A stretch of 64,000 nucleotides of DNA, from assembly GCA_003290465.1 (NCBI GenBank), contig CP030759.1, forward strand, positions 1,889,144 through 1,953,143, given 5' to 3'. The notes under the pieces are model-generated. The model was not told where the DNA came from, did no database searches, and saw nothing but the letters and a program-made list of their open reading frames with translations. Below are positions 1 through 64,000 of the stretch, in pieces (position 1 is the stretch's first letter; each line of letters opens with the position of its first letter). The position numbers and the translations under genes are program-made. Origin of the DNA: Candidatus Sumerlaea chitinivorans (lineage in GTDB: Bacteria; Sumerlaeota; Sumerlaeia; Sumerlaeales; Sumerlaeaceae).

Positions 1-2
1 AC

Positions 3-1922
3 ATTGTGATTGCAGGCGGCGGATGCGGCGGTACAGCAGCGGCACTGCAGGCAGCCCGGGCCGGAGCCAGCGTCGTGTTGATCGAAGAAACGCCTTGGTT
101 GGGCGGAATGATTACCAGCGCCGGCGTGGTGGCTTTCGACGGCAACTGGGGGACACTGACTTGTGGCATCTACCGTGAGATCGTACGAGAGATCGAAATC
201 CACTACGGCGGGCCCGCAAAGACTGGGACGGGCTGGGTGACGCTCACCGCCTTTGAGCCACACGTCGTGGCCGACATTCTCGACCGATTGGTCAAACGTG
301 AGGAGCTCATTCAGGTCTTTCGTGAAGCTCAAGTGACTGAGGTCATGCGAGATTCCCAACGGGTTCATGGACTCCGTTTCCGGGCGAAGAATGGCGAGCT
401 TTTCGAGGTGCGCGCCCATGTAACAATCGAAGCCACGGAGTTTGGGGATGTTTTGGAGCTTGGCAAGATTGAGCACCGATTGGGACGTGAAAGCAAAGCG
501 GAGACAGGTGAGCCGGACGCTCCCGAAAGCCCCGATCTCGAAATCCAAGATGTCACATACGTTGCGATTTTGAAAGACTACCGAAAGGCGTATGGGCGAT
601 TAGCCCCACCTGTGCCCCCCTCATCGGACTACGACCCCTCGCTATTCAAGGGTTCGACGGCCTTGGATGTGGACGATCCCGCGCTTCATCCTCACACGCT
701 ACACACGTGGGAGACGTTCATTGACTACGGTAAACTCCCACGCAACAAATACATGATCAACTGGCCGTTCCACGCGAACGACTATCCCGATAGCCTCGCA
801 TTTTTTGATCGCTCCCGGCGAGCTGAAGCCTTCGAGCGCGCAAAGCAACACACACTGAATTTTGTTCATTACATCCAAACTGTGCTCGGGCACCCGGAAC
901 TTGGGATAGCAGACGACGAATTCCCAACGCCGGATGGGCTCCCCTTTATTCCATACGTTCGCGAAACGCGTCGCATCATCGGCGACGTTCTCATGCGCGA
1001 GCAGGATGTGCTGCCCAGCTTCGGGAATGGCATTCGCCCCCCGCTCAAGCGCGATTCGATAGCGGTGGGCGACTATTTTCTGGATCACCACCATGCCCGC
1101 GCCCACATTGGCCATCCAAACTATTTCAAAGAGGAATTTCCGCCTAACGCCAAGTTTCAGGTGCCATTTGGTGTGTTCTTTCCGCGTGGGGTGGACGGCT
1201 TCATGGCGATCGAGAAAAGCATCTCCGTCACTCACATTGTGAACGGCTGCACGCGACTTCAACCGATTGTCCTGTTGATGGGTCAGGCAGCTGGGGTCAT
1301 TGCGGCCATGGCGGCGCGCAAACAAATCGAACCGCGCAACGTGCCCGTGCGAGACGTCCAAGAATACCTCCTCGTGCGCGGCGTGATGCTTTATCCATAC
1401 GAGGATCTCCATGTGGAAGATCGGGTTTTCGTGGAAGCGCAAAAACTCGCACTCGCAGGCGTGGTCTTTGACGAAGAGGATTTCTTGTTCCGTAAGGATA
1501 AACCGCTGAAGTGGAGCGAGGTTGGCGAGCTACTTGCGAAAGCGGAAGGCGGTCTCGCAGACATTGAGCAAACGCCGGCCGCGCGAGCTTGGCGCGAATA
1601 CATTCACGCCTTGGCAGAAGATCTCGAGGGTTTGGAATTCGAAAGCGAACAAGATTTCAACCGAGTTGTTACGCGGGCTGAACTGGCGCCTGTCCTCTGT
1701 CGGGCGGCAGAACTCCAACCCGTCCCCGAAGTGCGGATCCGTTTTCTGGATATGCCGCACACCCACTGGGCAGCACGTTGGATCGAACCCTTGTATCGCC
1801 TCGATATTTACGAAGGAATTTGGCACGTGAATTTCCAACCGGAGCGCCCAGTGACGCGCGGTGAACTCACGTTGATGTTGGATCGCCTGTTTGATCCGTT
1901 CCGCAATTTACCCGTGACATAA
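3..1922 (+). CDS. FAD-dependent oxidoreductase with C-terminal S-layer-homology repeats, 5'-partial
   Basis: The frame is open to the left edge, and the dinucleotide-binding motif VIAGGGCGGTAAA begins at once, so only a few N-terminal residues are missing. The first ~450 residues resemble the FAD_oxidored family (PF12831), whose members often act on unknown secreted or polysaccharide-related substrates. The family's HIVNGCTR and GQAAGVIAAMAA segments are present around residues 410-435. The last ~170 residues differ: VTRAELAPVLCRA, then FLDMPHTHWAARWIEPLY and VTRGELTLMLDRL, read as S-layer homology (SLH) repeats, with a weaker repeat before them. SLH repeats normally bind secondary cell-wall polymers, which suggests an exported, envelope-attached enzyme. 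The signal sequence, if any, lies outside the window. Substrate unknown. Confidence 0.8.
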   Translation: MVIAGGGCGGTAAALQAARAGASVVLIEETPWLGGMITSAGVVAFDGNWGTLTCGIYREIVREIEIHYGGPAKTGTGWVTLTAFEPHVVADILDRLVKREELIQVFREAQVTEVMRDSQRVHGLRFRAKNGELFEVRAHVTIEATEFGDVLELGKIEHRLGRESKAETGEPDAPESPDLEIQDVTYVAILKDYRKAYGRLAPPVPPSSDYDPSLFKGSTALDVDDPALHPHTLHTWETFIDYGKLPRNKYMINWPFHANDYPDSLAFFDRSRRAEAFERAKQHTLNFVHYIQTVLGHPELGIADDEFPTPDGLPFIPYVRETRRIIGDVLMREQDVLPSFGNGIRPPLKRDSIAVGDYFLDHHHARAHIGHPNYFKEEFPPNAKFQVPFGVFFPRGVDGFMAIEKSISVTHIVNGCTRLQPIVLLMGQAAGVIAAMAARKQIEPRNVPVRDVQEYLLVRGVMLYPYEDLHVEDRVFVEAQKLALAGVVFDEEDFLFRKDKPLKWSEVGELLAKAEGGLADIEQTPAARAWREYIHALAEDLEGLEFESEQDFNRVVTRAELAPVLCRAAELQPVPEVRIRFLDMPHTHWAARWIEPLYRLDIYEGIWHVNFQPERPVTRGELTLMLDRLFDPFRNLPVT

Positions 1923-1965
1923 GCACGCAAGGGATTCGCGCGCACATGCCTCCGCCCACGTGGTC

Positions 1966-1994
1966 TTGGAGGATTGTTACTTTCATATTATTAT
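1966..1994 (+). promoter_or_regulatory. Candidate sigma70-type promoter of the ArsR operon
   Basis: TTGGAG at 1966-1971 and TATTAT at 1989-1994 are separated by 17 bases. The -10 element matches five of six consensus positions; the -35 matches three. The expected transcription start falls near 2001, inside the inverted repeat at 1998-2021, which is the normal geometry for ArsR/SmtB repression. Prediction from sequence only. Confidence 0.45.
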
Positions 1995-1997
1995 TGA

Positions 1998-2021
1998 ATA
2001 TTTGGCCAAATTGCCAAATAT
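1998..2021. promoter_or_regulatory. Candidate ArsR operator, perfect inverted repeat
   Basis: ATATTTGGC and GCCAAATAT form a perfect 9+9 base inverted repeat around a 6-base spacer. It lies immediately after the candidate -10 element and about 45 bases before the arsR-like gene. AT-rich dyads of this size at the transcription start are typical ArsR/SmtB operators. Autoregulation of the downstream operon is inferred. Confidence 0.55.
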
Positions 2022-2064
2022 GTTTTTCTCAAACGTTTATTGATTAGCCGTAGGACGCAAGAAT

Positions 2065-2541
2065 ATGGAACGAGACGACAACCGGACAGCACGCCAACGC
2101 AACGCTCGACGTAGCAGGAGGACACATGCGCGCCTGCGTTCATGCTGCACGGCTGTTTCCTCCTCGGCCGGCACGGCGAGTTGCGCCGCCAATGAGGCGG
2201 TGGGAGCCATTCCACGCCTGACGCCGGCGCATGCTCAGCGATATCGCTTACGGGCTGCCATCCTTAAAGCCCTTGCCCATCCCACACGGCTCTATCTTGC
2301 GGATGTCCTTTCGAAGCAGGAAATGTGCGTGTGCGATCTCACCGATCTCGTGGGGTTGGATATTTCGACTGTCTCAAAGCATCTGGCTGTGCTGCGCAAT
2401 GCTGGATTGGTGGCGGATCGAAGGGATGGAACTCAGATCTTCTACCGCCTCGTGGCTCCCTGCGTCTTACGGATCTTTGACTGCGTTGAAGAAGCCATTC
2501 GCGAACAAATCCAACAGCGCATGGGGGTACTGCATGAGTGA
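2065..2541 (+). CDS. ArsR/SmtB-family transcriptional repressor
   Basis: The winged-helix core starts at ILKALAHPTRLYLADVLS, followed by the metalloid-binding motif MCVCDL (two cysteines in the alpha-3 type position) and the recognition helix STVSKHLAVLRNAGLV. It should release DNA when trivalent arsenic, antimony or a similar thiophilic ligand binds the cysteines. The core is of usual size (~110 residues), but this start adds about 45 residues of low-complexity Arg/Ser/Cys sequence. GTG at 2200 gives a normal-length protein with poor ribosome-binding spacing. The best Shine-Dalgarno (AGGAGG at 2116-2121) precedes an out-of-frame ATG at 2126. The stop overlaps the next gene by 8 bases. Family certain, start uncertain. 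Confidence 0.85.
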   Translation: MERDDNRTARQRNARRSRRTHARLRSCCTAVSSSAGTASCAANEAVGAIPRLTPAHAQRYRLRAAILKALAHPTRLYLADVLSKQEMCVCDLTDLVGLDISTVSKHLAVLRNAGLVADRRDGTQIFYRLVAPCVLRIFDCVEEAIREQIQQRMGVLHE

Positions 2542-3931
2542 GGTCCCTGTATCAAACGAGAGTACCCCTCTGATTCCAGATCAAAACGAAAAGACCCACT
2601 CGATTGGCGATACGATTCGCGTTCTCTGGGAAGAGGCAAAAGACTTTGAGTGGAAGTGGTTGTTAGGTCTGTTGGCGCTATTCCTTGGCGCATTCTACCT
2701 GCCGGTCGGCGTACCGCGGTTTGATAACGCGGTCAGCGAGTCGCTTCATCTCGTGAAATGGTATGCACGCGAACATGTGCTGTTGTGTCTCGTTCCCGCT
2801 TTCTTCATTGCAGGAGCCATCAGCGTGTTTGTGAGCCAGGCTTCCGTGATGAAATACTTGGGGGCGAACGCTCCAAAAGCGCTTGCCTACGGGGTCGCCT
2901 CCGTTTCCGGGACCATTTTGGCCGTTTGCTCCTGCACTGTGCTGCCGCTCTTTGCGGGAATCTATCGGATGGGGGCGGGGCTTGGACCCGCCATCGCCTT
3001 TCTCTACTCAGGCCCTGCCATCAATGTTTTAGCGATCGTGCTCACCGCCCGCATTTTGGGACTGGAATTAGGAGCTGTCCGCACCATCGGTGCGGTTGTG
3101 CTGAGCATTCTTGTGGGCCTGCTGATGCATCTAATTTACAGAAAAGAAGAGACTCAGAAGGCAGCGGTTCAGGCGGCAATGCCAGAACCGGAGGTGCTGC
3201 GTCGCCTGTGGCAAAATGTGGTTTTCATGGCATCAATGGTGGGAGTGCTAGTGTTTGCAAACTGGGGAGACCCGAAAGGCACCTCCGGCTTCTTCTCCCA
3301 AATTTACGCGGTGAAGTGGATTCTAACGGCTGTGAGTGCCGTGGTCTTAGCGGGGGCGTTGGTCTTGTGGTTTGGGGCTCAGCCCGGCTGGGTTTTGGGC
3401 GGCGCCGCGGTAACGCTTCTCTCCGCCCTCCTGTTCCGTTATGAGCCGATGGTGCCTTTTGTGGTTGGGACGGTCGCTCTTGTCCTTGTTTGCGTGACAG
3501 GTACGGACGAACTCCGTGAATGGGCGGTCGCCACATGGACCTTTGCAAAACAGATTATTCCGCTTCTTTTCGCTGGTGTCTTTGTTGCCGGTTTGCTTCT
3601 GGGGCGGCCGGGGCACGAGGGACTCATCCCCAACGCGTGGGTTTCAAGCGCCGTCGGCGGCAATAGCCTGCTTGCAAATTTCTTCGCTTCGATCGCGGGT
3701 GCGTTCATGTACTTTGCGACACTCACGGAGGTTCCAATTCTGCAAGGACTATTAGGGAGCGGCATGGGCAAGGGGCCTGCGCTCGCACTTTTGTTGGCTG
3801 GCCCAGCATTGTCGCTGCCAAGCATGCTGGTGCTGCGGGCCGTTATGGGACTGCGCAAGACGGTCGTTTACGTAGTAATTGTCGTCCTGATCTCTACGCT
3901 TGCAGGGGTGATCTATGGAAGTCTGGGATGA
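2534..3931 (+). CDS. ArsP-type permease (DUF318 family)
   Basis: A 465-residue polytopic membrane protein of the predicted-permease family PF03773, which contains ArsP, an exporter of trivalent organoarsenicals. The diagnostic segment AVCSCTVLPLFAGIY with a Cys-X-Cys pair, followed by the SGPAINVLAIV helix, lies in the first half. A second, related segment (TEVPILQGLLGSGMGKGPAL then LLAGPALSLPSMLVLRA) ends the protein and reflects the internal duplication of this fold. The ATG at 2534 overlaps the arsR-like stop, so the two are probably translationally coupled. The frame stays open upstream to 2222, but that stretch is the repressor gene in another frame. The substrate (organoarsenical, other metalloid or thiol conjugate) cannot be read from sequence. 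Confidence 0.8.
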   Translation: MSEVPVSNESTPLIPDQNEKTHSIGDTIRVLWEEAKDFEWKWLLGLLALFLGAFYLPVGVPRFDNAVSESLHLVKWYAREHVLLCLVPAFFIAGAISVFVSQASVMKYLGANAPKALAYGVASVSGTILAVCSCTVLPLFAGIYRMGAGLGPAIAFLYSGPAINVLAIVLTARILGLELGAVRTIGAVVLSILVGLLMHLIYRKEETQKAAVQAAMPEPEVLRRLWQNVVFMASMVGVLVFANWGDPKGTSGFFSQIYAVKWILTAVSAVVLAGALVLWFGAQPGWVLGGAAVTLLSALLFRYEPMVPFVVGTVALVLVCVTGTDELREWAVATWTFAKQIIPLLFAGVFVAGLLLGRPGHEGLIPNAWVSSAVGGNSLLANFFASIAGAFMYFATLTEVPILQGLLGSGMGKGPALALLLAGPALSLPSMLVLRAVMGLRKTVVYVVIVVLISTLAGVIYGSLG

Positions 3932-4019
3932 TTTTCCCTCACTCTCCACCAGACAACGATCATCCAAACACAAAAAGTCTGCCAACAATTTGAAAAACAT
4001 AGATTAGGAGGTTCACAAG

Positions 4020-4253
4020 ATGAAGAGGATCCAGATCCTTGGCACGGGATGCCCAAAGTGCAAGAAGCTCGCGGAGACTGCGGAGACGGCAGCTCGCGAG
4101 CTCGGGATTGAATTCGAAATTCAGAAGGTCACCGACATCAACGAGATTCTCGGCTTTGGTGTCATGGCTACCCCAGCACTTGTTGTGGATGGGGCGGTCA
4201 AAGTTGCCGGCAAAGTCCCAACCGTCGAAGAAGTGAAAAAGCTTTTGGCCTAA
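4020..4253 (+). CDS. Thioredoxin-like small redox protein (redox-active disulfide protein 2 type)
   Basis: A 77-residue single-domain thioredoxin fold. The motif GTGCPKCKKL gives a CPKC active site at the N-terminus, and the cis-proline segment is VMATPALVVDG. This size and motif match the small TIGR00412-type redox-active disulfide proteins often found beside ArsP or CcdA-like permeases. It is cytoplasmic, as there is no signal sequence. A strong Shine-Dalgarno, TTAGGAGG, sits 8 bases before the ATG. It probably reduces a disulfide or metalloid-thiol adduct for the neighbouring permease or the DsbD-like protein; that role is inferred from position. Confidence 0.85.
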   Translation: MKRIQILGTGCPKCKKLAETAETAARELGIEFEIQKVTDINEILGFGVMATPALVVDGAVKVAGKVPTVEEVKKLLA

Positions 4254-4273
4254 CTAAACAATGGAGACACAAT

Positions 4274-4759
4274 ATGCGTATGCGGCATCCCCTAACAATG
4301 CTTTTACCGGCACTTGGGATCCTGATGCTGGCTGCGGTGGGGACCACGCTGGCAAAGCCTGCCGCAAATGATTCAGTCACGACAGCCAGCGGGAGTGGTA
4401 AAGCGAACTCGGCTGAGCAAACTAAGCTCGTTGTCTACTACTTTCACGGGAATGTGCGGTGCGTCAATTGCGTGAACTTTGAGAAGTTCACGGACGAGTT
4501 GATGCGCACCGTCTATGCCGATGCGATCAAACAAGGCAAGATTGAATGGAAGATCGTGAACTTTGACGAGCCACAGAACGAGCATTTTATAAACGATTAT
4601 CAGCTATTCACCAAATCGCTCGTGCTCGTACCGATGAAAAACGGGAAGCAGCAGGCGTTTAAGAACCTCACTGGGATTTGGCAGACGGCGGGGAGCAAGG
4701 AGAAATTTCAAGCCTACGTTCGCAGCGAAATTGACGCGATGCTTCAAAAGGCAAAGTGA
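4274..4759 (+). CDS. Exported thioredoxin-like protein with CxxC
   Basis: 161 residues. The N-terminus (RMRHPLTMLLPALGILMLAA) is a signal peptide or lipid-free anchor. The mature part starts with a beta strand and CVNC (VVYYFHGNVRCVNCVNF), where a thioredoxin-fold active site would lie, and keeps KSLVLVPMKNG where the cis-proline loop would be. Proteins of this kind recur between a small thioredoxin and a DsbD/ArsG-like membrane protein in other phyla, so it is probably the periplasmic electron acceptor of the next gene product. The GGAG Shine-Dalgarno is clear. Its stop overlaps the next start as GTGA. Precise biochemical role unknown. Confidence 0.7.
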   Translation: MRMRHPLTMLLPALGILMLAAVGTTLAKPAANDSVTTASGSGKANSAEQTKLVVYYFHGNVRCVNCVNFEKFTDELMRTVYADAIKQGKIEWKIVNFDEPQNEHFINDYQLFTKSLVLVPMKNGKQQAFKNLTGIWQTAGSKEKFQAYVRSEIDAMLQKAK

Positions 4760-5472
4760 AGCCAATGGAGACGGGAATCTGGGTATCGCTCCTCAGCGCT
4801 CTGTGGTTCGGGATTTTGACTTCGATTAGTCCGTGTCCGCTTGCTACGAACATCGCAGCAATCTCCTACATCGCGAAAGAGGCACATCGGCCTGCGGCGG
4901 TGCTGACACGGGCACTTCTCTATGCGGTGGGGCGCTTGGCAGCCTACGTTATCTTGGCTGTGATCGTGGTCACTGGGCTTCTAAGCGTTCCGCCCGTTGC
5001 CCGTTTCCTCGAGCGGAACATGAATTTGATCATTGGGCCCCTTCTCATTCTCGTTGCGCTGTTTCTCTTTGATGTTATCCAGTTCATGGTGCCTTCTGTC
5101 GGGGCTGGTGTGGCACTTCAAAATTTCGTAAAAAAAGCTCGTTGGCTTGGGCCGCTTATTTTGGGCTTTGTGTTTGCTCTGACCTTTTGTCCCGTCTCCG
5201 CTGGCCTGTTTTTCGGTAGCTTGATTCCTTTGGCGGTTCAGTCCGAATCGCGGTTGCTCGTGCCAGGGATTTACGGTGTCGGCACCGCCCTGCCGGTTGC
5301 GGGGTTCGCGGTGATCCTATCGCTGGGGGTCGCTACGGTGGCGAGTGCCTTCCAAACGATCACTAAAGTTGAATTCTGGGCCCGCAGAATCACGGGTGCC
5401 ATTTTTGTCCTGGCAGGCATTTACCTGATCATACGTAACTGGCCGCTTTACGTTCAGTTGTTTACTCGCTGA
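4756..5472 (+). CDS. DsbD/CcdA-like membrane protein of the ArsG type
   Basis: 238 residues with about six membrane spans. The segment ILTSISPCPLATNIAAISYI carries the proline-flanked cysteine of the DsbD/CcdA superfamily, and FALTFCPVSAGLFFGSL carries the partner cysteine in the symmetric half. The family moves electrons from cytoplasmic thioredoxin to the outside. Homologues beside arsenic genes are named ArsG-family (aminobenzylarsenical) permeases, so transport cannot be excluded. The GTG start overlaps the previous stop; an ATG at 4765 is an alternative. Flanked by a cytoplasmic CPKC protein and an exported CVNC protein, it most simply relays electrons between them (inference). Confidence 0.75.
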   Translation: MKPMETGIWVSLLSALWFGILTSISPCPLATNIAAISYIAKEAHRPAAVLTRALLYAVGRLAAYVILAVIVVTGLLSVPPVARFLERNMNLIIGPLLILVALFLFDVIQFMVPSVGAGVALQNFVKKARWLGPLILGFVFALTFCPVSAGLFFGSLIPLAVQSESRLLVPGIYGVGTALPVAGFAVILSLGVATVASAFQTITKVEFWARRITGAIFVLAGIYLIIRNWPLYVQLFTR

Positions 5473-5523
5473 GGAGGCTCCCCACGAGCTATCAACACAC
5501 TTTGGAGGAAAAGGAAAACTCTC

Positions 5524-5901
5524 ATGTCGTGTTGCTGCAATCCGGGAGTTAGAATTCGCTATTACGCAGTATGCGCCTGCTCAGGGGCGTCGGATACGGG
5601 ACAAATTGGAGACCGAGCCGCGCGCCAGCTCGCTGAGGAAAAGATTGCAAAGATGTCGTGTACCGTGGCCATCGCAGTGGGGGATCAGGAAATCATGGAC
5701 TGGACAGTGGCTGCGACCGCGGTCGTGGCAATTGACGGTTGCGAGAAGGACTGCTCGCGCAAGGTGTTGGAAAGCCGCGGATTTACGGATATTGCGCACG
5801 TGCGGGTAACTGATCTTGGGATGGTGAAGGGCAAGACTCCTGTGACGGAGGAAGCGATCGCTCGTGTCGTAGCCGCAACCCGCGAACGTTTGGGCAAGTA
5901 A
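5524..5901 (+). CDS. DGC-domain putative zinc-binding protein
   Basis: 125 residues matching the DGC family (PF08859): an early cysteine cluster (MSCCCNPG, then YAVCACSGASDTGQI), a central KMSC and the name-giving VAIDGCEKDCSRKVLE. The many cysteines suggest binding of Zn or another soft metal. Members commonly sit with ArsP-like permeases and small thioredoxins. A double Shine-Dalgarno (GGAGGAAAAGGA) precedes the ATG. The gene closes the six-gene operon, and no arsC or arsM is present. Function of the family is unproven. Confidence 0.8.
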   Translation: MSCCCNPGVRIRYYAVCACSGASDTGQIGDRAARQLAEEKIAKMSCTVAIAVGDQEIMDWTVAATAVVAIDGCEKDCSRKVLESRGFTDIAHVRVTDLGMVKGKTPVTEEAIARVVAATRERLGK

Positions 5902-5988
5902 CGTCACCCTCCTGCGCTGAGGAGTCGCTTCACCTAAATGGCGGGTTCGCGCAACATTGAAACGCGCAATAGCTTAAGCAGGGAAGGC

Positions 5989-6081
5989 TGGCGGAGAGGG
6001 GGGGATTCGAACCCCCGCATGAGGTTTTCCCCCATGGACGGTTTAGCAAACCGCTGCCTTCAGCCACTCGGCCACCTCTCC
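5989..6081 (-). tRNA. tRNA-Ser (anticodon GCU)
   Basis: On the minus strand the acceptor arms GGAGAGG and CCTCTCC pair. The anticodon loop TTGCTAA gives GCU, which reads AGC/AGU codons. A long variable arm (CCATGGGGGAAAACCTCATG) is typical of serine tRNAs, the T loop is GGTTCGAATCC, and the 3' CCA is encoded. Length is 93 bases including CCA. Confidence 0.95.
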
Positions 6082-6101
6082 GTCATTGCGGGCTAAACCT
6101 G

Positions 6102-6122
6102 GTGCAATTTACGGAATTGCAC
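6102..6122. repeat. Perfect inverted repeat upstream of tRNA-Ser
   Basis: GTGCAATT and AATTGCAC pair perfectly around a 5-base spacer, 21 to 41 bases upstream of the tRNA 5' end. It could be an operator or simply part of the tRNA promoter. A second small hairpin (AAGGGA-ATTC-TCCCTT, 6195-6210) lies between it and pilT. Neither has a T-tract. Confidence 0.4.
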
Positions 6123-6249
6123 GTCAAGTATTCAATCGCTGAAAGCTCTTGTGACCACGGTTGCGCTACATGTAAATTTCAGGTTGAGTGTGGCAAGGGA
6201 ATTCTCCCTTACTTGCAAAGCGTTACAACAGAGCTGAGAGCAAGGAACC

Positions 6250-7362
6250 TTGGCTACGGACGACACACAAGCGCAATTCGAGAAGTTGAGCGACGAGCAC
6301 TACGCGCGGTTCACCACACTGATTCGCGCAGCGGTGGCCGAGGGGGCCAGCGATGTGCATTTGAGGGCGGGAGAACGTCCACGGGTGCGCATCGATGGCG
6401 AACTTTACGAAGTTGAGGGGCCAATCGTCACCGAGGAAAGTCTGAGGTCGTTCCTCTACGCTCTTTTGGGGCCGGACCAAATCGAGCGTTTTGAGCGCAC
6501 TCACGAGTTGGACTTTGCCCACACGTTTCCGGGGGTCACGCGCTCGCGTTTCAATTTGTACGTTCAGCAAGGCAAACTTTGCGCCTCGACCCGCCTGATC
6601 CCTGAAGTCGTGCCTACGATGGAGCAGATTCAGCTGCCGCCCGTGGTGTACAACTTCGTGAATCTTCCCGCGGGGCTCGTGCTTGTGACGGGGCCAACTG
6701 GTTCTGGAAAATCCACTACGTTGGCGGCGATGATTGATTACATCAACACACACCGCCGGACCCACATCCTCACCATTGAGGATCCGATTGAGTACGTCTT
6801 CCAGCAAAAGCGCTCCATGGTGAGCCAGCGCGAGATGAGTTTGGACACTCTAAGTTACCACCATGCGCTGCGCCACGCCTTCCGCCAAGATCCCGACGTG
6901 GTGATGATTGGCGAAATGCGCGACCTTGAGACAATGCAGGCAGCCATCACGCTTGCCGAAACAGGGCATTTGACCTTTAGCACGCTGCACACCACGGAGG
7001 CCGCCACGACGATCAATCGCATCATTGACTCCTTCCCACCCCATCAGCAGGCGCAGGTGCGGGCGCAGTTGGCCGTCTCGCTGCAAGGCATCATCTCGCA
7101 GAAACTTGTGCCTCTCAAAGACAGACGGGGCCGAATCGCGGCGCGCGAAATCTTGGTTTGCAATCGAGCCGTGCGCAATCTGTTGCGTGAAGGCAAGGTG
7201 CCCCAGATTTTCTCGGCCATTCAGACCGGCGTCGAGGATGGCATGATTACGATGAACGCTTCTCTCGGCGAGCTCTACCGTCAGGGCCTGATTAGCTACG
7301 AAACCGCACTCAAGAACTCACCCGATCGGCGGGAGTTCGTGCAAAAGTACGGCAACGGCTGA
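6250..7362 (+). CDS. pilT: PilT-type twitching-motility ATPase
   Basis: 370 residues, the usual PilT length. An N-terminal PAS-like domain (ASDVHLRAGERPRVRIDG) precedes the secretion-ATPase core with Walker A GPTGSGKST near residue 148, an Asp box (THILTIEDPIEYVF), Walker B around DPDVVMIGEMRD and the His box TGHLTFSTLHTTEA. The retraction-type AIRNLLREGK-like segment is present as AVRNLLREGKVPQIFSAIQT. It is a cytoplasmic hexameric motor that depolymerises type IV pili. The start is TTG at 6250 with AAGGA just before it. No other pilus-motor gene is adjacent; the pseudopilins at 28.9 and 38.2 kb may belong to the same apparatus. Confidence 0.95.
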   Translation: MATDDTQAQFEKLSDEHYARFTTLIRAAVAEGASDVHLRAGERPRVRIDGELYEVEGPIVTEESLRSFLYALLGPDQIERFERTHELDFAHTFPGVTRSRFNLYVQQGKLCASTRLIPEVVPTMEQIQLPPVVYNFVNLPAGLVLVTGPTGSGKSTTLAAMIDYINTHRRTHILTIEDPIEYVFQQKRSMVSQREMSLDTLSYHHALRHAFRQDPDVVMIGEMRDLETMQAAITLAETGHLTFSTLHTTEAATTINRIIDSFPPHQQAQVRAQLAVSLQGIISQKLVPLKDRRGRIAAREILVCNRAVRNLLREGKVPQIFSAIQTGVEDGMITMNASLGELYRQGLISYETALKNSPDRREFVQKYGNG

Positions 7363-7493
7363 ACACACGATATCCTGGTAAGGCAAGCCGTACCTGCATA
7401 AGACCATGTGGGCACAATCTGGAGATAACTTTTTTGGGACCCCACCGCTCGCCCAATAAATCGCCACTTCCTGAGGGAGGGTTGTGCATCGGA

Positions 7494-7513
7494 AACGCCC
7501 ATGAATGGGCGTT
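7494..7513. other. Hairpin between convergent genes, no T-tract
   Basis: AACGCCCA and TGGGCGTT form an 8-base stem with a TGAA tetraloop in the 227-base gap between pilT and the convergent phosphatase gene. It lacks a run of T on either strand, so it is at best a weak terminator or an mRNA 3'-end stabiliser. Nothing else is seen in this gap. Confidence 0.3.
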
Positions 7514-7589
7514 CGCAACCTTCTGTTCAAGCGTTCAAGTGCTGATGGCACTCGACAACTTGGGCAGGAAGTCCACCCCGACCCAAATG

Positions 7590-8084
7590 TCACTCTTGCT
7601 GAGTTGATGTGGTATCCCCTAAATCTAATGTGGGCAGGTGGGATGCAAACTGATGAATGAAAGCCTCCTGCTCACTCGTTTCAATGGACCCTGGGCGCAA
7701 TTGCCGAACACGCCGAATAGCGTCCTCTGGCGAGACTCCTTCCGACACAAGGAAAACAGCTAACATCGTGCCCGTCCGGCCGAAACCGGCGCGGCAATGG
7801 ACAACCACGGGATTCCCCTGTGCACGTTGACGACGCACGAATCGCACAAAGTTGCATGCTTGCTCAAGCGTAGGAACGCCGAAATCGGGCATCGGCAAGT
7901 GCAGATACTGAAAGCCGTACTCAGCCAGCAAATGGAGCGGTAACCCCTCTTCGTCCAGCGACACAATTGCGCGAATCCCGTTCGCGTGCAGTTCGCACAG
8001 CGACTCATGCGTCTGACCAAATGAAGCCGGATGGGCGCATCCCGCAAGGACACCCTCGATCAAATAGCTGAAATTTGAGAGCAC
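7590..8084 (-). CDS. Dual-specificity protein phosphatase
   Basis: 164 residues with the Cys-X5-Arg phosphatase loop VVHCRAGFGRTGTM (Cys97, Arg103) and a likely general-acid Asp67 in LPMPDFGVP. The layout matches the compact, cytoplasmic cyclin-dependent-kinase-inhibitor/DSP-like phosphatases found in many bacteria and archaea. It should remove phosphate from Tyr and perhaps Ser/Thr or phosphoinositide-like substrates. The start is GTG at 8084. It follows the bacilliredoxin gene by 50 bases on the same strand, so the pair is probably one transcript. The cysteine nucleophile is redox sensitive in this superfamily, which would fit the neighbour, but that link is inference. Confidence 0.85.
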   Translation of the reverse strand: MLSNFSYLIEGVLAGCAHPASFGQTHESLCELHANGIRAIVSLDEEGLPLHLLAEYGFQYLHLPMPDFGVPTLEQACNFVRFVRRQRAQGNPVVVHCRAGFGRTGTMLAVFLVSEGVSPEDAIRRVRQLRPGSIETSEQEAFIHQFASHLPTLDLGDTTSTQQE

Positions 8085-8134
8085 GCTGCACCACCACCCT
8101 TGTGCGACATCAGGGGCGGCTTAGCCGTTTGCCT

Positions 8135-8584
8135 TTAGGCCTTGGCACAGAAACGATCGAACGCCGCAATGAGATCACTGGCGATCGCATCTGCGTCGCG
8201 CCCCTCGATGTTATGACGTTCAAGCATGAAAAGGACTTCGCCATTGCGAAGCAAGGCAATTTGCGGGGACGAGGGGGCATAGCCGACAAAATAGCTCCGG
8301 GCGCGCTCAACCGCTTCGCGGTCCACTCCGGCGAACACCGTGACGACGCGATCGGGCAAGGTGGAATGACGAAGCGCTTTTGCCACAGCGGGACGCGCTC
8401 CTCCGGCCGCGCAGCCGCAAACGGAATTCACAACGACGAGAACCGTGGTGTCGGGCAAACCAAGTACTGCGTCTACTTGCTCAGGGGTCCGCAGGTCTTC
8501 TACCCCAAGGGCGGTGAGCTCTGCACGCATCGGTTCCGTAATTTCTGGGGGATACATCGGGGCCATTCGGAAGAAACTGCTCAT
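8135..8584 (-). CDS. Bacilliredoxin (BrxA/BrxB, YphP/YqiW family)
   Basis: 149 residues with the hallmark VVNSVCGCAAGGARP, giving the Cys56-Gly-Cys58 active site, and the family N-terminus MYPPEI. The later PSSPQIALLRNGEVLFMLERHNIEG follows the family pattern. In Firmicutes these proteins remove bacillithiol from mixed disulfides. The family also occurs in Acidobacteria, Bacteroidota and other groups that make bacillithiol. A GAGAGGA ribosome-binding site precedes the ATG by about 10 bases. No bshA, bshB or bshC gene is in the window, so use of bacillithiol remains inferred. Confidence 0.9.
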   Translation of the reverse strand: MSSFFRMAPMYPPEITEPMRAELTALGVEDLRTPEQVDAVLGLPDTTVLVVVNSVCGCAAGGARPAVAKALRHSTLPDRVVTVFAGVDREAVERARSYFVGYAPSSPQIALLRNGEVLFMLERHNIEGRDADAIASDLIAAFDRFCAKA

Positions 8585-8956
8585 AATTCGTCGGTCCTCT
8601 CAGATCGTTCTTGAACTGGAATAGAGTACTAATTCAGTCCATTATTATTTCGTCCCATGTTTTCCATTCCGCGGTCAAGAACTTCCATTTGCTGTTTTTT
8701 GGGGGAAGCATACGGGGTTGCCCTGAACCCACGAAGGGCGCAAGCAGATCGATAGGCTTTGGGGCCCGCGACAAGAAATTCGTTCGTTCGCCCAATCGTC
8801 TCGCGGTGGTTGGGTGTGCCTGAGTTTTTTCCCACCGTCCAATCACGAAACTTCAGGAATAAGGAATGACTCCCCTAGCGAACACAAATTGAACGCGCCC
8901 ACGCAAAGCGCCTGAAGCTTGATTTGTGGGCCCGGTCGTGCGTGCATCGTGGACGA
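8585..8956. other. Long divergent intergenic region
   Basis: 372 bases between the divergent bacilliredoxin and O-antigen-ligase-like genes. No convincing ORF is seen. A segment at 8703-8833 can close on itself through GGGAA/TTCCC and GCATAC/GTGTGC pairings, with a possible inner hairpin around 8718-8742. This could be a structured leader or small RNA, or chance. No clear -35/-10 pair was found for either gene. Confidence 0.3.
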
Positions 8957-10891
8957 ATGAAATCCGACACGAACGCATACGAAGTCAACCGGCACACGCG
9001 GGTCCTGCGGCTGATGGAGCTGCTACTCCTCTTGCTGTGGGCTGGCGGACTCCTGAAACCCGAATTAGCTTACCCAGTCCACGGCCTCACCAACAATCTC
9101 GCGCTCGCCATTGTTTGCGCAGTGCTTCCCTTCCTTGTGGCGAAAGATCCTAATTGGAGCAGGCATGCGAGGCTCCCGCTCATCTTCTTCTGCGGATTTA
9201 TCGGGTGGCTGACGGTGCGCTGGGCAGCTTCTGGTTTTCCTGCCGTCGGTCGCGAGAATTTTTCGACACAACTTGAGTGGTGTGCCTACACCTACGTCGC
9301 CTTTTGCCTGATGCTGGCTTCCGGCGCGGCTAACAAGTCGTCCGAAAGTGAGACTGGACCACGATCGTTCAATGCTATCTTTTTTTCTCTGCTGAGTGTG
9401 CTCGGTACTGGGTTCGCCCTCCATGCGATCTTTCAGTACCTGTTTCTGTATGACGAACACCTGCGAGCCCTTCTCGCGGATATTGGAAATCGTGCCCCGA
9501 CTCCGCTCGAGCGAGGGCTCATTCATCATTTTCGCATCAAACGCGTGGCGTCGGTTTGGGGTGACCCGAATGCGCTTGGCTGCTTCCTTGCGCTGAGCTT
9601 AGGGGCTGCGTGGGTTCTCTGGGGACTGGAACTCGGCTCGGGGCGGTCAAGACTTCTCGCCCGAATCCTTGCAGCGGTCACAACAGCCACGGCGCTGCCG
9701 GCAATCTACCTGACGGGGTCGCGGGGAGCAGTCCTCGACGTTGCACTCCTTGCTTTTGCACTCGCGCTCGTAAGTTCCCGCCGCCTTTTGGGGCAAACAC
9801 TGGTGGCCATTGTTGTTTGCGTGCTCGTTACTGGGAACACACTGTCCATGCATGCCCAGTCAGTTGAGCCAACGCCTCCCCCTCCGCGTTCGTGGTGGAA
9901 CCGAAGCGACACTGTTCGTGAACGCCTAAACTACGCACACGTTGGGATTGCGTTGATCCGCTCGAATCCATTGGTTGGCGCGGGGCTAGGCGGTGTGGAA
10001 CTTCACTATCCGCAACTAAAACCGGACGAAGCGCGAGAGAGCAAATATCTCCACAACTGGGTTCTGCAGATTGCGGCTGAGACGGGGCTGGTGGGGCTTG
10101 CGCTCTATGTGGCGTTTTGGGTGAGCTCTTTGCGTTTGGCTTGGTTGAGTCCGTGGCGAGCCACGCGCGAGGGTCGTGCGATGCTCGTCCTATGCGGAGT
10201 CTTCCTTTTCGATGGGCTCATTCAACTGTCTTTCAATCAGCGCGAACTTATGCACACATTCGGACTTTGCACAGGGCTGCTCTTAGGCGGTGCCGTCAAA
10301 TCTCTGCACGACAGAGGGGCGCCGAAGGCTCCTCCGCCGCGTCGTGCGCTGACCGCCTTAGGGGGAGCGCTGGCCTTGGGCTTAGCGCTGGTCGTGATTC
10401 CCTCGATGTACGCGGGGATGCAGCGATTCGCCTCAGAAGGCGCGCTCGCGGAAAACGACTATCAATCGGCGGAAACTCACTTGCGCAGAGCCTTGCGGGC
10501 CACACCCGGCGACCCATGGCTGTGGGACTCGCTCGCTCATGTTTACGAGGTGCAGGGGCGCCTTGCGCTAGCGCGGGACGCCCTTCAGAGGGCATTGGAC
10601 TTGCAGCCCCAGAGTGCTCGACTTCACGACCGCATGGCGCAGCTCTTCGAACGCGAAGGCAATCTTCCACTCGCTGAGGAGTATGTGCGTAAGGCGCTGA
10701 ACCTATATCCGAGCAATGCGGAATATCATCGCCACCTGTCCCTGTTATTGGAGAAGCGCGGCGATTTGCAGGGTGCGCTAAAAGCGGCAGAACGCGCCGC
10801 GAAGCTGAACCACCTCACGCCAGAAGAGGATCAGAAGCGGGTGCAGCAGCTTCGGCAGCGGCTCGCGATTCCAACGCCAGAAAGGCACTGA
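8957..10891 (+). CDS. O-antigen ligase/polymerase-like membrane protein with TPR tail
   Basis: About 644 residues. Some ten or more membrane spans fill residues 1-440. The periplasmic loop typical of the Wzy_C/WaaL family is seen: RERLNYAHVGIALIRSNPLV, then GAGLGGVELHYPQLKPDEAR and KYLHNWVLQIAAETGLVGL, with the conserved His of this loop. The last ~150 residues hold at least three TPRs (DPWLWDSLAHVYEVQGRLAL; SARLHDRMAQLFEREGNLPL; NAEYHRHLSLLLEKRGDLQG). It probably ligates or polymerises envelope polysaccharide. A TTG start at 8924 would add 11 residues; ATG 8957 was chosen because the extension (WARSCVHRGR) looks non-coding. It is coupled to ispE (TGAgATG). Confidence 0.8.
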   Translation: MKSDTNAYEVNRHTRVLRLMELLLLLLWAGGLLKPELAYPVHGLTNNLALAIVCAVLPFLVAKDPNWSRHARLPLIFFCGFIGWLTVRWAASGFPAVGRENFSTQLEWCAYTYVAFCLMLASGAANKSSESETGPRSFNAIFFSLLSVLGTGFALHAIFQYLFLYDEHLRALLADIGNRAPTPLERGLIHHFRIKRVASVWGDPNALGCFLALSLGAAWVLWGLELGSGRSRLLARILAAVTTATALPAIYLTGSRGAVLDVALLAFALALVSSRRLLGQTLVAIVVCVLVTGNTLSMHAQSVEPTPPPPRSWWNRSDTVRERLNYAHVGIALIRSNPLVGAGLGGVELHYPQLKPDEARESKYLHNWVLQIAAETGLVGLALYVAFWVSSLRLAWLSPWRATREGRAMLVLCGVFLFDGLIQLSFNQRELMHTFGLCTGLLLGGAVKSLHDRGAPKAPPPRRALTALGGALALGLALVVIPSMYAGMQRFASEGALAENDYQSAETHLRRALRATPGDPWLWDSLAHVYEVQGRLALARDALQRALDLQPQSARLHDRMAQLFEREGNLPLAEEYVRKALNLYPSNAEYHRHLSLLLEKRGDLQGALKAAERAAKLNHLTPEEDQKRVQQLRQRLAIPTPERH

Positions 10892-10892
10892 G

Positions 10893-11795
10893 ATGGGGAT
10901 TTGGCATTCCTACGCCAAGATCAATTGGTACCTGCGAATTTTGGATCGCCGGCCGGACGGATACCACAATCTTGAGACCGTTTTTCAAGAAGTGGAGTTG
11001 GCCGATCGACTGGTGATAGAACCGATTGAGGAACCGCGATGCATCATCGAGGGGATGCCTTTCGATCTTCCCCTTGAAAAGAACCTGATCTATCGTGCGT
11101 GGGCCCGACTTCGGGAGGCTTTTCCGGAAAAAGTCGGCGGCATTCGCGTTGAGGTAGATAAACGAATCCCTGATGGCGGCGGGCTGGGAGGTGGCAGTTC
11201 AAACGCCGCAACAACCCTCTGCGCCGTAAATGACATCTTTTCGCTGGGTCTGTCTTCACAGACACTGGAACATATCGGAGCCGAGCTTGGAAGCGACGTG
11301 CCATTCTTTGTGCGTGGTGGGTGTGCGGTCGGCCGGGGTCGCGGCGAAATTCTCGAAGCTGTGGAACGTGTGCAGCCATTTGAAATAGGGCTTGTCTTTC
11401 CCTCTGTGCGGACTTCGACTGCCGAGGCGTACCGGCGGCTGGCGGAGCTCTCTCATCGGCCAACGCCGTCTCACCCTCTCGATGGCGTCCTCGAAGCACT
11501 CCGCGTGGGCGACGAAACCTTCCTGAGCAGCGCGGCGTTCAACGATTTCGATGCAGTGTATGGGAATGAAGACTGGTACCGCGATGGCGTTGCCCTCTTA
11601 AAGGAGCTGGGATTTGAACGATGCATACTTAGCGGGAGCGGTTCTACCCTCATTGGGATCAAAAATCCGCACTTATCCCTCAAAAAGACTCTTGAACCGC
11701 GGATTTTCGAGCGTCCGATACAAGAAAGAAAAGATGCGAAATGGCTCATTCTGCGCACAAGAGTGACTTTTCGCACGACATCGGAGCGCAAATAA
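10893..11795 (+). CDS. ispE: 4-diphosphocytidyl-2-C-methyl-D-erythritol kinase
   Basis: 300 residues, normal for IspE, a GHMP-family kinase of the cytoplasmic MEP isoprenoid pathway that phosphorylates CDP-methylerythritol. YAKINWYLRILDRRPDGYH is the N-terminal substrate-binding strand with the catalytic Lys. IPDGGGLGGGSSNAATTL is the ATP-binding glycine loop, ELGSDVPFFVRGG carries the catalytic Asp, and CILSGSGSTLIG is the third GHMP motif. The start follows the previous stop by one base with AAAGG upstream. It is followed 17 bases later by spoVG, the same order found around spoVG in Bacillus, where purR and yabJ lie between. Confidence 0.95.
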   Translation: MGIWHSYAKINWYLRILDRRPDGYHNLETVFQEVELADRLVIEPIEEPRCIIEGMPFDLPLEKNLIYRAWARLREAFPEKVGGIRVEVDKRIPDGGGLGGGSSNAATTLCAVNDIFSLGLSSQTLEHIGAELGSDVPFFVRGGCAVGRGRGEILEAVERVQPFEIGLVFPSVRTSTAEAYRRLAELSHRPTPSHPLDGVLEALRVGDETFLSSAAFNDFDAVYGNEDWYRDGVALLKELGFERCILSGSGSTLIGIKNPHLSLKKTLEPRIFERPIQERKDAKWLILRTRVTFRTTSERK

Positions 11796-11812
11796 ACGAG
11801 GGGAAAGACACC

Positions 11813-12127
11813 ATGGCTTCTCTGGAAATTACATCCGTCACGGTTCGTCCATACACCACTGATGACGAGAAGCTCAAGGCATTTGCTTCGATCGTCTTCA
11901 ACCACTGCTTCGTGGTGAAGGACCTTAAGGTCATCGAAGGCAACAACGGTCGGTTTGTGGCCATGCCGAGCCGACGGGGTAAGGACGGCGTTTTCCGGGA
12001 CATCGCCCATCCGTTGAATCAGGCCACGCGGGACATGATCGAGAAAGCGGTCTTGGACGCTTACGAACAGGCGCTTGCCAAGGGATTCAAAAACAGTGAG
12101 CGCACTTCCGACGGCCTCGACGGGTAA
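11813..12127 (+). CDS. spoVG: SpoVG-family RNA/DNA-binding regulator
   Basis: 104 residues, closely following the SpoVG pattern: EITSVTVRPYTTDDEKLKAF, then NHCFVVKDLKVIEGNNGRFV, AMPSRRGKDGVFRDIAHPL and a C-terminal helix. SpoVG proteins bind RNA and DNA and act as broad post-transcriptional regulators in Firmicutes, Borrelia and others; sporulation is not implied. The ATG at 11813 is preceded by GGGGAAAG. The frame continues upstream into ispE but without homology. Probably co-transcribed with ispE. Confidence 0.95.
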   Translation: MASLEITSVTVRPYTTDDEKLKAFASIVFNHCFVVKDLKVIEGNNGRFVAMPSRRGKDGVFRDIAHPLNQATRDMIEKAVLDAYEQALAKGFKNSERTSDGLDG

Positions 12128-12307
12128 AGTCAGCTAATAGACACCCAACTTTCTCCCCGCGCGAAGTCACGGGGCAGGGGAAGGGCTCTACTGCTGCGCA
12201 CTGAATCGCCCGAAACTTCAATGAGAGGGGCCGCGTGCTCTCTGCTTACTTAGTCTCGGCACAGAGCGAGGCACCTACCCCTCTCAGGGCGGCGACGCGA
12301 TTTGTGG

Positions 12308-14449
12308 TCAGCGGAAGTAACGTGCGTCGGTGGATCGGTCGGGGTACGGCAGCAATTTCGGCGCCACTTCGATCCCGGAGGATCCAGCACCCCCTTCAAT
12401 TTCCACGGGCAACACCCTGCGCCGAAGGGCCTGTTTGCTGCTCACCTCGAATCCCGAAGCGGCAAGCAGAGCACGGGAGCGCGCTATGATCCAATCTCGG
12501 CGCGCTTTGGCAATCGGCCTCCTTTCGAATGCCACCGCATCACACAGTTTGAAAGAGTACTGGGTGGCTGCTGCGTCGATGGCGATCCCTTCGTCGGTGA
12601 TCTCACCGTTGCGTTTTTGGCCATCCACGAGGGCTGGATCCAATCCCAGCGCCTGCACAAGCTCGCCGTCGGAGGCGAGCATTTTTCGCGTCAGGACGAT
12701 TGAGCCCTCATCCACCGTCGGCGGAAGCTTGTCGAGCTCACGCTGCGCCGTCGCCGTGATTTTGCAATCGGGGTAATCGCGGACCAAAGCCTCGAGCAAT
12801 CGCTTTCGCTCCGCGAGATTTGCAGTCTGAGCAGCAAGTTCGAATTGGCGGCGAGCCTCATCCTCTCGAAGCTTTGCGAGCTTCTTTGGATCCTCCTCGC
12901 CGGCAAACTGCAGATACAGGCGAGTGCGTTGCAAATCACCGCTTCGGGCAGACAACTCAGCAACCACCTTTGCTATTTCTTGGGCACGCGGCGATGCAGG
13001 ATAGCGACGCAAATAAGCAGCCCCTGCGTCAACAGCAGCGTCCACTGCTACCTGCGTGCGGAAACGCTCCGCGACACCACGCACCAGCATATCAGTGAAG
13101 AAGAGAGCCGGGACGTTGGCCATCGAGCCGACGTTCTGGACCGCAGCGGAACCCATCACGTAGGCGGTTTCGTCGGCAGTACGGCGTCCGGTCATGATGA
13201 ATTTTTTACGCTCTTCGCGAATCTGCGCGATCGCTTCGTCGAAAGCAGCCCCCAGATTGTAGTCGGGATTCGCAAGCAATCCCTTTGCAAGATTTCCAAC
13301 GGTTCCGTTCGGTGCAATCTCAGCAAGCTCCGCGAGAAGTGACAAGGCTTTCTCATGGTTCCCCCTACGCTCAAGAGAAGCGGCTTGGGCATACACAAGA
13401 GAAGCAGCAAGCTCAGGATCTGAGGGGCGATTGTCCGCGAGAGAGGTGTCCTTGCCTGAAACTAAGGCCCGACACGCCGCTTCAAGGATGGCTGCATCCG
13501 CAGAGGAAAGTTGCGATTCATGATCTGCGACCGAGACTGCTAATGCCCGTGCTTGCTCCAACTGTGCCTCGGCATCGCGCGCCTGATTCAGTAGCTTACC
13601 AGCTTCTTCGTTGGCGGGATCTAACCCAATCGCATTCTCCAAATGAAAGATTGCAGCCCGGTAATTCCCCTGATCGAGCGCAACCTGCCCGGCAGCAACC
13701 TCTTTCTTCACCCAGTCGGATTGAAGCTTCGCATTGAGCTGACGAAGCAGCTCTTCGACCTCTGGGCGCTCGGGCGCCTCCGGATACTTCGCGAGAAACT
13801 TCTTCGCGGTAAACACCATCATGCGCTCGCGCTCGGTAGTGGTCCGCGCCTTTTTCAGACTGTACGCGGCGTCGAGGAGCAATTGGGCGGCATCCTGTGG
13901 CTGAAAAAGTGCAAGTTTACTGAGGCTCGAAGAGGCGCGGTTGAAGACACGGCTAAACTTGTTGAACTGGTTCTCGCCCTTCAACTGATTGAGCTCGTAG
14001 TACTCGTCGTCGAGCAGCGAGAGTAAGATGCGTTGGCGCAACTCTTCATTGCGTATCTGCCGCGCAGCAGCTTCCTGTGCGGCCAGGAATTCTTCGCGCT
14101 CGGGAAGCGTGTTGTTGTACAAGTACAAAATCGCGTCGCTCAATCTGAGGTCCGCCGCTTTGCCCGCGGTATCCTCGGCGACACGGGCTTCGTCGTAAAT
14201 GGAGAGCAATTGGCGACGATTCCTGCCAAAGTAGGCAGAAAGAGCCCGCCGCCCAAAATCGTCTGCTGCTCTCCCCTGAGAGTGCCGCGATTCAACTTGC
14301 GGTGGAGAGGACTCCTCTGTGGCTGGGTTGGTCTGTTGAAAGGAGCCCGACCCTTGCTTCTGGGCAGCCACAATGCTTGCCGCCCCCACAAGCACGACGA
14401 AGAGCACCCAAGCACCGCAATGTGCAGCCAACCGCATCTTCACACGCAT
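12308..14449 (-). CDS. Exported TPR-containing protein of unknown function
   Basis: 713 residues. The N-terminus (MRLAAHCGAWVLFVVLVGAA) is a signal peptide, ending near AAQKQ. A Ser/Gln/Thr-rich linker follows, then almost entirely helical sequence. One clear tetratricopeptide pair (VALDQGNYRAAIFHLENAIG, then LDPANEEAGKLLNQARDAEA) lies near residues 255-300, and TPR-like helices recur around 345-385 and 480-580. No catalytic motif is recognisable. It is divergent from tolB, with a shared 130-base promoter region, which suggests an envelope or periplasmic role. The C-terminal ~100 residues (LVQALGLDPALVDGQKRNG onward) form a separate domain I do not recognise. Confidence 0.7.
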   Translation of the reverse strand: MRVKMRLAAHCGAWVLFVVLVGAASIVAAQKQGSGSFQQTNPATEESSPPQVESRHSQGRAADDFGRRALSAYFGRNRRQLLSIYDEARVAEDTAGKAADLRLSDAILYLYNNTLPEREEFLAAQEAAARQIRNEELRQRILLSLLDDEYYELNQLKGENQFNKFSRVFNRASSSLSKLALFQPQDAAQLLLDAAYSLKKARTTTERERMMVFTAKKFLAKYPEAPERPEVEELLRQLNAKLQSDWVKKEVAAGQVALDQGNYRAAIFHLENAIGLDPANEEAGKLLNQARDAEAQLEQARALAVSVADHESQLSSADAAILEAACRALVSGKDTSLADNRPSDPELAASLVYAQAASLERRGNHEKALSLLAELAEIAPNGTVGNLAKGLLANPDYNLGAAFDEAIAQIREERKKFIMTGRRTADETAYVMGSAAVQNVGSMANVPALFFTDMLVRGVAERFRTQVAVDAAVDAGAAYLRRYPASPRAQEIAKVVAELSARSGDLQRTRLYLQFAGEEDPKKLAKLREDEARRQFELAAQTANLAERKRLLEALVRDYPDCKITATAQRELDKLPPTVDEGSIVLTRKMLASDGELVQALGLDPALVDGQKRNGEITDEGIAIDAAATQYSFKLCDAVAFERRPIAKARRDWIIARSRALLAASGFEVSSKQALRRRVLPVEIEGGAGSSGIEVAPKLLPYPDRSTDARYFR

Positions 14450-14579
14450 AGCATAGCAATAACTGAGCCGTAGAATTCGAGAACGAAAGTGATCAAGCGG
14501 TCAAATGAAGCCCACGACGCACTGGTACTTGCGAGTCGGTGGCACAACGCAGCGTGATGCGAACAGGTTGCAGTGAGGA

Positions 14580-15926
14580 GTGAAGCGAATGTGGAGATTG
14601 AGTCCGATTTCCCTAGCGATCGCGTGGTTGGCAGTGCTGGGCGTTGCGTTTGAAGCAGCGGGAGCGCCGAAACAGGCAGCTGCGAAAACGCAAAGCGCTC
14701 CTCAGCCCACTGGGTCAAAATCGAATGTGCAAAGTTTGGGAGCAGTGCGCCCCAGCAATCTCGTACTACCGCAGTTTGCTGTGTCGGCTTTCGGTGGCAG
14801 CGAGGTCGTCGCTCAGGTCGTTCAGAACGATTTGCGGCTCGCTGATGTTGCTGCTCCACCGACAAATTCCTCGGCAGTTGCGGCCGCTCGGGAGCAGGAT
14901 CGTGCAAGCGGTAGCGTGAACCTCGACGCGTGGGCGGCAGCCGGCGTAAACTATGTCCTTCGTGGGCAACTGAGTGGCAGTGAGGCGCAAGCTGAGCTCT
15001 ATGATGTCGCCTCGAAAGTACGGCTTTTTGGGAAAAGCTATAAGGGGCTGCGGCGGGGCGAGGAGCGTCGGTTAGCTCATCAGATCGCTGACGATATTAT
15101 CACCGCCCTTACAAACCGCCCGGGGATTTTTTCTTCATTGATCTGCGCGCTGGTGGACCGCGAGGGAGGGACGAAAGAAGTGGTGGTCATGGAACCAGAC
15201 GGCGGCGCGCTGCGCCAGCTGACGAACGAACGGGCGCTCGTGGCTACTCCGACTTGGGGCAAGAACGGTGCCGAAATCTACTACACCTCATACCGCGACA
15301 ACAATCCAGACCTCTACGGGATAACACTAAACGGACAACGGTTCGAGATTAGCCGGCGTCCCGGATTGAACACAGCACCCTCGTGGAGCGAAGCCGTTCA
15401 GCGGATTGCTTTGTCACTCTCCAAAGACGGGAACTCAGAGATCTATACGATGACCCGCGACGGTCGGGACCTTCAGCGCCTTACCAATACACCCGACGCC
15501 GACACGGCACCCGACTGGAGTCCGGATGGATCGCAAATCGTTTTTACTTCCGATCGAGGTGGCCGACCTCAGATTTATGTCATGGGAAGTAACGGATCGA
15601 ATCCGGTGCGCATTTCGTCCCAAGGTTACTGTGATTCGCCAGCGTGGAGCCCCGACGGGACCAAAATCGTCTACGTTGTCCGCGAGGGCGGGGAGTTCAA
15701 TCTCTATTACGTTGAGGTGGCCGAGGGGATCCCGATTCAGCTGACGCGGGGGCAAGGCGATAATCGCGACCCAAGCTGGGCTCCCGATTCGCGGCATCTG
15801 GTCTTTTCGTCCAATCGCAGCGGCTCGAAGGACCTTTACTTAATGAGCATTGACACGAAAGTGGCGCATCCGATCGCGCGCGGGGGATACTCCAGCCCCT
15901 CGTGGGGGCCGCTTTTTGGTCGTTAA
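14580..15926 (+). CDS. tolB: TolB-like periplasmic beta-propeller protein
   Basis: 448 residues, the usual TolB size. A signal peptide (LAIAWLAVLGVAFEAAGA) precedes an N-terminal alpha/beta domain with LVLPQFAVSAFGG, WAAAGVNYVLRGQLSG and the conserved LAHQIADDI. After that come six-bladed WD40/PD40-type repeats, each with variants of P.WSPDG..I.FTSDRGG...IY.M. TolB works with Pal and TolA/Q/R to keep the outer membrane attached during division. No tolA, tolQ, tolR or pal gene is in the window, so the name rests on domain order. Its presence supports a two-membrane envelope. Downstream acnA is unrelated and 111 bases away. Confidence 0.85.
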   Translation: MKRMWRLSPISLAIAWLAVLGVAFEAAGAPKQAAAKTQSAPQPTGSKSNVQSLGAVRPSNLVLPQFAVSAFGGSEVVAQVVQNDLRLADVAAPPTNSSAVAAAREQDRASGSVNLDAWAAAGVNYVLRGQLSGSEAQAELYDVASKVRLFGKSYKGLRRGEERRLAHQIADDIITALTNRPGIFSSLICALVDREGGTKEVVVMEPDGGALRQLTNERALVATPTWGKNGAEIYYTSYRDNNPDLYGITLNGQRFEISRRPGLNTAPSWSEAVQRIALSLSKDGNSEIYTMTRDGRDLQRLTNTPDADTAPDWSPDGSQIVFTSDRGGRPQIYVMGSNGSNPVRISSQGYCDSPAWSPDGTKIVYVVREGGEFNLYYVEVAEGIPIQLTRGQGDNRDPSWAPDSRHLVFSSNRSGSKDLYLMSIDTKVAHPIARGGYSSPSWGPLFGR

Positions 15927-16037
15927 TTTATGCTTCACTTTTTGTCTTTGCAGACGCAGCAAAAGTTTTTTGATGCGGGCAAGCGGAAGGCCGGAGCCCG
16001 CCGTAGACAACAATGATTTCTGGAGAGTGGCACGAGC

Positions 16038-18797
16038 ATGACTTCACATCCGGTTGATAGTTACTCGACATGCACGACGCTGAAATGCGGCAATCAATCC
16101 TACGAAATTTTCTCACTGGCGCGCTTGAGTGGCAAGGATGCAGAGCGGGTGAGCCGTTTGCCCATTTCGCTGCGCGTCCTTTTGGAAAACCTGCTTCGCC
16201 ATGACGATGGGTCCGAGCTGGTCGGCAAATCCATTCGCGCACTCATTGAGTGGAATCCACAGGCGGAGCCGGATACTGAAATCGGCTTCACCGTGGGGCG
16301 CGTATTGCTGCAGGATTTCACGGGCGTTCCTTGTGTTGCGGACTTGGCCGCCATGCGCGACGCTGTCGCGAAGGTGGGAGGCGATCCCACGGTGGTGAAT
16401 CCGCTGCAGCCCGTTGACCTTGTCATCGATCATTCGGTGCAGGTGGACGTTTTTGGTCGTCCGGACGCTGCCGCGCTGAATTCAAAGCTCGAGTACGAAC
16501 GCAACCGGGAACGGTACGTTTTTCTGCGTTGGGGGGCTAATGCTTTTCGCAATTTCCGCGTCGTGCCACCGGACACGGGAATCGTCCATCAAGTGAACAT
16601 CGAGTTTCTGGCGCCGGTGGTGGCAACGCAAGTTGTCAACGGGCGCCTACGGGCTTTCTTCGACACTCTCGTGGGAACTGATTCCCACACTCCGATGGTC
16701 AACGCATTAGGCGTGTTGGGATGGGGTGTAGGTGGCATAGAGGCTGAAGCCGCGATGCTGGGTCAGCCCATCTCCATGCTGATCCCGCAAGTTGTCGGAG
16801 TTCACCTGAAAGGTCGTCTGCCGGCAGGAGCGACCGCAACCGACTTGGTCCTCACCATCACGCAGCGGCTTCGCCAGCATGGCGTGGTGGGCAAATTTGT
16901 GGAGTACTTCGGCGACGGACTGGATTCGCTTAGCGTGGCGGATCGCGCCACAGTCGCGAATATGTCCCCCGAATACGGTGCCACGGTGGGCTTTTTCCCG
17001 GTGGACGAGCAAACGTTGGAGTACTTGCGCTTCACTGGCCGTAGCGAAGAACAGATCGCGCTGGTGGAAGCCTACTGGAAAGAGCAGGGGATGTTCCGCA
17101 CGCGCGGGGCTGCGCCGCTTCAGTACTCTGCCGTGATCGAGATTGATCTCGGCGCAATTGAGCCGTGCATCGCCGGCCCGCGACGCCCCCATGACCGTGT
17201 TCCTTTGGCCAATGCCAAAGCAAGTTGGCGCAAAGCTTTGGGCGAATACTTGGTTTCCAAAGGTCAGGCGACCGCAGAAGACGCCGCAGCGTTTGAAAAA
17301 GGCTCGGTCGCCCCGGACAGTGTGTTCGCGCGGAAGGTGTCGGTGGAGTGTGATGGGAACTCGTTCGAGATGGGACACGGCCACGTCGTAATTAGTGCTA
17401 TCACGAGTTGCACAAATACGTCGAACCCCTCTGTACTGGTCGCCGCAGGATTACTGGCGCGCAAAGCTCGCGAGCGTGGTTTGCGCACCAAACCGTGGGT
17501 AAAAACAAGTCTCGCCCCTGGCTCGCAGGCCGTCACCGAGTACCTACGGGAAAGCGGTTTGTTACGTTCGCTGGAGGAGCTGGGCTTCCATGTCGTGGGG
17601 TATGGATGCACGACGTGCATCGGTAACAGCGGCCCACTGCCGCAACCCGTCTCGGAGGCCATTCAGCGGGGGGATTTGGTTGCAGCGGCGGTCCTGTCGG
17701 GGAACCGCAATTTTGAGGGACGCATCCACGCTCAGGTGCGTGCAAACTATTTAGCCTCTCCCCCCCTGGTGGTGTCGTACGCGCTGGCTGGCACCGTGGA
17801 CATTGACTTCCAAAACGAGCCAATCGGTGTGGGCTCGGACGGCCAGCCGGTGTATCTGCGCGATCTGTGGCCGACACCCGAGGAGGTTATCGCGACGGTT
17901 CAAGCCTCTGTGCATTCGGAAATGTTTCGTCGCATTTACAGCAACGTCTTTGAAGGGGACGAAAACTGGCGAGCCATCGAAGCCCCGCAGGGTCTGCGTT
18001 ACGCATGGGATGAGTCCTCCACCTACATCAAACGCCCACCCTTTTTCGATGAGGTCGCTTTGGAGCCGACGCCGCCCAGCGATATCGTCGGAGCCCGCGC
18101 GCTGGCCGTGCTGGGTCATAGCGTCACGACGGACCACATTTCACCGGCCGGCTCAATTGCGAAACAAAGCCCAGCGGCTCAGTATCTGATGAGCTTAGGA
18201 GTAGAACCGAAAGACTTCAATTCCTACGGCGCACGCCGCGGCAATCATGAAGTCATGGTGCGCGGCACCTTTGCGAACATTCGCCTGCGCAACGAGCTGG
18301 TGCCGGGCGTCGAAGGCGGCTTCACGGTCCACCTTCCCGACGGTGAACAGATGACGATCTACGACGCCGCCATGCGCTACAAAGCCGAAGGGGTGCCGCT
18401 GATTGTGATCGCTGGGCAGGAATATGGCTCGGGTTCCTCACGCGACTGGGCAGCGAAAGGAACCGCACTCTTAGGAGTTCGTGCTGTGATCGCGGAGAGC
18501 TTCGAACGCATCCACCGAAGCAATCTGGTGGGCATGGGAATCCTGCCGCTTCAGTTCGAGCCGGGTCAGTCGCGCCACACACTTGGTTTGACGGGCCGGG
18601 AAACTTACGACATTTTGGGCATCGCGGATGCGTTAGCGCCCGGGTGCAAACTGCGCGTGCTTGCGCACGGCGAGGCCGGCCAGACCGTCGAGTTCTGGGT
18701 GCGTGCCCGGATCGATACGCCTAATGAGTTGGCCTACTATCGCAATGGTGGAATCCTGCCGTACGTCTTCCGTCAACTCGTGCGCGCAAAGGCATAA
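16038..18797 (+). CDS. acnA: Aconitate hydratase A
   Basis: 919 residues, the length of the AcnA/IRP1 type. The three [4Fe-4S] cysteines are visible in SAITSCTNTSNPSVLV and VGYGCTTCIGNSGPL. Substrate-binding segments DSHTPMVNALGVLGWGVGG and QEYGSGSSRDWAAKGTALLG (swivelling domain) are intact. It interconverts citrate and isocitrate in the TCA cycle. An in-frame ATG lies just after GCACGAGC; no strong Shine-Dalgarno is seen. No other TCA gene is nearby, and the gene stands alone between tolB and argB. Confidence 0.97.
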   Translation: MTSHPVDSYSTCTTLKCGNQSYEIFSLARLSGKDAERVSRLPISLRVLLENLLRHDDGSELVGKSIRALIEWNPQAEPDTEIGFTVGRVLLQDFTGVPCVADLAAMRDAVAKVGGDPTVVNPLQPVDLVIDHSVQVDVFGRPDAAALNSKLEYERNRERYVFLRWGANAFRNFRVVPPDTGIVHQVNIEFLAPVVATQVVNGRLRAFFDTLVGTDSHTPMVNALGVLGWGVGGIEAEAAMLGQPISMLIPQVVGVHLKGRLPAGATATDLVLTITQRLRQHGVVGKFVEYFGDGLDSLSVADRATVANMSPEYGATVGFFPVDEQTLEYLRFTGRSEEQIALVEAYWKEQGMFRTRGAAPLQYSAVIEIDLGAIEPCIAGPRRPHDRVPLANAKASWRKALGEYLVSKGQATAEDAAAFEKGSVAPDSVFARKVSVECDGNSFEMGHGHVVISAITSCTNTSNPSVLVAAGLLARKARERGLRTKPWVKTSLAPGSQAVTEYLRESGLLRSLEELGFHVVGYGCTTCIGNSGPLPQPVSEAIQRGDLVAAAVLSGNRNFEGRIHAQVRANYLASPPLVVSYALAGTVDIDFQNEPIGVGSDGQPVYLRDLWPTPEEVIATVQASVHSEMFRRIYSNVFEGDENWRAIEAPQGLRYAWDESSTYIKRPPFFDEVALEPTPPSDIVGARALAVLGHSVTTDHISPAGSIAKQSPAAQYLMSLGVEPKDFNSYGARRGNHEVMVRGTFANIRLRNELVPGVEGGFTVHLPDGEQMTIYDAAMRYKAEGVPLIVIAGQEYGSGSSRDWAAKGTALLGVRAVIAESFERIHRSNLVGMGILPLQFEPGQSRHTLGLTGRETYDILGIADALAPGCKLRVLAHGEAGQTVEFWVRARIDTPNELAYYRNGGILPYVFRQLVRAKA

Positions 18798-19007
18798 GGA
18801 AAGCCCCACGGGTGTGAGATAGGGTCTTCGCTGACGGATCGGGAATCTGCCCCCGTCGCTTTGTCGGAAAGCTGGTGCGAAAGAGAAAAGGGTTGAAAGT
18901 GGGCGGACTCGTGTGAGGTCCGTCGCTATAGATGCGGGCTTGACGCTTCGCTTCTGTGGCGACTTTTGGAGTGCGATATGATTCTGAAGTGACGAAGGAG
19001 TTCGGCA

Positions 19008-19928
19008 ATGTCCGATGCGTATGAACCGGTAGACTTGCGTAAGCTTCCGATCGAGAAACTCATCGAACGCTCTCAGGCGCTGGTCGAAGCTCTACCGTAT
19101 ATCCATCAGTTTCGTGGGGCCACAATTGTCATCAAGTATGGCGGGCACGCGATGGTGGACCCTGCGCTCAAAGCAAACATCATTCAGGACATCGCCCTGA
19201 TGGCAAGTGTGGGGATGCATCCGGTGGTCGTCCATGGCGGTGGCCCGGAGATCACTGCCCACATGAAAAAGTTGGGGCTGAAACCGCAATTCGTTGAAGG
19301 CCAACGTGTCACAGATGCCGAGACACTCGATGTGGCCGAAATGGTGCTGGCCGGAAAGATCAACAGCGAGATCACGCTTGCCTTGAACCGAGCAGGGATT
19401 CGGGCCTGTGGATTGTCCGGCAAGGACATGGGGCTCGTATTGGCGCGCAAGCTCTACCACCAGCCCCACGAGGGAGCCCCACCAGTGGACATTGGATTTG
19501 TCGGCGATGTTGTGCGGATTGACCCCACGATCCTTCAGATCTTCAAAGAGCACCAGATTGTCCCCGTCGTTTCGCCGATCGGAGTGGACGAAAACGGCCA
19601 GACCTACAACATCAATGCGGATACGGTGGCGTCGGACATTGCGGCCGCTCTTCAAGCTGACAAATTCATTCTGCTCACCGACGTGCGTGGCATCCTTCGT
19701 GACCGCAAAGACGAGAGCACCCTCATCAATTCGCTCCGTATGGAAGAGATCGAACCCCTGATCCAACAGGGAGTGATTGACGGGGGGATGATTCCGAAGG
19801 TCCGCGCTTGTTTGGATGCCCTAAAGGCAGGGGTGAAGAAGACGCACATTCTGGACGGGCGTCTGCCTCACTCGCTGCTTCTCGAAATCTTCACCGATCG
19901 CGGTATCGGCACCCAGATTATCCCCTAA
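19008..19928 (+). CDS. argB: Acetylglutamate kinase
   Basis: 306 residues with amino-acid-kinase motifs: TIVIKYGGHAM, PVVVHGGGPEITAHMKKLG, an arginine-pathway signature RVTDAETLDVAEMVLAGKIN and GMIPKVRACLDAL near the C-terminus. It phosphorylates N-acetylglutamate in arginine synthesis. The N-terminal helix (IEKLIERSQALVEALPYI) resembles that of arginine-sensitive, hexameric forms, which suggests feedback inhibition. AAGGAG lies 7 bases before the ATG. A 6-base hairpin at 19966-19981 follows the gene but lacks a T-tract. No other arg gene is in the window. Confidence 0.97.
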   Translation: MSDAYEPVDLRKLPIEKLIERSQALVEALPYIHQFRGATIVIKYGGHAMVDPALKANIIQDIALMASVGMHPVVVHGGGPEITAHMKKLGLKPQFVEGQRVTDAETLDVAEMVLAGKINSEITLALNRAGIRACGLSGKDMGLVLARKLYHQPHEGAPPVDIGFVGDVVRIDPTILQIFKEHQIVPVVSPIGVDENGQTYNINADTVASDIAAALQADKFILLTDVRGILRDRKDESTLINSLRMEEIEPLIQQGVIDGGMIPKVRACLDALKAGVKKTHILDGRLPHSLLLEIFTDRGIGTQIIP

Positions 19929-20056
19929 GGAAAATCGAAGGGGCGGTCGGGTTTGCGGGATATCAACTCAAGCAGTTGAGTGCGCTTGGTGCGGATTTCC
20001 GTCGTGTGAACAGACATTATTGGATGGTGCGGTGGGAGTCGTTTTGCGCAGCTAAC

Positions 20057-21061
20057 TCAAAAGTCACTTTCCCGGCGCAGGACTTCCGCATAGTCGAGAC
20101 GTTTTTTTGAGCACACAAAGTCTGGCTGCTTTGTGATCTCCAAGAGTTTGCGACGCAACTGCTCGGGTGTAAAAGGCTTTTCAATGTACTCGCATGCACC
20201 CAGATTAAATGCTTTTTGGATCGCCTGAAAGTCGGAACGCGACGAGACGTAGACGATACGGACGGCGCGCAGGCGGCGATTGGTGCGAATGAGTTGCGCT
20301 ACCTGAAATCCGGTAAGCTTCGGCATCATGATATCTAACAAAAGAATGTCAGGTTGGTAGGCAAAGATCTTCTCGATCGCCAGCTCTGGGTCGGTTGCCG
20401 TGATAATCTCGTAGTCGTCACGCAGAATTGACTTAACGTAGTTGACGGTATCCAAGTCGTCATCCACGGCAAGCACCCGGACTCGGCGAGGAGCAGCCGT
20501 GCCACGAAGTTGCTCCATGAGGGAACGAGAAGGGGCTGTTTTGGTCACGTTCGGCTCCGCCATTGGCGTGACCGCCTCCGGGCTCTGCTCGCTACGCATT
20601 TGCGGTGCGAGGGAAGATCCCGTAGCAGTAAGCTCCTGCAGTGAGAACCGCTTCGGCTGGGGCTGGACGCGATGTTTCTCCACAAGCTCGCGTACTCGGC
20701 TCAACAGCTGGGACGTTTCAAAGGGTTTCGGCAAAAAAAAGTCACCCCCTGCAAGCATCGCCTCCCGAACCGCATCATTGTCCGTGCGCGCAGTTAGAAA
20801 AAGAATGGGGACATTTGCGTAGCGTGCGTCTTTGCGAATCGCCCGGCTGGTATCAAAGCCGTCCAGCACAGGCATCATCACGTCCATGACGATTACGTCG
20901 GGTTCGTATTCGTGAATCCGCTCCAAGGCAGCCACTCCACTCGGAGCGACGACTACGTCATATTCGGAGGCAAGGGTGGTGCGTACGACAAGCGCAATAT
21001 CCGGATCATCATCCACAACCAGCACGCGTAAGCGCGTGTTGTCATTTGCCGGAGCTTGCAT
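20057..21061 (-). CDS. Tandem CheY-like receiver protein without output domain
   Basis: 334 residues with two receiver domains. The first, residues 10-125, has VLVVDDDPD, the phosphoacceptor in VIVMDVMMPVLDGF, FLTAR and KPF. A Pro/Ser-rich linker of ~60 residues follows. The second, about 193-310, has VLAVDDDLD, LLLDIMMPKLTGF, YVSSR and EKPF. All acidic pocket, Asp, Thr/Ser and Lys positions are present in both, so both look phosphorylatable. No DNA-binding or enzymatic output is present. It could act as a phosphorelay hub or as a CheY-like effector, for example for pilus-driven motility. It ends a minus-strand series after two TPR membrane proteins and a glycosyltransferase. No histidine kinase is in the window. 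Confidence 0.9.
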   Translation of the reverse strand: MQAPANDNTRLRVLVVDDDPDIALVVRTTLASEYDVVVAPSGVAALERIHEYEPDVIVMDVMMPVLDGFDTSRAIRKDARYANVPILFLTARTDNDAVREAMLAGGDFFLPKPFETSQLLSRVRELVEKHRVQPQPKRFSLQELTATGSSLAPQMRSEQSPEAVTPMAEPNVTKTAPSRSLMEQLRGTAAPRRVRVLAVDDDLDTVNYVKSILRDDYEIITATDPELAIEKIFAYQPDILLLDIMMPKLTGFQVAQLIRTNRRLRAVRIVYVSSRSDFQAIQKAFNLGACEYIEKPFTPEQLRRKLLEITKQPDFVCSKKRLDYAEVLRRESDF

Positions 21062-21204
21062 CGCTAGTCAGCAACCTCACCTGCTTAAGCTTGAGTGAGC
21101 CCATCCGCCCCTCAGCCTCAAGACATCGCTCCGCTTCGTGAGCATACTCAAATATCAACGTATGGAACATCGTTTGTGACCGTGTCACCGCAAAAACACA
21201 CGCA

Positions 21205-23229
21205 TTAATGTTTTCCACCCGCTTCTTCTTGGCGGCGCTTGGCCTCGCGCGCCTCACGGAGCTTGGCGCGGGCTTCTTCGTGCTCTGGGTTGATGGCTGC
21301 CGCGATGGACAGAAAGTGAACTGCCTGTTTGTAATTGCTCTCCTCCATGGCACGCAGGCCACGTTCGAATTGCTCCCGGAAAATCTTTTCGGTGTAGTCG
21401 TCGGCTTGAGCATCTTTAGCCCCACCGGAACTGACGACAACGTAGGAGGAAGGTTCGGCGGGCTGCGGCGAAGTCGGCTCTGCTGCTGCCCCTCCCACGC
21501 TCGGCAAGGTACGTGTTTCCTCCAAGTATTCGTCGGCAACGGGGGTAGGGATCGCTTTCGTTTCGCCAAGCGCCTCGTCGAGTTCAATCGAAGTCGGCGG
21601 AACAGACGGTGCCACTTGCTGTCCGGTAGTGGGTGTCAGGGGCGCCGGTTTGGGTTCCTGAGCATGGTACGTTTCCTCGGTTGGTTTCTCGGCAGGTTTC
21701 GCAGGCATCACTGAAAGCTCGTCAAGTTCTCCATCAGCAATTGCCGAAAACGAAATTCCCTGCTCAGAGCTGGCACTAGGCCGTTCTGGCTCTGGCAACT
21801 CCTCTGCTGGTGCGGACTGCGGAGCCGCGGAGGGTAGCTCAATTGTGGGAAGTTCAGAAAACGTTTCTGCTTCAGCCTCTTTCGCCTGAACGTCCGCTGA
21901 AAGCCCCGCGGGTTTTTCCCCGAGGATGTCCTCGAGCTGGATGACAGGCCCCTCAGCAAGAGGCCGCGGGGGCACTTGAGGAGCATATTCAGTTTCGTCC
22001 GATTCCAACGGAAGCTCGATCGAGCCTTTGTCCGACTCTTGTGGGGAAGGCGCCGAGGCCCCGCTCTCCGAGACAGGGCGAATCACGATCCGGCTATCCT
22101 CGAAACTGGTTTGATAGCCGGAACTCGCAGCGGTTCCTGCTTTAGCTTCCGACGTAGGGAGGGGTGCTTCTGGTTCCTCTGTTGGCAGAGAAATCCCCAA
22201 ATCTTCGAATGATACGACAGAGGGAACACCGGCTGGCTGGGGCTTCTCTTCAGGTTGGGGCCCACCCCCAAGCGGCATGGAGAACTCCTCATCTTCGGGA
22301 ACCTCGGGGACTTCAGGGCCTTGGGGCATCGTAGGTTTCGGCTGGCTCTGGGCTTGAGCCTCTGGGGTCACACCAGTGCTGAAAAGCCCTTCAGGTTGGG
22401 GAAAAGACAACGAAGTGCCACCTAACGGGGATGGCGTACCGAGGGAAAGCCCCGTTCCGAGGCCCCACGCCGCGGGCTCAGATTTGCCGGGTTGCCCTAA
22501 GGAGGGCGCTTCGACCTCGGGGGCGAGTTCCCTTGTGGGCTCGGGCTCAAGAGTGCCTTGGGATTCCTCAACGGACTCGCTTGGCTCCACCTCAGACTCT
22601 CTGGCTAAACGTTTCCGGAGAAGCACAACCACGCCCCCAATGACCGCAAGGAGTATCACACCTGCCCCCCCCAATAGCCAAGGCGAATTGAGGAGATTTG
22701 TTTGAGCGACGAATGAGCGGTCACCTGCACGCACGCCCTCACTGGACCCTACAGGTGTTGGAGTTAGTGGGGCTACCGGTGAGGGGACTGGCGTGACGGA
22801 ACGCATGATGGGGCTCACCGGTGCGACTGAAGGCGTTGTTCCAGCTTCCCGGTTCAGGACATCAGCTTCAGTGCCGATTTGTGCTTGTGCAAGTTTTTCG
22901 CGGGCCCATTCCCGATATAACCGCACACTGGGATTGCCCGGCTCAATGAGTTCTGCAACTTCGACTGCGGTGAGAACTGCCCGATAGTCGCCGCGAGCAA
23001 ATGCTTCACGGATCTTATCCAACGCTTGTTCCAAGCGCTCCCGGCGTGCCACGGTCTCCACATCTGGGGCTGGACTCGTTGCAACCGGCGCTGCCGGCGC
23101 CGCGGGCAGGCCTTGCAGCTCGTTTTGAGACCATACGGAAGTTGGTCCAAGGCATGCCCCAAGCAATAGCCCGAGGCCTCCCCTCTGGAGGAATCTCCAC
23201 AACTTATTTGGGCAGACCTGATTTAGCAT
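21205..23229 (-). CDS. TPR membrane protein with long acidic Pro/Glu-rich region
   Basis: 674 residues. Signal-like N-terminus (LGLLLGACLGPTSVWSQ), then a helical repeat (RLEQALDKIREAFARGDYRA; VEVAELIEPGNPSVRLYREW). A membrane span SPWLLGGAGVILLAVIGGVV ends in LLRKR at about residue 205. About 400 residues of low-complexity Pro/Glu/Ser sequence follow, with recurring short motifs such as SFEDLGISLP and IQLEDILGEKP. A final TPR (GLRAMEESNYKQAVHFLSIA, then AINPEHEEARAKLREAREA) closes it. The FimV protein of type IV pilus systems has a similar layout (periplasmic part, one span, acidic cytoplasmic part, C-terminal TPR), though no LysM domain is visible here. FimV-like is an inference. Confidence 0.65.
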   Translation of the reverse strand: MLNQVCPNKLWRFLQRGGLGLLLGACLGPTSVWSQNELQGLPAAPAAPVATSPAPDVETVARRERLEQALDKIREAFARGDYRAVLTAVEVAELIEPGNPSVRLYREWAREKLAQAQIGTEADVLNREAGTTPSVAPVSPIMRSVTPVPSPVAPLTPTPVGSSEGVRAGDRSFVAQTNLLNSPWLLGGAGVILLAVIGGVVVLLRKRLARESEVEPSESVEESQGTLEPEPTRELAPEVEAPSLGQPGKSEPAAWGLGTGLSLGTPSPLGGTSLSFPQPEGLFSTGVTPEAQAQSQPKPTMPQGPEVPEVPEDEEFSMPLGGGPQPEEKPQPAGVPSVVSFEDLGISLPTEEPEAPLPTSEAKAGTAASSGYQTSFEDSRIVIRPVSESGASAPSPQESDKGSIELPLESDETEYAPQVPPRPLAEGPVIQLEDILGEKPAGLSADVQAKEAEAETFSELPTIELPSAAPQSAPAEELPEPERPSASSEQGISFSAIADGELDELSVMPAKPAEKPTEETYHAQEPKPAPLTPTTGQQVAPSVPPTSIELDEALGETKAIPTPVADEYLEETRTLPSVGGAAAEPTSPQPAEPSSYVVVSSGGAKDAQADDYTEKIFREQFERGLRAMEESNYKQAVHFLSIAAAINPEHEEARAKLREAREAKRRQEEAGGKH

Positions 23230-23370
23230 CGCTTCTCAATATTCAAATCTTGCTCTAAGCGTTACGTCTTATCCGTGTGACCCACAACTTTTCATGCAAG
23301 CGTATTTCAGCAACCGCGGGGGGCCAAGAATCGCTTCCACGGGCGATTCGTCAGGACAGCCGCGGCCTCC

Positions 23371-25953
23371 CTACGCCTTTTGCCCGAGGCGCTGAAGCCT
23401 CTCAATTTTCGATACCACTTCGCGGTAACCAGCGTCCACCCGAAAAACGCGCTTGTAGAGCTGAAGAGCCAGTTGGAATTCCTTATCCTCTTCCATGAGC
23501 TCAGCAGTTCGGTAGAGCAAGGCTTTGAGTTTGGCCTGCTCATCGGCTTGCTGATCGACGCGAAGCTCGACATCGCGGAGAGTTTCCTCAGCTTCGTTGA
23601 ACAACCCCTTTGAAGCCAAGACGTAGGCGAGTTTTGCCAAGGCGACATTGTGAAGAGCAGGATCCTGAGCAGCGCGTTGGTAGTGCACAATCGCATCATT
23701 CAGCATACCGAAATCATGCGCTAAGTCACCAAGTTCCATATGAAGAACCGGAGCATTTGGGGGCGAATCATCGAGCAACCGCTTGAGTTCTTCCATCCGT
23801 GCCCGCCTCTGAGCTTCCTCCAACTCCCGCATACGCCGCCGGATTTCCACATTCTCTGCGTCCAGTGCCAAGACACGCGCGAGATACGTCAATGCCTCTT
23901 CGTAGCGCCGCTCGCCCGCTGCAAATTCCGCGAGCTGGGTCAACAGCTGCTTGTCGTTGGGGCGATGTTTCAGGAGTTCAATCCCAGTCTCTTTCGCATG
24001 TTCAAGGTCGCGAATCGCGCAATAGAGTTTGAACTCAAGCTCAAGCACTTCGGGTGTCACAGCCCCCCCGGCCTCACGATAGCGCGACAGATAATCCAAA
24101 GCGCGCACTTCGCTCCCGTGGTCTGCCTCATACCGCGCCAAATAGAGAAGCGAGGGACAGTGGTCGGGTTTGCCACGCAGAATCTTAAGCGCCCCTTCAT
24201 GAAGGATTTTTTCTGGGTGGAGTGCATCCGCGGCCATCATTTCGTGAAGCTCAAAAACTTTGTCCCAGTTCTGCTCGCGGAAGTTGATGTCAGCGAGATA
24301 ATTCAGAAGTCGGAAATTCTTGCCGTGGCGTGCGAGCATCTTCTCGAGTTCTTCGACGACGCGGTCCCGTAATTCCGGCTGGCGGGAGAGTAACTCCTCG
24401 AGCCCAACGACGACGCGCTCGGTGAAACCCAGCGCCACGAGGCGGTCGTAATACTCAAAGCGGATATCAAGGTCATCGGGATGCTTTTGAACTTTTCTTT
24501 CAAGCTCTTCGAGTTCTTTTTGGGTCAGACGTTGCCGAATACGCGATTCGAGCCCGGTAATTTTTCCGCGAATCTCTTGGTCATCATCCTCTTGGAGAGA
24601 CCGCGCCGCTTTCAGCTCTTCGAGCGCCTCCTCGAGACGGTCCGTCTCGTAATACGACGCTGCAAGTAAGTAGCGGGCCTCCATTGACCGGATCAGATCC
24701 GCTTCAGTTCGCACGAGGCGCTCAACCCGGCCGTAATTGGCCAACGCAAAGTGTTCGTTCAAAACTTCGAGTTTTTCTTCATGGTTCGCAGCTCGCAGTT
24801 CTACCAGCATGTCCAACTGGGCTAAGATGTCGTCGCGCAGTCCCTTAAGGCGGCAGATCTCGATAAGAGCCCGGCGATAGCCCGGATTTTCTGGCTGGAT
24901 GAGAACCAGCCGTTCCAGTAGCTGCCGCTGCTCATCAAGCTCACCATTTTGGTAACAGAGTTCGACAAGTGCCTCGAGGCTCTCGACATCGCGGGGATGT
25001 TGTTCCAAAAGACGGTAGTAACACGCCTTGGCGCGGTTGAAAGGGACGCCTTCGCGCTCAAATTCACGGGCCAGCTCGCGAATTGTGGCCACGTCGTTCG
25101 TTTCAAAGGCGAGATCGAGCAAGGTCTCTGTCCACCGGCGCCGGTCTTCCAGCGGTAGCCCTTTGATGGCGGCAATCGCTTTAGTTTTTTGACCTGTTTC
25201 GCTCCATAAAGTGATCAGCTTCCTAAAAAGGTTTTGGGATGGAGCTTGGTGGTAGGCATCTTCATAGTACCGTGCAGCCCCCTCCAGATCTCCGCACGCT
25301 TCCGCGGCATGGGCCAGCGCGCGACACAGATCGGGGTCCCTAGCCCCGTCCTCATAAGCTTGCTGAAGCAAATCTTGGGCGTTTTGGCACTTTCCGAGGC
25401 GGGCTAAGCACATTCCCAAGAGGTTTTCTGCCTGCCGGTTGGAAGGCAAAAGCATGAGAGCAAGACGAGTCCAAAGAAGCGCAATGGAGGTGGGAGCAGA
25501 CTCAAAGGCTGTGGTGGCGAGCCGGAGGGCGAAACGCCCTAACATACGCTCAGCATGCAGCCATCCCACCGCAAAGCCCACAACAAGCACCCCGGCTACC
25601 GCAAATGCGACGAAATTCTCGGGCGAGACCTGAAACCGCCCCAGAAAGTAGCCAGCAAGGAATAGGAAAAATGAGAGAGCGAGCACGAAGGTACGCACGC
25701 GTGGCCGTTGCGCACGACGCATGTCGAGCCCGAGCGCATACGCCAAAGCGGTAAGGCCAATGCACAAGAACGCAATTCCCCCTGCAGTGAGGCTTCCATA
25801 TTCAATGAGCGTCTCATAGAGATCCCGGTTGGTTGCCCCGTCGCTCCAAATCACATAGTTCAGGTAAGCCCCCGCAACATTCGCGGCGAAAGCCAGCAAT
25901 GTCAGTAGGGAAAACCAACAATTTCGCTTTCGGCTATGCCTCGCTGTGGCCAT
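23371..25953 (-). CDS. Membrane protein with four N-terminal spans and long TPR array
   Basis: 860 residues. Four hydrophobic helices occupy roughly residues 12-36, 53-76, 86-105 and 113-133. The rest is a TPR superhelix of well over fifteen repeats, for example AENLLGMCLARLGKCQNAQD, RYEEALTYLARVLALDAENV and ALQLYKRVFRVDAGYREVVS. It most likely faces the cytoplasm and serves as a scaffold. The ATG at 25953 overlaps the end of the upstream glycosyltransferase by 20 bases, so the two are probably coupled. The C-terminal repeat resembles the one that precedes the kinase domain in the protein at 46.8 kb. No enzymatic motif seen. Confidence 0.75.
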   Translation of the reverse strand: MATARHSRKRNCWFSLLTLLAFAANVAGAYLNYVIWSDGATNRDLYETLIEYGSLTAGGIAFLCIGLTALAYALGLDMRRAQRPRVRTFVLALSFFLFLAGYFLGRFQVSPENFVAFAVAGVLVVGFAVGWLHAERMLGRFALRLATTAFESAPTSIALLWTRLALMLLPSNRQAENLLGMCLARLGKCQNAQDLLQQAYEDGARDPDLCRALAHAAEACGDLEGAARYYEDAYHQAPSQNLFRKLITLWSETGQKTKAIAAIKGLPLEDRRRWTETLLDLAFETNDVATIRELAREFEREGVPFNRAKACYYRLLEQHPRDVESLEALVELCYQNGELDEQRQLLERLVLIQPENPGYRRALIEICRLKGLRDDILAQLDMLVELRAANHEEKLEVLNEHFALANYGRVERLVRTEADLIRSMEARYLLAASYYETDRLEEALEELKAARSLQEDDDQEIRGKITGLESRIRQRLTQKELEELERKVQKHPDDLDIRFEYYDRLVALGFTERVVVGLEELLSRQPELRDRVVEELEKMLARHGKNFRLLNYLADINFREQNWDKVFELHEMMAADALHPEKILHEGALKILRGKPDHCPSLLYLARYEADHGSEVRALDYLSRYREAGGAVTPEVLELEFKLYCAIRDLEHAKETGIELLKHRPNDKQLLTQLAEFAAGERRYEEALTYLARVLALDAENVEIRRRMRELEEAQRRARMEELKRLLDDSPPNAPVLHMELGDLAHDFGMLNDAIVHYQRAAQDPALHNVALAKLAYVLASKGLFNEAEETLRDVELRVDQQADEQAKLKALLYRTAELMEEDKEFQLALQLYKRVFRVDAGYREVVSKIERLQRLGQKA

Positions 25954-26611
25954 CCGCTCCCGCCCGTGGGTCAGTGTTCATCCGTTCGACATGGGTGCAC
26001 ATACTATCTGAAGTGTCACGGTGATAGACATAGGTAGGAAAATCAACCCTTTCGATGACGAGCATCTGCTCTGCGCGCGTGAGAAGCTCATGATCGCAGC
26101 CGAAGTCGGGTTTGCGAAATCCCCCCAACCGAGCCAGAGCCTCGGCACGAAAGAAAAAGGTGCCGCCGACAGCGCACTCACGAATGGGAATCAAGCGACG
26201 TGGGTCATGGAGATCCGGTACGGTGTCTGGCCCTCCCACAATCTGCACTCCCCCGTGGATAAGCTCGACGTCGGGGTGCTCCCGCATGAAGCGAACTCGC
26301 AACTCGAGATGAGACGGCAAATACTCGTCGTCAGAATCAAGAAACGTGACAAAACGTCCCCGTGCGTGCGCAATGGCGGCATTGCGCGCTGCAACCAAGC
26401 CGCGATTTGGTTGCCGCAAAATGCGAATACGACGAGGGTCGCGCTCCGCGTACGCTGCAAGCACCCGTGGCGAATCGTCGGAGGAACCGTCATCCACGAT
26501 CACAAGTTCCCAGTCCGTAAAAGTCTGTTGAAACACGGAGTCGATGGCGCGTGGCAAAAGGGAGGCACGGTTGAATGTGGCTAAGCAGATACTTACGCAT
26601 TCGTCGCTCAT
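25934..26611 (-). CDS. Family 2 glycosyltransferase
   Basis: 225 residues of GT-A fold: VSICLATFNRASLLPRAIDS (nucleotide-binding strand), ELVIVDDGSSDDS, NRGLVAARNAAIAHARGRFV and the metal-binding DSDDEYLP motif. The GGTFFFRAEALARLGGFR segment matches acceptor-side GT2 features. It transfers a sugar from a nucleotide donor, probably in surface polysaccharide synthesis, and lacks membrane spans. ATG at 26611 has GGGA upstream and was preferred over 26626, whose ribosome-binding spacing is too short. First gene of a minus-strand group that continues into TPR and receiver proteins. Confidence 0.9.
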   Translation of the reverse strand: MSDECVSICLATFNRASLLPRAIDSVFQQTFTDWELVIVDDGSSDDSPRVLAAYAERDPRRIRILRQPNRGLVAARNAAIAHARGRFVTFLDSDDEYLPSHLELRVRFMREHPDVELIHGGVQIVGGPDTVPDLHDPRRLIPIRECAVGGTFFFRAEALARLGGFRKPDFGCDHELLTRAEQMLVIERVDFPTYVYHRDTSDSMCTHVERMNTDPRAGADGHSEA

Positions 26612-26857
26612 GTGGTGTGATCCCATTTCCTACATCGCCACGATGCGGCCACGCCAGTGGCGGATGCCCTTTGCTTCAAGACTTAAATTAGCTTAGTTAG
26701 AGATGCTGAGTAAGGCAAGTGCAAGTGCATTGCGCCGGAGGGAGAGGACCGACGATGCCCAACAAGCCCGAGTAAAAGAAACAAATCAGTGCGCTAAGGT
26801 GTCATATATTATGTTGGTAGCACCGCGGAAGATTGAGTGAGTGGAGGTAACCTCACA

Positions 26858-27058
26858 ATGACGCCGCAAGAGGCAGGAAGTGCAGTCATCATCACAGTGG
26901 GTTTACTCATCCTTGGGGCTTCCGTTCCAGTTCCGCGGCTAATCGCCCGTCACCATGCCCTCGCCGCACAGGTGAGTCCCCCACTCATCCGCTGGCTCAC
27001 GCGTATCTTTGGTACGCTGACGTGCATTCTTGGCTTGGTCACAATGTTCCACCGGTGA
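26858..27058 (+). CDS. Small two-span membrane protein
   Basis: 66 residues with two hydrophobic segments, SAVIITVGLLILGASVPVP and LTRIFGTLTCILGLVTMF, joined by a basic loop with IARHHALAA. GGAGG lies 10 bases before the ATG at 26858, which favours this over the GTG at 26837. It stands alone on the plus strand between minus-strand genes. No family recognised; coding status rests on the ribosome-binding site and the membrane-protein pattern. Confidence 0.6.
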   Translation: MTPQEAGSAVIITVGLLILGASVPVPRLIARHHALAAQVSPPLIRWLTRIFGTLTCILGLVTMFHR

Positions 27059-27087
27059 CGCGGGTCAACCGGTGACGTTGGGCCAAC

Positions 27088-28773
27088 CTAAAACTTCACG
27101 ACGACGATGGTGATGTCGTCGAATTGCTCGGTTGTGGCGCGGAAGAGCACAGTGGCTTCATAGATTTCGTCCCGGAGCTCCTCAGCGGATAGGTGAAGGT
27201 TGTTGCGCACAACCTCGATCAGTCGTTCCATGCCAAAAACCTGGTTGGCAGCATTGTGCGTGTCCGTGACCCCATCAGTCACAAGGACCAGAGTATCCCC
27301 TTTTTCGACCGGCAAAGTCTCAGCCTCGTAATCCACAAACTCCATAATGCCGAGGAAGCATCCGCCGGTCTCAAGCTTCCGATACTCTCCTGAGGGTTTG
27401 AATAAGAGGGGCGGCATGTGGCCGGCATTCGTGTATTCGAGAGTCCGGCTTTTCGGATCGAAAACAGCATAGACCATCGTCACGAACATGTTGTTCGTTG
27501 CATCCTTGCAGGCCCAGCTGTTGATCGCTCCCATAAGCACGTTGGCAGGCAGATCGTAGCGCACGTGGGTTTCCATGCGGACACTCGCACGGATTGTGGC
27601 CGTTAGGATGGCAGCGGGCATGCCCTTCCCACTAACGTCGGCCAGCACAATTGCGGTACGACCGTCCGAAAGTTCAAAGAAATCGTAGTAGTCGCCGCCG
27701 ACTTTGTGAGCTGGAACGCTCATCGCGGCGAAGGTGACGCCGGGGATCTTGGGATAGGACTTCGGCAACAGGTTGACCTGGATCGAGCGCGCGAGCTCCA
27801 GCTCTTTCTCGAGTTTTTGACGTTCCAGCGCTTGCCGATAGAGCCGCGCGTTTGCTATCGCCAATGCGGCTTGGTTGGCGATGCCGGTGAGGAGTTCAAG
27901 GTCGTCGTTGGTGTAGTAGGTCGTGCTGGGCACTTGCGAATCCACATAGATGACTCCCAGCACTTCATTCTTTGCGACTAATGGCACGCTCATGGCGGAG
28001 CGGATTCGCCCAGCGATCACGCTCTCGTTTGCGGCGAAACGCACATCGGAAGGCGCATCAGAAACAAGAATCGCAACCTGTTCCGCCATGCACCGTTCAA
28101 CAATTCCCCGGCTGATACTGATTTCATCTGTAGCATCCTCCCGCACTCGCACGACCACAGGTTCAAGCGTCTGGTCGACCTCATCGCGCAGCAGGATAAT
28201 CCCGCGGTCAGGAGCAATAACGTTCCAGATGATATCCATCAGCTTGTGCAGCAGCTCGTCCAAATCGAAGATCGCACGGATGGTGTCGGCGACTTGGTAA
28301 AGCACTTTGAGTCGCTCAAAAGGATCGCGAAGAAGCTCGCGACGAATTGGCGCAGTTCCGCCGAAATCGCTGGAGCCGGCCACGGGTACTTCAGCTTGCG
28401 TGCTGGGCGCGGGGGTCTCCCCTACCAGTTTTACGGCGCCCGACCGCGTGGTGTCTGCAGCGCGCGCCTCTGGCTCATCGGGATCACTTTCAAAGACTAA
28501 CGAGGTGTCGCCAATCTTGATCCGATCGCCGTTCTTGAGCTGGATCCGCCCCACCAACGGCTTGTCGTTGACCAGTGTCCCGTTTTTACTACCGAGGTCT
28601 TCGAGAACAAAACCCAACCGATGGTGCCGCAACACGGCATGATGGCGGCTAACCCGCTTGTCAATAATCTGAACTGTACACGACGCACTGCGGCCAATGG
28701 TGACCGCGTCTTCGTTGTTCAGTGGATATATCATGCCGGCTTCGGCGCCGGTCTCTACGATCAGCCTTGCCAT
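27088..28773 (-). CDS. FHA-GAF-PP2C (SpoIIE/RsbU-type) protein phosphatase
   Basis: 561 residues in three parts. An N-terminal forkhead-associated domain (about 1-100) has GRSASCTVQI, SRHHAVL and DLGSKNGTLVND, the phosphothreonine-binding residues. A GAF domain (about 145-325) has RIRSAMSVPLVAKNEVLGVI. A SpoIIE-type PP2C phosphatase (about 355-561) follows with VGGDYYDFF, VLADVSGKGMPAAIL and LVLVTDGVTD, the Mn-binding aspartates. ATG at 28773 begins exactly at the FHA strand MARLIVETG; an upstream start at 28887 adds 38 residues without homology. It should dephosphorylate Ser/Thr proteins when its FHA partner or GAF ligand is bound. The receptor kinase at 46.8 kb is a plausible opponent (inference). 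Confidence 0.9.
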   Translation of the reverse strand: MARLIVETGAEAGMIYPLNNEDAVTIGRSASCTVQIIDKRVSRHHAVLRHHRLGFVLEDLGSKNGTLVNDKPLVGRIQLKNGDRIKIGDTSLVFESDPDEPEARAADTTRSGAVKLVGETPAPSTQAEVPVAGSSDFGGTAPIRRELLRDPFERLKVLYQVADTIRAIFDLDELLHKLMDIIWNVIAPDRGIILLRDEVDQTLEPVVVRVREDATDEISISRGIVERCMAEQVAILVSDAPSDVRFAANESVIAGRIRSAMSVPLVAKNEVLGVIYVDSQVPSTTYYTNDDLELLTGIANQAALAIANARLYRQALERQKLEKELELARSIQVNLLPKSYPKIPGVTFAAMSVPAHKVGGDYYDFFELSDGRTAIVLADVSGKGMPAAILTATIRASVRMETHVRYDLPANVLMGAINSWACKDATNNMFVTMVYAVFDPKSRTLEYTNAGHMPPLLFKPSGEYRKLETGGCFLGIMEFVDYEAETLPVEKGDTLVLVTDGVTDTHNAANQVFGMERLIEVVRNNLHLSAEELRDEIYEATVLFRATTEQFDDITIVVVKF

Positions 28774-28922
28774 CGTCGAGTTCAATTCTATGCGTGCGGC
28801 ATTGATGAGATAAAGAAGAAAATTGCTCAGCCTTGGCAAGCAAGCGGAAAGAAGGACCGCCCCTGCTACCTCGCTTGGAAGTAGCATCGCCCCTGTCTGC
28901 CTGCAGGCGAGGCCGGTACGCT

Positions 28923-29489
28923 TTAGAACTGGTGGTCGGAACAGCGCCAGATGTCGCCGTTACTGACCGTGCCGTTGGTTGGGTCGTAGATCATGTAATT
29001 GTAGTCAGGATCTTGGCCAGTGAACACCTCCCACGAGAAGCCGGGATACATCTTGATGGGAATAGAGTCCTCATCAAGATCGGGACCATTGCTGCTCATA
29101 GCATAGCGGTGGGGCGTCTGGAGTGGGGTCGCTCCCATCTTATAGTAATAATGCCGGGGCCCCCAATCCACGAAGTTGTCGAGGTCATTAGTCATCTCAA
29201 AGGGGTCACGGGGCACCGACGTCATGTACGCTATGGGCGTAGTGAGACAGTCAAAGCGCTGCCAACGCGGGGTGATGTAGGTCTCGGGATAACGGTTATT
29301 GTCCACATGGTAAGCGTCCAGCGCGAGCGCGATCACACGCAGGTCGCTCTTGGCCCGTGCGACCTTCGCCCGGATTTGCGCTTCCAAAAAGTTCGGGACC
29401 GCAATCGCCGCAAGAATGGAAATGATCGCCACCACAACGAGAAGCTCTACAAGTGTGAAGGCTTGGAAAGGTGTCTTCTTGATGCTCAC
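28923..29489 (-). CDS. Type II pseudopilin / type IV pilin-like protein
   Basis: 188 residues. The prepilin signal FQAFTLVELLVVVAIISILA has Ala instead of the usual Gly before the methylated Phe, with Glu at +5. It is followed by PNFLEAQIRAKVARAKSDLR and a globular part with DAYHVDNNRYPE, the GspG-like start of the soluble domain. The C-terminal tail YDPTNGTVSNGDIWRCSD is nearly the same as in the pilin at 38.2 kb. The GTG start overlaps the preceding stop (GTGA) with GGGAGG upstream, so it is coupled to the coiled-coil protein gene. Exported and assembled into a pseudopilus or pilus. Confidence 0.9.
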   Translation of the reverse strand: MSIKKTPFQAFTLVELLVVVAIISILAAIAVPNFLEAQIRAKVARAKSDLRVIALALDAYHVDNNRYPETYITPRWQRFDCLTTPIAYMTSVPRDPFEMTNDLDNFVDWGPRHYYYKMGATPLQTPHRYAMSSNGPDLDEDSIPIKMYPGFSWEVFTGQDPDYNYMIYDPTNGTVSNGDIWRCSDHQF

Positions 29490-30061
29490 CGTTGCCCTCC
29501 CGCCGAAGATGCTTTTGCAGACGGATTGGCACCTGTTGCAGGTGATTGTTGCGCTTGCTTTTGAGCCTCGAGCTGCTTGCGGCGGGCTTCGCGCTGTTCG
29601 CGAATCACCTTGTTCGCCTGCTGCGCATACTGAAGCTCATCACCAAAGTATTTCTTCAGTCGCTGCTGACGCTTTTCCTCCAACTCTTTGCGCTTGGCCG
29701 CGAGTTCCTTTCGGTGGGCCAAAACCTTTGCGCGTTGTTCGGGAGTTAGGATTTTCCACGCTTGTTTCCGGAGCTGGGCTGGGCTCGTGGTTTCGACGGC
29801 GAGTTCCAGCAATTGCTCCTTCTGCTCATTCGTCAACCCCACCAGATTTGCTATTTCCTGTGCTTCCCGCATGGGGGCAGGCACCTTGCTTTCTGTTTTT
29901 GCCTTTGCTGGCAGAGCCGTGGGGGGCCTGGGATGGAACCGTACGTATTGGTACCCAATGTAGCCCCATGCCCCCAAAACGAACAGTAACAGGAAGACCA
30001 CTTTCCACGGGATCGTGAATGACGTGCTACTATCGGTGGCACCGGTATCAAGCCTTGCCAT
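29486..30061 (-). CDS. Single-span protein with charged coiled coil (Spy/CpxP-like)
   Basis: 191 residues. A membrane span WKVVFLLLFVLGAWGYIGYQ near residue 20 is followed by a Pro/Lys linker. Next comes a helical region with NLVGLTNEQKEQLLEL and WKILTPEQRAKVLAHRKEL, which resembles the LTPEQR motifs of the Spy/CpxP chaperone fold. A strongly charged coiled coil (RKELEEKRQQRLKKYFGDEL) and a Ser/Ala/Gln-rich end follow. The ATG at 30061 has AAAAGGGG upstream; a GTG at 30088 is possible. It is translationally coupled to the pseudopilin, which suggests a role in pilin folding or stability outside the inner membrane (inference). Confidence 0.65.
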   Translation of the reverse strand: MARLDTGATDSSTSFTIPWKVVFLLLFVLGAWGYIGYQYVRFHPRPPTALPAKAKTESKVPAPMREAQEIANLVGLTNEQKEQLLELAVETTSPAQLRKQAWKILTPEQRAKVLAHRKELAAKRKELEEKRQQRLKKYFGDELQYAQQANKVIREQREARRKQLEAQKQAQQSPATGANPSAKASSAGGQR

Positions 30062-30220
30062 TGCAAAACTTACCCCTTTTCCCCGCACCTAACTACAGAG
30101 GCGGATCTCGCGCATCATTTACTTTGCACCAACTCCTGGATTAGCAAAATCGAAGCCAATACGGAATCGCCTGAACCGTATCAAAACAAGAGGTGCAAAT
30201 CAGACAGCCGGAAAACAAAG

Positions 30221-31993
30221 CTAACGGTAAATTAGCCGAAACGCGTGCATGCGGAAACTTCCATCGGGGAATCGGATACGCTCTTCGATCGGGATCGGTT
30301 CGATCTCGCCTAACTCCCGAATCCATGCCGGCGGACGCGAACTAACGCTTAGCACAAGTGCTTCGCGACTGTTGAGTGCTTTGGCGACAGAAACTATGCG
30401 ATCCATCAGAGCAGGATTATGCTCGGCCTTTTGGATGAGAAGAATTGGTCGCTCGTAGAAAAGCTCGGGTGGATCCGAAGGAAGCCAAGCTTGGTCCGTG
30501 AGAATTGGGGCATCCGGCAGTAGGGTACGAAGGACTTCGTACGTTCGATGCGATAAATTCAATTTGAGCACAAGTCGCTGGAGAAAAATGCCGTTATCCA
30601 CTACCCCAAGCGCAACTAAGGCTCCGAACATCATCGCGGCAAGACGTAGTTTTGGTTGCGTGCTGGCTCCGCGATACCAGTGAGGTGCTGCAGCAAAAAC
30701 AGCAAGGAGCAACCCGGGATAAGCCGGAAGTAGGAGCCGCGGGCCGAAATTCATTCCGACCGCGCTCGCTGGGACACTTAGCCAAACGCTCGCAAGCAGG
30801 AAAATGAGTGAGGCAGTTGCTACGATTCGCGTCGACTTACGCGTCTCATCGTGCGCTGGCCACGCTCGAGCACTCCACAGGCGGAGACCCGCAAAGAGGA
30901 GCGGAGTCGCGCCCGCAGCGGAATTGAGGTAGCTCTGCGTGTAGAGCGGTTTGGCGTTGTCCCACAGATAGAAACGCACCACAAGGGCGGCACACAATCC
31001 AATCGCCGAAAGCGCGAGGACAACGTCGGGGCGGCGTGTGGTTGCAATCCACGCTAGAGAGCAGAGTAAGAAGAAGAGGACAATATCCCCCATCGCGGAG
31101 AGATTGAGTTGCGAACTGGTTACGCGCGCGAGATAAAGAAACGCTGTCACCGGCCGCGTGGCGAGCGCCCAGGAATACTCCAGCGTGACGCCGCTCCCAG
31201 TCGAAGCGTGAAAGAATAAGTAATGCCCAACCAGCGCCCGGTTGGAGAGCATCACCGCACCGATCCCGCCAAAAGTCATAGCGGCCAACAGCAGGAGACT
31301 CCGGCTGGGACGGCGAACAAGCGCGGCCGCCAAGAACACACTGCCAGCCCACAACACATACTCCTCACGCATCACAAACGCAAAGAGTAGGCACGCCGTG
31401 GCAGGGAGCATCCACCTGCCCGACGGCGATTCCAGCCCACGAAGGACAAAATAGAGTCCTGCAATCCCTGCCGCGAGAGCCGGGACGATGTCCCAGAAGA
31501 TATAGCAGTAGGGCAGAATGGGAGCCGCGAAAAGCACCGCCGCCGCTGCCCACGCGGGACGACGAATCCCAAGCTGACGCGCCAGCCCGTAACACGCGAA
31601 CAAGAGCCCGACCCCACTCGCAAGTGGGACGATTCGCATTCCCACCCGCCCCCACAGTGCATAGAACGGCGAAACGAGATAGCAAAACCACGGCGGATAC
31701 TGGCAGTAGAGACGATCGCCATGAACAAACGTTTGGATACGCCCGAAGGGCGCGAGCTCATATTTAGGATCCAGCTCGCGCAACGGATAATCGAACCAGA
31801 AGCCACCCCAATGATGGCGGTCCACAATGTTGATGAGTTGGAGATACCTGAGGCCACAGTCCGTGACCCATACTCCATGCAGTGGGACAAGGAAGCTGCC
31901 CAATACGAGGAGCAGCGTAGCGACGAAAAGAATCCCAAAGTCCTGCCTCAAAAATGAGGGCGGTCGAACGCGCATTTCTGATGACCCGCTCAT
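30221..31993 (-). CDS. GT-C-like polytopic membrane protein, tandem copy 1
   Basis: About 590 residues with some eleven membrane spans and a C-terminal soluble part of ~110 residues. It shares blocks with the two genes upstream: DCGLRYLQLINIVDRHHWGG in the first outside loop, IQTFVHGDRLYCQYPPWFCY, NFGPRLLLPAYPGL, and DPPELFYERPILL near the end. A conserved acidic residue in loop 1 and many spans are features of GT-C glycosyltransferases that use lipid-linked sugars. I did not recognise a named family. The start is uncertain: ATG 31993 was chosen, with ATG 32023 and 32140 also in frame. Third in transcription order. Confidence 0.65.
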   Translation of the reverse strand: MSGSSEMRVRPPSFLRQDFGILFVATLLLVLGSFLVPLHGVWVTDCGLRYLQLINIVDRHHWGGFWFDYPLRELDPKYELAPFGRIQTFVHGDRLYCQYPPWFCYLVSPFYALWGRVGMRIVPLASGVGLLFACYGLARQLGIRRPAWAAAAVLFAAPILPYCYIFWDIVPALAAGIAGLYFVLRGLESPSGRWMLPATACLLFAFVMREEYVLWAGSVFLAAALVRRPSRSLLLLAAMTFGGIGAVMLSNRALVGHYLFFHASTGSGVTLEYSWALATRPVTAFLYLARVTSSQLNLSAMGDIVLFFLLCSLAWIATTRRPDVVLALSAIGLCAALVVRFYLWDNAKPLYTQSYLNSAAGATPLLFAGLRLWSARAWPAHDETRKSTRIVATASLIFLLASVWLSVPASAVGMNFGPRLLLPAYPGLLLAVFAAAPHWYRGASTQPKLRLAAMMFGALVALGVVDNGIFLQRLVLKLNLSHRTYEVLRTLLPDAPILTDQAWLPSDPPELFYERPILLIQKAEHNPALMDRIVSVAKALNSREALVLSVSSRPPAWIRELGEIEPIPIEERIRFPDGSFRMHAFRLIYR

Positions 31994-32330
31994 CGATGTT
32001 TCCAAACTCCTTTTCGGCTTCATGAACCAAAGGGGCTCGCACAGTCCATAGCAATGCGTGGCCGAAAAACGCCAAACGCACACTTTCAGGAAAAAGGGCT
32101 TACCCCTGCCTGCATTCCCTGACTCTCCGTAGGGCGCCATCCGGCCACGTGCGGACCACGCTAAAGAGAACGCTGCTGGGGCCCAACGCCTTACTTACCC
32201 CCGATCTTCCTCCCACATATCGCACTGCCTTGGACCTTCGAACGCGCAGCCAAAACACAACGCGTTGAAACCAAGTCAGAGAAGCCTCGCCGAGCCGACG
32301 TCGTCCGAAACTCGCCGGTGAAGTCCCTGC

Positions 32331-34175
32331 TTACGGCACCTTGCTCTCACGGTTTTGCTCCGTCAGCGGGCCACTCGTCGGAATATCAGACGGAGCGATA
32401 CCATCGGTTTGGTGGTATCGCAGACGATATGGGTAAGTGATGAAACTCCCAGCTAAGAACTCGATCTTCCCTTCTAAGCTGATGGGTTCAAGCGTTCCGT
32501 ACGATCTTAGCCATCGTGGCGGGGACTTCTTGTTGCTGAGCACGAGGGCTTCCTTTGGGTTTATGCGCTTCGCGATCTCAATGAGTTCCTTCTGAAGCTC
32601 GGGTTGGCTCGCCGCACTTAGCGACAGGATGGGGCGCTCAAAGTAAAGCTCCGCGGGGTCACTCGCCCAACGCCCTTGGTCGGTCAAGATCGGTGCCGAT
32701 GGAAGCAGATCACGAACAACACGGTACAGCGTGTCACTGAACGTCACCTTCCACTTGAGTCGCTCAAGGAAGACAACATTGTCGACAACCCCAAAGGTAA
32801 GGAGGAGGCCCAGCATGAGGCCGGCAAGCCGTCGGTGGCGTTCAGGGGAGATTCGCTTCAGGACAGACGGGCAAACGGCGATGGCTGAAATCATGAGGCC
32901 GGGATAAGCAGGCAGTAGGAGGCGTGGACCAAAATTCAAGCCAATGGCTGAAGCTTGCACACTCAACCAGACACTTGCCACGAGGAAGGCAAGACTGGTG
33001 GTGACGATACCCCAGCGGCGCCGATGCTGGGGAAGACTCCAGTTCCAGACCGACGGAAGCCAAAGGAGTAGACCCAGAAACACAAAAGGTGTGGCGGCCG
33101 CCATGGAAATCACGTGGGACTGCACCACACCCGGTTTTCCGGGAGCCCACAAGTAAACGCGCACCAAGGCCGCTCCAAGAATTCCAATCCCGAGGAGTCG
33201 AGGAATCGTGCGTCCCGAGGCACGCGGAACCCACGCAAGCGCGCAAAGCAGAGCAAACATGAATAGGTCTGGAATTGCGGATACACCAAGGTAGCCACCC
33301 GTAACTCGAGCGAGATAGAGAAACGCCGTATTAGGCCGACTCGACAGGGACCACGAATACTCGGGCAAAAGACCACTTCCTGTGCTGGCCTGAAAAAACA
33401 AATAGTGTCCGACAATCAGGCGATTCACGAACATGAGCGCGCCGGCGGCGACAGCAAAGCCTGCCCCCGCGAGAACGTATGCTCTCCAAGAACGAACAAG
33501 AGGAAAGACAGCTGCGAAGAGGCAGCATGCCCATAGCAGATACTCCTCGCGCATCGCGAAGGCGAAAAACAAAGTAAGGGCGGCGAGGAGCGAATACTTT
33601 AGAAGGTTGGATTCCACCGCCTTCAGGCAAAAATACATCCCCCACACACCGGCGGCCATTGCTGGCACAATGTCCCAGAAGGTATAGACGTAGGGCAGGA
33701 TCGGCGCGGCAAACACCACGGCCACCGCGGCCCACGCCGCCTGACGCACATGGGCGTGCCGGGCCAGCGCGTAGCAACCGTAGAGAAGCAGGATGCCGGC
33801 AAGTAGCGTAACAATCCTAAGGCCAAAGCGGCCTGCCACGAGATAAAAGGGCGCTGCGAGATAACAAAACCAAGGGGGATACTGGCCGTAGAGTTTGCCG
33901 TCATGGACAAACGTTTGGATGACCTGAAAAGGCGCAAAGCGGTAAGTCGGATCGTACGCCGCGAGCGGGTAGTCTAACCAGAATCCTCGCCAGTGATTTC
34001 GTTCAACAATGCTTTGCAGTTCAAGAAAGCGAAGCCCGCAATCCACCACCCACCAGCCGCGAAGAGGCACGGTGAAAGAGAGGGCCACCGTGCCCACAAT
34101 GCCCAGCCCGAGCACCCAAGGCTCTGTAGATTTCGATGTAAGTTTTGAGCGCAAGCTCGCGCTTCCCCACATCAT
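32331..34175 (-). CDS. GT-C-like polytopic membrane protein, tandem copy 2
   Basis: 614 residues, same architecture as its neighbours: VVDCGLRFLELQSIVERNHW in loop 1, IQTFVHDGKLYGQYPPWFCY, LPYVYTFWDIVPAMAAGVWG, NFGPRLLLPAYPGLMIS and ILTDQGRWASDPAELYFERP. GGGAG lies seven bases before the ATG pair at 34172-34175. Gaps of 155-340 bases separate the three genes, so each may have its own promoter. Likely inner-membrane transferase for envelope or exopolysaccharide glycan, or a protein-glycosylation enzyme; the acceptor is unknown. Divergence between copies along the whole length suggests old duplications rather than a recent tandem repeat. Confidence 0.65.
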   Translation of the reverse strand: MMWGSASLRSKLTSKSTEPWVLGLGIVGTVALSFTVPLRGWWVVDCGLRFLELQSIVERNHWRGFWLDYPLAAYDPTYRFAPFQVIQTFVHDGKLYGQYPPWFCYLAAPFYLVAGRFGLRIVTLLAGILLLYGCYALARHAHVRQAAWAAVAVVFAAPILPYVYTFWDIVPAMAAGVWGMYFCLKAVESNLLKYSLLAALTLFFAFAMREEYLLWACCLFAAVFPLVRSWRAYVLAGAGFAVAAGALMFVNRLIVGHYLFFQASTGSGLLPEYSWSLSSRPNTAFLYLARVTGGYLGVSAIPDLFMFALLCALAWVPRASGRTIPRLLGIGILGAALVRVYLWAPGKPGVVQSHVISMAAATPFVFLGLLLWLPSVWNWSLPQHRRRWGIVTTSLAFLVASVWLSVQASAIGLNFGPRLLLPAYPGLMISAIAVCPSVLKRISPERHRRLAGLMLGLLLTFGVVDNVVFLERLKWKVTFSDTLYRVVRDLLPSAPILTDQGRWASDPAELYFERPILSLSAASQPELQKELIEIAKRINPKEALVLSNKKSPPRWLRSYGTLEPISLEGKIEFLAGSFITYPYRLRYHQTDGIAPSDIPTSGPLTEQNRESKVP

Positions 34176-34384
34176 TGGGCGTCTCCCAAAGACTCTTGCC
34201 GTCTACCCTCGAATCCGGCGGTGGTTCGCCGTGAGCACGGACAACTCGCAGCGCAGGACGGGGTCACAAACTTTCGATGATTGAAACCAACTATGACGTC
34301 CACAGCAAACTCCCTTTCTGCTCTTCTTTCCATACATTGCCATCTCAGCATCGCGGCCCATCGCCAACGCGTCTTGGCCCGAGC

Positions 34385-36226
34385 CTAAGACGGAGGCGCG
34401 GTTTGCGCGTGAGCCGGCTCGACATGCTGGAGAGACGTAGGTGATTCGTTGCGATAGCGAAGAATGAAGGCGTAGCAAGGCATGCGAACGCCAAACATGT
34501 GGAACTCTTTCTCCAAATTGACTGGGAAGAGGTCTCCGTAATCTGTGAGCCACGGTGGCGGGGAATCTTTCGAGATGAGCAACAGGGCTTCGGTGGGATT
34601 GAGTTGCTTGCAAATCTCCATCAGTCGCTGTTGACGGGCGGAGTCCGAAGCTGCTTCAAGGGATAGTAAGTGTCGCGCGTAAAAGAGCTCGGCAGGGTCG
34701 GTCGCGATGTACCACATGTCCGTGAGAATGGGAGCCTGAGGCGCAATCGCGGATACGACTTCGTAGAAGTGTTTCGAGGAATTGACCTTCCAGCGGAGTC
34801 GGCTGAGGAATACTGCGCTATCTATGCATCCAATCCCAACCAGAACCACAACAAACGCTGCGGCGACTTGACGCAACTTAGACGTGGGCATGCGGTCCAG
34901 CCATCCCGGCAGGAGCGCAAACACTGCAATGATGAGCCCAGGGTAAATGGGGAGAAGAAGGCGGGGACCGAAGTTCAATTTAGTTTCGGACCCGGGGACG
35001 CTCAGACAGACTGTGGCCGCCAAGAACAGAACACTGCCTGCGGCCAATGCGCAAGCACGCAGATGTTCGGTCATCTGCCATCGCCAAAAGGCGGGGCGCC
35101 ACAGATACAAACCAACGAAGACAAGAGGGGTTGCCGCAGACAACGAATTCGCCACCCATTGCGTGGTTACCGGATTCCCGGGTGCCCACAGGTGTGTTCG
35201 TACGAGCACCGCCCCAAGAGTTCCCAAAACAAGAAGGGCAATGGCGGTTTTGCCGTTGGTGTGCGGAATCAATGCAAGGGTGCACAAATAGGAAAACTTC
35301 AGAAGATCATTAATGGCTAACGGGTTCAGCTGGGGGGCCTCAATGCGCGCCAAATAATAAAACGCGGTGTTCAGGCGAGACGAGAGCGACCACGAAAACT
35401 CGGGAGCCACCCCACTGCCCGTGCTTGCATGGAAGAAAAGGTAGTGACCTACCAACGCACGGTTTGCAAGCATGACACTCGCCATGGCGGCGCCAGCGCA
35501 TACCACCATAGCGAGGAAGGGACGCCAGCCCCTACGAAGAAAAACAGAGGGAAGAAGAGCAGCCCAGACACACGCGGTCCAAAGCAAATACTCCTCTCGC
35601 ATCAAGAAGGCGAAAAAGAAAGCGAGGGCGGCCCACATCCAATCCGTTTTCGAGTGGCCTTCTACTACGCGCAGGGCGAAGTACGTCGCCCACACTGCAG
35701 CCGCAAGGGCAGGAATCACGTCCCAAAACGTGTAGATGTAAGGTAAGACTGGAGTGCCGAAGACCACGACGCTCGCCGCCCAGCTGGGCCGGCGCACCCC
35801 GACATACTTTGCGAGCTTATAGGCTCCATACAGAAGCAGTAAGCCGGCCACGACAGTGACGAAACGCATCCCCATGCGTCCTGCCAGCGCGTAAAACGGT
35901 GCTGATAAGTAGCAAAACCACGGTGGATATTGCGCAAACAGCTGACCTTTGTGGACAAATGTTTGAATGATCAGGAAAGGACGAAATTCATATTCAGGGT
36001 CAAGGTGTCTAAGCGGATATTCAAGCCAGAACCCCTGCCAAGGATGTCGATCCACGATATTGTGCAAAATCAGATAACGTAAGCCGCAATCGCCTGTCCA
36101 CCACCCGCGCAACGGCACCGCAAACGAGAGTAGGACAATGGCGAGGGAAGCCAAGATCAGGACACGCAATTCGGAGCTGCGATGCCGTCGGTTGTCAGGG
36201 TGTTCTTGGGCGCATTCCGGGACCAT
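34385..36226 (-). CDS. GT-C-like polytopic membrane protein, tandem copy 3
   Basis: 613 residues and the first of the three in transcription order. It keeps the shared blocks: GDCGLRYLILHNIVDRHPWQ, IQTFVHKGQLFAQYPPWFCY, LPYIYTFWDVIPALAAAVWA, NFGPRLLLPIYPGLIIA and ILTDMWYIATDPAELFYARH. A short basic N-terminus (NRRHRSSELR) precedes the first span. The soluble C-terminal domain ends in a Gln/Thr/Pro stretch unlike copies 1 and 2. Upstream, 59 bases separate it from the LVIVD lipoprotein gene on the same strand. Confidence 0.65.
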   Translation of the reverse strand: MVPECAQEHPDNRRHRSSELRVLILASLAIVLLSFAVPLRGWWTGDCGLRYLILHNIVDRHPWQGFWLEYPLRHLDPEYEFRPFLIIQTFVHKGQLFAQYPPWFCYLSAPFYALAGRMGMRFVTVVAGLLLLYGAYKLAKYVGVRRPSWAASVVVFGTPVLPYIYTFWDVIPALAAAVWATYFALRVVEGHSKTDWMWAALAFFFAFLMREEYLLWTACVWAALLPSVFLRRGWRPFLAMVVCAGAAMASVMLANRALVGHYLFFHASTGSGVAPEFSWSLSSRLNTAFYYLARIEAPQLNPLAINDLLKFSYLCTLALIPHTNGKTAIALLVLGTLGAVLVRTHLWAPGNPVTTQWVANSLSAATPLVFVGLYLWRPAFWRWQMTEHLRACALAAGSVLFLAATVCLSVPGSETKLNFGPRLLLPIYPGLIIAVFALLPGWLDRMPTSKLRQVAAAFVVVLVGIGCIDSAVFLSRLRWKVNSSKHFYEVVSAIAPQAPILTDMWYIATDPAELFYARHLLSLEAASDSARQQRLMEICKQLNPTEALLLISKDSPPPWLTDYGDLFPVNLEKEFHMFGVRMPCYAFILRYRNESPTSLQHVEPAHAQTAPPS

Positions 36227-36284
36227 TGATTGCTACTCCACAATCAACCATACGCGCGCCCCGCTGGCTGGGTAGCTAATGACC

Positions 36285-37406
36285 CTACTCTGGTACAGCC
36301 GCGCTTTTGGGCTGAACCTCTAATCGCGTCACAAGCAAACCGGCGTCCCAAGCGGCGACGCACACCCAATTATGCAACACGGCGGCGCTCATTGCCACGT
36401 CGGGAGTAAGAAAATCTGAGACGAGTAATGGTGCCTGCGGATCGCGTACGTCGTAGAGGTCCACTCCACCTTCGCTATTAAGAACCGCAAGGAAGTCGTT
36501 CTCGAGCGGCACGACGTCCCGCACATAATCCTTCGTGCGATAGAGCTGGCAGAGGAGCTCCAGAGTTGGGGGCGTGTCCAAAGCACTCTCGTTCGTAGGT
36601 ACGTTCTTTAGGCGAAAGATTGCCGTCCCATAGGTCCGATACGCACAAAACACCAGATCCTCCTTCACCGCCACCGCCTCGCAAAATCCTGGAATGCGCA
36701 CTTGGTAGTAAGGCACGAGTTCGAGCGAATCGCGAAGCCCGAATACCTTCAACCCTCCATCAAAGTTATCAGCGAGCAAGATAAGGCGTCCCACGGTTTT
36801 GACGCGCCGGGAGTAATCCGTACCGCGGTTTGCATGTGCGACGATTCGGGGGGCACGAGGATCTGTGATATCGCAAACGGTGAGCCCCTCACCACCGCAC
36901 GCTACTGCCGCAAGACGCCGCCCATTGAATGTAAAGACGTCCACATGCGTTGCGATGCCGGGAAGACGCAGCTCACTGAGCGAAGTAGGCTGATCAGGCG
37001 AGGCTACGTCCCAAATCACCAAGCCACGAAACCGATCCGCCACCACCAGTGTAGGTGGCTTGTCGACCACCTGAAAATGTAGTGGCTGGAGATCGGTGGG
37101 GGCGAATCGCCGAACGATGGTGGGAGAGGTGGGGTCAGATAAATCGAGCAGGGTTGCGCCCGCAAAATTCTGCGCCACCCATACAAATCGGCCCTGTAGC
37201 GCGACCGCTCGAGCCGTTGGAAGAGGTACGTGTGCGACCTGTATGAGGTGGGCTTTACGTGGCGAGACAACCTTCGCACCGTTCCCTGAGAGAGATTCAG
37301 GCGAATTTCGGCATGCAACAAGCAAGACCATCGCGCTCGCGACGAGTGAGAGGGTTCCAAGGCTTGACACCACACGCCGGATGAATTTGCGTAACGCACG
37401 CTGCAT
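36285..37406 (-). CDS. LVIVD-repeat lipoprotein
   Basis: 373 residues. The lipobox LLVAC sits at the end of a signal peptide with a basic start (RALRKFIRRVV). The mature protein is a beta-propeller of LVIVD-type repeats (PF08309): ATLLDLSDPTSPTIV, LVIWDVASPDQPTSL, LTVCDITDPRAPRIV, VDLYDVRDPQAPLLV. Such proteins are surface or periplasmic and probably mediate binding; no enzyme activity is known. ATG 37406 was chosen over TTG 37418. Its start lies only 14 bases from the divergent gene at 37421, so at least one promoter must lie inside the other gene. Confidence 0.85.
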   Translation of the reverse strand: MQRALRKFIRRVVSSLGTLSLVASAMVLLVACRNSPESLSGNGAKVVSPRKAHLIQVAHVPLPTARAVALQGRFVWVAQNFAGATLLDLSDPTSPTIVRRFAPTDLQPLHFQVVDKPPTLVVADRFRGLVIWDVASPDQPTSLSELRLPGIATHVDVFTFNGRRLAAVACGGEGLTVCDITDPRAPRIVAHANRGTDYSRRVKTVGRLILLADNFDGGLKVFGLRDSLELVPYYQVRIPGFCEAVAVKEDLVFCAYRTYGTAIFRLKNVPTNESALDTPPTLELLCQLYRTKDYVRDVVPLENDFLAVLNSEGGVDLYDVRDPQAPLLVSDFLTPDVAMSAAVLHNWVCVAAWDAGLLVTRLEVQPKSAAVPE

Positions 37407-37420
37407 AGAGAGACACAACT

Positions 37421-37912
37421 ATGACCAAAAGCCGTCCGACAGCAAATGGAATTCATGCAACGTCGGCAAGTTGGCGCGAAAAGAGTATCGTCCTCCTGCT
37501 GAGTTGGCTCATTCCCGGCTACGGTTTTTTCCGGTATGGGTACCGGCGCCGGGCAATCTTTTTGTTTTTTTGCATTGAAGTGACATTTTTGCTTGGGGCG
37601 GCCTTGCGCGGCTCCGTTCTGGTGCCAGAGTTCCGATGGGATCGGGAAGGGTTCAACATTGTGGCGCTTCTCACATTCATCACGCAAATTTTCAACGGCG
37701 GCTTAGGACTCATCAGTATGTTGCCTGATGTTTTGGGGCCGCGCTTTGCGATCCTCCCCTACGACGAGGCGTATTGTTGGGCTGACCTTGGCGGTTTCTT
37801 CCTTTTGGTGTCGGGGGGACTCAATTATTTCGTGCTCACGAGCATTTATGACCATTTCTACGGACGAAAAACATTTCAGTCGTTTCCTCGCTCAGAGGAG
37901 GTCAGTGCGTAA
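37421..37912 (+). CDS. DUF6677-like membrane protein
   Basis: 163 residues with about four spans. The start resembles DUF6677 and TM2-type proteins: LLLSWLIPGYGFFRYGYRRR, a Pro-Gly turn followed by a basic cluster, then IFLFFCIEVTFLLGAALRG. The last span ends in LNYFVLTSIYDHFYGRK. Such proteins occur in Planctomycetota and related phyla without known role. The next gene starts two bases after this stop, so they form an operon, and the pilin gene follows. Family assignment is from memory of the pattern and moderately sure. Confidence 0.65.
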   Translation: MTKSRPTANGIHATSASWREKSIVLLLSWLIPGYGFFRYGYRRRAIFLFFCIEVTFLLGAALRGSVLVPEFRWDREGFNIVALLTFITQIFNGGLGLISMLPDVLGPRFAILPYDEAYCWADLGGFFLLVSGGLNYFVLTSIYDHFYGRKTFQSFPRSEEVSA

Positions 37913-37914
37913 TC

Positions 37915-38106
37915 ATGGCTCCGGGATTCTTGTTTTTGGGTTCGCTGTTTTATCTGACGGCGGTGGTAGTCGTCGTGTACTCGGTGGCACAGGAGCCGTT
38001 TGCGCCGGTGAGGCACCTTGTCCGCCAAGCGATGCGTCGCGCCGCAAAACTTCTTGGCGTTCTGGCGGCGCTCATGGTGGTCGTTTTTTTTCTAAGTCGC
38101 GTATGA
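37915..38106 (+). CDS. Small two-span membrane protein
   Basis: 63 residues, almost entirely two helices (FLFLGSLFYLTAVVVVVYS and LLGVLAALMVVVFFLSRV) with a basic loop (RHLVRQAMRRAAK) between them. Two bases separate it from the DUF6677-like gene, so translation is probably coupled. A perfect TTGACA follows at 38116 but has no good -10. No family recognised. Confidence 0.65.
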   Translation: MAPGFLFLGSLFYLTAVVVVVYSVAQEPFAPVRHLVRQAMRRAAKLLGVLAALMVVVFFLSRV

Positions 38107-38156
38107 TTTTTTGTATTGACACCCGCTTGGGGGCCACGTAAGCGCAGATTGTAATA

Positions 38157-38171
38157 TCGGGAAAATCCCGA
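38157..38171 (+). other. Hairpin in the pilin mRNA leader
   Basis: TCGGGA and TCCCGA pair around AAA, 33 bases before the GTG start at 38205 and just ahead of an A/T-rich stretch. The ribosome-binding site AAAGGAGGG (38189-38197) is strong and outside the stem. The element may stabilise an abundant pilin transcript or bind a factor; it has only three T after it on the plus strand. Confidence 0.35.
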
Positions 38172-38204
38172 AAATTTTATTCCCAGTGAAAGGAGGGAAT
38201 TATT

Positions 38205-38879
38205 GTGAAGAAGGGCTTTACACTTATCGAACTTCTGATCGTGGTCGCGATCATTGCCATTCTGGCTGCTATCGCAGTCCCGAACTTCCTTGAGGCGCAG
38301 GTGCGCTCCAAGGTCTCCCGTGCGAAGGCGGATCAACGCTCCTTGGCCACGGCCATCGAGTCGTACTTTGTTGACAATAACCTGTACCCAGCCGCCGCAC
38401 GTGAGGGTTCTGGTAACTGCGTAGCACCTAATAACACTGTGCCGGTGAACCCAGCGGGGGCAGGCAACTTCAATAAGTATGTCAAGACGTCGCCTCCGGC
38501 ATCGAATCTGCAGAACGTCTTCTCGTTTGCAGTGAAGGGCAACACCCAGATGGCGCAGCTGACGACCCCGATCGGGTACATCACCAGCTATCCGGCTGAC
38601 CCATTCGCCGACACGAAGGGTGCAACCTTCTGCTACTTCGCGAATGCGAACGGCTGGATCCTCTGGAGCTGCGGGCCGGATACGGACGAGGCTCAGGGTA
38701 CGGAGCTGGGTTATGTCACGTCGGCTGCCACCAATAAAGTGGAAACGCTCTACGACGTGTCGGTTGCTCAACCCAGCGCGGTCCTAATCGCGGGTGAAGC
38801 TGCAGCCGGACGGGCGTACACCTATGACCCGACCAATGGTACGGTCAGCCCGGGTGACGTCTACCGCGTGAAGCAGTAA
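38205..38879 (+). CDS. Type IV pilin-like / GspG-like major pseudopilin
   Basis: 224 residues. Perfect class III signal KKGFTLIELLIVVAIIAILA with Gly before the cleaved Phe and Glu at +5, then PNFLEAQVRSKVSRAKADQR and the globular domain. Two cysteines (SGNCVAPNN and ATFCYFAN or SCGPDTDE) may form a disulfide. The C-terminal tail YDPTNGTVSPGDVYRVKQ matches the pseudopilin at 28.9 kb. Strong ribosome-binding site, own leader hairpin and a strong terminator suggest high expression as a single unit, so it could be the major pilin. No assembly genes are adjacent. Confidence 0.9.
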   Translation: MKKGFTLIELLIVVAIIAILAAIAVPNFLEAQVRSKVSRAKADQRSLATAIESYFVDNNLYPAAAREGSGNCVAPNNTVPVNPAGAGNFNKYVKTSPPASNLQNVFSFAVKGNTQMAQLTTPIGYITSYPADPFADTKGATFCYFANANGWILWSCGPDTDEAQGTELGYVTSAATNKVETLYDVSVAQPSAVLIAGEAAAGRAYTYDPTNGTVSPGDVYRVKQ

Positions 38880-38901
38880 TCCAGTCGTTTAGATGTCAAT
38901 C

Positions 38902-38936
38902 GAGGCGACGGGTTTTCCCCGTCGCCTCTTTTCTTT
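38902..38936 (+). terminator. Rho-independent terminator of the pilin gene
   Basis: GAGGCGACGGG and CCCGTCGCCTC form a perfect 11-base stem with a TTTTC loop, followed by TTTTCTTTT. It is the clearest terminator in the window and lies 22 bases after the pilin stop. Confidence 0.95.
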
Positions 38937-39289
38937 TGTACGGCTTTATTTGAAAAGGACTGGCCTCGCGCAATCCTGCTACTCGACCTTCAGAAAGGCT
39001 CAGACACACCTTCACTTGAGTGGCGGCCGGTTGAAGTCGTAGCTGTCCAAGGCTCTTGGTAGACGTTTGCTCGGAAGGTCGCCAGATCCCCACAGTTTGT
39101 GCAGCGGAGCAGGAAATTCATGCTCTTTGCAGGCCGCCTGAATCAATCCCCATCAGCCACTGCACCCACAGACTTTCTATCAACTGTGTGCAAACTGGAG
39201 CCATGGGCGTTCGACGACTCGTATTGCAGCCTCAACTGAACTTTTTTCCTTTACTCGCCCCATGAATCCGACGCATTTGCAGTGTGCTG
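38937..39289. other. Intergenic region without recognised elements
   Basis: About 350 bases between the pilin terminator and the next plus-strand gene. Short ORFs on both strands show no ribosome-binding site or familiar motif. No promoter pair near consensus was found. I see nothing I can name here. Confidence 0.4.
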
Positions 39290-40456
39290 ATGCCACCACA
39301 AGAGCCCACACTTTCCTCTGTTTCCGAAAACACGTTGAAACAACGACGGTGGGGGTGCACCTGCGGTTGCCTTGCGTCTCTTGCTGCCTTGGTGTTGGGC
39401 GGACTCGCATTCTTCTACTACGCCCTCCGCCCTTATCCTCTGTCGGGGGCCGAGCGCTGGCTCCAAGCCAATACGCAGGCACTGGGAGTTGTGCGAATCT
39501 CCTCGACCGACGCTGGGATGAGTGACTTGCAGCAAGTGTGGCTGAAAAAGGTAGAAGAGCAGGTCACGCGCAACCTCTCAGAAAAAGACGCCAAGGCGGC
39601 GCACTCAGCCTTTGTGTTGGCCCGTCAAATGACAGATTGGGCCTTCTATCCGGAGATCTACTTCTACGAATACGGTGGCGGAGAGACCCGCAAGAATGTC
39701 ACGGTTGTGCAGCTTCGGCATTTCTTTGGTTGGCTCCTCATGCGAAGCCTCTTGCAGCGTTATGGTTTTACGCCGATTCAGCTCGCAGGGGACTTAACGG
39801 AATTGCGGATCCCCGGTCTTGAGGAAACTACGGGACCGCTTGTTGGACTTTCCTCAAATCTTCTTGTTATCGGCACGGACGAAGAGACCGTGCGAGCGGC
39901 AGTACGAGCGCCGGCGCGGCGCCCGATGACCGATTCTCCGGGGGAGAAATTTCTCTCCTACTTTGAGGACCTTCGATTGAGCAATCCCGAGGCTGGCGAG
40001 GATGCTGCATTCCTATTTGTGAATGTGGACGGGCGCGTGCGTAACCTCGTGGAACGCATCGAGCACTGGACCGCGGTCGCAGGACTCACGCAGCGGTTCG
40101 AGCAAATGCTCGCCGCCCAGAGGCTCACTTTCGAGGATATTCTTGCCTTGCGACTGAGCATGGACGTGATGAGTTCAGATCGCATCCAGCTCACTTGGTT
40201 TGCGTATCTCCCCACGCCGGATCAAGCGCGGCGGCTTGCAGATGTGCTGCGTATGGTGAGTGAACAACTCAGTGCAAGTGCGCAAGGAAGCAAGCTGACC
40301 GTCAAAGCCGAGTCGCGTTCGGCAGGTCCGGTATGTCAGTTTTCGATGACTATTTCAGGGCTCCGCACCGTTCTGGAGCAACTTTTCTCCCAGTGGCTTC
40401 CCAAGGACTCGGGGAGCAACGAGGCTAAGCGCCCGGGACACTCGGCTGGGCAGTGA
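39290..40456 (+). CDS. Membrane-anchored protein of unknown function
   Basis: 388 residues. Two Cys (GCTCGCLA) precede a single span (SLAALVLGGLAFFYYAL), after which the rest should lie outside the inner membrane. The soluble part shows a mixed alpha/beta pattern with LVIGTDEETVRAAVRAPARR, similar in feel to proteins of unknown function that repeat a domain with a score-like beta sheet (DUF3352 type); I cannot assign it. Start is ATG 39290 or GTG 39284. The glycosyltransferase gene begins 22 bases after its stop, suggesting co-transcription. Confidence 0.6.
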   Translation: MPPQEPTLSSVSENTLKQRRWGCTCGCLASLAALVLGGLAFFYYALRPYPLSGAERWLQANTQALGVVRISSTDAGMSDLQQVWLKKVEEQVTRNLSEKDAKAAHSAFVLARQMTDWAFYPEIYFYEYGGGETRKNVTVVQLRHFFGWLLMRSLLQRYGFTPIQLAGDLTELRIPGLEETTGPLVGLSSNLLVIGTDEETVRAAVRAPARRPMTDSPGEKFLSYFEDLRLSNPEAGEDAAFLFVNVDGRVRNLVERIEHWTAVAGLTQRFEQMLAAQRLTFEDILALRLSMDVMSSDRIQLTWFAYLPTPDQARRLADVLRMVSEQLSASAQGSKLTVKAESRSAGPVCQFSMTISGLRTVLEQLFSQWLPKDSGSNEAKRPGHSAGQ

Positions 40457-40478
40457 TCCGGAACAGGTGAGGTGCGGA

Positions 40479-41618
40479 ATGGCTCGATATCGAGTGTTGC
40501 GGCTCATCACGTGGCTCCCGCGGGGAGGGATTGAGCGCAAGATTGTTGCTGTGTTGCCTCGCCTTGATCGCAATCTTTTCGATACCCACCTTTGTTGCAT
40601 ACGCGAGCGTGGGCCGCTCGCAGACGAGCTCGAGCAGCAAGGTATCCCCGTGCACGTTGTCCCCTTCCGCACTCGGTGGGATGTGAAAGGGCTGCGGGCG
40701 CTTGCGGAGCTCGTAAAACGTGAGCAAATTGACCTCATCCACGCGCACATGTACCGGGCGAACACTCCAGCCACGGCATTGAAACTGGCCGGGCTCGACG
40801 TTGCTGTCATTGGCCACTATCACAACATAGGGACGTGGGAGTCGTGGCGCCAGCGTTTTCTGGATCGCTTTCTTGCAAACAAACGCGACATGAACTTGGC
40901 TGTCTCTGAGGCGGTGCGGCAGGATGTATTGCGAACCCTGCAGCTTCCTGAGGAAAAAGTACGTGTTCTTCACAATGGCGTTGATTTAGAGGAATTTCGT
41001 CCCGTCGAACCAACGCAACGCATTCAACTGCGCGAAGAGCTTGGACTGCCGCGGAATGCGACGGTCGTAATGATGGCGGCGCGATTCGTTACGCAAAAAA
41101 ATCATGCATGGGTTGTAGCCAACATCCAACCCGTCATGGACGAGCACCCGGACCTTGTCGTTGCATTTGCCGGCACCGGCCCGGAGGAAGCTCGTGTTCG
41201 GCACCAGGCTGCAGCTTCGCGCCACGCGAAGCGTTTCGTCTTCCTTGGGCAACGCACGGACATTGCGAACGTACTTGCAGCAGCAGACATTTCGATTCTG
41301 CCCTCGAGCCGAGAGGGATTCTCAAACGCCATCCTTGAATCGTTGGCATGTGGTCTCCCTGTTATTGCATCACGTGTCGGTGGCAACGCTGAGGTTCTTG
41401 TATCGGGAGAGAATGGATTCCTGTTGGATATGCACGATGCGGAACCCGCTCCACTCCCCGACCGCGATCAGTTTTTGGCTGCATTGCGGCTACTCGCCGG
41501 CGACGCAGAAAAACGAACGCAAATGGGGCAAGCTGCGCTTGCAACGGCAAGGCGTTTTAGCCTTGATACGATGGTGGAGGCAACGTCTCGACTTTATCTC
41601 GAGCTTCTCAGCAGGTAG
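40479..41618 (+). CDS. Family 4 glycosyltransferase
   Basis: 379 residues of GT-B fold. The N-terminal part starts with RYRVLRLITWLPRGGIERKI (acceptor-side Gly-Gly-Xaa-Glu loop) and has LIHAHMYRANTPA. The C-terminal part has VLHNGVDLEEFRP, MMAARFVTQKNH and the donor-binding EX7E motif SREGFSNAILESLACGLPV. It is cytoplasmic or peripheral and adds a sugar to a lipid-linked or polysaccharide acceptor. GAGG lies six bases before ATG 40479; the GTG at 40467 is less likely. Confidence 0.9.
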   Translation: MARYRVLRLITWLPRGGIERKIVAVLPRLDRNLFDTHLCCIRERGPLADELEQQGIPVHVVPFRTRWDVKGLRALAELVKREQIDLIHAHMYRANTPATALKLAGLDVAVIGHYHNIGTWESWRQRFLDRFLANKRDMNLAVSEAVRQDVLRTLQLPEEKVRVLHNGVDLEEFRPVEPTQRIQLREELGLPRNATVVMMAARFVTQKNHAWVVANIQPVMDEHPDLVVAFAGTGPEEARVRHQAAASRHAKRFVFLGQRTDIANVLAAADISILPSSREGFSNAILESLACGLPVIASRVGGNAEVLVSGENGFLLDMHDAEPAPLPDRDQFLAALRLLAGDAEKRTQMGQAALATARRFSLDTMVEATSRLYLELLSR

Positions 41619-41803
41619 GGAAAATGCCATCACTGCGCTCTTCTTCCTGAAATCGCAGCCACCCGCAGCATATGTTCTGCCTAATGTGACAAATTGCGGA
41701 ATTGTGCACTCCTCTCTGATCCATGCTTGCCAACAAGATGCCACGGCCAATAAGTATGCATGTGATCTATGATTTTGGGCGATCGTGAAGGGAGGAACGG
41801 CGC

Positions 41804-43087
41804 ATGCCCAGCAAATCATTTGCACACGTGACCGCAGTCGTGCTGGGGGGAGGTCGAGGAACCCGGCTGGACCCACTCACGCGCTATCGTTCGAAACCAG
41901 CCGTGCCCCTTGCTGGCAAGTATCGTTTGATAGACGTCGCGATCTCGAACTGCATCAACTCGGGGATTCGCAAAATCTACGTTCTCACACAGTTCAATTC
42001 TGCCTCGCTCAACCGCCATATTTCCCGGACCTACCAGTTTGACGCGTTCAGTCAGGGCTTTGTTGAGATTCTTGCAGCAGAACAAACCATCGAGACGGAG
42101 AAATGGTACCAAGGTACCGCGGATGCAGTTCGTCGGCAATTGCGTCACATCGTGGACAAAGAGGTCACGCACTTTTTGATTTTGTCTGGTGACGCCCTCT
42201 ACCGGCAGGATTTTCAGGCAATGATTGAAGAACACTTGGCCGACGACGCGGAGATTACCATAAGCTGCAAACTCGTGGGTGAAGCGGAAGCGCCTTCGTT
42301 GGGCATTCTCGGCATCAACGAGAAACGCGAAATCATTTGGTTCCGCGAAAAGCCTGCTCCGGAAGAACTCCCTCGCCTCCGTGTGCCCGAAGGTGCGGTC
42401 GCGACGCTTGGGCTAAGTTCACCCGATCGTTGCTTTCTCGCTTCGATGGGGACTTACCTGTTTCGCAAAGATGTGCTGCTGAAAGTCCTTGCAGAGAATC
42501 CGGCTCACGATTTCGGCAAGCAGATCATTCCGGGGGCGCTTGGTCAGTATCGCGTGACCGCTCATCTTTTCGATGGCTATTGGGAAGACATCGGGACCAT
42601 TCGCAGTTTCTTCCGTGCGAATCTGGATCTGCTGAGCGAAAATCCGCCCTTCGATTTCTATGACCCAGAGCGGCCAATTTTCTCCCATGCCCGGCTCCTT
42701 CCCTGCTCGTGGATAGTGGACTCGCACATCGAACGGACGATGGTGGCGGAGGGGTGTATCATTCGCAATGCACAGATTCGGCACAGTGTGATTGGCATCC
42801 GTTCCGTTATCCGCGAGGGAAGCGTCGTGGAGAACACTGTGATGATGGGGGCGGACGATTTGCTGCCTCGTGCCTCATTGAATACGGATGAGATGCCCAG
42901 CTTTGGCATTGGGCCGCATTGTGTCATACGCAATGCAATCATTGATAAGAATGCGTCCATTGGGGCGAACAGCCGGATTGTGAACGAGCAGGGGCTCCAG
43001 CGGGCCGATGGCGAGTTTTACGCCATTCGCGATGGTATTGTAGTGATTCCGAAAAACGCTGTCGTGCCACCGAATACTGTGATCTGA
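41804..43087 (+). CDS. glgC: Glucose-1-phosphate adenylyltransferase
   Basis: 427 residues, normal for GlgC, which makes ADP-glucose for glycogen. VVLGGGRGTRLDPLTRYRSKPAVPL is the nucleotidyltransferase loop (shown in parts: GGGRGTRLDPLT, RSKPAVPLAGKYRLID), followed by WYQGTADAVRRQL, LSGDALYRQDF and FREKP. The C-terminal left-handed beta-helix begins near residue 300 (EGCIIRNAQIRHSVIGIRS). AAGGGAGG precedes the ATG. No glycogen synthase or branching enzyme is in the window; the gene follows a glycosyltransferase but after a 185-base gap. Confidence 0.95.
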   Translation: MPSKSFAHVTAVVLGGGRGTRLDPLTRYRSKPAVPLAGKYRLIDVAISNCINSGIRKIYVLTQFNSASLNRHISRTYQFDAFSQGFVEILAAEQTIETEKWYQGTADAVRRQLRHIVDKEVTHFLILSGDALYRQDFQAMIEEHLADDAEITISCKLVGEAEAPSLGILGINEKREIIWFREKPAPEELPRLRVPEGAVATLGLSSPDRCFLASMGTYLFRKDVLLKVLAENPAHDFGKQIIPGALGQYRVTAHLFDGYWEDIGTIRSFFRANLDLLSENPPFDFYDPERPIFSHARLLPCSWIVDSHIERTMVAEGCIIRNAQIRHSVIGIRSVIREGSVVENTVMMGADDLLPRASLNTDEMPSFGIGPHCVIRNAIIDKNASIGANSRIVNEQGLQRADGEFYAIRDGIVVIPKNAVVPPNTVI

Positions 43088-43130
43088 GGGAGGTGCCTCC
43101 GGTGACGTGGGGGCTGCTTGCGCACAGATC

Positions 43131-43949
43131 TCAGGCTGTCGGTGGAAGAGGGCGGGATTGGACGCTCATAATCTTCCAGCCCGAAGGAGTGTGTCGCAGG
43201 AGGTAGCGTTCGTCCTTGGCTTGGGCCTGCCCGTCCATGACATCTTCGCGCAGGCAATCCACGCACGCTGCATTGTGGGCAACCTTGACGGCTGAATCGA
43301 GCATGCGCCTGACGATACGCGCACCATTTGCACTCGCGTAGGCTGTTAGCCGGCTCTGGACGTACTCCTCGCGGCTCAAGCCAGCCTTCATTTCCTCGGC
43401 TAATGTTTCATACTCGAGAGCAAAATCACGTGTGTTCCAGCTTTCGATGAAAACGCGAACCACAGCAACTGGATCCTCTCGCCATCCCGAATCCTGCATG
43501 GGAGGGCGCCGGACTTCTGCCGCCGCCTGCTGCATCAAGGTCTCCCCCGCATGCGAAATATACTCGCGCCGGCGCAATAAGTGCTCCACCCGGCCCAGAA
43601 GAGCCAGCGGATCAAAGGGCTTATAGAGAAAATCGTCGCACCGCAGGCCCGCTGCCCAAAAGGACTCTGGCTTGTCGGACGTTGCCCCGATACCTGAGAT
43701 CACGATGAGCGGCATTTGAGCAATCTCTGGGGTCCGACGCACGCGCCTGCAAAACTCCAAACCACTCATGCCGGGCATACGAAGATCAATGATTGCCAGG
43801 TCGGGTCGCTCCCGAATGAGCAACTCCCAACCTTCCTTACCGTCATAGCCGCAAATCACATGGTAGGACTTCGTTTTCAGGATTGCCTTGATGAACTCAA
43901 CAACTTGGTAGTCGTCGTCGACAACAAGGATTTTCCGAGAGTTTGCCAT
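43131..43949 (-). CDS. Response regulator receiver fused to an NTF2-like domain
   Basis: 272 residues. Residues 1-130 form a receiver domain: ILVVDDDYQ, phosphoacceptor in LAIIDLRMPGMSGLEF, VISGIG and the Lys of LYKPFDPL. The helix LLGRVEHLLRRREY resembles the linker of OmpR-type regulators, but no winged helix follows. Instead, residues ~160-272 (PVAVVRVFIESWNTRDFALE, then LLRHTPSGWKIMSVQSRPL) have the helix-plus-curved-sheet pattern and closing W-K-I strand of NTF2/SnoaL-like domains. Such a domain may bind a ligand or dimerise. Start at ATG 43949. It lies 12 bases upstream-strand of thrC's end, on the same strand after it. Confidence 0.8.
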   Translation of the reverse strand: MANSRKILVVDDDYQVVEFIKAILKTKSYHVICGYDGKEGWELLIRERPDLAIIDLRMPGMSGLEFCRRVRRTPEIAQMPLIVISGIGATSDKPESFWAAGLRCDDFLYKPFDPLALLGRVEHLLRRREYISHAGETLMQQAAAEVRRPPMQDSGWREDPVAVVRVFIESWNTRDFALEYETLAEEMKAGLSREEYVQSRLTAYASANGARIVRRMLDSAVKVAHNAACVDCLREDVMDGQAQAKDERYLLRHTPSGWKIMSVQSRPLPPTA

Positions 43950-43961
43950 CACCAATCCAAT

Positions 43962-45059
43962 TTACACAGTTTGCTTGCGTGGTTCAAGTTCCACGTGCTC
44001 AAGGATGGCCTCGACCGTTGCTGGGACCGAAATGGGCTTCGCTGAATACTGAATGGCATTGTTCGGATCCTTGAGACCGTGACCTGTAAGGACGCATACG
44101 ATGCGCAGTAGATCGTTACGCAGAGGCTCGAAGAATCCCGCACGAGCGTATTTGAGGAGCCCAGCGACGCTCGCAGCACTTGCTGGTTCGCAGAACACCC
44201 CTTCGCGTTGCGCCAAAAACTGATAGGCGGCCACAATCTCCGCGTCACTCACCATGTCGATCACTCCGCCGCTCTCGTCGCGTGCCGCCTCCGCCGCTCG
44301 CCAACTGGCAGGGTTTCCAATGCGGATCGCCGTGGCCAAAGTCTCGGGTTTCTCTACTACATGTCCGCGGACGATGGGCGCTGCTCCTTCAGCCTGAAAT
44401 CCCATCATCTTGGGCAGTTTTTGAGATCGTCCCCGCTCGCGATACTCCTTGTACCCCCTCCAGTAGGCGGTGATGTTGCCGGCGTTGCCGACGGGAATGA
44501 AATGGAAATCTGGCGCATCCCCCAACACATCACAGATTTCAAACGAGCCTGTTTTTTGTCCCTCAATGCGGTATGGATTGATCGAGTTGACAAGCGTGAT
44601 GCGAAACCGAGTGGTCACTTCCCGAACGATACGTAACGCATCATCGAAATTCCCTTGTACGGCAAACACTTTTGCACCGTGCATGAGGGCTTGGGCAAGC
44701 TTCCCCAACGCGATGTTGCCATCGGGAATAATCACAATGCAGGCGAGACCTGCACGTGCTGCATAAGCCGCGGCGCTGGCGCTCGTATTCCCAGTGGAAG
44801 CACACATGACCGCGCTCGAGCCCTCCTCGACCGCCTTTGTCACAGCCATGGTCATGCCGCGATCTTTGAAGGAACCTGTCGGATTCAAGCCCTCAAACTT
44901 CAAAAACACTTCGGCCCGAGGGCCAATCTCCCGCGCGAGTGCGGGTGCAGGAATCAAAGGCGTATTCCCCTCGTTGAGAGAGATGATTGGAGTATCGTCC
45001 CCAACGGGCAAGAACTCGCGGTATGCTCGGATTACACCTTGCCAAGGCTCGGATGCCAC
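43962..45059 (-). CDS. thrC: Threonine synthase
   Basis: 365 residues of the PLP-dependent fold-type II group. [15 protein letters not shown] and [19 protein letters not shown] carry the substrate site and the Schiff-base Lys. [19 protein letters not shown] binds the carboxylate, and the phosphate-binding [15 protein letters not shown] is intact. It converts O-phosphohomoserine to threonine. The start is GTG at 45059 with a close GGAAGAG. The compact length is that of the bacterial short class. It is followed by the receiver-NTF2 gene, with no hom or thrB nearby. Confidence 0.95.
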
Positions 45060-45197
45060 TGCTCTTCCACCTAATCATTAGTAGGATCGCAACGTGTAAA
45101 ACACATTGCCGCACGTGCTCATTCTTTGGTCACGCGAACTTACTGAGTGCTTTCGAGTCCGAAACGAAAATCAAGGGAAACTACACAAAGAGGAGAA

Positions 45198-45884
45198 TCA
45201 AGTGCCTTGCCTCAATTCATTCTGGCGATCGCGCAAGCCAAGCTCGACCTGTTCGCGCAGTTGCCGTGCTGCCAGTTCGGGGTCAGGGGCCGCCATGATG
45301 GCACGGATCACAGCAATGCCGTCAGCCCCTGCTCGCACGACCTCGCGAGCATTCGTTCCATCAATACCGCCGAGAGCAACGATTGGAAATTCGCCCAGTG
45401 AGCCTCGTGCAAGTTTGAGCCATGCTGGCCCTCGGGGCTCAAGTATACCTCGCTTGGATGGTGTGTCGTAGATGGGACTGAGTGTCACGTAGTGTGCGCC
45501 TTCTTGGGCAACCTGTTGCGCCTCGGCAATTTCGTGCGCAGAGTACCCGATTGAACGCAGCGTGTCTCGGGCTCCGCTTACGTACGAGTTTCGAAGATGC
45601 CACGTGGCCGCTCCGAAGTGGATGCCAACACTTAGCGGCAGCTCTGAGATATGGTGCAAGAGTGAGGCGTTCAGGAACAGAGCCACCTCGGCCCCCTGAC
45701 ACAACGCCGCAAGCTCGCCCACCAGCTCGCGGACGCGCTGTCCACTCGCTTGTTTTTCCCGGAGCTGGACACCTGTGACTCCGCCACGAATTGCGGCTTG
45801 GACAATTCGAAGTAACTCGGCGGGGCTCCGCCCGGAATCGTCGGTAATGAGGAGGAGACGGAGGCTTTCGGCACTGAACATCAT
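45198..45884 (-). CDS. thiE: Thiamine phosphate synthase
   Basis: 228 residues, TIM-barrel ThiE, which joins HMP pyrophosphate and thiazole phosphate. Core motifs: LLLITDDSG, GVTGVQLREKQASG with the HMP-PP Arg-Glu-Lys, FLNASLLHHIS, IGYSAHEIAEAQQ, HYVTLSPIYDTPSKRG (usually GPIFPTxTK) and IVALGGIDGTNAREVVRAGADG. ATG 45884 or 45881 starts at the domain edge; the frame runs another 71 codons upstream but that region overlaps the divergent gene's promoter. No TPP riboswitch was found upstream. Confidence 0.9.
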   Translation of the reverse strand: MMFSAESLRLLLITDDSGRSPAELLRIVQAAIRGGVTGVQLREKQASGQRVRELVGELAALCQGAEVALFLNASLLHHISELPLSVGIHFGAATWHLRNSYVSGARDTLRSIGYSAHEIAEAQQVAQEGAHYVTLSPIYDTPSKRGILEPRGPAWLKLARGSLGEFPIVALGGIDGTNAREVVRAGADGIAVIRAIMAAPDPELAARQLREQVELGLRDRQNELRQGT

Positions 45885-46043
45885 ACTAAGATCATGTCCG
45901 CTCGGTTTGGGATAGCAAGCGTAAGAAGGCGAGCTCAAAGCTGTGAGTTTCCCTCGGACGCGAACTGGGGGCAGTTGAGCTCGTAGCGAATTTTGTCCCT
46001 CCCTCCTCACTAACTCATGCGCAAAACCGAAGGGACGTAGTTT

Positions 46044-46637
46044 ATGGCTCGAATCCTTGGGATCAGTGGGAGTCTTCGGGAAGGTTCCCACGCACACGTG
46101 TTGGTGCGCCTTGCATTGGATGCAGCCCGGAAAGCTGGTGCAGAAGTTGAACTCTTGGATTTGCGCGAGTGGTTTCTACCGCTTTTTGAAGCCCACAAAT
46201 CCTATGGGGACCACCCTATCGTTTCCAAAGTGGTGCAGAAAATTCGTGATGCCGAAGGTTACATTGTCGGCAGCCCAGAGTACCACGCCAGCATGAGCGG
46301 TGCCCTCAAAAATCTCTTCGATTTTGTCTACACTGAGCTTTCGGGAAAGCTGTTTGGTCTGGTGATTGCGACCGGCGGATCCCAAGGCGTCGCGTGCGCT
46401 GATAATTTACGTGCGTGTATTCATTCGTGTCACGGGTGGACACTCCCCTACATTGCAGCTGCTCGCTTGGCGGATTTTGACGAACAGGGCAATTTGAGAA
46501 ACGAGCAAGTCCGCGACCGCCTCGAGCGAATCGGCCGAGACGTCGCAATCTATGCGCCACTTCTGTGGCAGCAATTCAAAGCAGACCAAGCGCTGCCGCC
46601 GGGGCCAACGCGCGGCTTCGCTGAGTGGGCTCTCTAA
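46044..46637 (+). CDS. NADPH-dependent FMN reductase family protein
   Basis: 197 residues of flavodoxin-like fold. ILGISGSLREGSHAHVLVRL is the FMN phosphate loop, and GYIVGSPEYHASMSGALKNLFDFV is the classic second FMN-binding segment. LVIATGGSQGVACADNLRA supports the same family (PF03358), which includes azo- and quinone reductases. Cytoplasmic, reducing quinones or flavin with NAD(P)H. It diverges from thiE across a 159-base gap and is followed by a probable terminator at 46715. Confidence 0.9.
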   Translation: MARILGISGSLREGSHAHVLVRLALDAARKAGAEVELLDLREWFLPLFEAHKSYGDHPIVSKVVQKIRDAEGYIVGSPEYHASMSGALKNLFDFVYTELSGKLFGLVIATGGSQGVACADNLRACIHSCHGWTLPYIAAARLADFDEQGNLRNEQVRDRLERIGRDVAIYAPLLWQQFKADQALPPGPTRGFAEWAL

Positions 46638-46714
46638 GGTCAATTGCCAGCGCGTTAGTGACGACTCACGCAAGGTGAAGCGTTAGGCACCTGAGGGCGC
46701 GTTTTCGTGGATTC

Positions 46715-46739
46715 CGCTTGAAAGCAAGCGCTTCTTTTT
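46715..46739 (+). terminator. Probable rho-independent terminator of the FMN reductase gene
   Basis: CGCTTG and CAAGCG form a 6-base stem with an AAAG loop, followed by CTTCTTTTT. It lies about 80 bases after the FMN reductase stop and 43 bases before the receptor kinase start, so the kinase gene probably has its own promoter or depends on read-through. Confidence 0.55.
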
Positions 46740-46782
46740 GCATTTTCCGCCTAGAACGATACTGTGAAGACCAGCTGAGTCC

Positions 46783-49700
46783 ATGATGCGAAAACGCCAC
46801 GTAGGGGGGTATATCGTAAGTATTGCATGGCTGTTGTGCACACTTAGCGTATGGCCAGCCGACGTTAAGATCCGCACGACGACATTAGGTTTTCCGTCTC
46901 CCAATGATCCCTGCTTGTATGACGTGGACGGGGATGGGCGCTTTGAAGTAGTGGTGAGCGGCGTTCATGGGACGGTTAGGGCCTTTGAATTGCCCTCGCT
47001 CCGCTCACTCTGGAAGCAAACTGTGGGGGGCACGGGGTTGACGGCACCCGCAGTGGGAGACTTCACAGGCACGGGCGAACCGATCATTGCACTGGCCAGC
47101 CAACAGGGGGAGGTCGTCCTACTCCATGGAGCGTCGGGTGTTCCGCTCGCCCAGTATCGTCTGCCACGTGGCGTGACGGTGGCGCCCACTGTTATGCCCG
47201 CCGAAACTTATCTCGGCAGAGTCTGTGACGCCCTCGTGCTGTGCGATGAGGTGGGCGACATCCACGTGCTCGCATTCGAACAGGGACAAATAGTGGAGAA
47301 ATTTCTCATTCCAAACAATTTCGCCCGCGGCAGTCTACTGCCACAAGGTATGGGGCGGATCAATTATCCTGCCTCGGTGGGTGACGTGGATGGAGATAGT
47401 CGGCCTGAGATCGTCGTGGGGACCGCATTAGGAAAGGTCGTCGCGTTGCGACCGGACCGCCCAAACGAGTGCTACGTCTGGCATGGTCCACAAGGTTCAG
47501 CAATCAGTTCCAACATCGTCATTGCAGACTTCTTCGGCTTGGGGCGCAACGCCCTCGCCTTCGCCACCGACAAAGGAAATGTACCCATTGTCATAGTAGA
47601 TCCCGACAACCCAACGGAACGCCCGATGCGAACGGTGGTGGAGCAGTTGGGCTTAGCAGGCCCGCCCAATGGCCACCTACTCGCTGCGGATTTCGACGGG
47701 GACGGCACCCCAGACTTGATCGGGGCCTCTGGGGTTGCGGTGACCGCTTTTCGCGCTTCCATGGGGATGGCGCTGTTCGGTCCACCCTATTCAGCCAATT
47801 TCCCACCGTTTAGCCCGTTTGGGTTAGCCCAACTCAGAAGCGGCCGCTTCTGCGCCGTCTTCGCGGATTCGGGCAAAATGGTCCACCTCTATACCCCAAC
47901 CCACACCCAAGAGGGAACGCGCTTCAATTCTTCTGAAAGTTTCAACTCGCTACCGCTCGTGGGAAATCTTACCGGCGATGGCAGGGTCGAATGCGTGTTT
48001 CTGGCGCGCAATAAAGAGCGTTTAGCTTACGGCGTGCTCGAGGCAGCAGCCGCCTCCGATTGTCTTCCGACGCTGGCGTTTGGCGGAACGTTTCATCGCG
48101 ACGGCTACCTAACGACGGCGGCGTTGGTTCAACTGGAGGCCCGGACGGCTCGATTCCGCGAGCTGGTCGAACAAAAAGTTCGCGTAGCTCAAGAACAGTA
48201 CGACAATGGCAATTACGGCGAAGCACTGGCCTCCGCGCAGGATGCACTTACTCTCTTACCCAGTCACCCTGTGGCAAAAAGCTTGGCCCACAAAGCGGAT
48301 TTGCGCGTCTATTGGGTGCGGTATGTCAGCATTGCCGGGGCAATCATCACTGCCGTGGCTCTGGCGAGCTGGATCACGGCACGGCTTGTTCGGCGGCGCA
48401 CTCGTTTGAGCCAAGCTTCCCGGTTATTAGCCATGCGCAATTATCTACCGGCAATCAGTCTCCTTAAAGAGCTGCTCTCGCGCCAGCCGAACAATCGCGA
48501 AGTGATCCTGTTGCTCGCACAGGCGTACGTAGATTGGCAGCATTATCCAGCCGAATCCATTCCAGTGTTACGAATTGCGCATAAGCTTCTGCCAGAGAAT
48601 CAGGGGATCACGCTGGCCCTCGCTCACGCATACGCCGAAGCGGGTGCGGAAGACCAAGAAGCACTCGAACTCTATGAGATTGCGACCGCCTTGATGGAGA
48701 GCGGGCGCGGTGCGATTGCATATCGTGCAGGGCGAATTTTAGAGCGGAATGGAAAGCTCGAACAAGCGCTTCGCTACTACCGAGTTGCCGAACGAGATGG
48801 GTGCGAAGAAGCCGATGTGGTGGAACGCATGGCGGACCTGTATGTAGCCACTGGCACTGCCAATGAGAAGTGCTTGCCAGTGCTTGAGAAGGTTGCGCCT
48901 TCGCGCACGCAAGACGCACGCTTCCTCGAGGCCCTTTGCCATGCCTATGCGGCTGCCAAACAAGTGGGCGACAAAGCCCGCTCCGCAGCAAGCAATCTAC
49001 TTGCCCTCGAACCGAACTCTGTCATTGCCCTACGTCAGCTTGCAAAATGCGAACTCCAGGCCGGGCGGCCGGAGCAAGCCCTCTCCTTTGCGGAACGAGC
49101 GTACGAGATCGAGCCAACGGACGCAGAGAATCTATTGGTTCTGAGCTACTGTTACCTGAGCTGTGAGCGGCTGGATGGCCGAGCCATCGAAGTGTACCGT
49201 AAAGCGCTCACCATGGAACCGGAAAACCCCAGTCTGCTGCGGATGATTGGTCTGGCACTGGCACAGTCGGGGGTGATGAACGACGAAGACTATGAACTTC
49301 TCCGCCGTGCAGTTGGGGCGAATCCAATTGTGGATGAGCTGTGGACAGCATTGGCAACAGCAGCCCGTCAACGTGGGGATCACACGCTCGCGATTGAGGC
49401 CCTGGAGAAGCTCGTCGAGCTGGGCGTGGAGTCGAGTAACATTCTGTGTATGTTGGCCGAAGAGTACGCACTCATTGGCGACTACTCGGTGAAGACCATC
49501 CCCGCTTACGAGGGGGCGCTTCGCGTCGACCCGGCGAACTCCGCATATCAACGGGCTCTCGCCCGGGCCTACATCGCAGCGAAACGTGCCGACGCGCCCG
49601 TGCTCGAATTCATGGAAAACGTTTTTTCGCAAAATCCTACGGAATTGGCGATCGGGGAATATCTCGCGGAGCACTATTTGCAACACCAGCGATTCGACGA

Positions 49701-51618
49701 CGCGACAAAATTAGCCCGCTGGCTCCTTCAGAGTGATAAGGAAAACGAACACTACCAGAAGCTCTATGCCCGAGCATCGCTGGGTGCCAACCGGCTGGAC
49801 GAGGCCATCCGACACTACGAATTCCTGCTCCACTCGCATCCAGACGACCGAGAAGCTCAAATCAACCTTGCTGTAGCTTTGGCGGGGAAATTCCGCCTCG
49901 ACGAGCAGGCCGCGCAGCACTATGTGAGCGCCCTGAGATTAGCGCCTAACCTGACCCAGGTGCGCTTGCTTTTGGCCCGCCATTACGCGCAACAGGGGCA
50001 TTACGGCTCCGCACTCGATCAACTGCGGGAAGTTCTGCGGATCGACCCGAAGCATCAGCCGCGGGTACTCGAAGAAGTCCGCTATTATCTCGTGCAAGCG
50101 CCCGACCGCCCGGATCTCAGGTGGTTTTTGGTCGATTTGCTCATTGAGGCCGGCTCGCTTGACGAAGCTTGCGAACAGTTGGAGGAACTTTTTGCGCTGG
50201 ATCCGACTCAAACACGTGCAATGCTTCAAGCTTACGATCGCATTCTGAGCAAAGACCCGAACCGCTTTGCTGCCTTGCTACAAAAGGGACGCATTCTCAT
50301 GGCTCAAGGCCGCATTGAGGAAGCGCGACCTTTACTGGAGCGCGCCCACCAGATCGAGCCGCGCGACGCCGAAGTGCGAAACGAACTCGAGTCGCTCTAC
50401 GAGCATCTGCTCACAAAATCCGATAATATCGGCATTCGGTTCGAGCTGGCCAAACTCTACTATAGCGAAGGGAACTACGACCGGGCAATTGCCGAGTTTC
50501 AAAAAACAGCGCAGGATTTCCGTTTTGAGAACGAATCGCTAAAAATGCTCGGCCTGTGCTTCATGGGCAAGGGCATGCTGGAGTTTGCGTTGCAAGAGTT
50601 TCAGAAGCTGGTGCTCGACAACGAATTGAAGGAAATCCTCTACGAACTGGGCCAACGCTACGAAGCGAAAGGCGACTTTGTGGGTGCGAAGCAGGTGTAT
50701 CGGATGCTCTTCACAGCGGATGTGACATTCCGCGACGTCAAACAGAAGTTTGAAATGCTGGCGGGAGCAACGAGTGACCCACTCCAATTCGAACGCTCCA
50801 CACTGATCACGCAATTGAGCGAACGTGCACAGTCGCGCTATGAGCTCATTGAAGAAGTGGGACGTGGAGCCATGGGAATCGTGTACCGAGCCCACGACCA
50901 TGAGTTGGACGAAATCGTGGCCCTTAAGATTCTGCCAGACAATCTATCCCAAAACCCTGACGCCCTCAATCGCTTCCGTGCGGAGGCACGCGCAGCACGC
51001 CGGCTGTCGCATCCACATATCGTGCGCATTCACGATATCGGGGAGGAAAAAGGGCGAAAGTACATCTCCATGGAGTATGTCAAGGGGACCGACCTGAAGC
51101 GCTACTTGCGCCAGAAAAAGAAACTCTCGCCGGAAGAAGTGGTGCGGCTCATGATCCCAGTGTGCGAGGCCCTCGACTATGCACACTCCAAGAACATTGT
51201 GCACCGCGATATCAAACCAGCGAATATCATGCTCACAGATCAGGGCGTACCGAAAGTCAGTGACTTTGGGATTGCAAAGGCTCTTGAGGCTACGGGCGAA
51301 ACGATTGCGGGCGCAATTATCGGGACTCCGCTCTACATGAGCCCAGAACAGATCCAAGGACAACCTGTGGATCACCGGGCGGATATTTACTCACTCGGCA
51401 TTATGATGTACGAACTGCTGAATGGCGCTCCGCCCTTTACGGCAGGGGACTTGGCCTACCAGCACTGCCGTGTCATGCCACCACCTATCGAGGGGATCCC
51501 TCAGGAACTCAACGCAATCGTGCTCAAGTGCTTGGAGAAGGATCGCGAAAAGCGCTGGTCGAGCGCAGGCGAATTGGCGCGCGCGCTGCGTGCCACGGGA
51601 CTTGCGGGGAACGCCTGA
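46783..51618 (+). CDS. Receptor-like protein kinase: FG-GAP propeller, membrane span, TPR array, Ser/Thr kinase
   Basis: 1611 residues. After a signal sequence (GGYIVSIAWLLCTLSVWPA) comes an outside region of ~480 residues with FG-GAP/VCBS motifs: DVDGDGRFEVVV (~48), DVDGDSRPEIVVG (~201), DFDGDGTPDLIG (~304) and TGDGRVECVF (~393). One span, YVSIAGAIITAVALASWITA, lies near 512, followed by RLVRRR. Residues ~540-1345 are TPR-type repeats. The kinase domain starts at ELIEEVGRGAMGIVYRA (~1352) with ATP-binding Lys1382 in VALKIL, HRDIKPAN (1474), DFG (1494) and GTPLYMSPEQI, all intact. Hanks kinases usually put the kinase first; here it is last. Calcium binding and signalling across the membrane are inferred. 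Confidence 0.92.
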   Translation: MMRKRHVGGYIVSIAWLLCTLSVWPADVKIRTTTLGFPSPNDPCLYDVDGDGRFEVVVSGVHGTVRAFELPSLRSLWKQTVGGTGLTAPAVGDFTGTGEPIIALASQQGEVVLLHGASGVPLAQYRLPRGVTVAPTVMPAETYLGRVCDALVLCDEVGDIHVLAFEQGQIVEKFLIPNNFARGSLLPQGMGRINYPASVGDVDGDSRPEIVVGTALGKVVALRPDRPNECYVWHGPQGSAISSNIVIADFFGLGRNALAFATDKGNVPIVIVDPDNPTERPMRTVVEQLGLAGPPNGHLLAADFDGDGTPDLIGASGVAVTAFRASMGMALFGPPYSANFPPFSPFGLAQLRSGRFCAVFADSGKMVHLYTPTHTQEGTRFNSSESFNSLPLVGNLTGDGRVECVFLARNKERLAYGVLEAAAASDCLPTLAFGGTFHRDGYLTTAALVQLEARTARFRELVEQKVRVAQEQYDNGNYGEALASAQDALTLLPSHPVAKSLAHKADLRVYWVRYVSIAGAIITAVALASWITARLVRRRTRLSQASRLLAMRNYLPAISLLKELLSRQPNNREVILLLAQAYVDWQHYPAESIPVLRIAHKLLPENQGITLALAHAYAEAGAEDQEALELYEIATALMESGRGAIAYRAGRILERNGKLEQALRYYRVAERDGCEEADVVERMADLYVATGTANEKCLPVLEKVAPSRTQDARFLEALCHAYAAAKQVGDKARSAASNLLALEPNSVIALRQLAKCELQAGRPEQALSFAERAYEIEPTDAENLLVLSYCYLSCERLDGRAIEVYRKALTMEPENPSLLRMIGLALAQSGVMNDEDYELLRRAVGANPIVDELWTALATAARQRGDHTLAIEALEKLVELGVESSNILCMLAEEYALIGDYSVKTIPAYEGALRVDPANSAYQRALARAYIAAKRADAPVLEFMENVFSQNPTELAIGEYLAEHYLQHQRFDDATKLARWLLQSDKENEHYQKLYARASLGANRLDEAIRHYEFLLHSHPDDREAQINLAVALAGKFRLDEQAAQHYVSALRLAPNLTQVRLLLARHYAQQGHYGSALDQLREVLRIDPKHQPRVLEEVRYYLVQAPDRPDLRWFLVDLLIEAGSLDEACEQLEELFALDPTQTRAMLQAYDRILSKDPNRFAALLQKGRILMAQGRIEEARPLLERAHQIEPRDAEVRNELESLYEHLLTKSDNIGIRFELAKLYYSEGNYDRAIAEFQKTAQDFRFENESLKMLGLCFMGKGMLEFALQEFQKLVLDNELKEILYELGQRYEAKGDFVGAKQVYRMLFTADVTFRDVKQKFEMLAGATSDPLQFERSTLITQLSERAQSRYELIEEVGRGAMGIVYRAHDHELDEIVALKILPDNLSQNPDALNRFRAEARAARRLSHPHIVRIHDIGEEKGRKYISMEYVKGTDLKRYLRQKKKLSPEEVVRLMIPVCEALDYAHSKNIVHRDIKPANIMLTDQGVPKVSDFGIAKALEATGETIAGAIIGTPLYMSPEQIQGQPVDHRADIYSLGIMMYELLNGAPPFTAGDLAYQHCRVMPPPIEGIPQELNAIVLKCLEKDREKRWSSAGELARALRATGLAGNA

Positions 51619-51883
51619 TCTGGCACCAGAAGCAGTGAGCATTCCGTCGGGGGCTGGGAGACTTGCCATACTCAAGGCGTGCCGCGAGGGCAATAATGTT
51701 CCAATCGTTTCGCTCGCTTACTGATGCTCCCAAATTCTGCCGGTTGGTCCGCCTTCCTTCCCCAGAGTGCGTGGTCGAGGCGATCGCACCGAGCACACCT
51801 CAACAAATTCTCATGCGGTGAGGAGGCTACCCCAACCTGTCAAACGAGCTTCGTTTCTGGCAAAGCTTATTCACGGAATAGCG

Positions 51884-52531
51884 TTAGGCCACAGCCGTGG
51901 GTGGGGGGCCTGCTGCAACTTGAAAATGTCCGTGTGTCTCGAGGTAATCCATGATTGCTGCCACGCATTCCTCGACGCTCATCTGGTCTGTCCGGAGGTG
52001 AAGCTCGGGGGCAAGGGGTGGTTCGTAGGGGGCGTCGGGAGATACCCCAGTAAAACCTTTGATTTCACCCCGCATGGCCTTCTCGTAGAGCCCTTTGGGA
52101 TCACGAGAGGCGCACACTTCGATGGGCGCATCCACAAAGACTTCGATGAACTCCCCGGGGGCCAACAACTGACGAACCCGGTCACGATCCTCTCGATACG
52201 GGCTAATGAAGCTGGTAATCACGATGAGCCCAGCATCCACAAATAACTTCGCCACTTCGCCTATGCGCCGGATATTCTCCGCACGATCCTCGGGCGAGAA
52301 GCCAAGGTTCTTGTTGAGGCCGTGCCGAATGTTGTCGCCATCGAGGACATAAGCAACGTGCCCCTGTTGGATGAGCACTTGCTCAAGGGCCATCGCAATC
52401 GTGCTTTTGCCGCAAGCAGACAAGCCGGTCAGCCAAACGCAGCATGGTTTCTGGCGAGTGAGCGCCATACGTTCTTCGCGTGTCACGTGACCAGGATGCC
52501 ACGTGATATTGGTCGCCTTCTGTTGGGTCAT
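51884..52531 (-). CDS. cysC: Adenylylsulfate (APS) kinase
   Basis: 215 residues. Walker A is [18 protein letters not shown], with [20 protein letters not shown] for APS binding, [18 protein letters not shown] and the [21 protein letters not shown] lid segment (shown in two parts: [21 protein letters not shown]). It makes PAPS from APS with ATP, used for sulfation or assimilation. The N-terminal ~25 residues ([15 protein letters not shown]) are the usual family start. No cysD, cysN or sulfotransferase is near, so whether PAPS serves sulfonation of glycans is open. The 3' end (PPPTAVA) is slightly longer than usual. Confidence 0.95.
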
Positions 52532-53056
52532 CGTCGTTAGGTGACTCCTGTTTGAGCATTCAGTGATTTGCCAACCGCGTTACAGAACACAACACGGCAA
52601 ACTGAGTCCTGGCTTTGCATCCGCGAGATCGCCCTCGCGTGATTGGCCACACGGACTAACACAGTCCTAAATTCAAAATTCTTCACGCCAAGTGTGAGAA
52701 AAATTCGTTGGGGGCCTGCTTTGAGGCATGCGGCTAAGTGACGATTTTTCAGTTTATTGTTTGACAAGAATCGCACGTGACTTTGGTGAAAGGAGACGCA
52801 CGAAAGCACCTAAATTGCTGTCACAGCGGAATTTGTAAACCACAATTCTTGTCGGCCGCCGGCCATGCCGTTAGCTCTCGGCACGCCGTTTGCTTGGCGG
52901 ATCCCGCTTCGCAAAAGCCGTAAATTTTGGGCGCTCGACAGCGTATTGCTATGCCGGGCGAGCGGGCAGCAGCCACGACGCAGCGCTCGAATGAGTGCAA
53001 GCAGACTGCAAGGAAGACCGCGAGCTCGAGTTCAACACAGTAGTACGGCCACCACC
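52532..53056. other. Long divergent intergenic region
   Basis: 525 bases between cysC and the M16 peptidase if the latter starts at 53057. A perfect TTGACA at 52761 lacks a -10 at 16-18 bases. AAAGGAG at 52789-52795 has no start codon at a usable distance. The peptidase frame is open from 52814, with ATGs at 52865 and 52991, but that stretch codes for Arg-rich sequence without a signal peptide. No RNA element recognised. Confidence 0.4.
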
Positions 53057-54322
53057 ATGGAACAAGTTCGCAAAATCGTCCTACCGAATGGCGTGCGCAT
53101 CGTCCTTGAGAGGATTCCGTACGTCCGCAGTGCGTCGGTGGGGATCTGGTTGGAAGTGGGAAGCCGGAACGAACACGAGCACGAGCACGGGCTGTCGCAC
53201 TTTATCGAGCACATGCTTTTCAAGGGCACGCGCCGCAAGGATGCTCTCGCCCTCTCGAACGAAATGAACGCTCTCGGCGGCAATTTCAACGCGTTCACCA
53301 CACAGGAAAACATCGTTATTTCGGCGAAGGTGATGGACGAGCATCTTTCGGCCGCGATTGATCTGCTGGCGGAGATCTATTTCGAGAGCACGTTCTTACC
53401 CGCAGAAATCGACCGCGAACGCAATGTGGTGCTCGAGGAAATCAAGATGTATAACGACACGCCAGACGAGCTGGTGCTCGACGTGTACCTCGACCACTTA
53501 TACGCGGAACACTCGTTGGGACGGCCGATTCTGGGCACTCCGGAACGGGTTGAGAACTTTACTCAGGCGGACATTCTGCGCTACATTGCTCGCGAATTCG
53601 CCCCTGACCGTATCGTGGTCGCGATTGCTGGGAATTTCGATCAGCGGCGCATCGAACCTCAGCTTCGGCGCATTTTCGAGCGACTCCATCCCAACGGCTG
53701 GGAGCGAAATCCCCTAGTGCCCCCCGCTCCAACTTACCGAAGCCACAACGTGGATCGAATGACCGAACAGGTGCATTTCTGCATGGGGACCGATGGGCCG
53801 CCACGCAATAGCGAGGACCGTTACGCGTTTGCAATTCTGAGCACCATCCTCGGTGGCGGAACCTCCTCGCGTATCTTTCAGGAAGTGCGCGAAAAACGGG
53901 GTCTCGCGTACTCAATTGGGACCTTTGATTGCTCATTCCGGGACGCTGGGTGCATCGCTGTGACGGGCGGGACGAGCCCGCGCAACATCCACAAGGTGAT
54001 TCACATTTGCCTCGAGCAGGTGAAGAAGCTCTACACGGAAGGGGTGACCACTGAAGAGGTCGAAAGCGCGCGTCAGCAGATCAAAAGCTCCATCATTCTT
54101 GGTATGGAGAATAGCTCGACGCGTATGGCGCGGTTAGCGGAGTGTGAGATTTTCTTTGGCGAATATCTGCCGGTGGATGATGTGATCGCGCGGCTCAATG
54201 CAATCACGCCCGAAGACGTTCAGGCGACGGCAGAGAAATATCTGAAAGATCGGCCGATCTCGTTTGCCTCCATTGGCCCTGAGAAGAAGTTCGAACCCTA
54301 TCTCGGAGGCATGACGTTCTAA
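53057..54322 (+). CDS. M16 zinc metallopeptidase (processing-peptidase-like)
   Basis: 421 residues. The inverted zinc motif HFIEH is at 48-52, with Glu128 exactly 76 residues on in RERNVVLEEIKMY. The matching C-terminal homologous half contains GTSSRIFQEVREKRGLAYSI. The size and sequence match the bacterial single-domain-pair group related to mitochondrial processing peptidase and PqqL/YmxG, which usually lacks a known substrate. No signal peptide is seen, so it is likely cytoplasmic. The start at 53057 matches the conserved family N-terminus (VRKIVLPNGVRIVLE); no strong Shine-Dalgarno is present. Confidence 0.92.
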   Translation: MEQVRKIVLPNGVRIVLERIPYVRSASVGIWLEVGSRNEHEHEHGLSHFIEHMLFKGTRRKDALALSNEMNALGGNFNAFTTQENIVISAKVMDEHLSAAIDLLAEIYFESTFLPAEIDRERNVVLEEIKMYNDTPDELVLDVYLDHLYAEHSLGRPILGTPERVENFTQADILRYIAREFAPDRIVVAIAGNFDQRRIEPQLRRIFERLHPNGWERNPLVPPAPTYRSHNVDRMTEQVHFCMGTDGPPRNSEDRYAFAILSTILGGGTSSRIFQEVREKRGLAYSIGTFDCSFRDAGCIAVTGGTSPRNIHKVIHICLEQVKKLYTEGVTTEEVESARQQIKSSIILGMENSSTRMARLAECEIFFGEYLPVDDVIARLNAITPEDVQATAEKYLKDRPISFASIGPEKKFEPYLGGMTF

Positions 54323-54605
54323 ACGTTTTGCATCTTTAGCCGTATCCCGAGTGGACTTTTTGCAGGTGCCCCCTGCAGGATTCTTGCCAGCCGCCCGCTG
54401 AGGAGTGATGAGAAAATACACACCTTTGCAGTATCCACGCACCTTGAAAGCTACCTGCCTTGCCTCCCACAAAAAACGCCAAGGGTGACAGCAAAAGTCT
54501 TGTGCTTGCCCCGCACGTTGCTGCAGTTGTGGATGTCAAAGCAGCTTTCATCTTGTGCGCCATTGGCTCAGGCAGAAAGCCTGCGAAATTAAAGGAGAGT
54601 TGAGC

Positions 54606-55997
54606 ATGCGTGTGACACTTTATGGCGCAGCGCGGACTGTGACGGGGTCTGCGTACCATGTGGAGACACAAACTGGCAGTGTTCTCGTGGATTTCGGGAT
54701 GGTGCAAGGCCACGACAAAGAGAACCACGCGAATGCCATACCACCGACGTTAGATTTAGATAAACTTGGGGCAGTGCTACTCACCCATGCGCATCTCGAC
54801 CATTGCGGTCGGCTACCTCTGCTCATCAAAGCTGGCTGGAAAGGGCCGATCTATGCTACTCCCGCCACGCGCGAGATGGCCTCTCTGATTCTTCATGATG
54901 CGGCAAAGGTTCAAGCGCAGGATTTGGAGCGCGAGAACCGTCGGCGCATGCGGGCTGGGGAAGAGCCTGTCGGCCCACTTTACACGCAGGACGATGTCGA
55001 CGCCACCATGGCGCTGTTTCGGACCGTGGAATATGACTCTCCTATTCCGATCCTGCCGGGGATAACTGCGAAGTGGGTGGAGGCTGGTCACATTTTGGGG
55101 TCCACAAGCATCGAGCTCACACTGGAGGAAAACGGTCGCCGACACGTCGCGATTTTCTCCGGCGATATTGGGCACTTGGGAGCACCCGTCCTGCGTGACC
55201 CCGTACGTTTTTGTGCCGCAGATTCAGTGTTTATGGAGTCCACCTATGGCGACCGTGACCACAAGAGCCTTGCCGAAACCTTGAAAGAAACCGAGGATAT
55301 TATTCGAGAGGCAGTGGCGAGGAAGGCCAAGATCCTTGTCCCTTCCTTTGCGGTGGGGCGCACGCAGCAGCTTATTTATCACCTTGCAGCGCTCTTTCGG
55401 GATGGGCGACTCCCCCAATTTCCAATTTACCTCGATAGCCCCATGGCACAGGAGGCCACGCGGATTTATTTGCGCCATCCCGAGCTGTACGATGAGGAAG
55501 CGATGGAACTGCATCGCACCGGACAACTCGAGCGTGATTTCTCGGCGGTACGCTTCTGCGCGACCGCCGACGAGTCGCGTGCGCTGAACAGCATGGAAGG
55601 CCCCATGTTGATTATGGCGGGGTCGGGAATGTGCACCGCTGGGCGAATCCTGCATCACCTGCGCAACAACCTTTGGAAGCCGAACACGTACGTTCTGATT
55701 GTTGGTTTTCAGGCACAAGGAACATTGGGAAGGCTGTTGGTGGAAGGCCGGCCTAAGGTGAAAATTTTTGGAGAAGAGATCGCAGTGAAGGCCTCCATTC
55801 ACACACTCAACGGGTTTAGCGCTCACGCTGGGCAATCGGAACTTCTGGCGTGGCTGGGTTGTGTCGCACACACGAAGCCGCAAGTGTATCTGACCCACGG
55901 CGAACCTCACGCTCAAGAGGCGCTGGCCGCCACTATCGAGCGCGCGTATGGGCTGACGCCGCAAATGCCTGAATACGGAATACCTATTGCCCTTTAG
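54606..55997 (+). CDS. Metallo-beta-lactamase/beta-CASP RNase
   Basis: 463 residues. The HxHxDH zinc motif reads THAHLDHCGRLP (His61, His63, Asp65, His66). VEAGHILGSTSIEL and FSGDIGHLGAPVLRD give the other ligands. The beta-CASP part has FMESTYGDRDH, PSFAVGRTQQLIYHL and GFSAHAGQSELLAWL. It matches the CPSF73/RNase-like bacterial group, probable RNA nucleases with endo- or exonuclease activity. AAAGGAGAG precedes ATG 54606; upstream codons to 54555 are unlikely. It is followed by a GC-rich hairpin at 56019-56041. Confidence 0.93.
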   Translation: MRVTLYGAARTVTGSAYHVETQTGSVLVDFGMVQGHDKENHANAIPPTLDLDKLGAVLLTHAHLDHCGRLPLLIKAGWKGPIYATPATREMASLILHDAAKVQAQDLERENRRRMRAGEEPVGPLYTQDDVDATMALFRTVEYDSPIPILPGITAKWVEAGHILGSTSIELTLEENGRRHVAIFSGDIGHLGAPVLRDPVRFCAADSVFMESTYGDRDHKSLAETLKETEDIIREAVARKAKILVPSFAVGRTQQLIYHLAALFRDGRLPQFPIYLDSPMAQEATRIYLRHPELYDEEAMELHRTGQLERDFSAVRFCATADESRALNSMEGPMLIMAGSGMCTAGRILHHLRNNLWKPNTYVLIVGFQAQGTLGRLLVEGRPKVKIFGEEIAVKASIHTLNGFSAHAGQSELLAWLGCVAHTKPQVYLTHGEPHAQEALAATIERAYGLTPQMPEYGIPIAL

Positions 55998-56018
55998 GGG
56001 TGCGTGAGAAAGCGAGGT

Positions 56019-56041
56019 GAGGCGGCGTTGACCGCCGCCTC
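56019..56041 (+). other. GC-rich hairpin after the beta-CASP RNase gene
   Basis: GAGGCGGCG and CGCCGCCTC form a perfect 9-base stem with a TTGAC loop, 22 bases after the RNase stop. No T-tract follows, so it may protect the 3' end or act as a rho-dependent stop rather than be an intrinsic terminator. Confidence 0.4.
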
Positions 56042-56245
56042 GTGCCAACAATTCCCTCGGTTGCCCCAAGCCTGCGTCCAAGCCTTGTGAAAAATCTCAC
56101 GAAGACGTTCGTTCACACTTGATTTGCGGGTTTTGCGGGCGCATGGGGAGAGTTGAAATGGTAGGAGTTGGGTCCAGAATCGTTGGGCTCGGGCCAAACG
56201 CTAAGCCCCCTACCCCTTAGAATGATGGATGGAAGGGCTCTCGCA

Positions 56246-57655
56246 ATGGACGCTGTCACCCTCAGTCGCTTGCAGTTTGCACTCACGGTGGCCTTTCACT
56301 ATATCTTTGTCCCCCTCTCAATCGGCTTAGGAGCCATTATGGTGATTGTGGAGGCGATGTACCTGAAGACGCGCTTAAAAGTTTACGAGAATATGGCGCG
56401 GTTCTGGACGCGCATCTTCGCAGTGACTTTTGCGATGGGAGTCGCCAGCGGCATCGTGATGGAGTTTCAGTTTGGAACCAATTGGGCAACCTATTCGCGA
56501 TTCGTAGGCGATGTGTTTGGATCGGCACTTGCTGCGGAGGGAATCTTTGCCTTTTTCCTCGAATCAGGCTTTCTGGCAGTGCTGGTGTTTGGCTGGGACC
56601 GTGTCTCACCGCGAGTGCACTTTTTTGCTACGCTCATGGTCTGCCTTGGCTCGATTTTCTCCGCGGTATGGATTATTGTCGCGAACTCATGGCAGCAGAC
56701 GCCGGCAGGGTTTCACATCGTTGAGCATATGGGGGAACAACGCGCGGAGATCACGAATTTCTGGGAAGTCGTCTTCAATCCCTCAAGCGTCAACCGCCTC
56801 ACCCACACGGTGATCGGGGCGTTCCTTCTTGGCGCGTTCTTCGTGATGAGTGTCTGTGCTTACTACATTTTGAAGAATCGTCATGTGGATGGTGCAAAAC
56901 GCTCGTTCACGATTGCTTTAGTTTTTGCCACGGTGATGGCCATTGCCCAGCTTCTCACGGGACATTCCAGCGCGCGGCAAGTAGCGTTTACGCAGCCGGC
57001 CAAACTTGCCGCCTTTGAGGGATTATTCAAAACGCCCGAGGGTGGCGCACCCTTGTATCTTTTCGGCCACCCCGATTCAGTTCGAGAAGAAGTGCGCTTT
57101 GGGGTGCAAATTCCCAAGGCACTGAGCATCCTCGTGCATGGAGATCCCAATAAACCGGTTACAGGGCTGGACAAGTTCAAACCTGAAGACCGTCCGCCGG
57201 TTGCCATCACTTTCCATAGCTACCACATCATGGTGGGGCTGGGGATGCTGTTCATCGCGGTGACACTCTATGCGTCGTTCCTACGTTGGCGCGGCACACT
57301 GTTTGAAAAGCGGTGGCTTATGTGGTTCTTTGTCTTCGCGGTGGCGCTTCCGTACATCGCGAACCAGCTTGGATGGATTGCCGCGGAAGTTGGACGTCAG
57401 CCTTGGGTTGTGTATGGGCTTTTGCGCACAGCCGATGCCGTTTCAAAGTCGGTAAGCGCCAGCGAGGTGGCGGCCTCGATCGTCATGTTCAGTGTCATCT
57501 ACATTTTGTTGTTCATCATCTGGATCTATGTGATGAACGACAAGATCCAGCACGGGCCGGACGAGGTTCCTGAGGCCCCTGAGAAAACAGAAGTAAAAGA
57601 ATTGCTCGGCACCGCAGCCGAGATCAAATCCCCTGCTTCGTTGGAGAATGCGTAA
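56246..57655 (+). CDS. cydA: Cytochrome bd ubiquinol oxidase subunit I
   Basis: 469 residues and about nine spans. His18 in [19 protein letters not shown] is the high-spin heme ligand. [13 protein letters not shown] carries the low-spin heme region, and [20 protein letters not shown] is the conserved quinol/heme segment. The Q-loop is short. It reduces oxygen to water with quinol and does not pump protons. GGAAGGG lies nine bases before ATG 56246; in-frame ATGs at 56222 and 56225 are less well placed. It overlaps no gene but is followed within two bases by cydB. Confidence 0.95.
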
Positions 57656-57656
57656 G

Positions 57657-58691
57657 ATGAACGAGACGGGTATGCTTGATCTGAACTTGTTGTGGTATTT
57701 CCTCGTCGGAGCACTATTGACAGGCTATGCGGTTTTGGATGGGTTCGATTTGGGGGTTGGGACCCTGCACCTGTTCGCGCGCACAGATCTTGAGCGACGC
57801 ATTCTAATGAACTCCATCGGCCCCGTATGGGATGGCAATGAAGTCTGGCTTGTCACAGCGGGAGGAGCGCTCTTTGCAGCATTTCCCAAAGCCTATGCGA
57901 CGGCGTTCTCAGGATTCTATCTGGCGTTTATGATTTTGCTCTGGGCGCTGATCTTCCGTGCAGTCGCATTGGAGTTCAGGAGCAAACGCCCCTCAAGAGT
58001 TTGGCGCAATGCATGGGATGTCGCCTTCTTTCTCGCAAGCACGGTCTCGTCGTTCCTCTTTGGGGTGGCAGTTGGAAATATGATGCAGGGCCTTCCCATT
58101 GGACCGGATGGAGAATACGCCGGCACGCTGATTGACCTGCTGACGCCGTATCCGATTCTGGTCGGGGTATTCAACGTCGCGATGTTCGCCATGCACGGGG
58201 CCATCTACCTTTACCTGAAAACCGAAGGCGAACTGCAGGAGCGGGTGCGCGGGTGGATTTGGCGAGCCTACGGCACCTTTTTGTTCCTCTACGTGCTCAC
58301 GACGATCGTCACCCTTATCCAAGTGCCCAATGCGACCCGGAATTTCCGCGACTTTCCGTGGGTTTGGGCCATCGTGATTCTCACGGTGCTTGCGATCGCG
58401 AATATCCCGCGAGCAGTCTACCACGGCTATCCAGTGCGAGCATTGATTAGCTCCGGGTGCGCCATGGCAGGGCTCATTTTCCTATTCGGAATCGCGTTAT
58501 TCCCCAACCTCATCATCTCGACGATTAGTCCGGAATACAACCTCACGGCCTACACGGCGGCTTCTTCGCAGAAGACACTGGGGATCATGGCAATTATGGC
58601 TGCGATTGGAATGCCTTTCGTGTTGGGTTATACCTCCATCATCTACTGGATTTTCCGGGGCAAAGTAAAACTCGACAAAATGAGTTACTAA
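57657..58691 (+). CDS. cydB: Cytochrome bd ubiquinol oxidase subunit II
   Basis: 344 residues with about eight spans. The N-terminal LVGALLTGYAVLDGFDLGVG and GPVWDGNEVWLVTAGGALFAAFP are CydB hallmarks; the second is split here as GPVWDGNEVWLVT and AGGALFAAFPKAYA. ATG 57657 has GGAG at ten bases; ATG 57648 overlaps the cydA stop but is too close to that site. No cydX-like small gene follows. Sixteen bases separate it from the reductase-HemQ-like fusion gene. Confidence 0.95.
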   Translation: MNETGMLDLNLLWYFLVGALLTGYAVLDGFDLGVGTLHLFARTDLERRILMNSIGPVWDGNEVWLVTAGGALFAAFPKAYATAFSGFYLAFMILLWALIFRAVALEFRSKRPSRVWRNAWDVAFFLASTVSSFLFGVAVGNMMQGLPIGPDGEYAGTLIDLLTPYPILVGVFNVAMFAMHGAIYLYLKTEGELQERVRGWIWRAYGTFLFLYVLTTIVTLIQVPNATRNFRDFPWVWAIVILTVLAIANIPRAVYHGYPVRALISSGCAMAGLIFLFGIALFPNLIISTISPEYNLTAYTAASSQKTLGIMAIMAAIGMPFVLGYTSIIYWIFRGKVKLDKMSY

Positions 58692-58707
58692 AAGGTGAAT
58701 TGCCAGC

Positions 58708-60597
58708 ATGACTCAACAACAAGGAATGGATCTCGGGACGGTCGCGCTCGGCACGTGGAGCGGCGGCCGCTTCATGCACTTTGGGGCTGACGTCGGCGAA
58801 GAGCGTTTCATTGGGCTTTTCCGAAAGGCGTACGATCTTGGAATCCGCACCTTTGTGACGGCCGACGTCTACGGCATGGGCGAGGCCGATCGGTTGCTGG
58901 GGCAAGCCCTTGCCGATCTGGGCCGTTCGAGCTACTGCCTCGTCGGGGCGGTGGGCCACGACTTCTATACGGGCTCACGGGCAGGCGAAAAGGGGTTTCC
59001 GCGCTTCACTGACCCCGAGCTTCGCGACGACACGCAGTATGCCTCCTATCTTCAGATGGCGACTGAGAAGGCGCTTCAGAGGCTGGGCACCGATTACTTC
59101 GACCTCCTTCTCCTACACAATCCCGACTGGCTAGGTTACTCTCACCCAAAGGTGTGGGAGGCGCTTGCCGACCTCATGGAATCCAAGGTGACCCGAATGC
59201 TTGGCATTGCACCGGGACCCGCGAATGGATTCACGCTCGATATCCTGAGCGCATTCGAGCGTTACTCGTCGCTGATTGATTGGGTCATGCTGATCCTCAA
59301 TCCCCTCGAGCCATGGCCAAGCAACCTCGTGCTACCTGCAGCTGAGCAACTGGGGGTGAAAGTTCTTGCGCGGGTCGTAGATCACGGCGGCCTTTTCCTT
59401 GATAGTCTGCGGCCCGGCGATCCGATCCCGCGCAATGACCATCGTGCCTTCCGCCCCCCAAACTGGATCGAAGCGGCACAACCGAAGCTGGAACGTATGC
59501 GGGAAATTGCGGAAGGCCACGGCATGACCCTTCTTCAGCTTGCATGCCAGTGGACCTTGGCACAACCGGCCGTAGCCTCGGTGGTTCCGACGTTGATTCA
59601 AGAACTCGCACCCCATGCAAAACCAATTGAGAGCTTACTGGAGGAACTGGCGGCCGTTCCGAAATGCCCCAAGTTGACAGCCACGGAAGTCGAGGAAATC
59701 TCGCGATTGGGCGACAACCGCGGCTGCATGCCCCTGAAGGGCGCTTCTTCGCAGTATTTGGGGCCGCCAAAGGCAGATCAGTGGCCACTTATGGAGCACC
59801 ACCGCGAAGCAGCCGAACGGTGGGGCATCGAGCCGGATCGTGATCTCTATTGTCCGCACGATCCGCGTGATGTTCGCGAGATCGGCGCCCCTCGCAACGG
59901 TGTCGTGCAAGCCATGGATCGGCGCTTGTACCTGCAGTTGCTGGCCTTTGGGGAGTGCGAGGACACCCCCGCGCTTGCGCATGAGTTGCGCGAGGTCTCG
60001 CGCGAGTTTACCGACCCGCCGCTCGAGTGGGTGCTCTATGAGGACCTCGCAGATCCCCAAGGCGTGGCACTTGTGCTCTTGGACGAAGATCCTCGGCGGC
60101 TGATGGAGCGACAACGTTACCTCTGTCGCGCCACCGCACTCGCGCACATGGTGCTGAAAGAAGACCTTGTGATGTTTGGACGAACGTACGCGACGGGGCG
60201 CGATCCAGACTTGAATGAAGTGCTCTTTGAGCGGCCGCGCAATTACCTCTTCAATCGCTCGTGGCCGTGGGCGGTGTGGTATCCTCTGCGGCGCAAACCC
60301 GAGTTCGAAAGGCTTCCGCGGGAAGAGCAGGTTCGGATTTTAATGGAGCACGCCTCGATGGGGCGCGTCTTCGGCGAATGCGATTATGCCCACGATGTTC
60401 GGCTGGCGTGCTATGGGATGGATCGCAACGACAATGAGTTTGTGGTGGGGCTCGTGGGGCCAGATCTTCACCGCCTCTCCCGCCTTGTGCAGGAAATGCG
60501 CAAGAGCCGTCAGACGAGCGAGTACATCCAATCCCTTGGGCCATTTCTCGTGGGATACGCGGTGGCACGCAGCACGGACCAAGCCAACGTCAAATAA
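58708..60597 (+). CDS. Aldo/keto reductase fused to a chlorite-dismutase/HemQ-like domain
   Basis: 629 residues in two domains. Residues 1-330 form an aldo/keto-reductase barrel with FVTADVYGMGEADRLLG (Asp53, Tyr55) and YFDLLLLHNPD (His137), but the position of the usual catalytic Lys (after SSYCLV) appears to be Ala81. A linker with PLKGASSQYLGPPKADQWPL follows. Residues ~380-629 match the chlorite dismutase superfamily: VWYPLRRKPEF, LMEHASMGRVFGE with probable heme-ligand His548, RNDNEFVVGLVGPDLHRL and LGPFLVGYAVA. It could bind or handle heme. It is 16 bases after cydB with AAAGGTGA upstream, so it is probably part of the cyd operon. Function of the fusion is unknown. Confidence 0.85.
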   Translation: MTQQQGMDLGTVALGTWSGGRFMHFGADVGEERFIGLFRKAYDLGIRTFVTADVYGMGEADRLLGQALADLGRSSYCLVGAVGHDFYTGSRAGEKGFPRFTDPELRDDTQYASYLQMATEKALQRLGTDYFDLLLLHNPDWLGYSHPKVWEALADLMESKVTRMLGIAPGPANGFTLDILSAFERYSSLIDWVMLILNPLEPWPSNLVLPAAEQLGVKVLARVVDHGGLFLDSLRPGDPIPRNDHRAFRPPNWIEAAQPKLERMREIAEGHGMTLLQLACQWTLAQPAVASVVPTLIQELAPHAKPIESLLEELAAVPKCPKLTATEVEEISRLGDNRGCMPLKGASSQYLGPPKADQWPLMEHHREAAERWGIEPDRDLYCPHDPRDVREIGAPRNGVVQAMDRRLYLQLLAFGECEDTPALAHELREVSREFTDPPLEWVLYEDLADPQGVALVLLDEDPRRLMERQRYLCRATALAHMVLKEDLVMFGRTYATGRDPDLNEVLFERPRNYLFNRSWPWAVWYPLRRKPEFERLPREEQVRILMEHASMGRVFGECDYAHDVRLACYGMDRNDNEFVVGLVGPDLHRLSRLVQEMRKSRQTSEYIQSLGPFLVGYAVARSTDQANVK

Positions 60598-60722
60598 TAT
60601 CCTCCGTTTGCTAAAGGTACAGATCCACTATCCGATTTACGGGGTTGCTCAGTGCAGCAGCAATTCAGCGAGCGTTGTGGTCAGACCTTAGTCTCAGCCA
60701 GAGAAAGCGAGGTTTCCTTAGA

Positions 60723-61220
60723 ATGAAAGCAGTCATTCAACGGGTACGCGAAGCAAGTGTGAGCGTTGACGGCAAGGTAGTGGGTGAAATCGGAGAGGGC
60801 CTCCTGGTGCTCGCGGGGATTGCCAGAGACGACACAGAGGCCACCCTGCGAAGTGTCGCATCGAAGATTGTCAACCTGCGGATTTTTGAAGACGAAGAAG
60901 GACGCATGAACCGCTCCTTGCTTGAAATCTGCGGCCAGTTGCTGGTGGTGAGCCAGTTCACGCTCATGGCAGATTGCCGACGGGGTCGCCGACCAAGCTT
61001 CACGGACGCAGCGCCGCCGGAAGTCGCGGCAGGCTTGTTCGAGCGGTTTGTCGAAATCCTGCGCGAACACCCCTGCAAGGTGGAGACCGGAGTTTTTCAG
61101 GCCATGATGGAAGTCCGGCTCAACAATTGGGGGCCGGTGACCATCATCTTAGATTCGGCGGATCTTTTGGCGCCGCGGCGGGGAAAACCTGAGCCGAGCG
61201 AGTTCGACAAAACTTCTTGA
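60723..61220 (+). CDS. dtd: D-aminoacyl-tRNA deacylase
   Basis: 165 residues. [20 protein letters not shown] is the family start, [21 protein letters not shown] carries the SQxxL catalytic-rescue motif, and [12 protein letters not shown] carries the Gly-Pro motif that recognises the D-amino acid. It frees tRNA from D-amino acids in the cytoplasm. ATG 60723 follows TTCCTTAGA, without a strong Shine-Dalgarno; the ORF extends 26 codons further upstream without homology. Confidence 0.95.
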
Positions 61221-61285
61221 ACAACTGCCGGTGAGTCCATGTAGGCTCGATGCCCAGAGCGTGGCAACAAGGATGGCCAACAAAA

Positions 61286-62158
61286 ATGAAAATCTGGATT
61301 GACGGTCAGCTCTACGACAAACACGAGGCAAAGATCAGCGTCTTTGATCACTGCCTGCTTTACGGCGACGGGGTTTTCGAAGGAATCCGGATTTACAACG
61401 GATGCATTTATCGGCTTGAGCAACATTTGGACCGGCTATGGTCCTCGGCGAAATACATCAAACTTGCCATCCCTCTCTCACGCGAGGAGATGGTCGCCGC
61501 CATCGCTGAAACGGTGCGCGCAAATGGTCTGCGCGACGGATACATTCGCTTGGTTGTTACGCGCGGGGTGGGCGACCTCGGTTTGAATCCCAATTTGTGT
61601 CCGCGACCAACGGTATTTATCATCGCCGATCAGATCCGACTTTTCCCGCAGGAGCTTTATGAAAAGGGGATTCACGTGATTTCGGCGGCGGTGCAGCGTC
61701 AACCCGTGAGCGCGCTGAATCCAAGGGTGAAATCCTGCAATTACCTGAATAGCATCCTTGCACGGATCGAAGCCAACAATGCGGGAGCTCACGAAGCCCT
61801 GATTTTAGACTTGCGGGGATTCGTGGTCGAGGGAACGGCGGATAACGTCTTTGTGGTTCGTAATGGAGTCATCACTACGCCCCCGGTGTATCTGGGAGCC
61901 CTGCGGGGGATCACCCGCGACGCAGTGATTGAAATTGCTCAAGAAAAAGGCCTGCCCGTCCGGGAAGAACCCTTCACCCTCTACGAAGTTTACGATGCAG
62001 ATGAGCTATTCCTGACGGGAACAGCCGCAGAAGTGGTGCCGGTGGTGCAAGTGGATGGTCGCACGATTGGGTCGGGAAAACCCGGCCCTATTTACGCCTG
62101 TCTGCTGGAAGAATTTCGCAAGCGAGCCCCTCGAGACGGCTACCAAGTGTACGAATAA
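61286..62158 (+). CDS. ilvE: Branched-chain amino-acid aminotransferase
   Basis: 290 residues of fold-type IV PLP enzyme. KIWIDGQLYDKHEAKISVFD, LLYGDGVFEGIRIYNG, IRLVVTRGVGDLGLNP, Lys149 in NPRVKSCNYLNSILA and FLTGTAAEVVPV are all diagnostic. It makes leucine, isoleucine and valine from the keto acids, though D-amino-acid transaminase activity cannot be excluded. AAGGA is about 13 bases before the ATG. Convergent with the methyltransferase gene, 29 bases apart. Confidence 0.92.
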   Translation: MKIWIDGQLYDKHEAKISVFDHCLLYGDGVFEGIRIYNGCIYRLEQHLDRLWSSAKYIKLAIPLSREEMVAAIAETVRANGLRDGYIRLVVTRGVGDLGLNPNLCPRPTVFIIADQIRLFPQELYEKGIHVISAAVQRQPVSALNPRVKSCNYLNSILARIEANNAGAHEALILDLRGFVVEGTADNVFVVRNGVITTPPVYLGALRGITRDAVIEIAQEKGLPVREEPFTLYEVYDADELFLTGTAAEVVPVVQVDGRTIGSGKPGPIYACLLEEFRKRAPRDGYQVYE

Positions 62159-62187
62159 GCGCTGTCACTGGGCGTCGCCCCGCGTCC

Positions 62188-62970
62188 TCAGGCAGGTTTT
62201 CTTGCGATGCAGACGATGGATAGACCGCAGGGCATGGAATAGCGCCGGAGGAGGGGGGCTTCTGCGGACACAACCGCCCGAAGTAGTGCGTTGACCCATA
62301 CTGGCAATGGAAACTCATCGGTCTTGGGGGAGGCGGAAGGGCGCAAAAAGTGCTTCTTCAGTCGGCGATAGATCGCCGCGGGCCAATAAATACTCGCCAT
62401 CATGTAGGAGCACTTTTCAATCTCTAATCCGGCCCCTAAGACAAGTTGTCGGAATTCAGACTTTTCGTAGCGGCGAAAATGGTGAAGAGCCACATCGTGG
62501 TTGCTCCAAAGCCTTTTGTGCGCCGGCACGCTCATCAAGGCGTAACCGCCGGGGCGTAATACCCGATGGATTTCCCCCATGAGCTTGCGGTCGTCCTCAA
62601 CATGTTCAACGAGATCAAGTGCTGTGAGCAGATCCACGGAGTTGCTGCGCACGGGTAACCGTTGCACATCGGCGCGAGCCAAGTTGGGAAGGCGCCGTTC
62701 TCGGCAATAGGCAAGGGCCACTGGGGAAAAATCCAAACCGGCCACCCAGCCGTAAGCCTGCAGATCTTCCATTAGCATGCCGGTGCCGCAGCCGATATCG
62801 AGAATACGCAGGGCCGGGCGGGATGCCAGCGCTGCGTCGGCAGGCACCCGACACTTGGGTACAAGCTCAGCGAGCAGCGTTCGTATCATTTTTCTGCGCG
62901 CCTGGAACCACCAGTAGTTCTTCTCCAATGCGTGCATTTTGTGGTATTCTTCGATGTTCACGAGCAGCAA
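62188..62970 (-). CDS. Class I SAM-dependent methyltransferase
   Basis: 260 residues. The segment RILDIGCGTGMLMEDLQAYG is the SAM motif I loop, and VDLLTALDLVEHVEDDRKL with RVLRPGGYALMSVPAHKRLW gives motifs II and III. The start VNIEEYHKMHALEKNYWWFQ is shared by methyltransferases seen near polysaccharide and lipid biosynthesis genes. Substrate unknown, perhaps a sugar or lipid carrier. The C-terminal basic stretch KHFLRPSASPKTDEFPLP and hydrophobic helix may associate with the membrane. Confidence 0.85.
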   Translation of the reverse strand: MLLVNIEEYHKMHALEKNYWWFQARRKMIRTLLAELVPKCRVPADAALASRPALRILDIGCGTGMLMEDLQAYGWVAGLDFSPVALAYCRERRLPNLARADVQRLPVRSNSVDLLTALDLVEHVEDDRKLMGEIHRVLRPGGYALMSVPAHKRLWSNHDVALHHFRRYEKSEFRQLVLGAGLEIEKCSYMMASIYWPAAIYRRLKKHFLRPSASPKTDEFPLPVWVNALLRAVVSAEAPLLRRYSMPCGLSIVCIARKPA

Positions 62971-63338
62971 CCTCGGGCGCTGAATAACAACGGGAGGCGT
63001 CGTTTGGGCAAGCGTAGTTTTTCAAAAAGTTGCGAAAACGTAACCAGCATGGCCTTCCTCGGTCTACGTTCTCGCTTGCAGCCCACCAGACGTAGTCTTT
63101 GCTTTGCTCCGCTAATTCCTACGCATAGTTTTGTTGCAAATGGAATTGCTGACTCACAGGAAAGTATGCATTGAAGCGTTTGAAAGCTATGCTGTGAGAG
63201 GCTGCGGGTTTACACGTCAGGGGGAAGTGATATAGACTTGCTGCGGGTGAACATTCCCCATTATGCTGCACGAGCGCACCAAGAGCCGTGAGCAGTGGCG
63301 TGCCGCAGGAATCCAATTGTGGGTAAAGGACGCAAAAT
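62971..63338. other. Intergenic region with a likely promoter only
   Basis: 368 bases between the divergent methyltransferase and GspK-like genes. It contains the promoter at 63209-63236 and no other recognised element. Short ORFs here have no ribosome-binding site or family match. Confidence 0.5.
63209..63236 (+). promoter_or_regulatory. Candidate sigma70-type promoter of the GspK-like gene
   Basis: TTTACA (63209-63214) and TATAGA (63231-63236) are separated by 16 bases, each matching five of six or nearly so. The start site would be near 63243, giving a ~95-base leader before the TTG start. Confidence 0.5.
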
Positions 63339-64000
63339 TTGAAGCTTAGCAGAAACGAAGAACGAGGATCCACGCTGATTGTCGTGGCAGCGTTGCTGTC
63401 GGTTCTGCTGCTCATGGTGGCGATGCTGTCCGTGAGCGCAAAAATGGATATGGTGGCAAGTAGAAACTACGCGGACGCCACCGAGGCGCGTGCAGCAACG
63501 ATTGGCGCGTTGCCCCGGGCTCTCGCCTACGTTAGCGAAGCAACGACCCTTACAAGCTTACTGCAACCGTGGAATACTGTCGCAAACGCCCGACCAGAGA
63601 AGCAAGTCTCGGCCAACAAGAATCTGAACGGGAAAGCCCCCTCAACCTTTGCGGCGGACAACTCATTGGCCCAGCTCTCGATTACCGATCTTGGCAGCAA
63701 AGTGAACTTGAATGTTTTTCGTAGCGAACGCGCTTTGGCGCGGTTTCTCGCAGCCGTTTTCCCTCAAGCCTCGACAGGAGTGCCCGTAGAGGCGCGTGCA
63801 CACGCGCTTGCAAGCATTCTGGACTTGCGAGAGGACAATTCCACTACCCGCGAGCTTGATCTGCGCCTACCTCCGACGAAGAGCGGGCGGCGCATCCAGT
63901 CCCTGTGGGAACTGCTGGCGGATCCCGCCAAAACGCCTGACCTTTTCTCTTATGAGGAGGTGCTGGCATTAGCTAATTACGCGACCTGTTTTTCGTTAGC
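63339..64000 (+). CDS. GspK/PilX-like secretion or pilus protein, 3'-partial
   Basis: The frame stays open from TTG 63339 to the right edge (220 codons). AAAGGA lies eight bases before the TTG. The N-terminus LKLSRNEERGSTLIVVAALL then LSVLLLMVAMLSVSAKMDM is the basic-RGS-hydrophobic start of GspK/PilX-type minor pseudopilins, with Gly before the cleavage site replaced by GS. The rest is Ala/Leu-rich with LGSKVNLNVFRSERALARFL, like the GspK SAM-like region that follows 'D...KINLN'. It belongs to the same pilus or type II secretion theme as the pseudopilins; the C-terminus is outside the window. Confidence 0.7.
   Translation, partial: MKLSRNEERGSTLIVVAALLSVLLLMVAMLSVSAKMDMVASRNYADATEARAATIGALPRALAYVSEATTLTSLLQPWNTVANARPEKQVSANKNLNGKAPSTFAADNSLAQLSITDLGSKVNLNVFRSERALARFLAAVFPQASTGVPVEARAHALASILDLREDNSTTRELDLRLPPTKSGRRIQSLWELLADPAKTPDLFSYEEVLALANYATCFSL

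Follow-up and report, generated by a model that had tools for sequence, protein, structure and literature searches.

The kinase domains closest to the one described here, among solved structures and NCBIfam models alike, are those of the PASTA kinases PknB and StkP. These are also single-pass receptors, but they carry the kinase at the N-terminus and the sensor, with its PASTA repeats, at the C-terminus. The PknB/Stk1 model NF033483 gives the present protein 341 of 450 bits over its kinase part only, and with that kinase at the C-terminus the protein falls outside the family. Plant receptor-like kinases have an ectodomain, one span and a C-terminal Ser/Thr kinase, with no TPR array between span and kinase, and resemble the receptor kinase in layout.

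In a survey of cyanobacterial kinases, added domains were C-terminal with two exceptions, FHA and CHASE2 (PMC2176072). The CHASE2-TM-Ser/Thr kinases have, like the receptor kinase, an extracytoplasmic sensor first, a membrane part next and a Hanks kinase last (PMC2176072). Such proteins occur in Nitrospirota, Aminicenantes and Elusimicrobiota, so the reversed polarity stressed by an earlier interpretation of this DNA from its letters (the sequence-only reading), with the sensor first and the kinase last, has precedents. They differ in having a CHASE2 sensor with several spans where the receptor kinase has a propeller and one span. No Pfam TPR match lies between membrane and kinase in the three that were scanned, and their kinase domains occupy another part of the kinase tree. 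CHASE2 (PF05226) is present in L063, L066 and L073 and has no match listed in the receptor kinase, which does not belong with them.

The actinobacterial PknG-GlnX-GlnH chain resembles the receptor kinase layout in that a TPR scaffold links the kinase to a signal from outside the cytoplasm (PMC8546545), and the PknG TPR domain has been proposed to couple sensing by GlnH/GlnX to substrate phosphorylation (PMC8546545). That chain, however, consists of three proteins, its TPR domain is C-terminal to a soluble kinase, and the rubredoxin or N-terminal docking region is absent from the receptor kinase; with its TPRs before the kinase and a span present, the receptor kinase is not PknG-like. Planctomycetota STKs with TPR or WD40 arrays share the single span and the long, often propeller-type repeat arrays, but their repeats are C-terminal to the kinase and mostly periplasmic (PMC11032199). 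The HSP70-TPR-kinases and TPR-kinases of Sumerlaeota have the same C-terminal TPR-kinase module and are neighbours in the kinase tree; they differ in carrying an N-terminal HSP70 or TPRs only, without propeller or span. No description of a propeller-span-TPR-kinase family was found in the papers searched; a common, already described family would have counted against the sequence-only reading. What is new is the combination of a propeller, one span, ~22 TPRs and a kinase, together with its near-universal presence in the class.

Domain order and predicted topology of the receptor kinase

The window analysed is a stretch of 64,000 nucleotides, positions 1889144-1953143 of the closed genome (3,289,105 bases) of 'Ca. 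Sumerlaea chitinivorans'; the source of BY40 is a deep thermal aquifer (PMC8092238). The features of the receptor kinase, in window coordinates, are as follows.

46783..51618, + strand, receptor kinase ORF, 1611 aa, open throughout (ORF call and translation)
46783..46863, + strand, predicted signal peptide, aa 1-27 (judged by eye from the sequence)
46864..48057, + strand, FG-GAP/PQQ-type beta-propeller, aa 28-425, predicted extracytoplasmic (Pfam, AlphaFold2, Foldseek)
46921..46938, + strand, DVDGDG loop, aa 47-52 (motif scan)
47383..47400, + strand, DVDGDS loop, aa 201-206 (motif scan)
47689..47706, + strand, DFDGDG loop, aa 303-308 (motif scan)
48115..48312, + strand, TPR-like helical pair, ~aa 445-510, predicted extracytoplasmic (AlphaFold2 helices)
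48319..48390, + strand, single membrane span, ~aa 513-536 (hydropathy in all orthologues; AlphaFold2 helix)
48442..50718, + strand, TPR array of ~22 two-helix units, aa 554-1312, predicted cytoplasmic (Pfam and structure model)
50395..50826, + strand, juxta-kinase TPR block and linker, highly conserved, aa 1205-1348 (pairwise identity 51%)
50830..51594, + strand, Hanks-type Ser/Thr kinase, RD type, complete, aa 1350-1604 (Pfam, motif alignment, nearest structures)

From N- to C-terminus the order is signal peptide, propeller, helical pair, one span, ~22 TPR units and kinase. Pfam finds FG-GAP_3 at residues 47-99, more FG-GAP matches, ten significant TPR_19 stretches and Pkinase at 1353-1594, so all three domain types proposed by the sequence-only reading are matched in the order it gave; Pfam, AlphaFold2, hydropathy and the orthologues together bear out its single ORF with propeller, span, TPRs and C-terminal kinase. 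In several orthologues the N-terminus is clearly hydrophobic and closes with an A-x-A-like site.

The FG-GAP_3 score is 43.5 bits against a cut-off of 26.9. A first AlphaFold2 model, covering residues 28-620 and built with 25 homologues, has a mean pLDDT of 89.6 and arranges 31 strands in a propeller of about eight blades. The sequence-only reading had staked its proposal on such blades, and they do form in the prediction. The nearest folds found by Foldseek are propeller chains of the KICSTOR complex, BamB and the eight-bladed Tako8 design. The end of the propeller is marked by a PWxTxGGxxxRxG motif in many rows of the alignment.

There is one strong hydrophobic span, followed by RLVRRR / RRRTR, and in the AlphaFold2 model it sits in a continuous 40-residue helix, after the helical pair and before the TPR helices. 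Hydropathy and model thus confirm the one span, with RLVRRR behind it, that had been placed between the propeller and the TPRs and kinase. Both flanks of the span are positively charged, so the topology is deduced from the signal peptide and from the fact that the kinase requires ATP. Going by known biology, the propeller would be exported and the kinase would lie on the ATP side.

A second structure model, of residues 440-1611, shows the ~22 TPR-like two-helix units at pLDDT ~90. The kinase N-lobe is poorly modelled (pLDDT ~27-51 over residues 890-990 of this model) and a TPR-kinase contact is therefore not visible in it, while the kinase part still matches PknB; StkP and PknB are the nearest solved structures. 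Pkinase (PF00069) scores 204.7 bits against a cut-off of 31.7 (E 2e-60). The sequence-only reading's complete kinase at the C-terminus is upheld: Lys1382, HRD (1474-1476), DFG (1494-1496) and the GTP...SPE stretch (from 1514) all stand at the places it gave and show little or no variation among 20 orthologues. Invariant in the 20 sequences are K1382, E1401, HRD, K1478, N1481, D1494-F1495-G1496 and the activation-loop T1507/T1515, so the catalytic Lys, alpha-C Glu, HRD and DFG of a Hanks-type kinase are all in place.

Conservation, the ligand and the proposed relay

Mean pairwise identity among 24 orthologues is 22% in the propeller, 22% in the helical pair, 17% in the span, 31% in the TPR array outside the juxta-kinase block, 51% in the last TPR block and 62% in the kinase. 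The best-conserved part besides the kinase is the last TPR block. Such a gradation fits constraint on the relay block and the kinase alongside divergence of the sensor surface.

The protein is probably a single-pass receptor Ser/Thr kinase in which envelope sensing by the propeller is relayed through the TPR superhelix to the kinase. The propeller would be periplasmic and its ligand some envelope protein or polymer rather than calcium, and binding would change how the stalk-span helix is posed or oligomerised. The signal, whose passage we infer from known biology, would then reach the last TPR block by way of the TPR superhelix, and this block would contact the kinase and control it; the long array may also hold substrates. 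Its working would parallel that of the GlnH-GlnX-PknG chain, except that a single polypeptide unites sensor, membrane part, TPR scaffold and kinase. The family makes it possible to test how a signal passes across a long repeat array to a kinase.

The sequence-only reading had counted at least four DxDGDG-type motifs in the propeller and had pointed to calcium or glycans as possible ligands. The loops exist, but only two are exact (residues 47 and 303), one is DVDGDS (201) and two are degenerate (93 and 395). It is quite unlikely that these FG-GAP loops bind calcium and that the propeller senses either calcium or a polysaccharide, for example chitin, even though the protein has two exact loops and a near one where 0.03 are expected in shuffles for the wider motif D.[DN].[DN]G, and 'Ca. 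Sumerlaea chitinivorans' is reported to degrade chitin (PMC8092238). The D.[DN].[DN]G loop is absent in 7 of 25 orthologues and its position shifts among the others, and most orthologues either lack DxDGDG loops or have them elsewhere, so that calcium loops are not a family-wide property. On this sequence comparison calcium is unlikely to be the signal of the family, and the case for it as ligand is weakened. The nearest folds also argue against a calcium or glycan receptor, since BamB and the KICSTOR propeller chain are protein-binding scaffolds, as does the genomic setting, where no glycan-active gene adjoins the receptor kinase gene.

Spread of the family and its interrupted members

When 60 relatives were searched at the protein level, almost all genomes of the class proved to have a long orthologue with the same domain order. 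ORFs that are not cut off mostly measure 1530-1820 aa and can be aligned over the whole stretch between the propeller and the end of the kinase. About 25 essentially full-length Sumerlaeota ORFs align collinearly in the propeller-span-TPR-kinase order, span included, and so do two from outside the phylum (L154 and L155). With this order repeated in dozens of genomes at ~27-55% identity, the layout is far beyond chance: the receptor kinase is a real, old, lineage-typical family with an unusual layout, not a one-off fusion. In a deep bacterial lineage almost every member carries a gene laid out like a plant receptor, with an ectodomain, one span and the kinase at the end, and with ~22 TPR units between span and kinase.

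The sensor has a match in 37 of the 40 Sumerlaeota genomes and in 36 of the 39 within the class; the only genome examined outside the class, G039, has a weak sensor match to a different, 542-aa ORF. No match came from G006, G011 or G035, whose completeness is 66-75%; in G035 a fragment of a TPR-kinase lies at the edge of a contig. Every one of the 20 class genomes that are >=90% complete and <=5% contaminated has the sensor.

Outside the phylum, a profile of propeller and span was searched against 386 genomes across bacterial families, and a broader profile against a largely overlapping 385, with the best three candidates per genome scored. The matches were mostly propellers alone. End-to-end homologues were found in 2 of some 400 sampled genomes, G167 and G304, where the match continues through the span and the ORFs, of 1438 and 1411 aa, contain every part in order, kinase included. 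The two genomes belong to one small phylum and are its only members in the sample; further occurrences outside Sumerlaeota are possible beyond the genomes searched. A scan of genome contigs with the single receptor kinase protein as query gave no match, and the matches listed by an alignment-based contig scan were mostly kinase domains, so that this listing sets no limit to the distribution. The propeller kinases of the class cluster together in the kinase tree, except for the two family f3 sequences, which adjoin L165 with weak support, and this cluster lies within a larger TPR-kinase group. The homologues from G167 and G304 are close by, on weak joining branches.

Some members lack an intact kinase. 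The protein of G004, a genome from the same taxonomic family as the present one, consists of propeller and span only (L052:7338-9008, 556 aa); its ORF ends just past the span, with another gene beyond. In G001 (L040) and G014 (L020), which belong to different families, a TAG stands at the codon of the invariant Tyr1536 in the kinase C-lobe, and the coding sequence past it stays well conserved. Among 40 genomes only these two propeller kinases have a DI-stop-SLG sequence with TAG. An altered genetic code was considered for them and is unlikely, the other kinases listed from these genomes being without stops. The kinase may be dispensable in these three lineages, or these may be assembly errors.

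The natural propeller-plus-span version in G004 and the stop codons in G001 and G014 would also suit a protein that is mainly a scaffold, holding a membrane complex in place by its propeller and TPR array, with a kinase that is secondary or being lost. We consider this very unlikely, since the kinase is the best-conserved part of the protein and its catalytic residues do not vary across 20 sequences. For the relay from propeller to kinase, the propeller-only G004 version offers a ready comparison.

Sibling kinases and gene neighbourhoods

The juxta-kinase block (1205-1348) is common to other TPR-kinases of Sumerlaeota and of other phyla, and matches to these relatives begin near residues 1098-1200. 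Since siblings with other N-terminal modules share it, block and kinase behave as one swappable TPR-kinase output module. In the same genome the module follows an HSP70 in one protein (1149 aa), TPRs alone in a second (871 aa) and a span with TPRs in a third (901 aa), so a C-terminal kinase behind TPRs is not peculiar to the receptor kinase. N-terminal kinases of the usual type also occur in this genome.

A wider idea, which we hold to be quite improbable, is that a class-defining single-copy kinase reads the state of the envelope through its BamB-like propeller and controls cytoplasmic physiology through the swappable module, while the HSP70 of the siblings reads protein folding inside. If so, the class would have matched proteostasis kinases for outside and inside, built on one module. 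Whether Sumerlaeota built several receptors by exchanging the input part of one TPR-kinase module can be tested with these proteins.

HSP70-TPR-Ser/Thr kinase fusions of ~1090-1260 aa were observed at L140:1399-4848 (the same genome as the receptor kinase), L148, L152, L196, L197 and L200. They are spread across the phylum, including G039 outside the class, and a literature search found no description of them. Other genomes of the class encode soluble TPR-kinases (L149 and L150; 1416-1451 aa) that lack a span and end in the kinase.

The receptor kinase gene has an FMN reductase gene upstream (46044-46637) and an adenylylsulfate kinase gene downstream on the opposite strand (51884-52531), an order kept only in close relatives. 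Across 20 neighbourhoods no class-wide operon partner was found, linkage being kept only among near relatives. A role in anti-phage defence was considered and rejected: the PADLOC matches are generic and fall in the kinase domain only.

In families f3 and f4 a lipoprotein gene and a gene that we take from its sequence to be hslU lie downstream of the propeller kinase, directly in G010 and G018 and, in G009, beyond one convergent ORF; family f13 has this lipoprotein behind the HSP70-TPR-kinase. The lipoprotein is class-wide, ~210-300 aa, without a Pfam match and often beside hslU (L044:12325-12984, L188:4492-5202, L196:5170-5922). These neighbourhoods, together with the place of BamB among the best Foldseek matches, could mean that the BamB-like propeller has envelope proteins, or the machinery that assembles them, as its binding partners and that the kinase reports envelope stress, possibly with this lipoprotein. 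We regard that as unlikely. Followed across the phylum, the lipoprotein-hslU pair is away from kinases in most genomes, the present one included; the association was found after the fact, and the likeness to BamB is general to PQQ-type propellers. The lipoprotein-hslU neighbourhood is a lead only, and the preferred reading is still the relay of an envelope signal through the TPR superhelix.

Genome-wide there are 11 FHA matches and one PP2C_2 match, candidates for phospho-readers and for an eraser, none of them linked to the receptor kinase. Within the window, the ORF at 27088-28887 on the - strand has an FHA domain at ~28510-28704 and resembles an FHA-GAF-histidine kinase ORF of another class genome.
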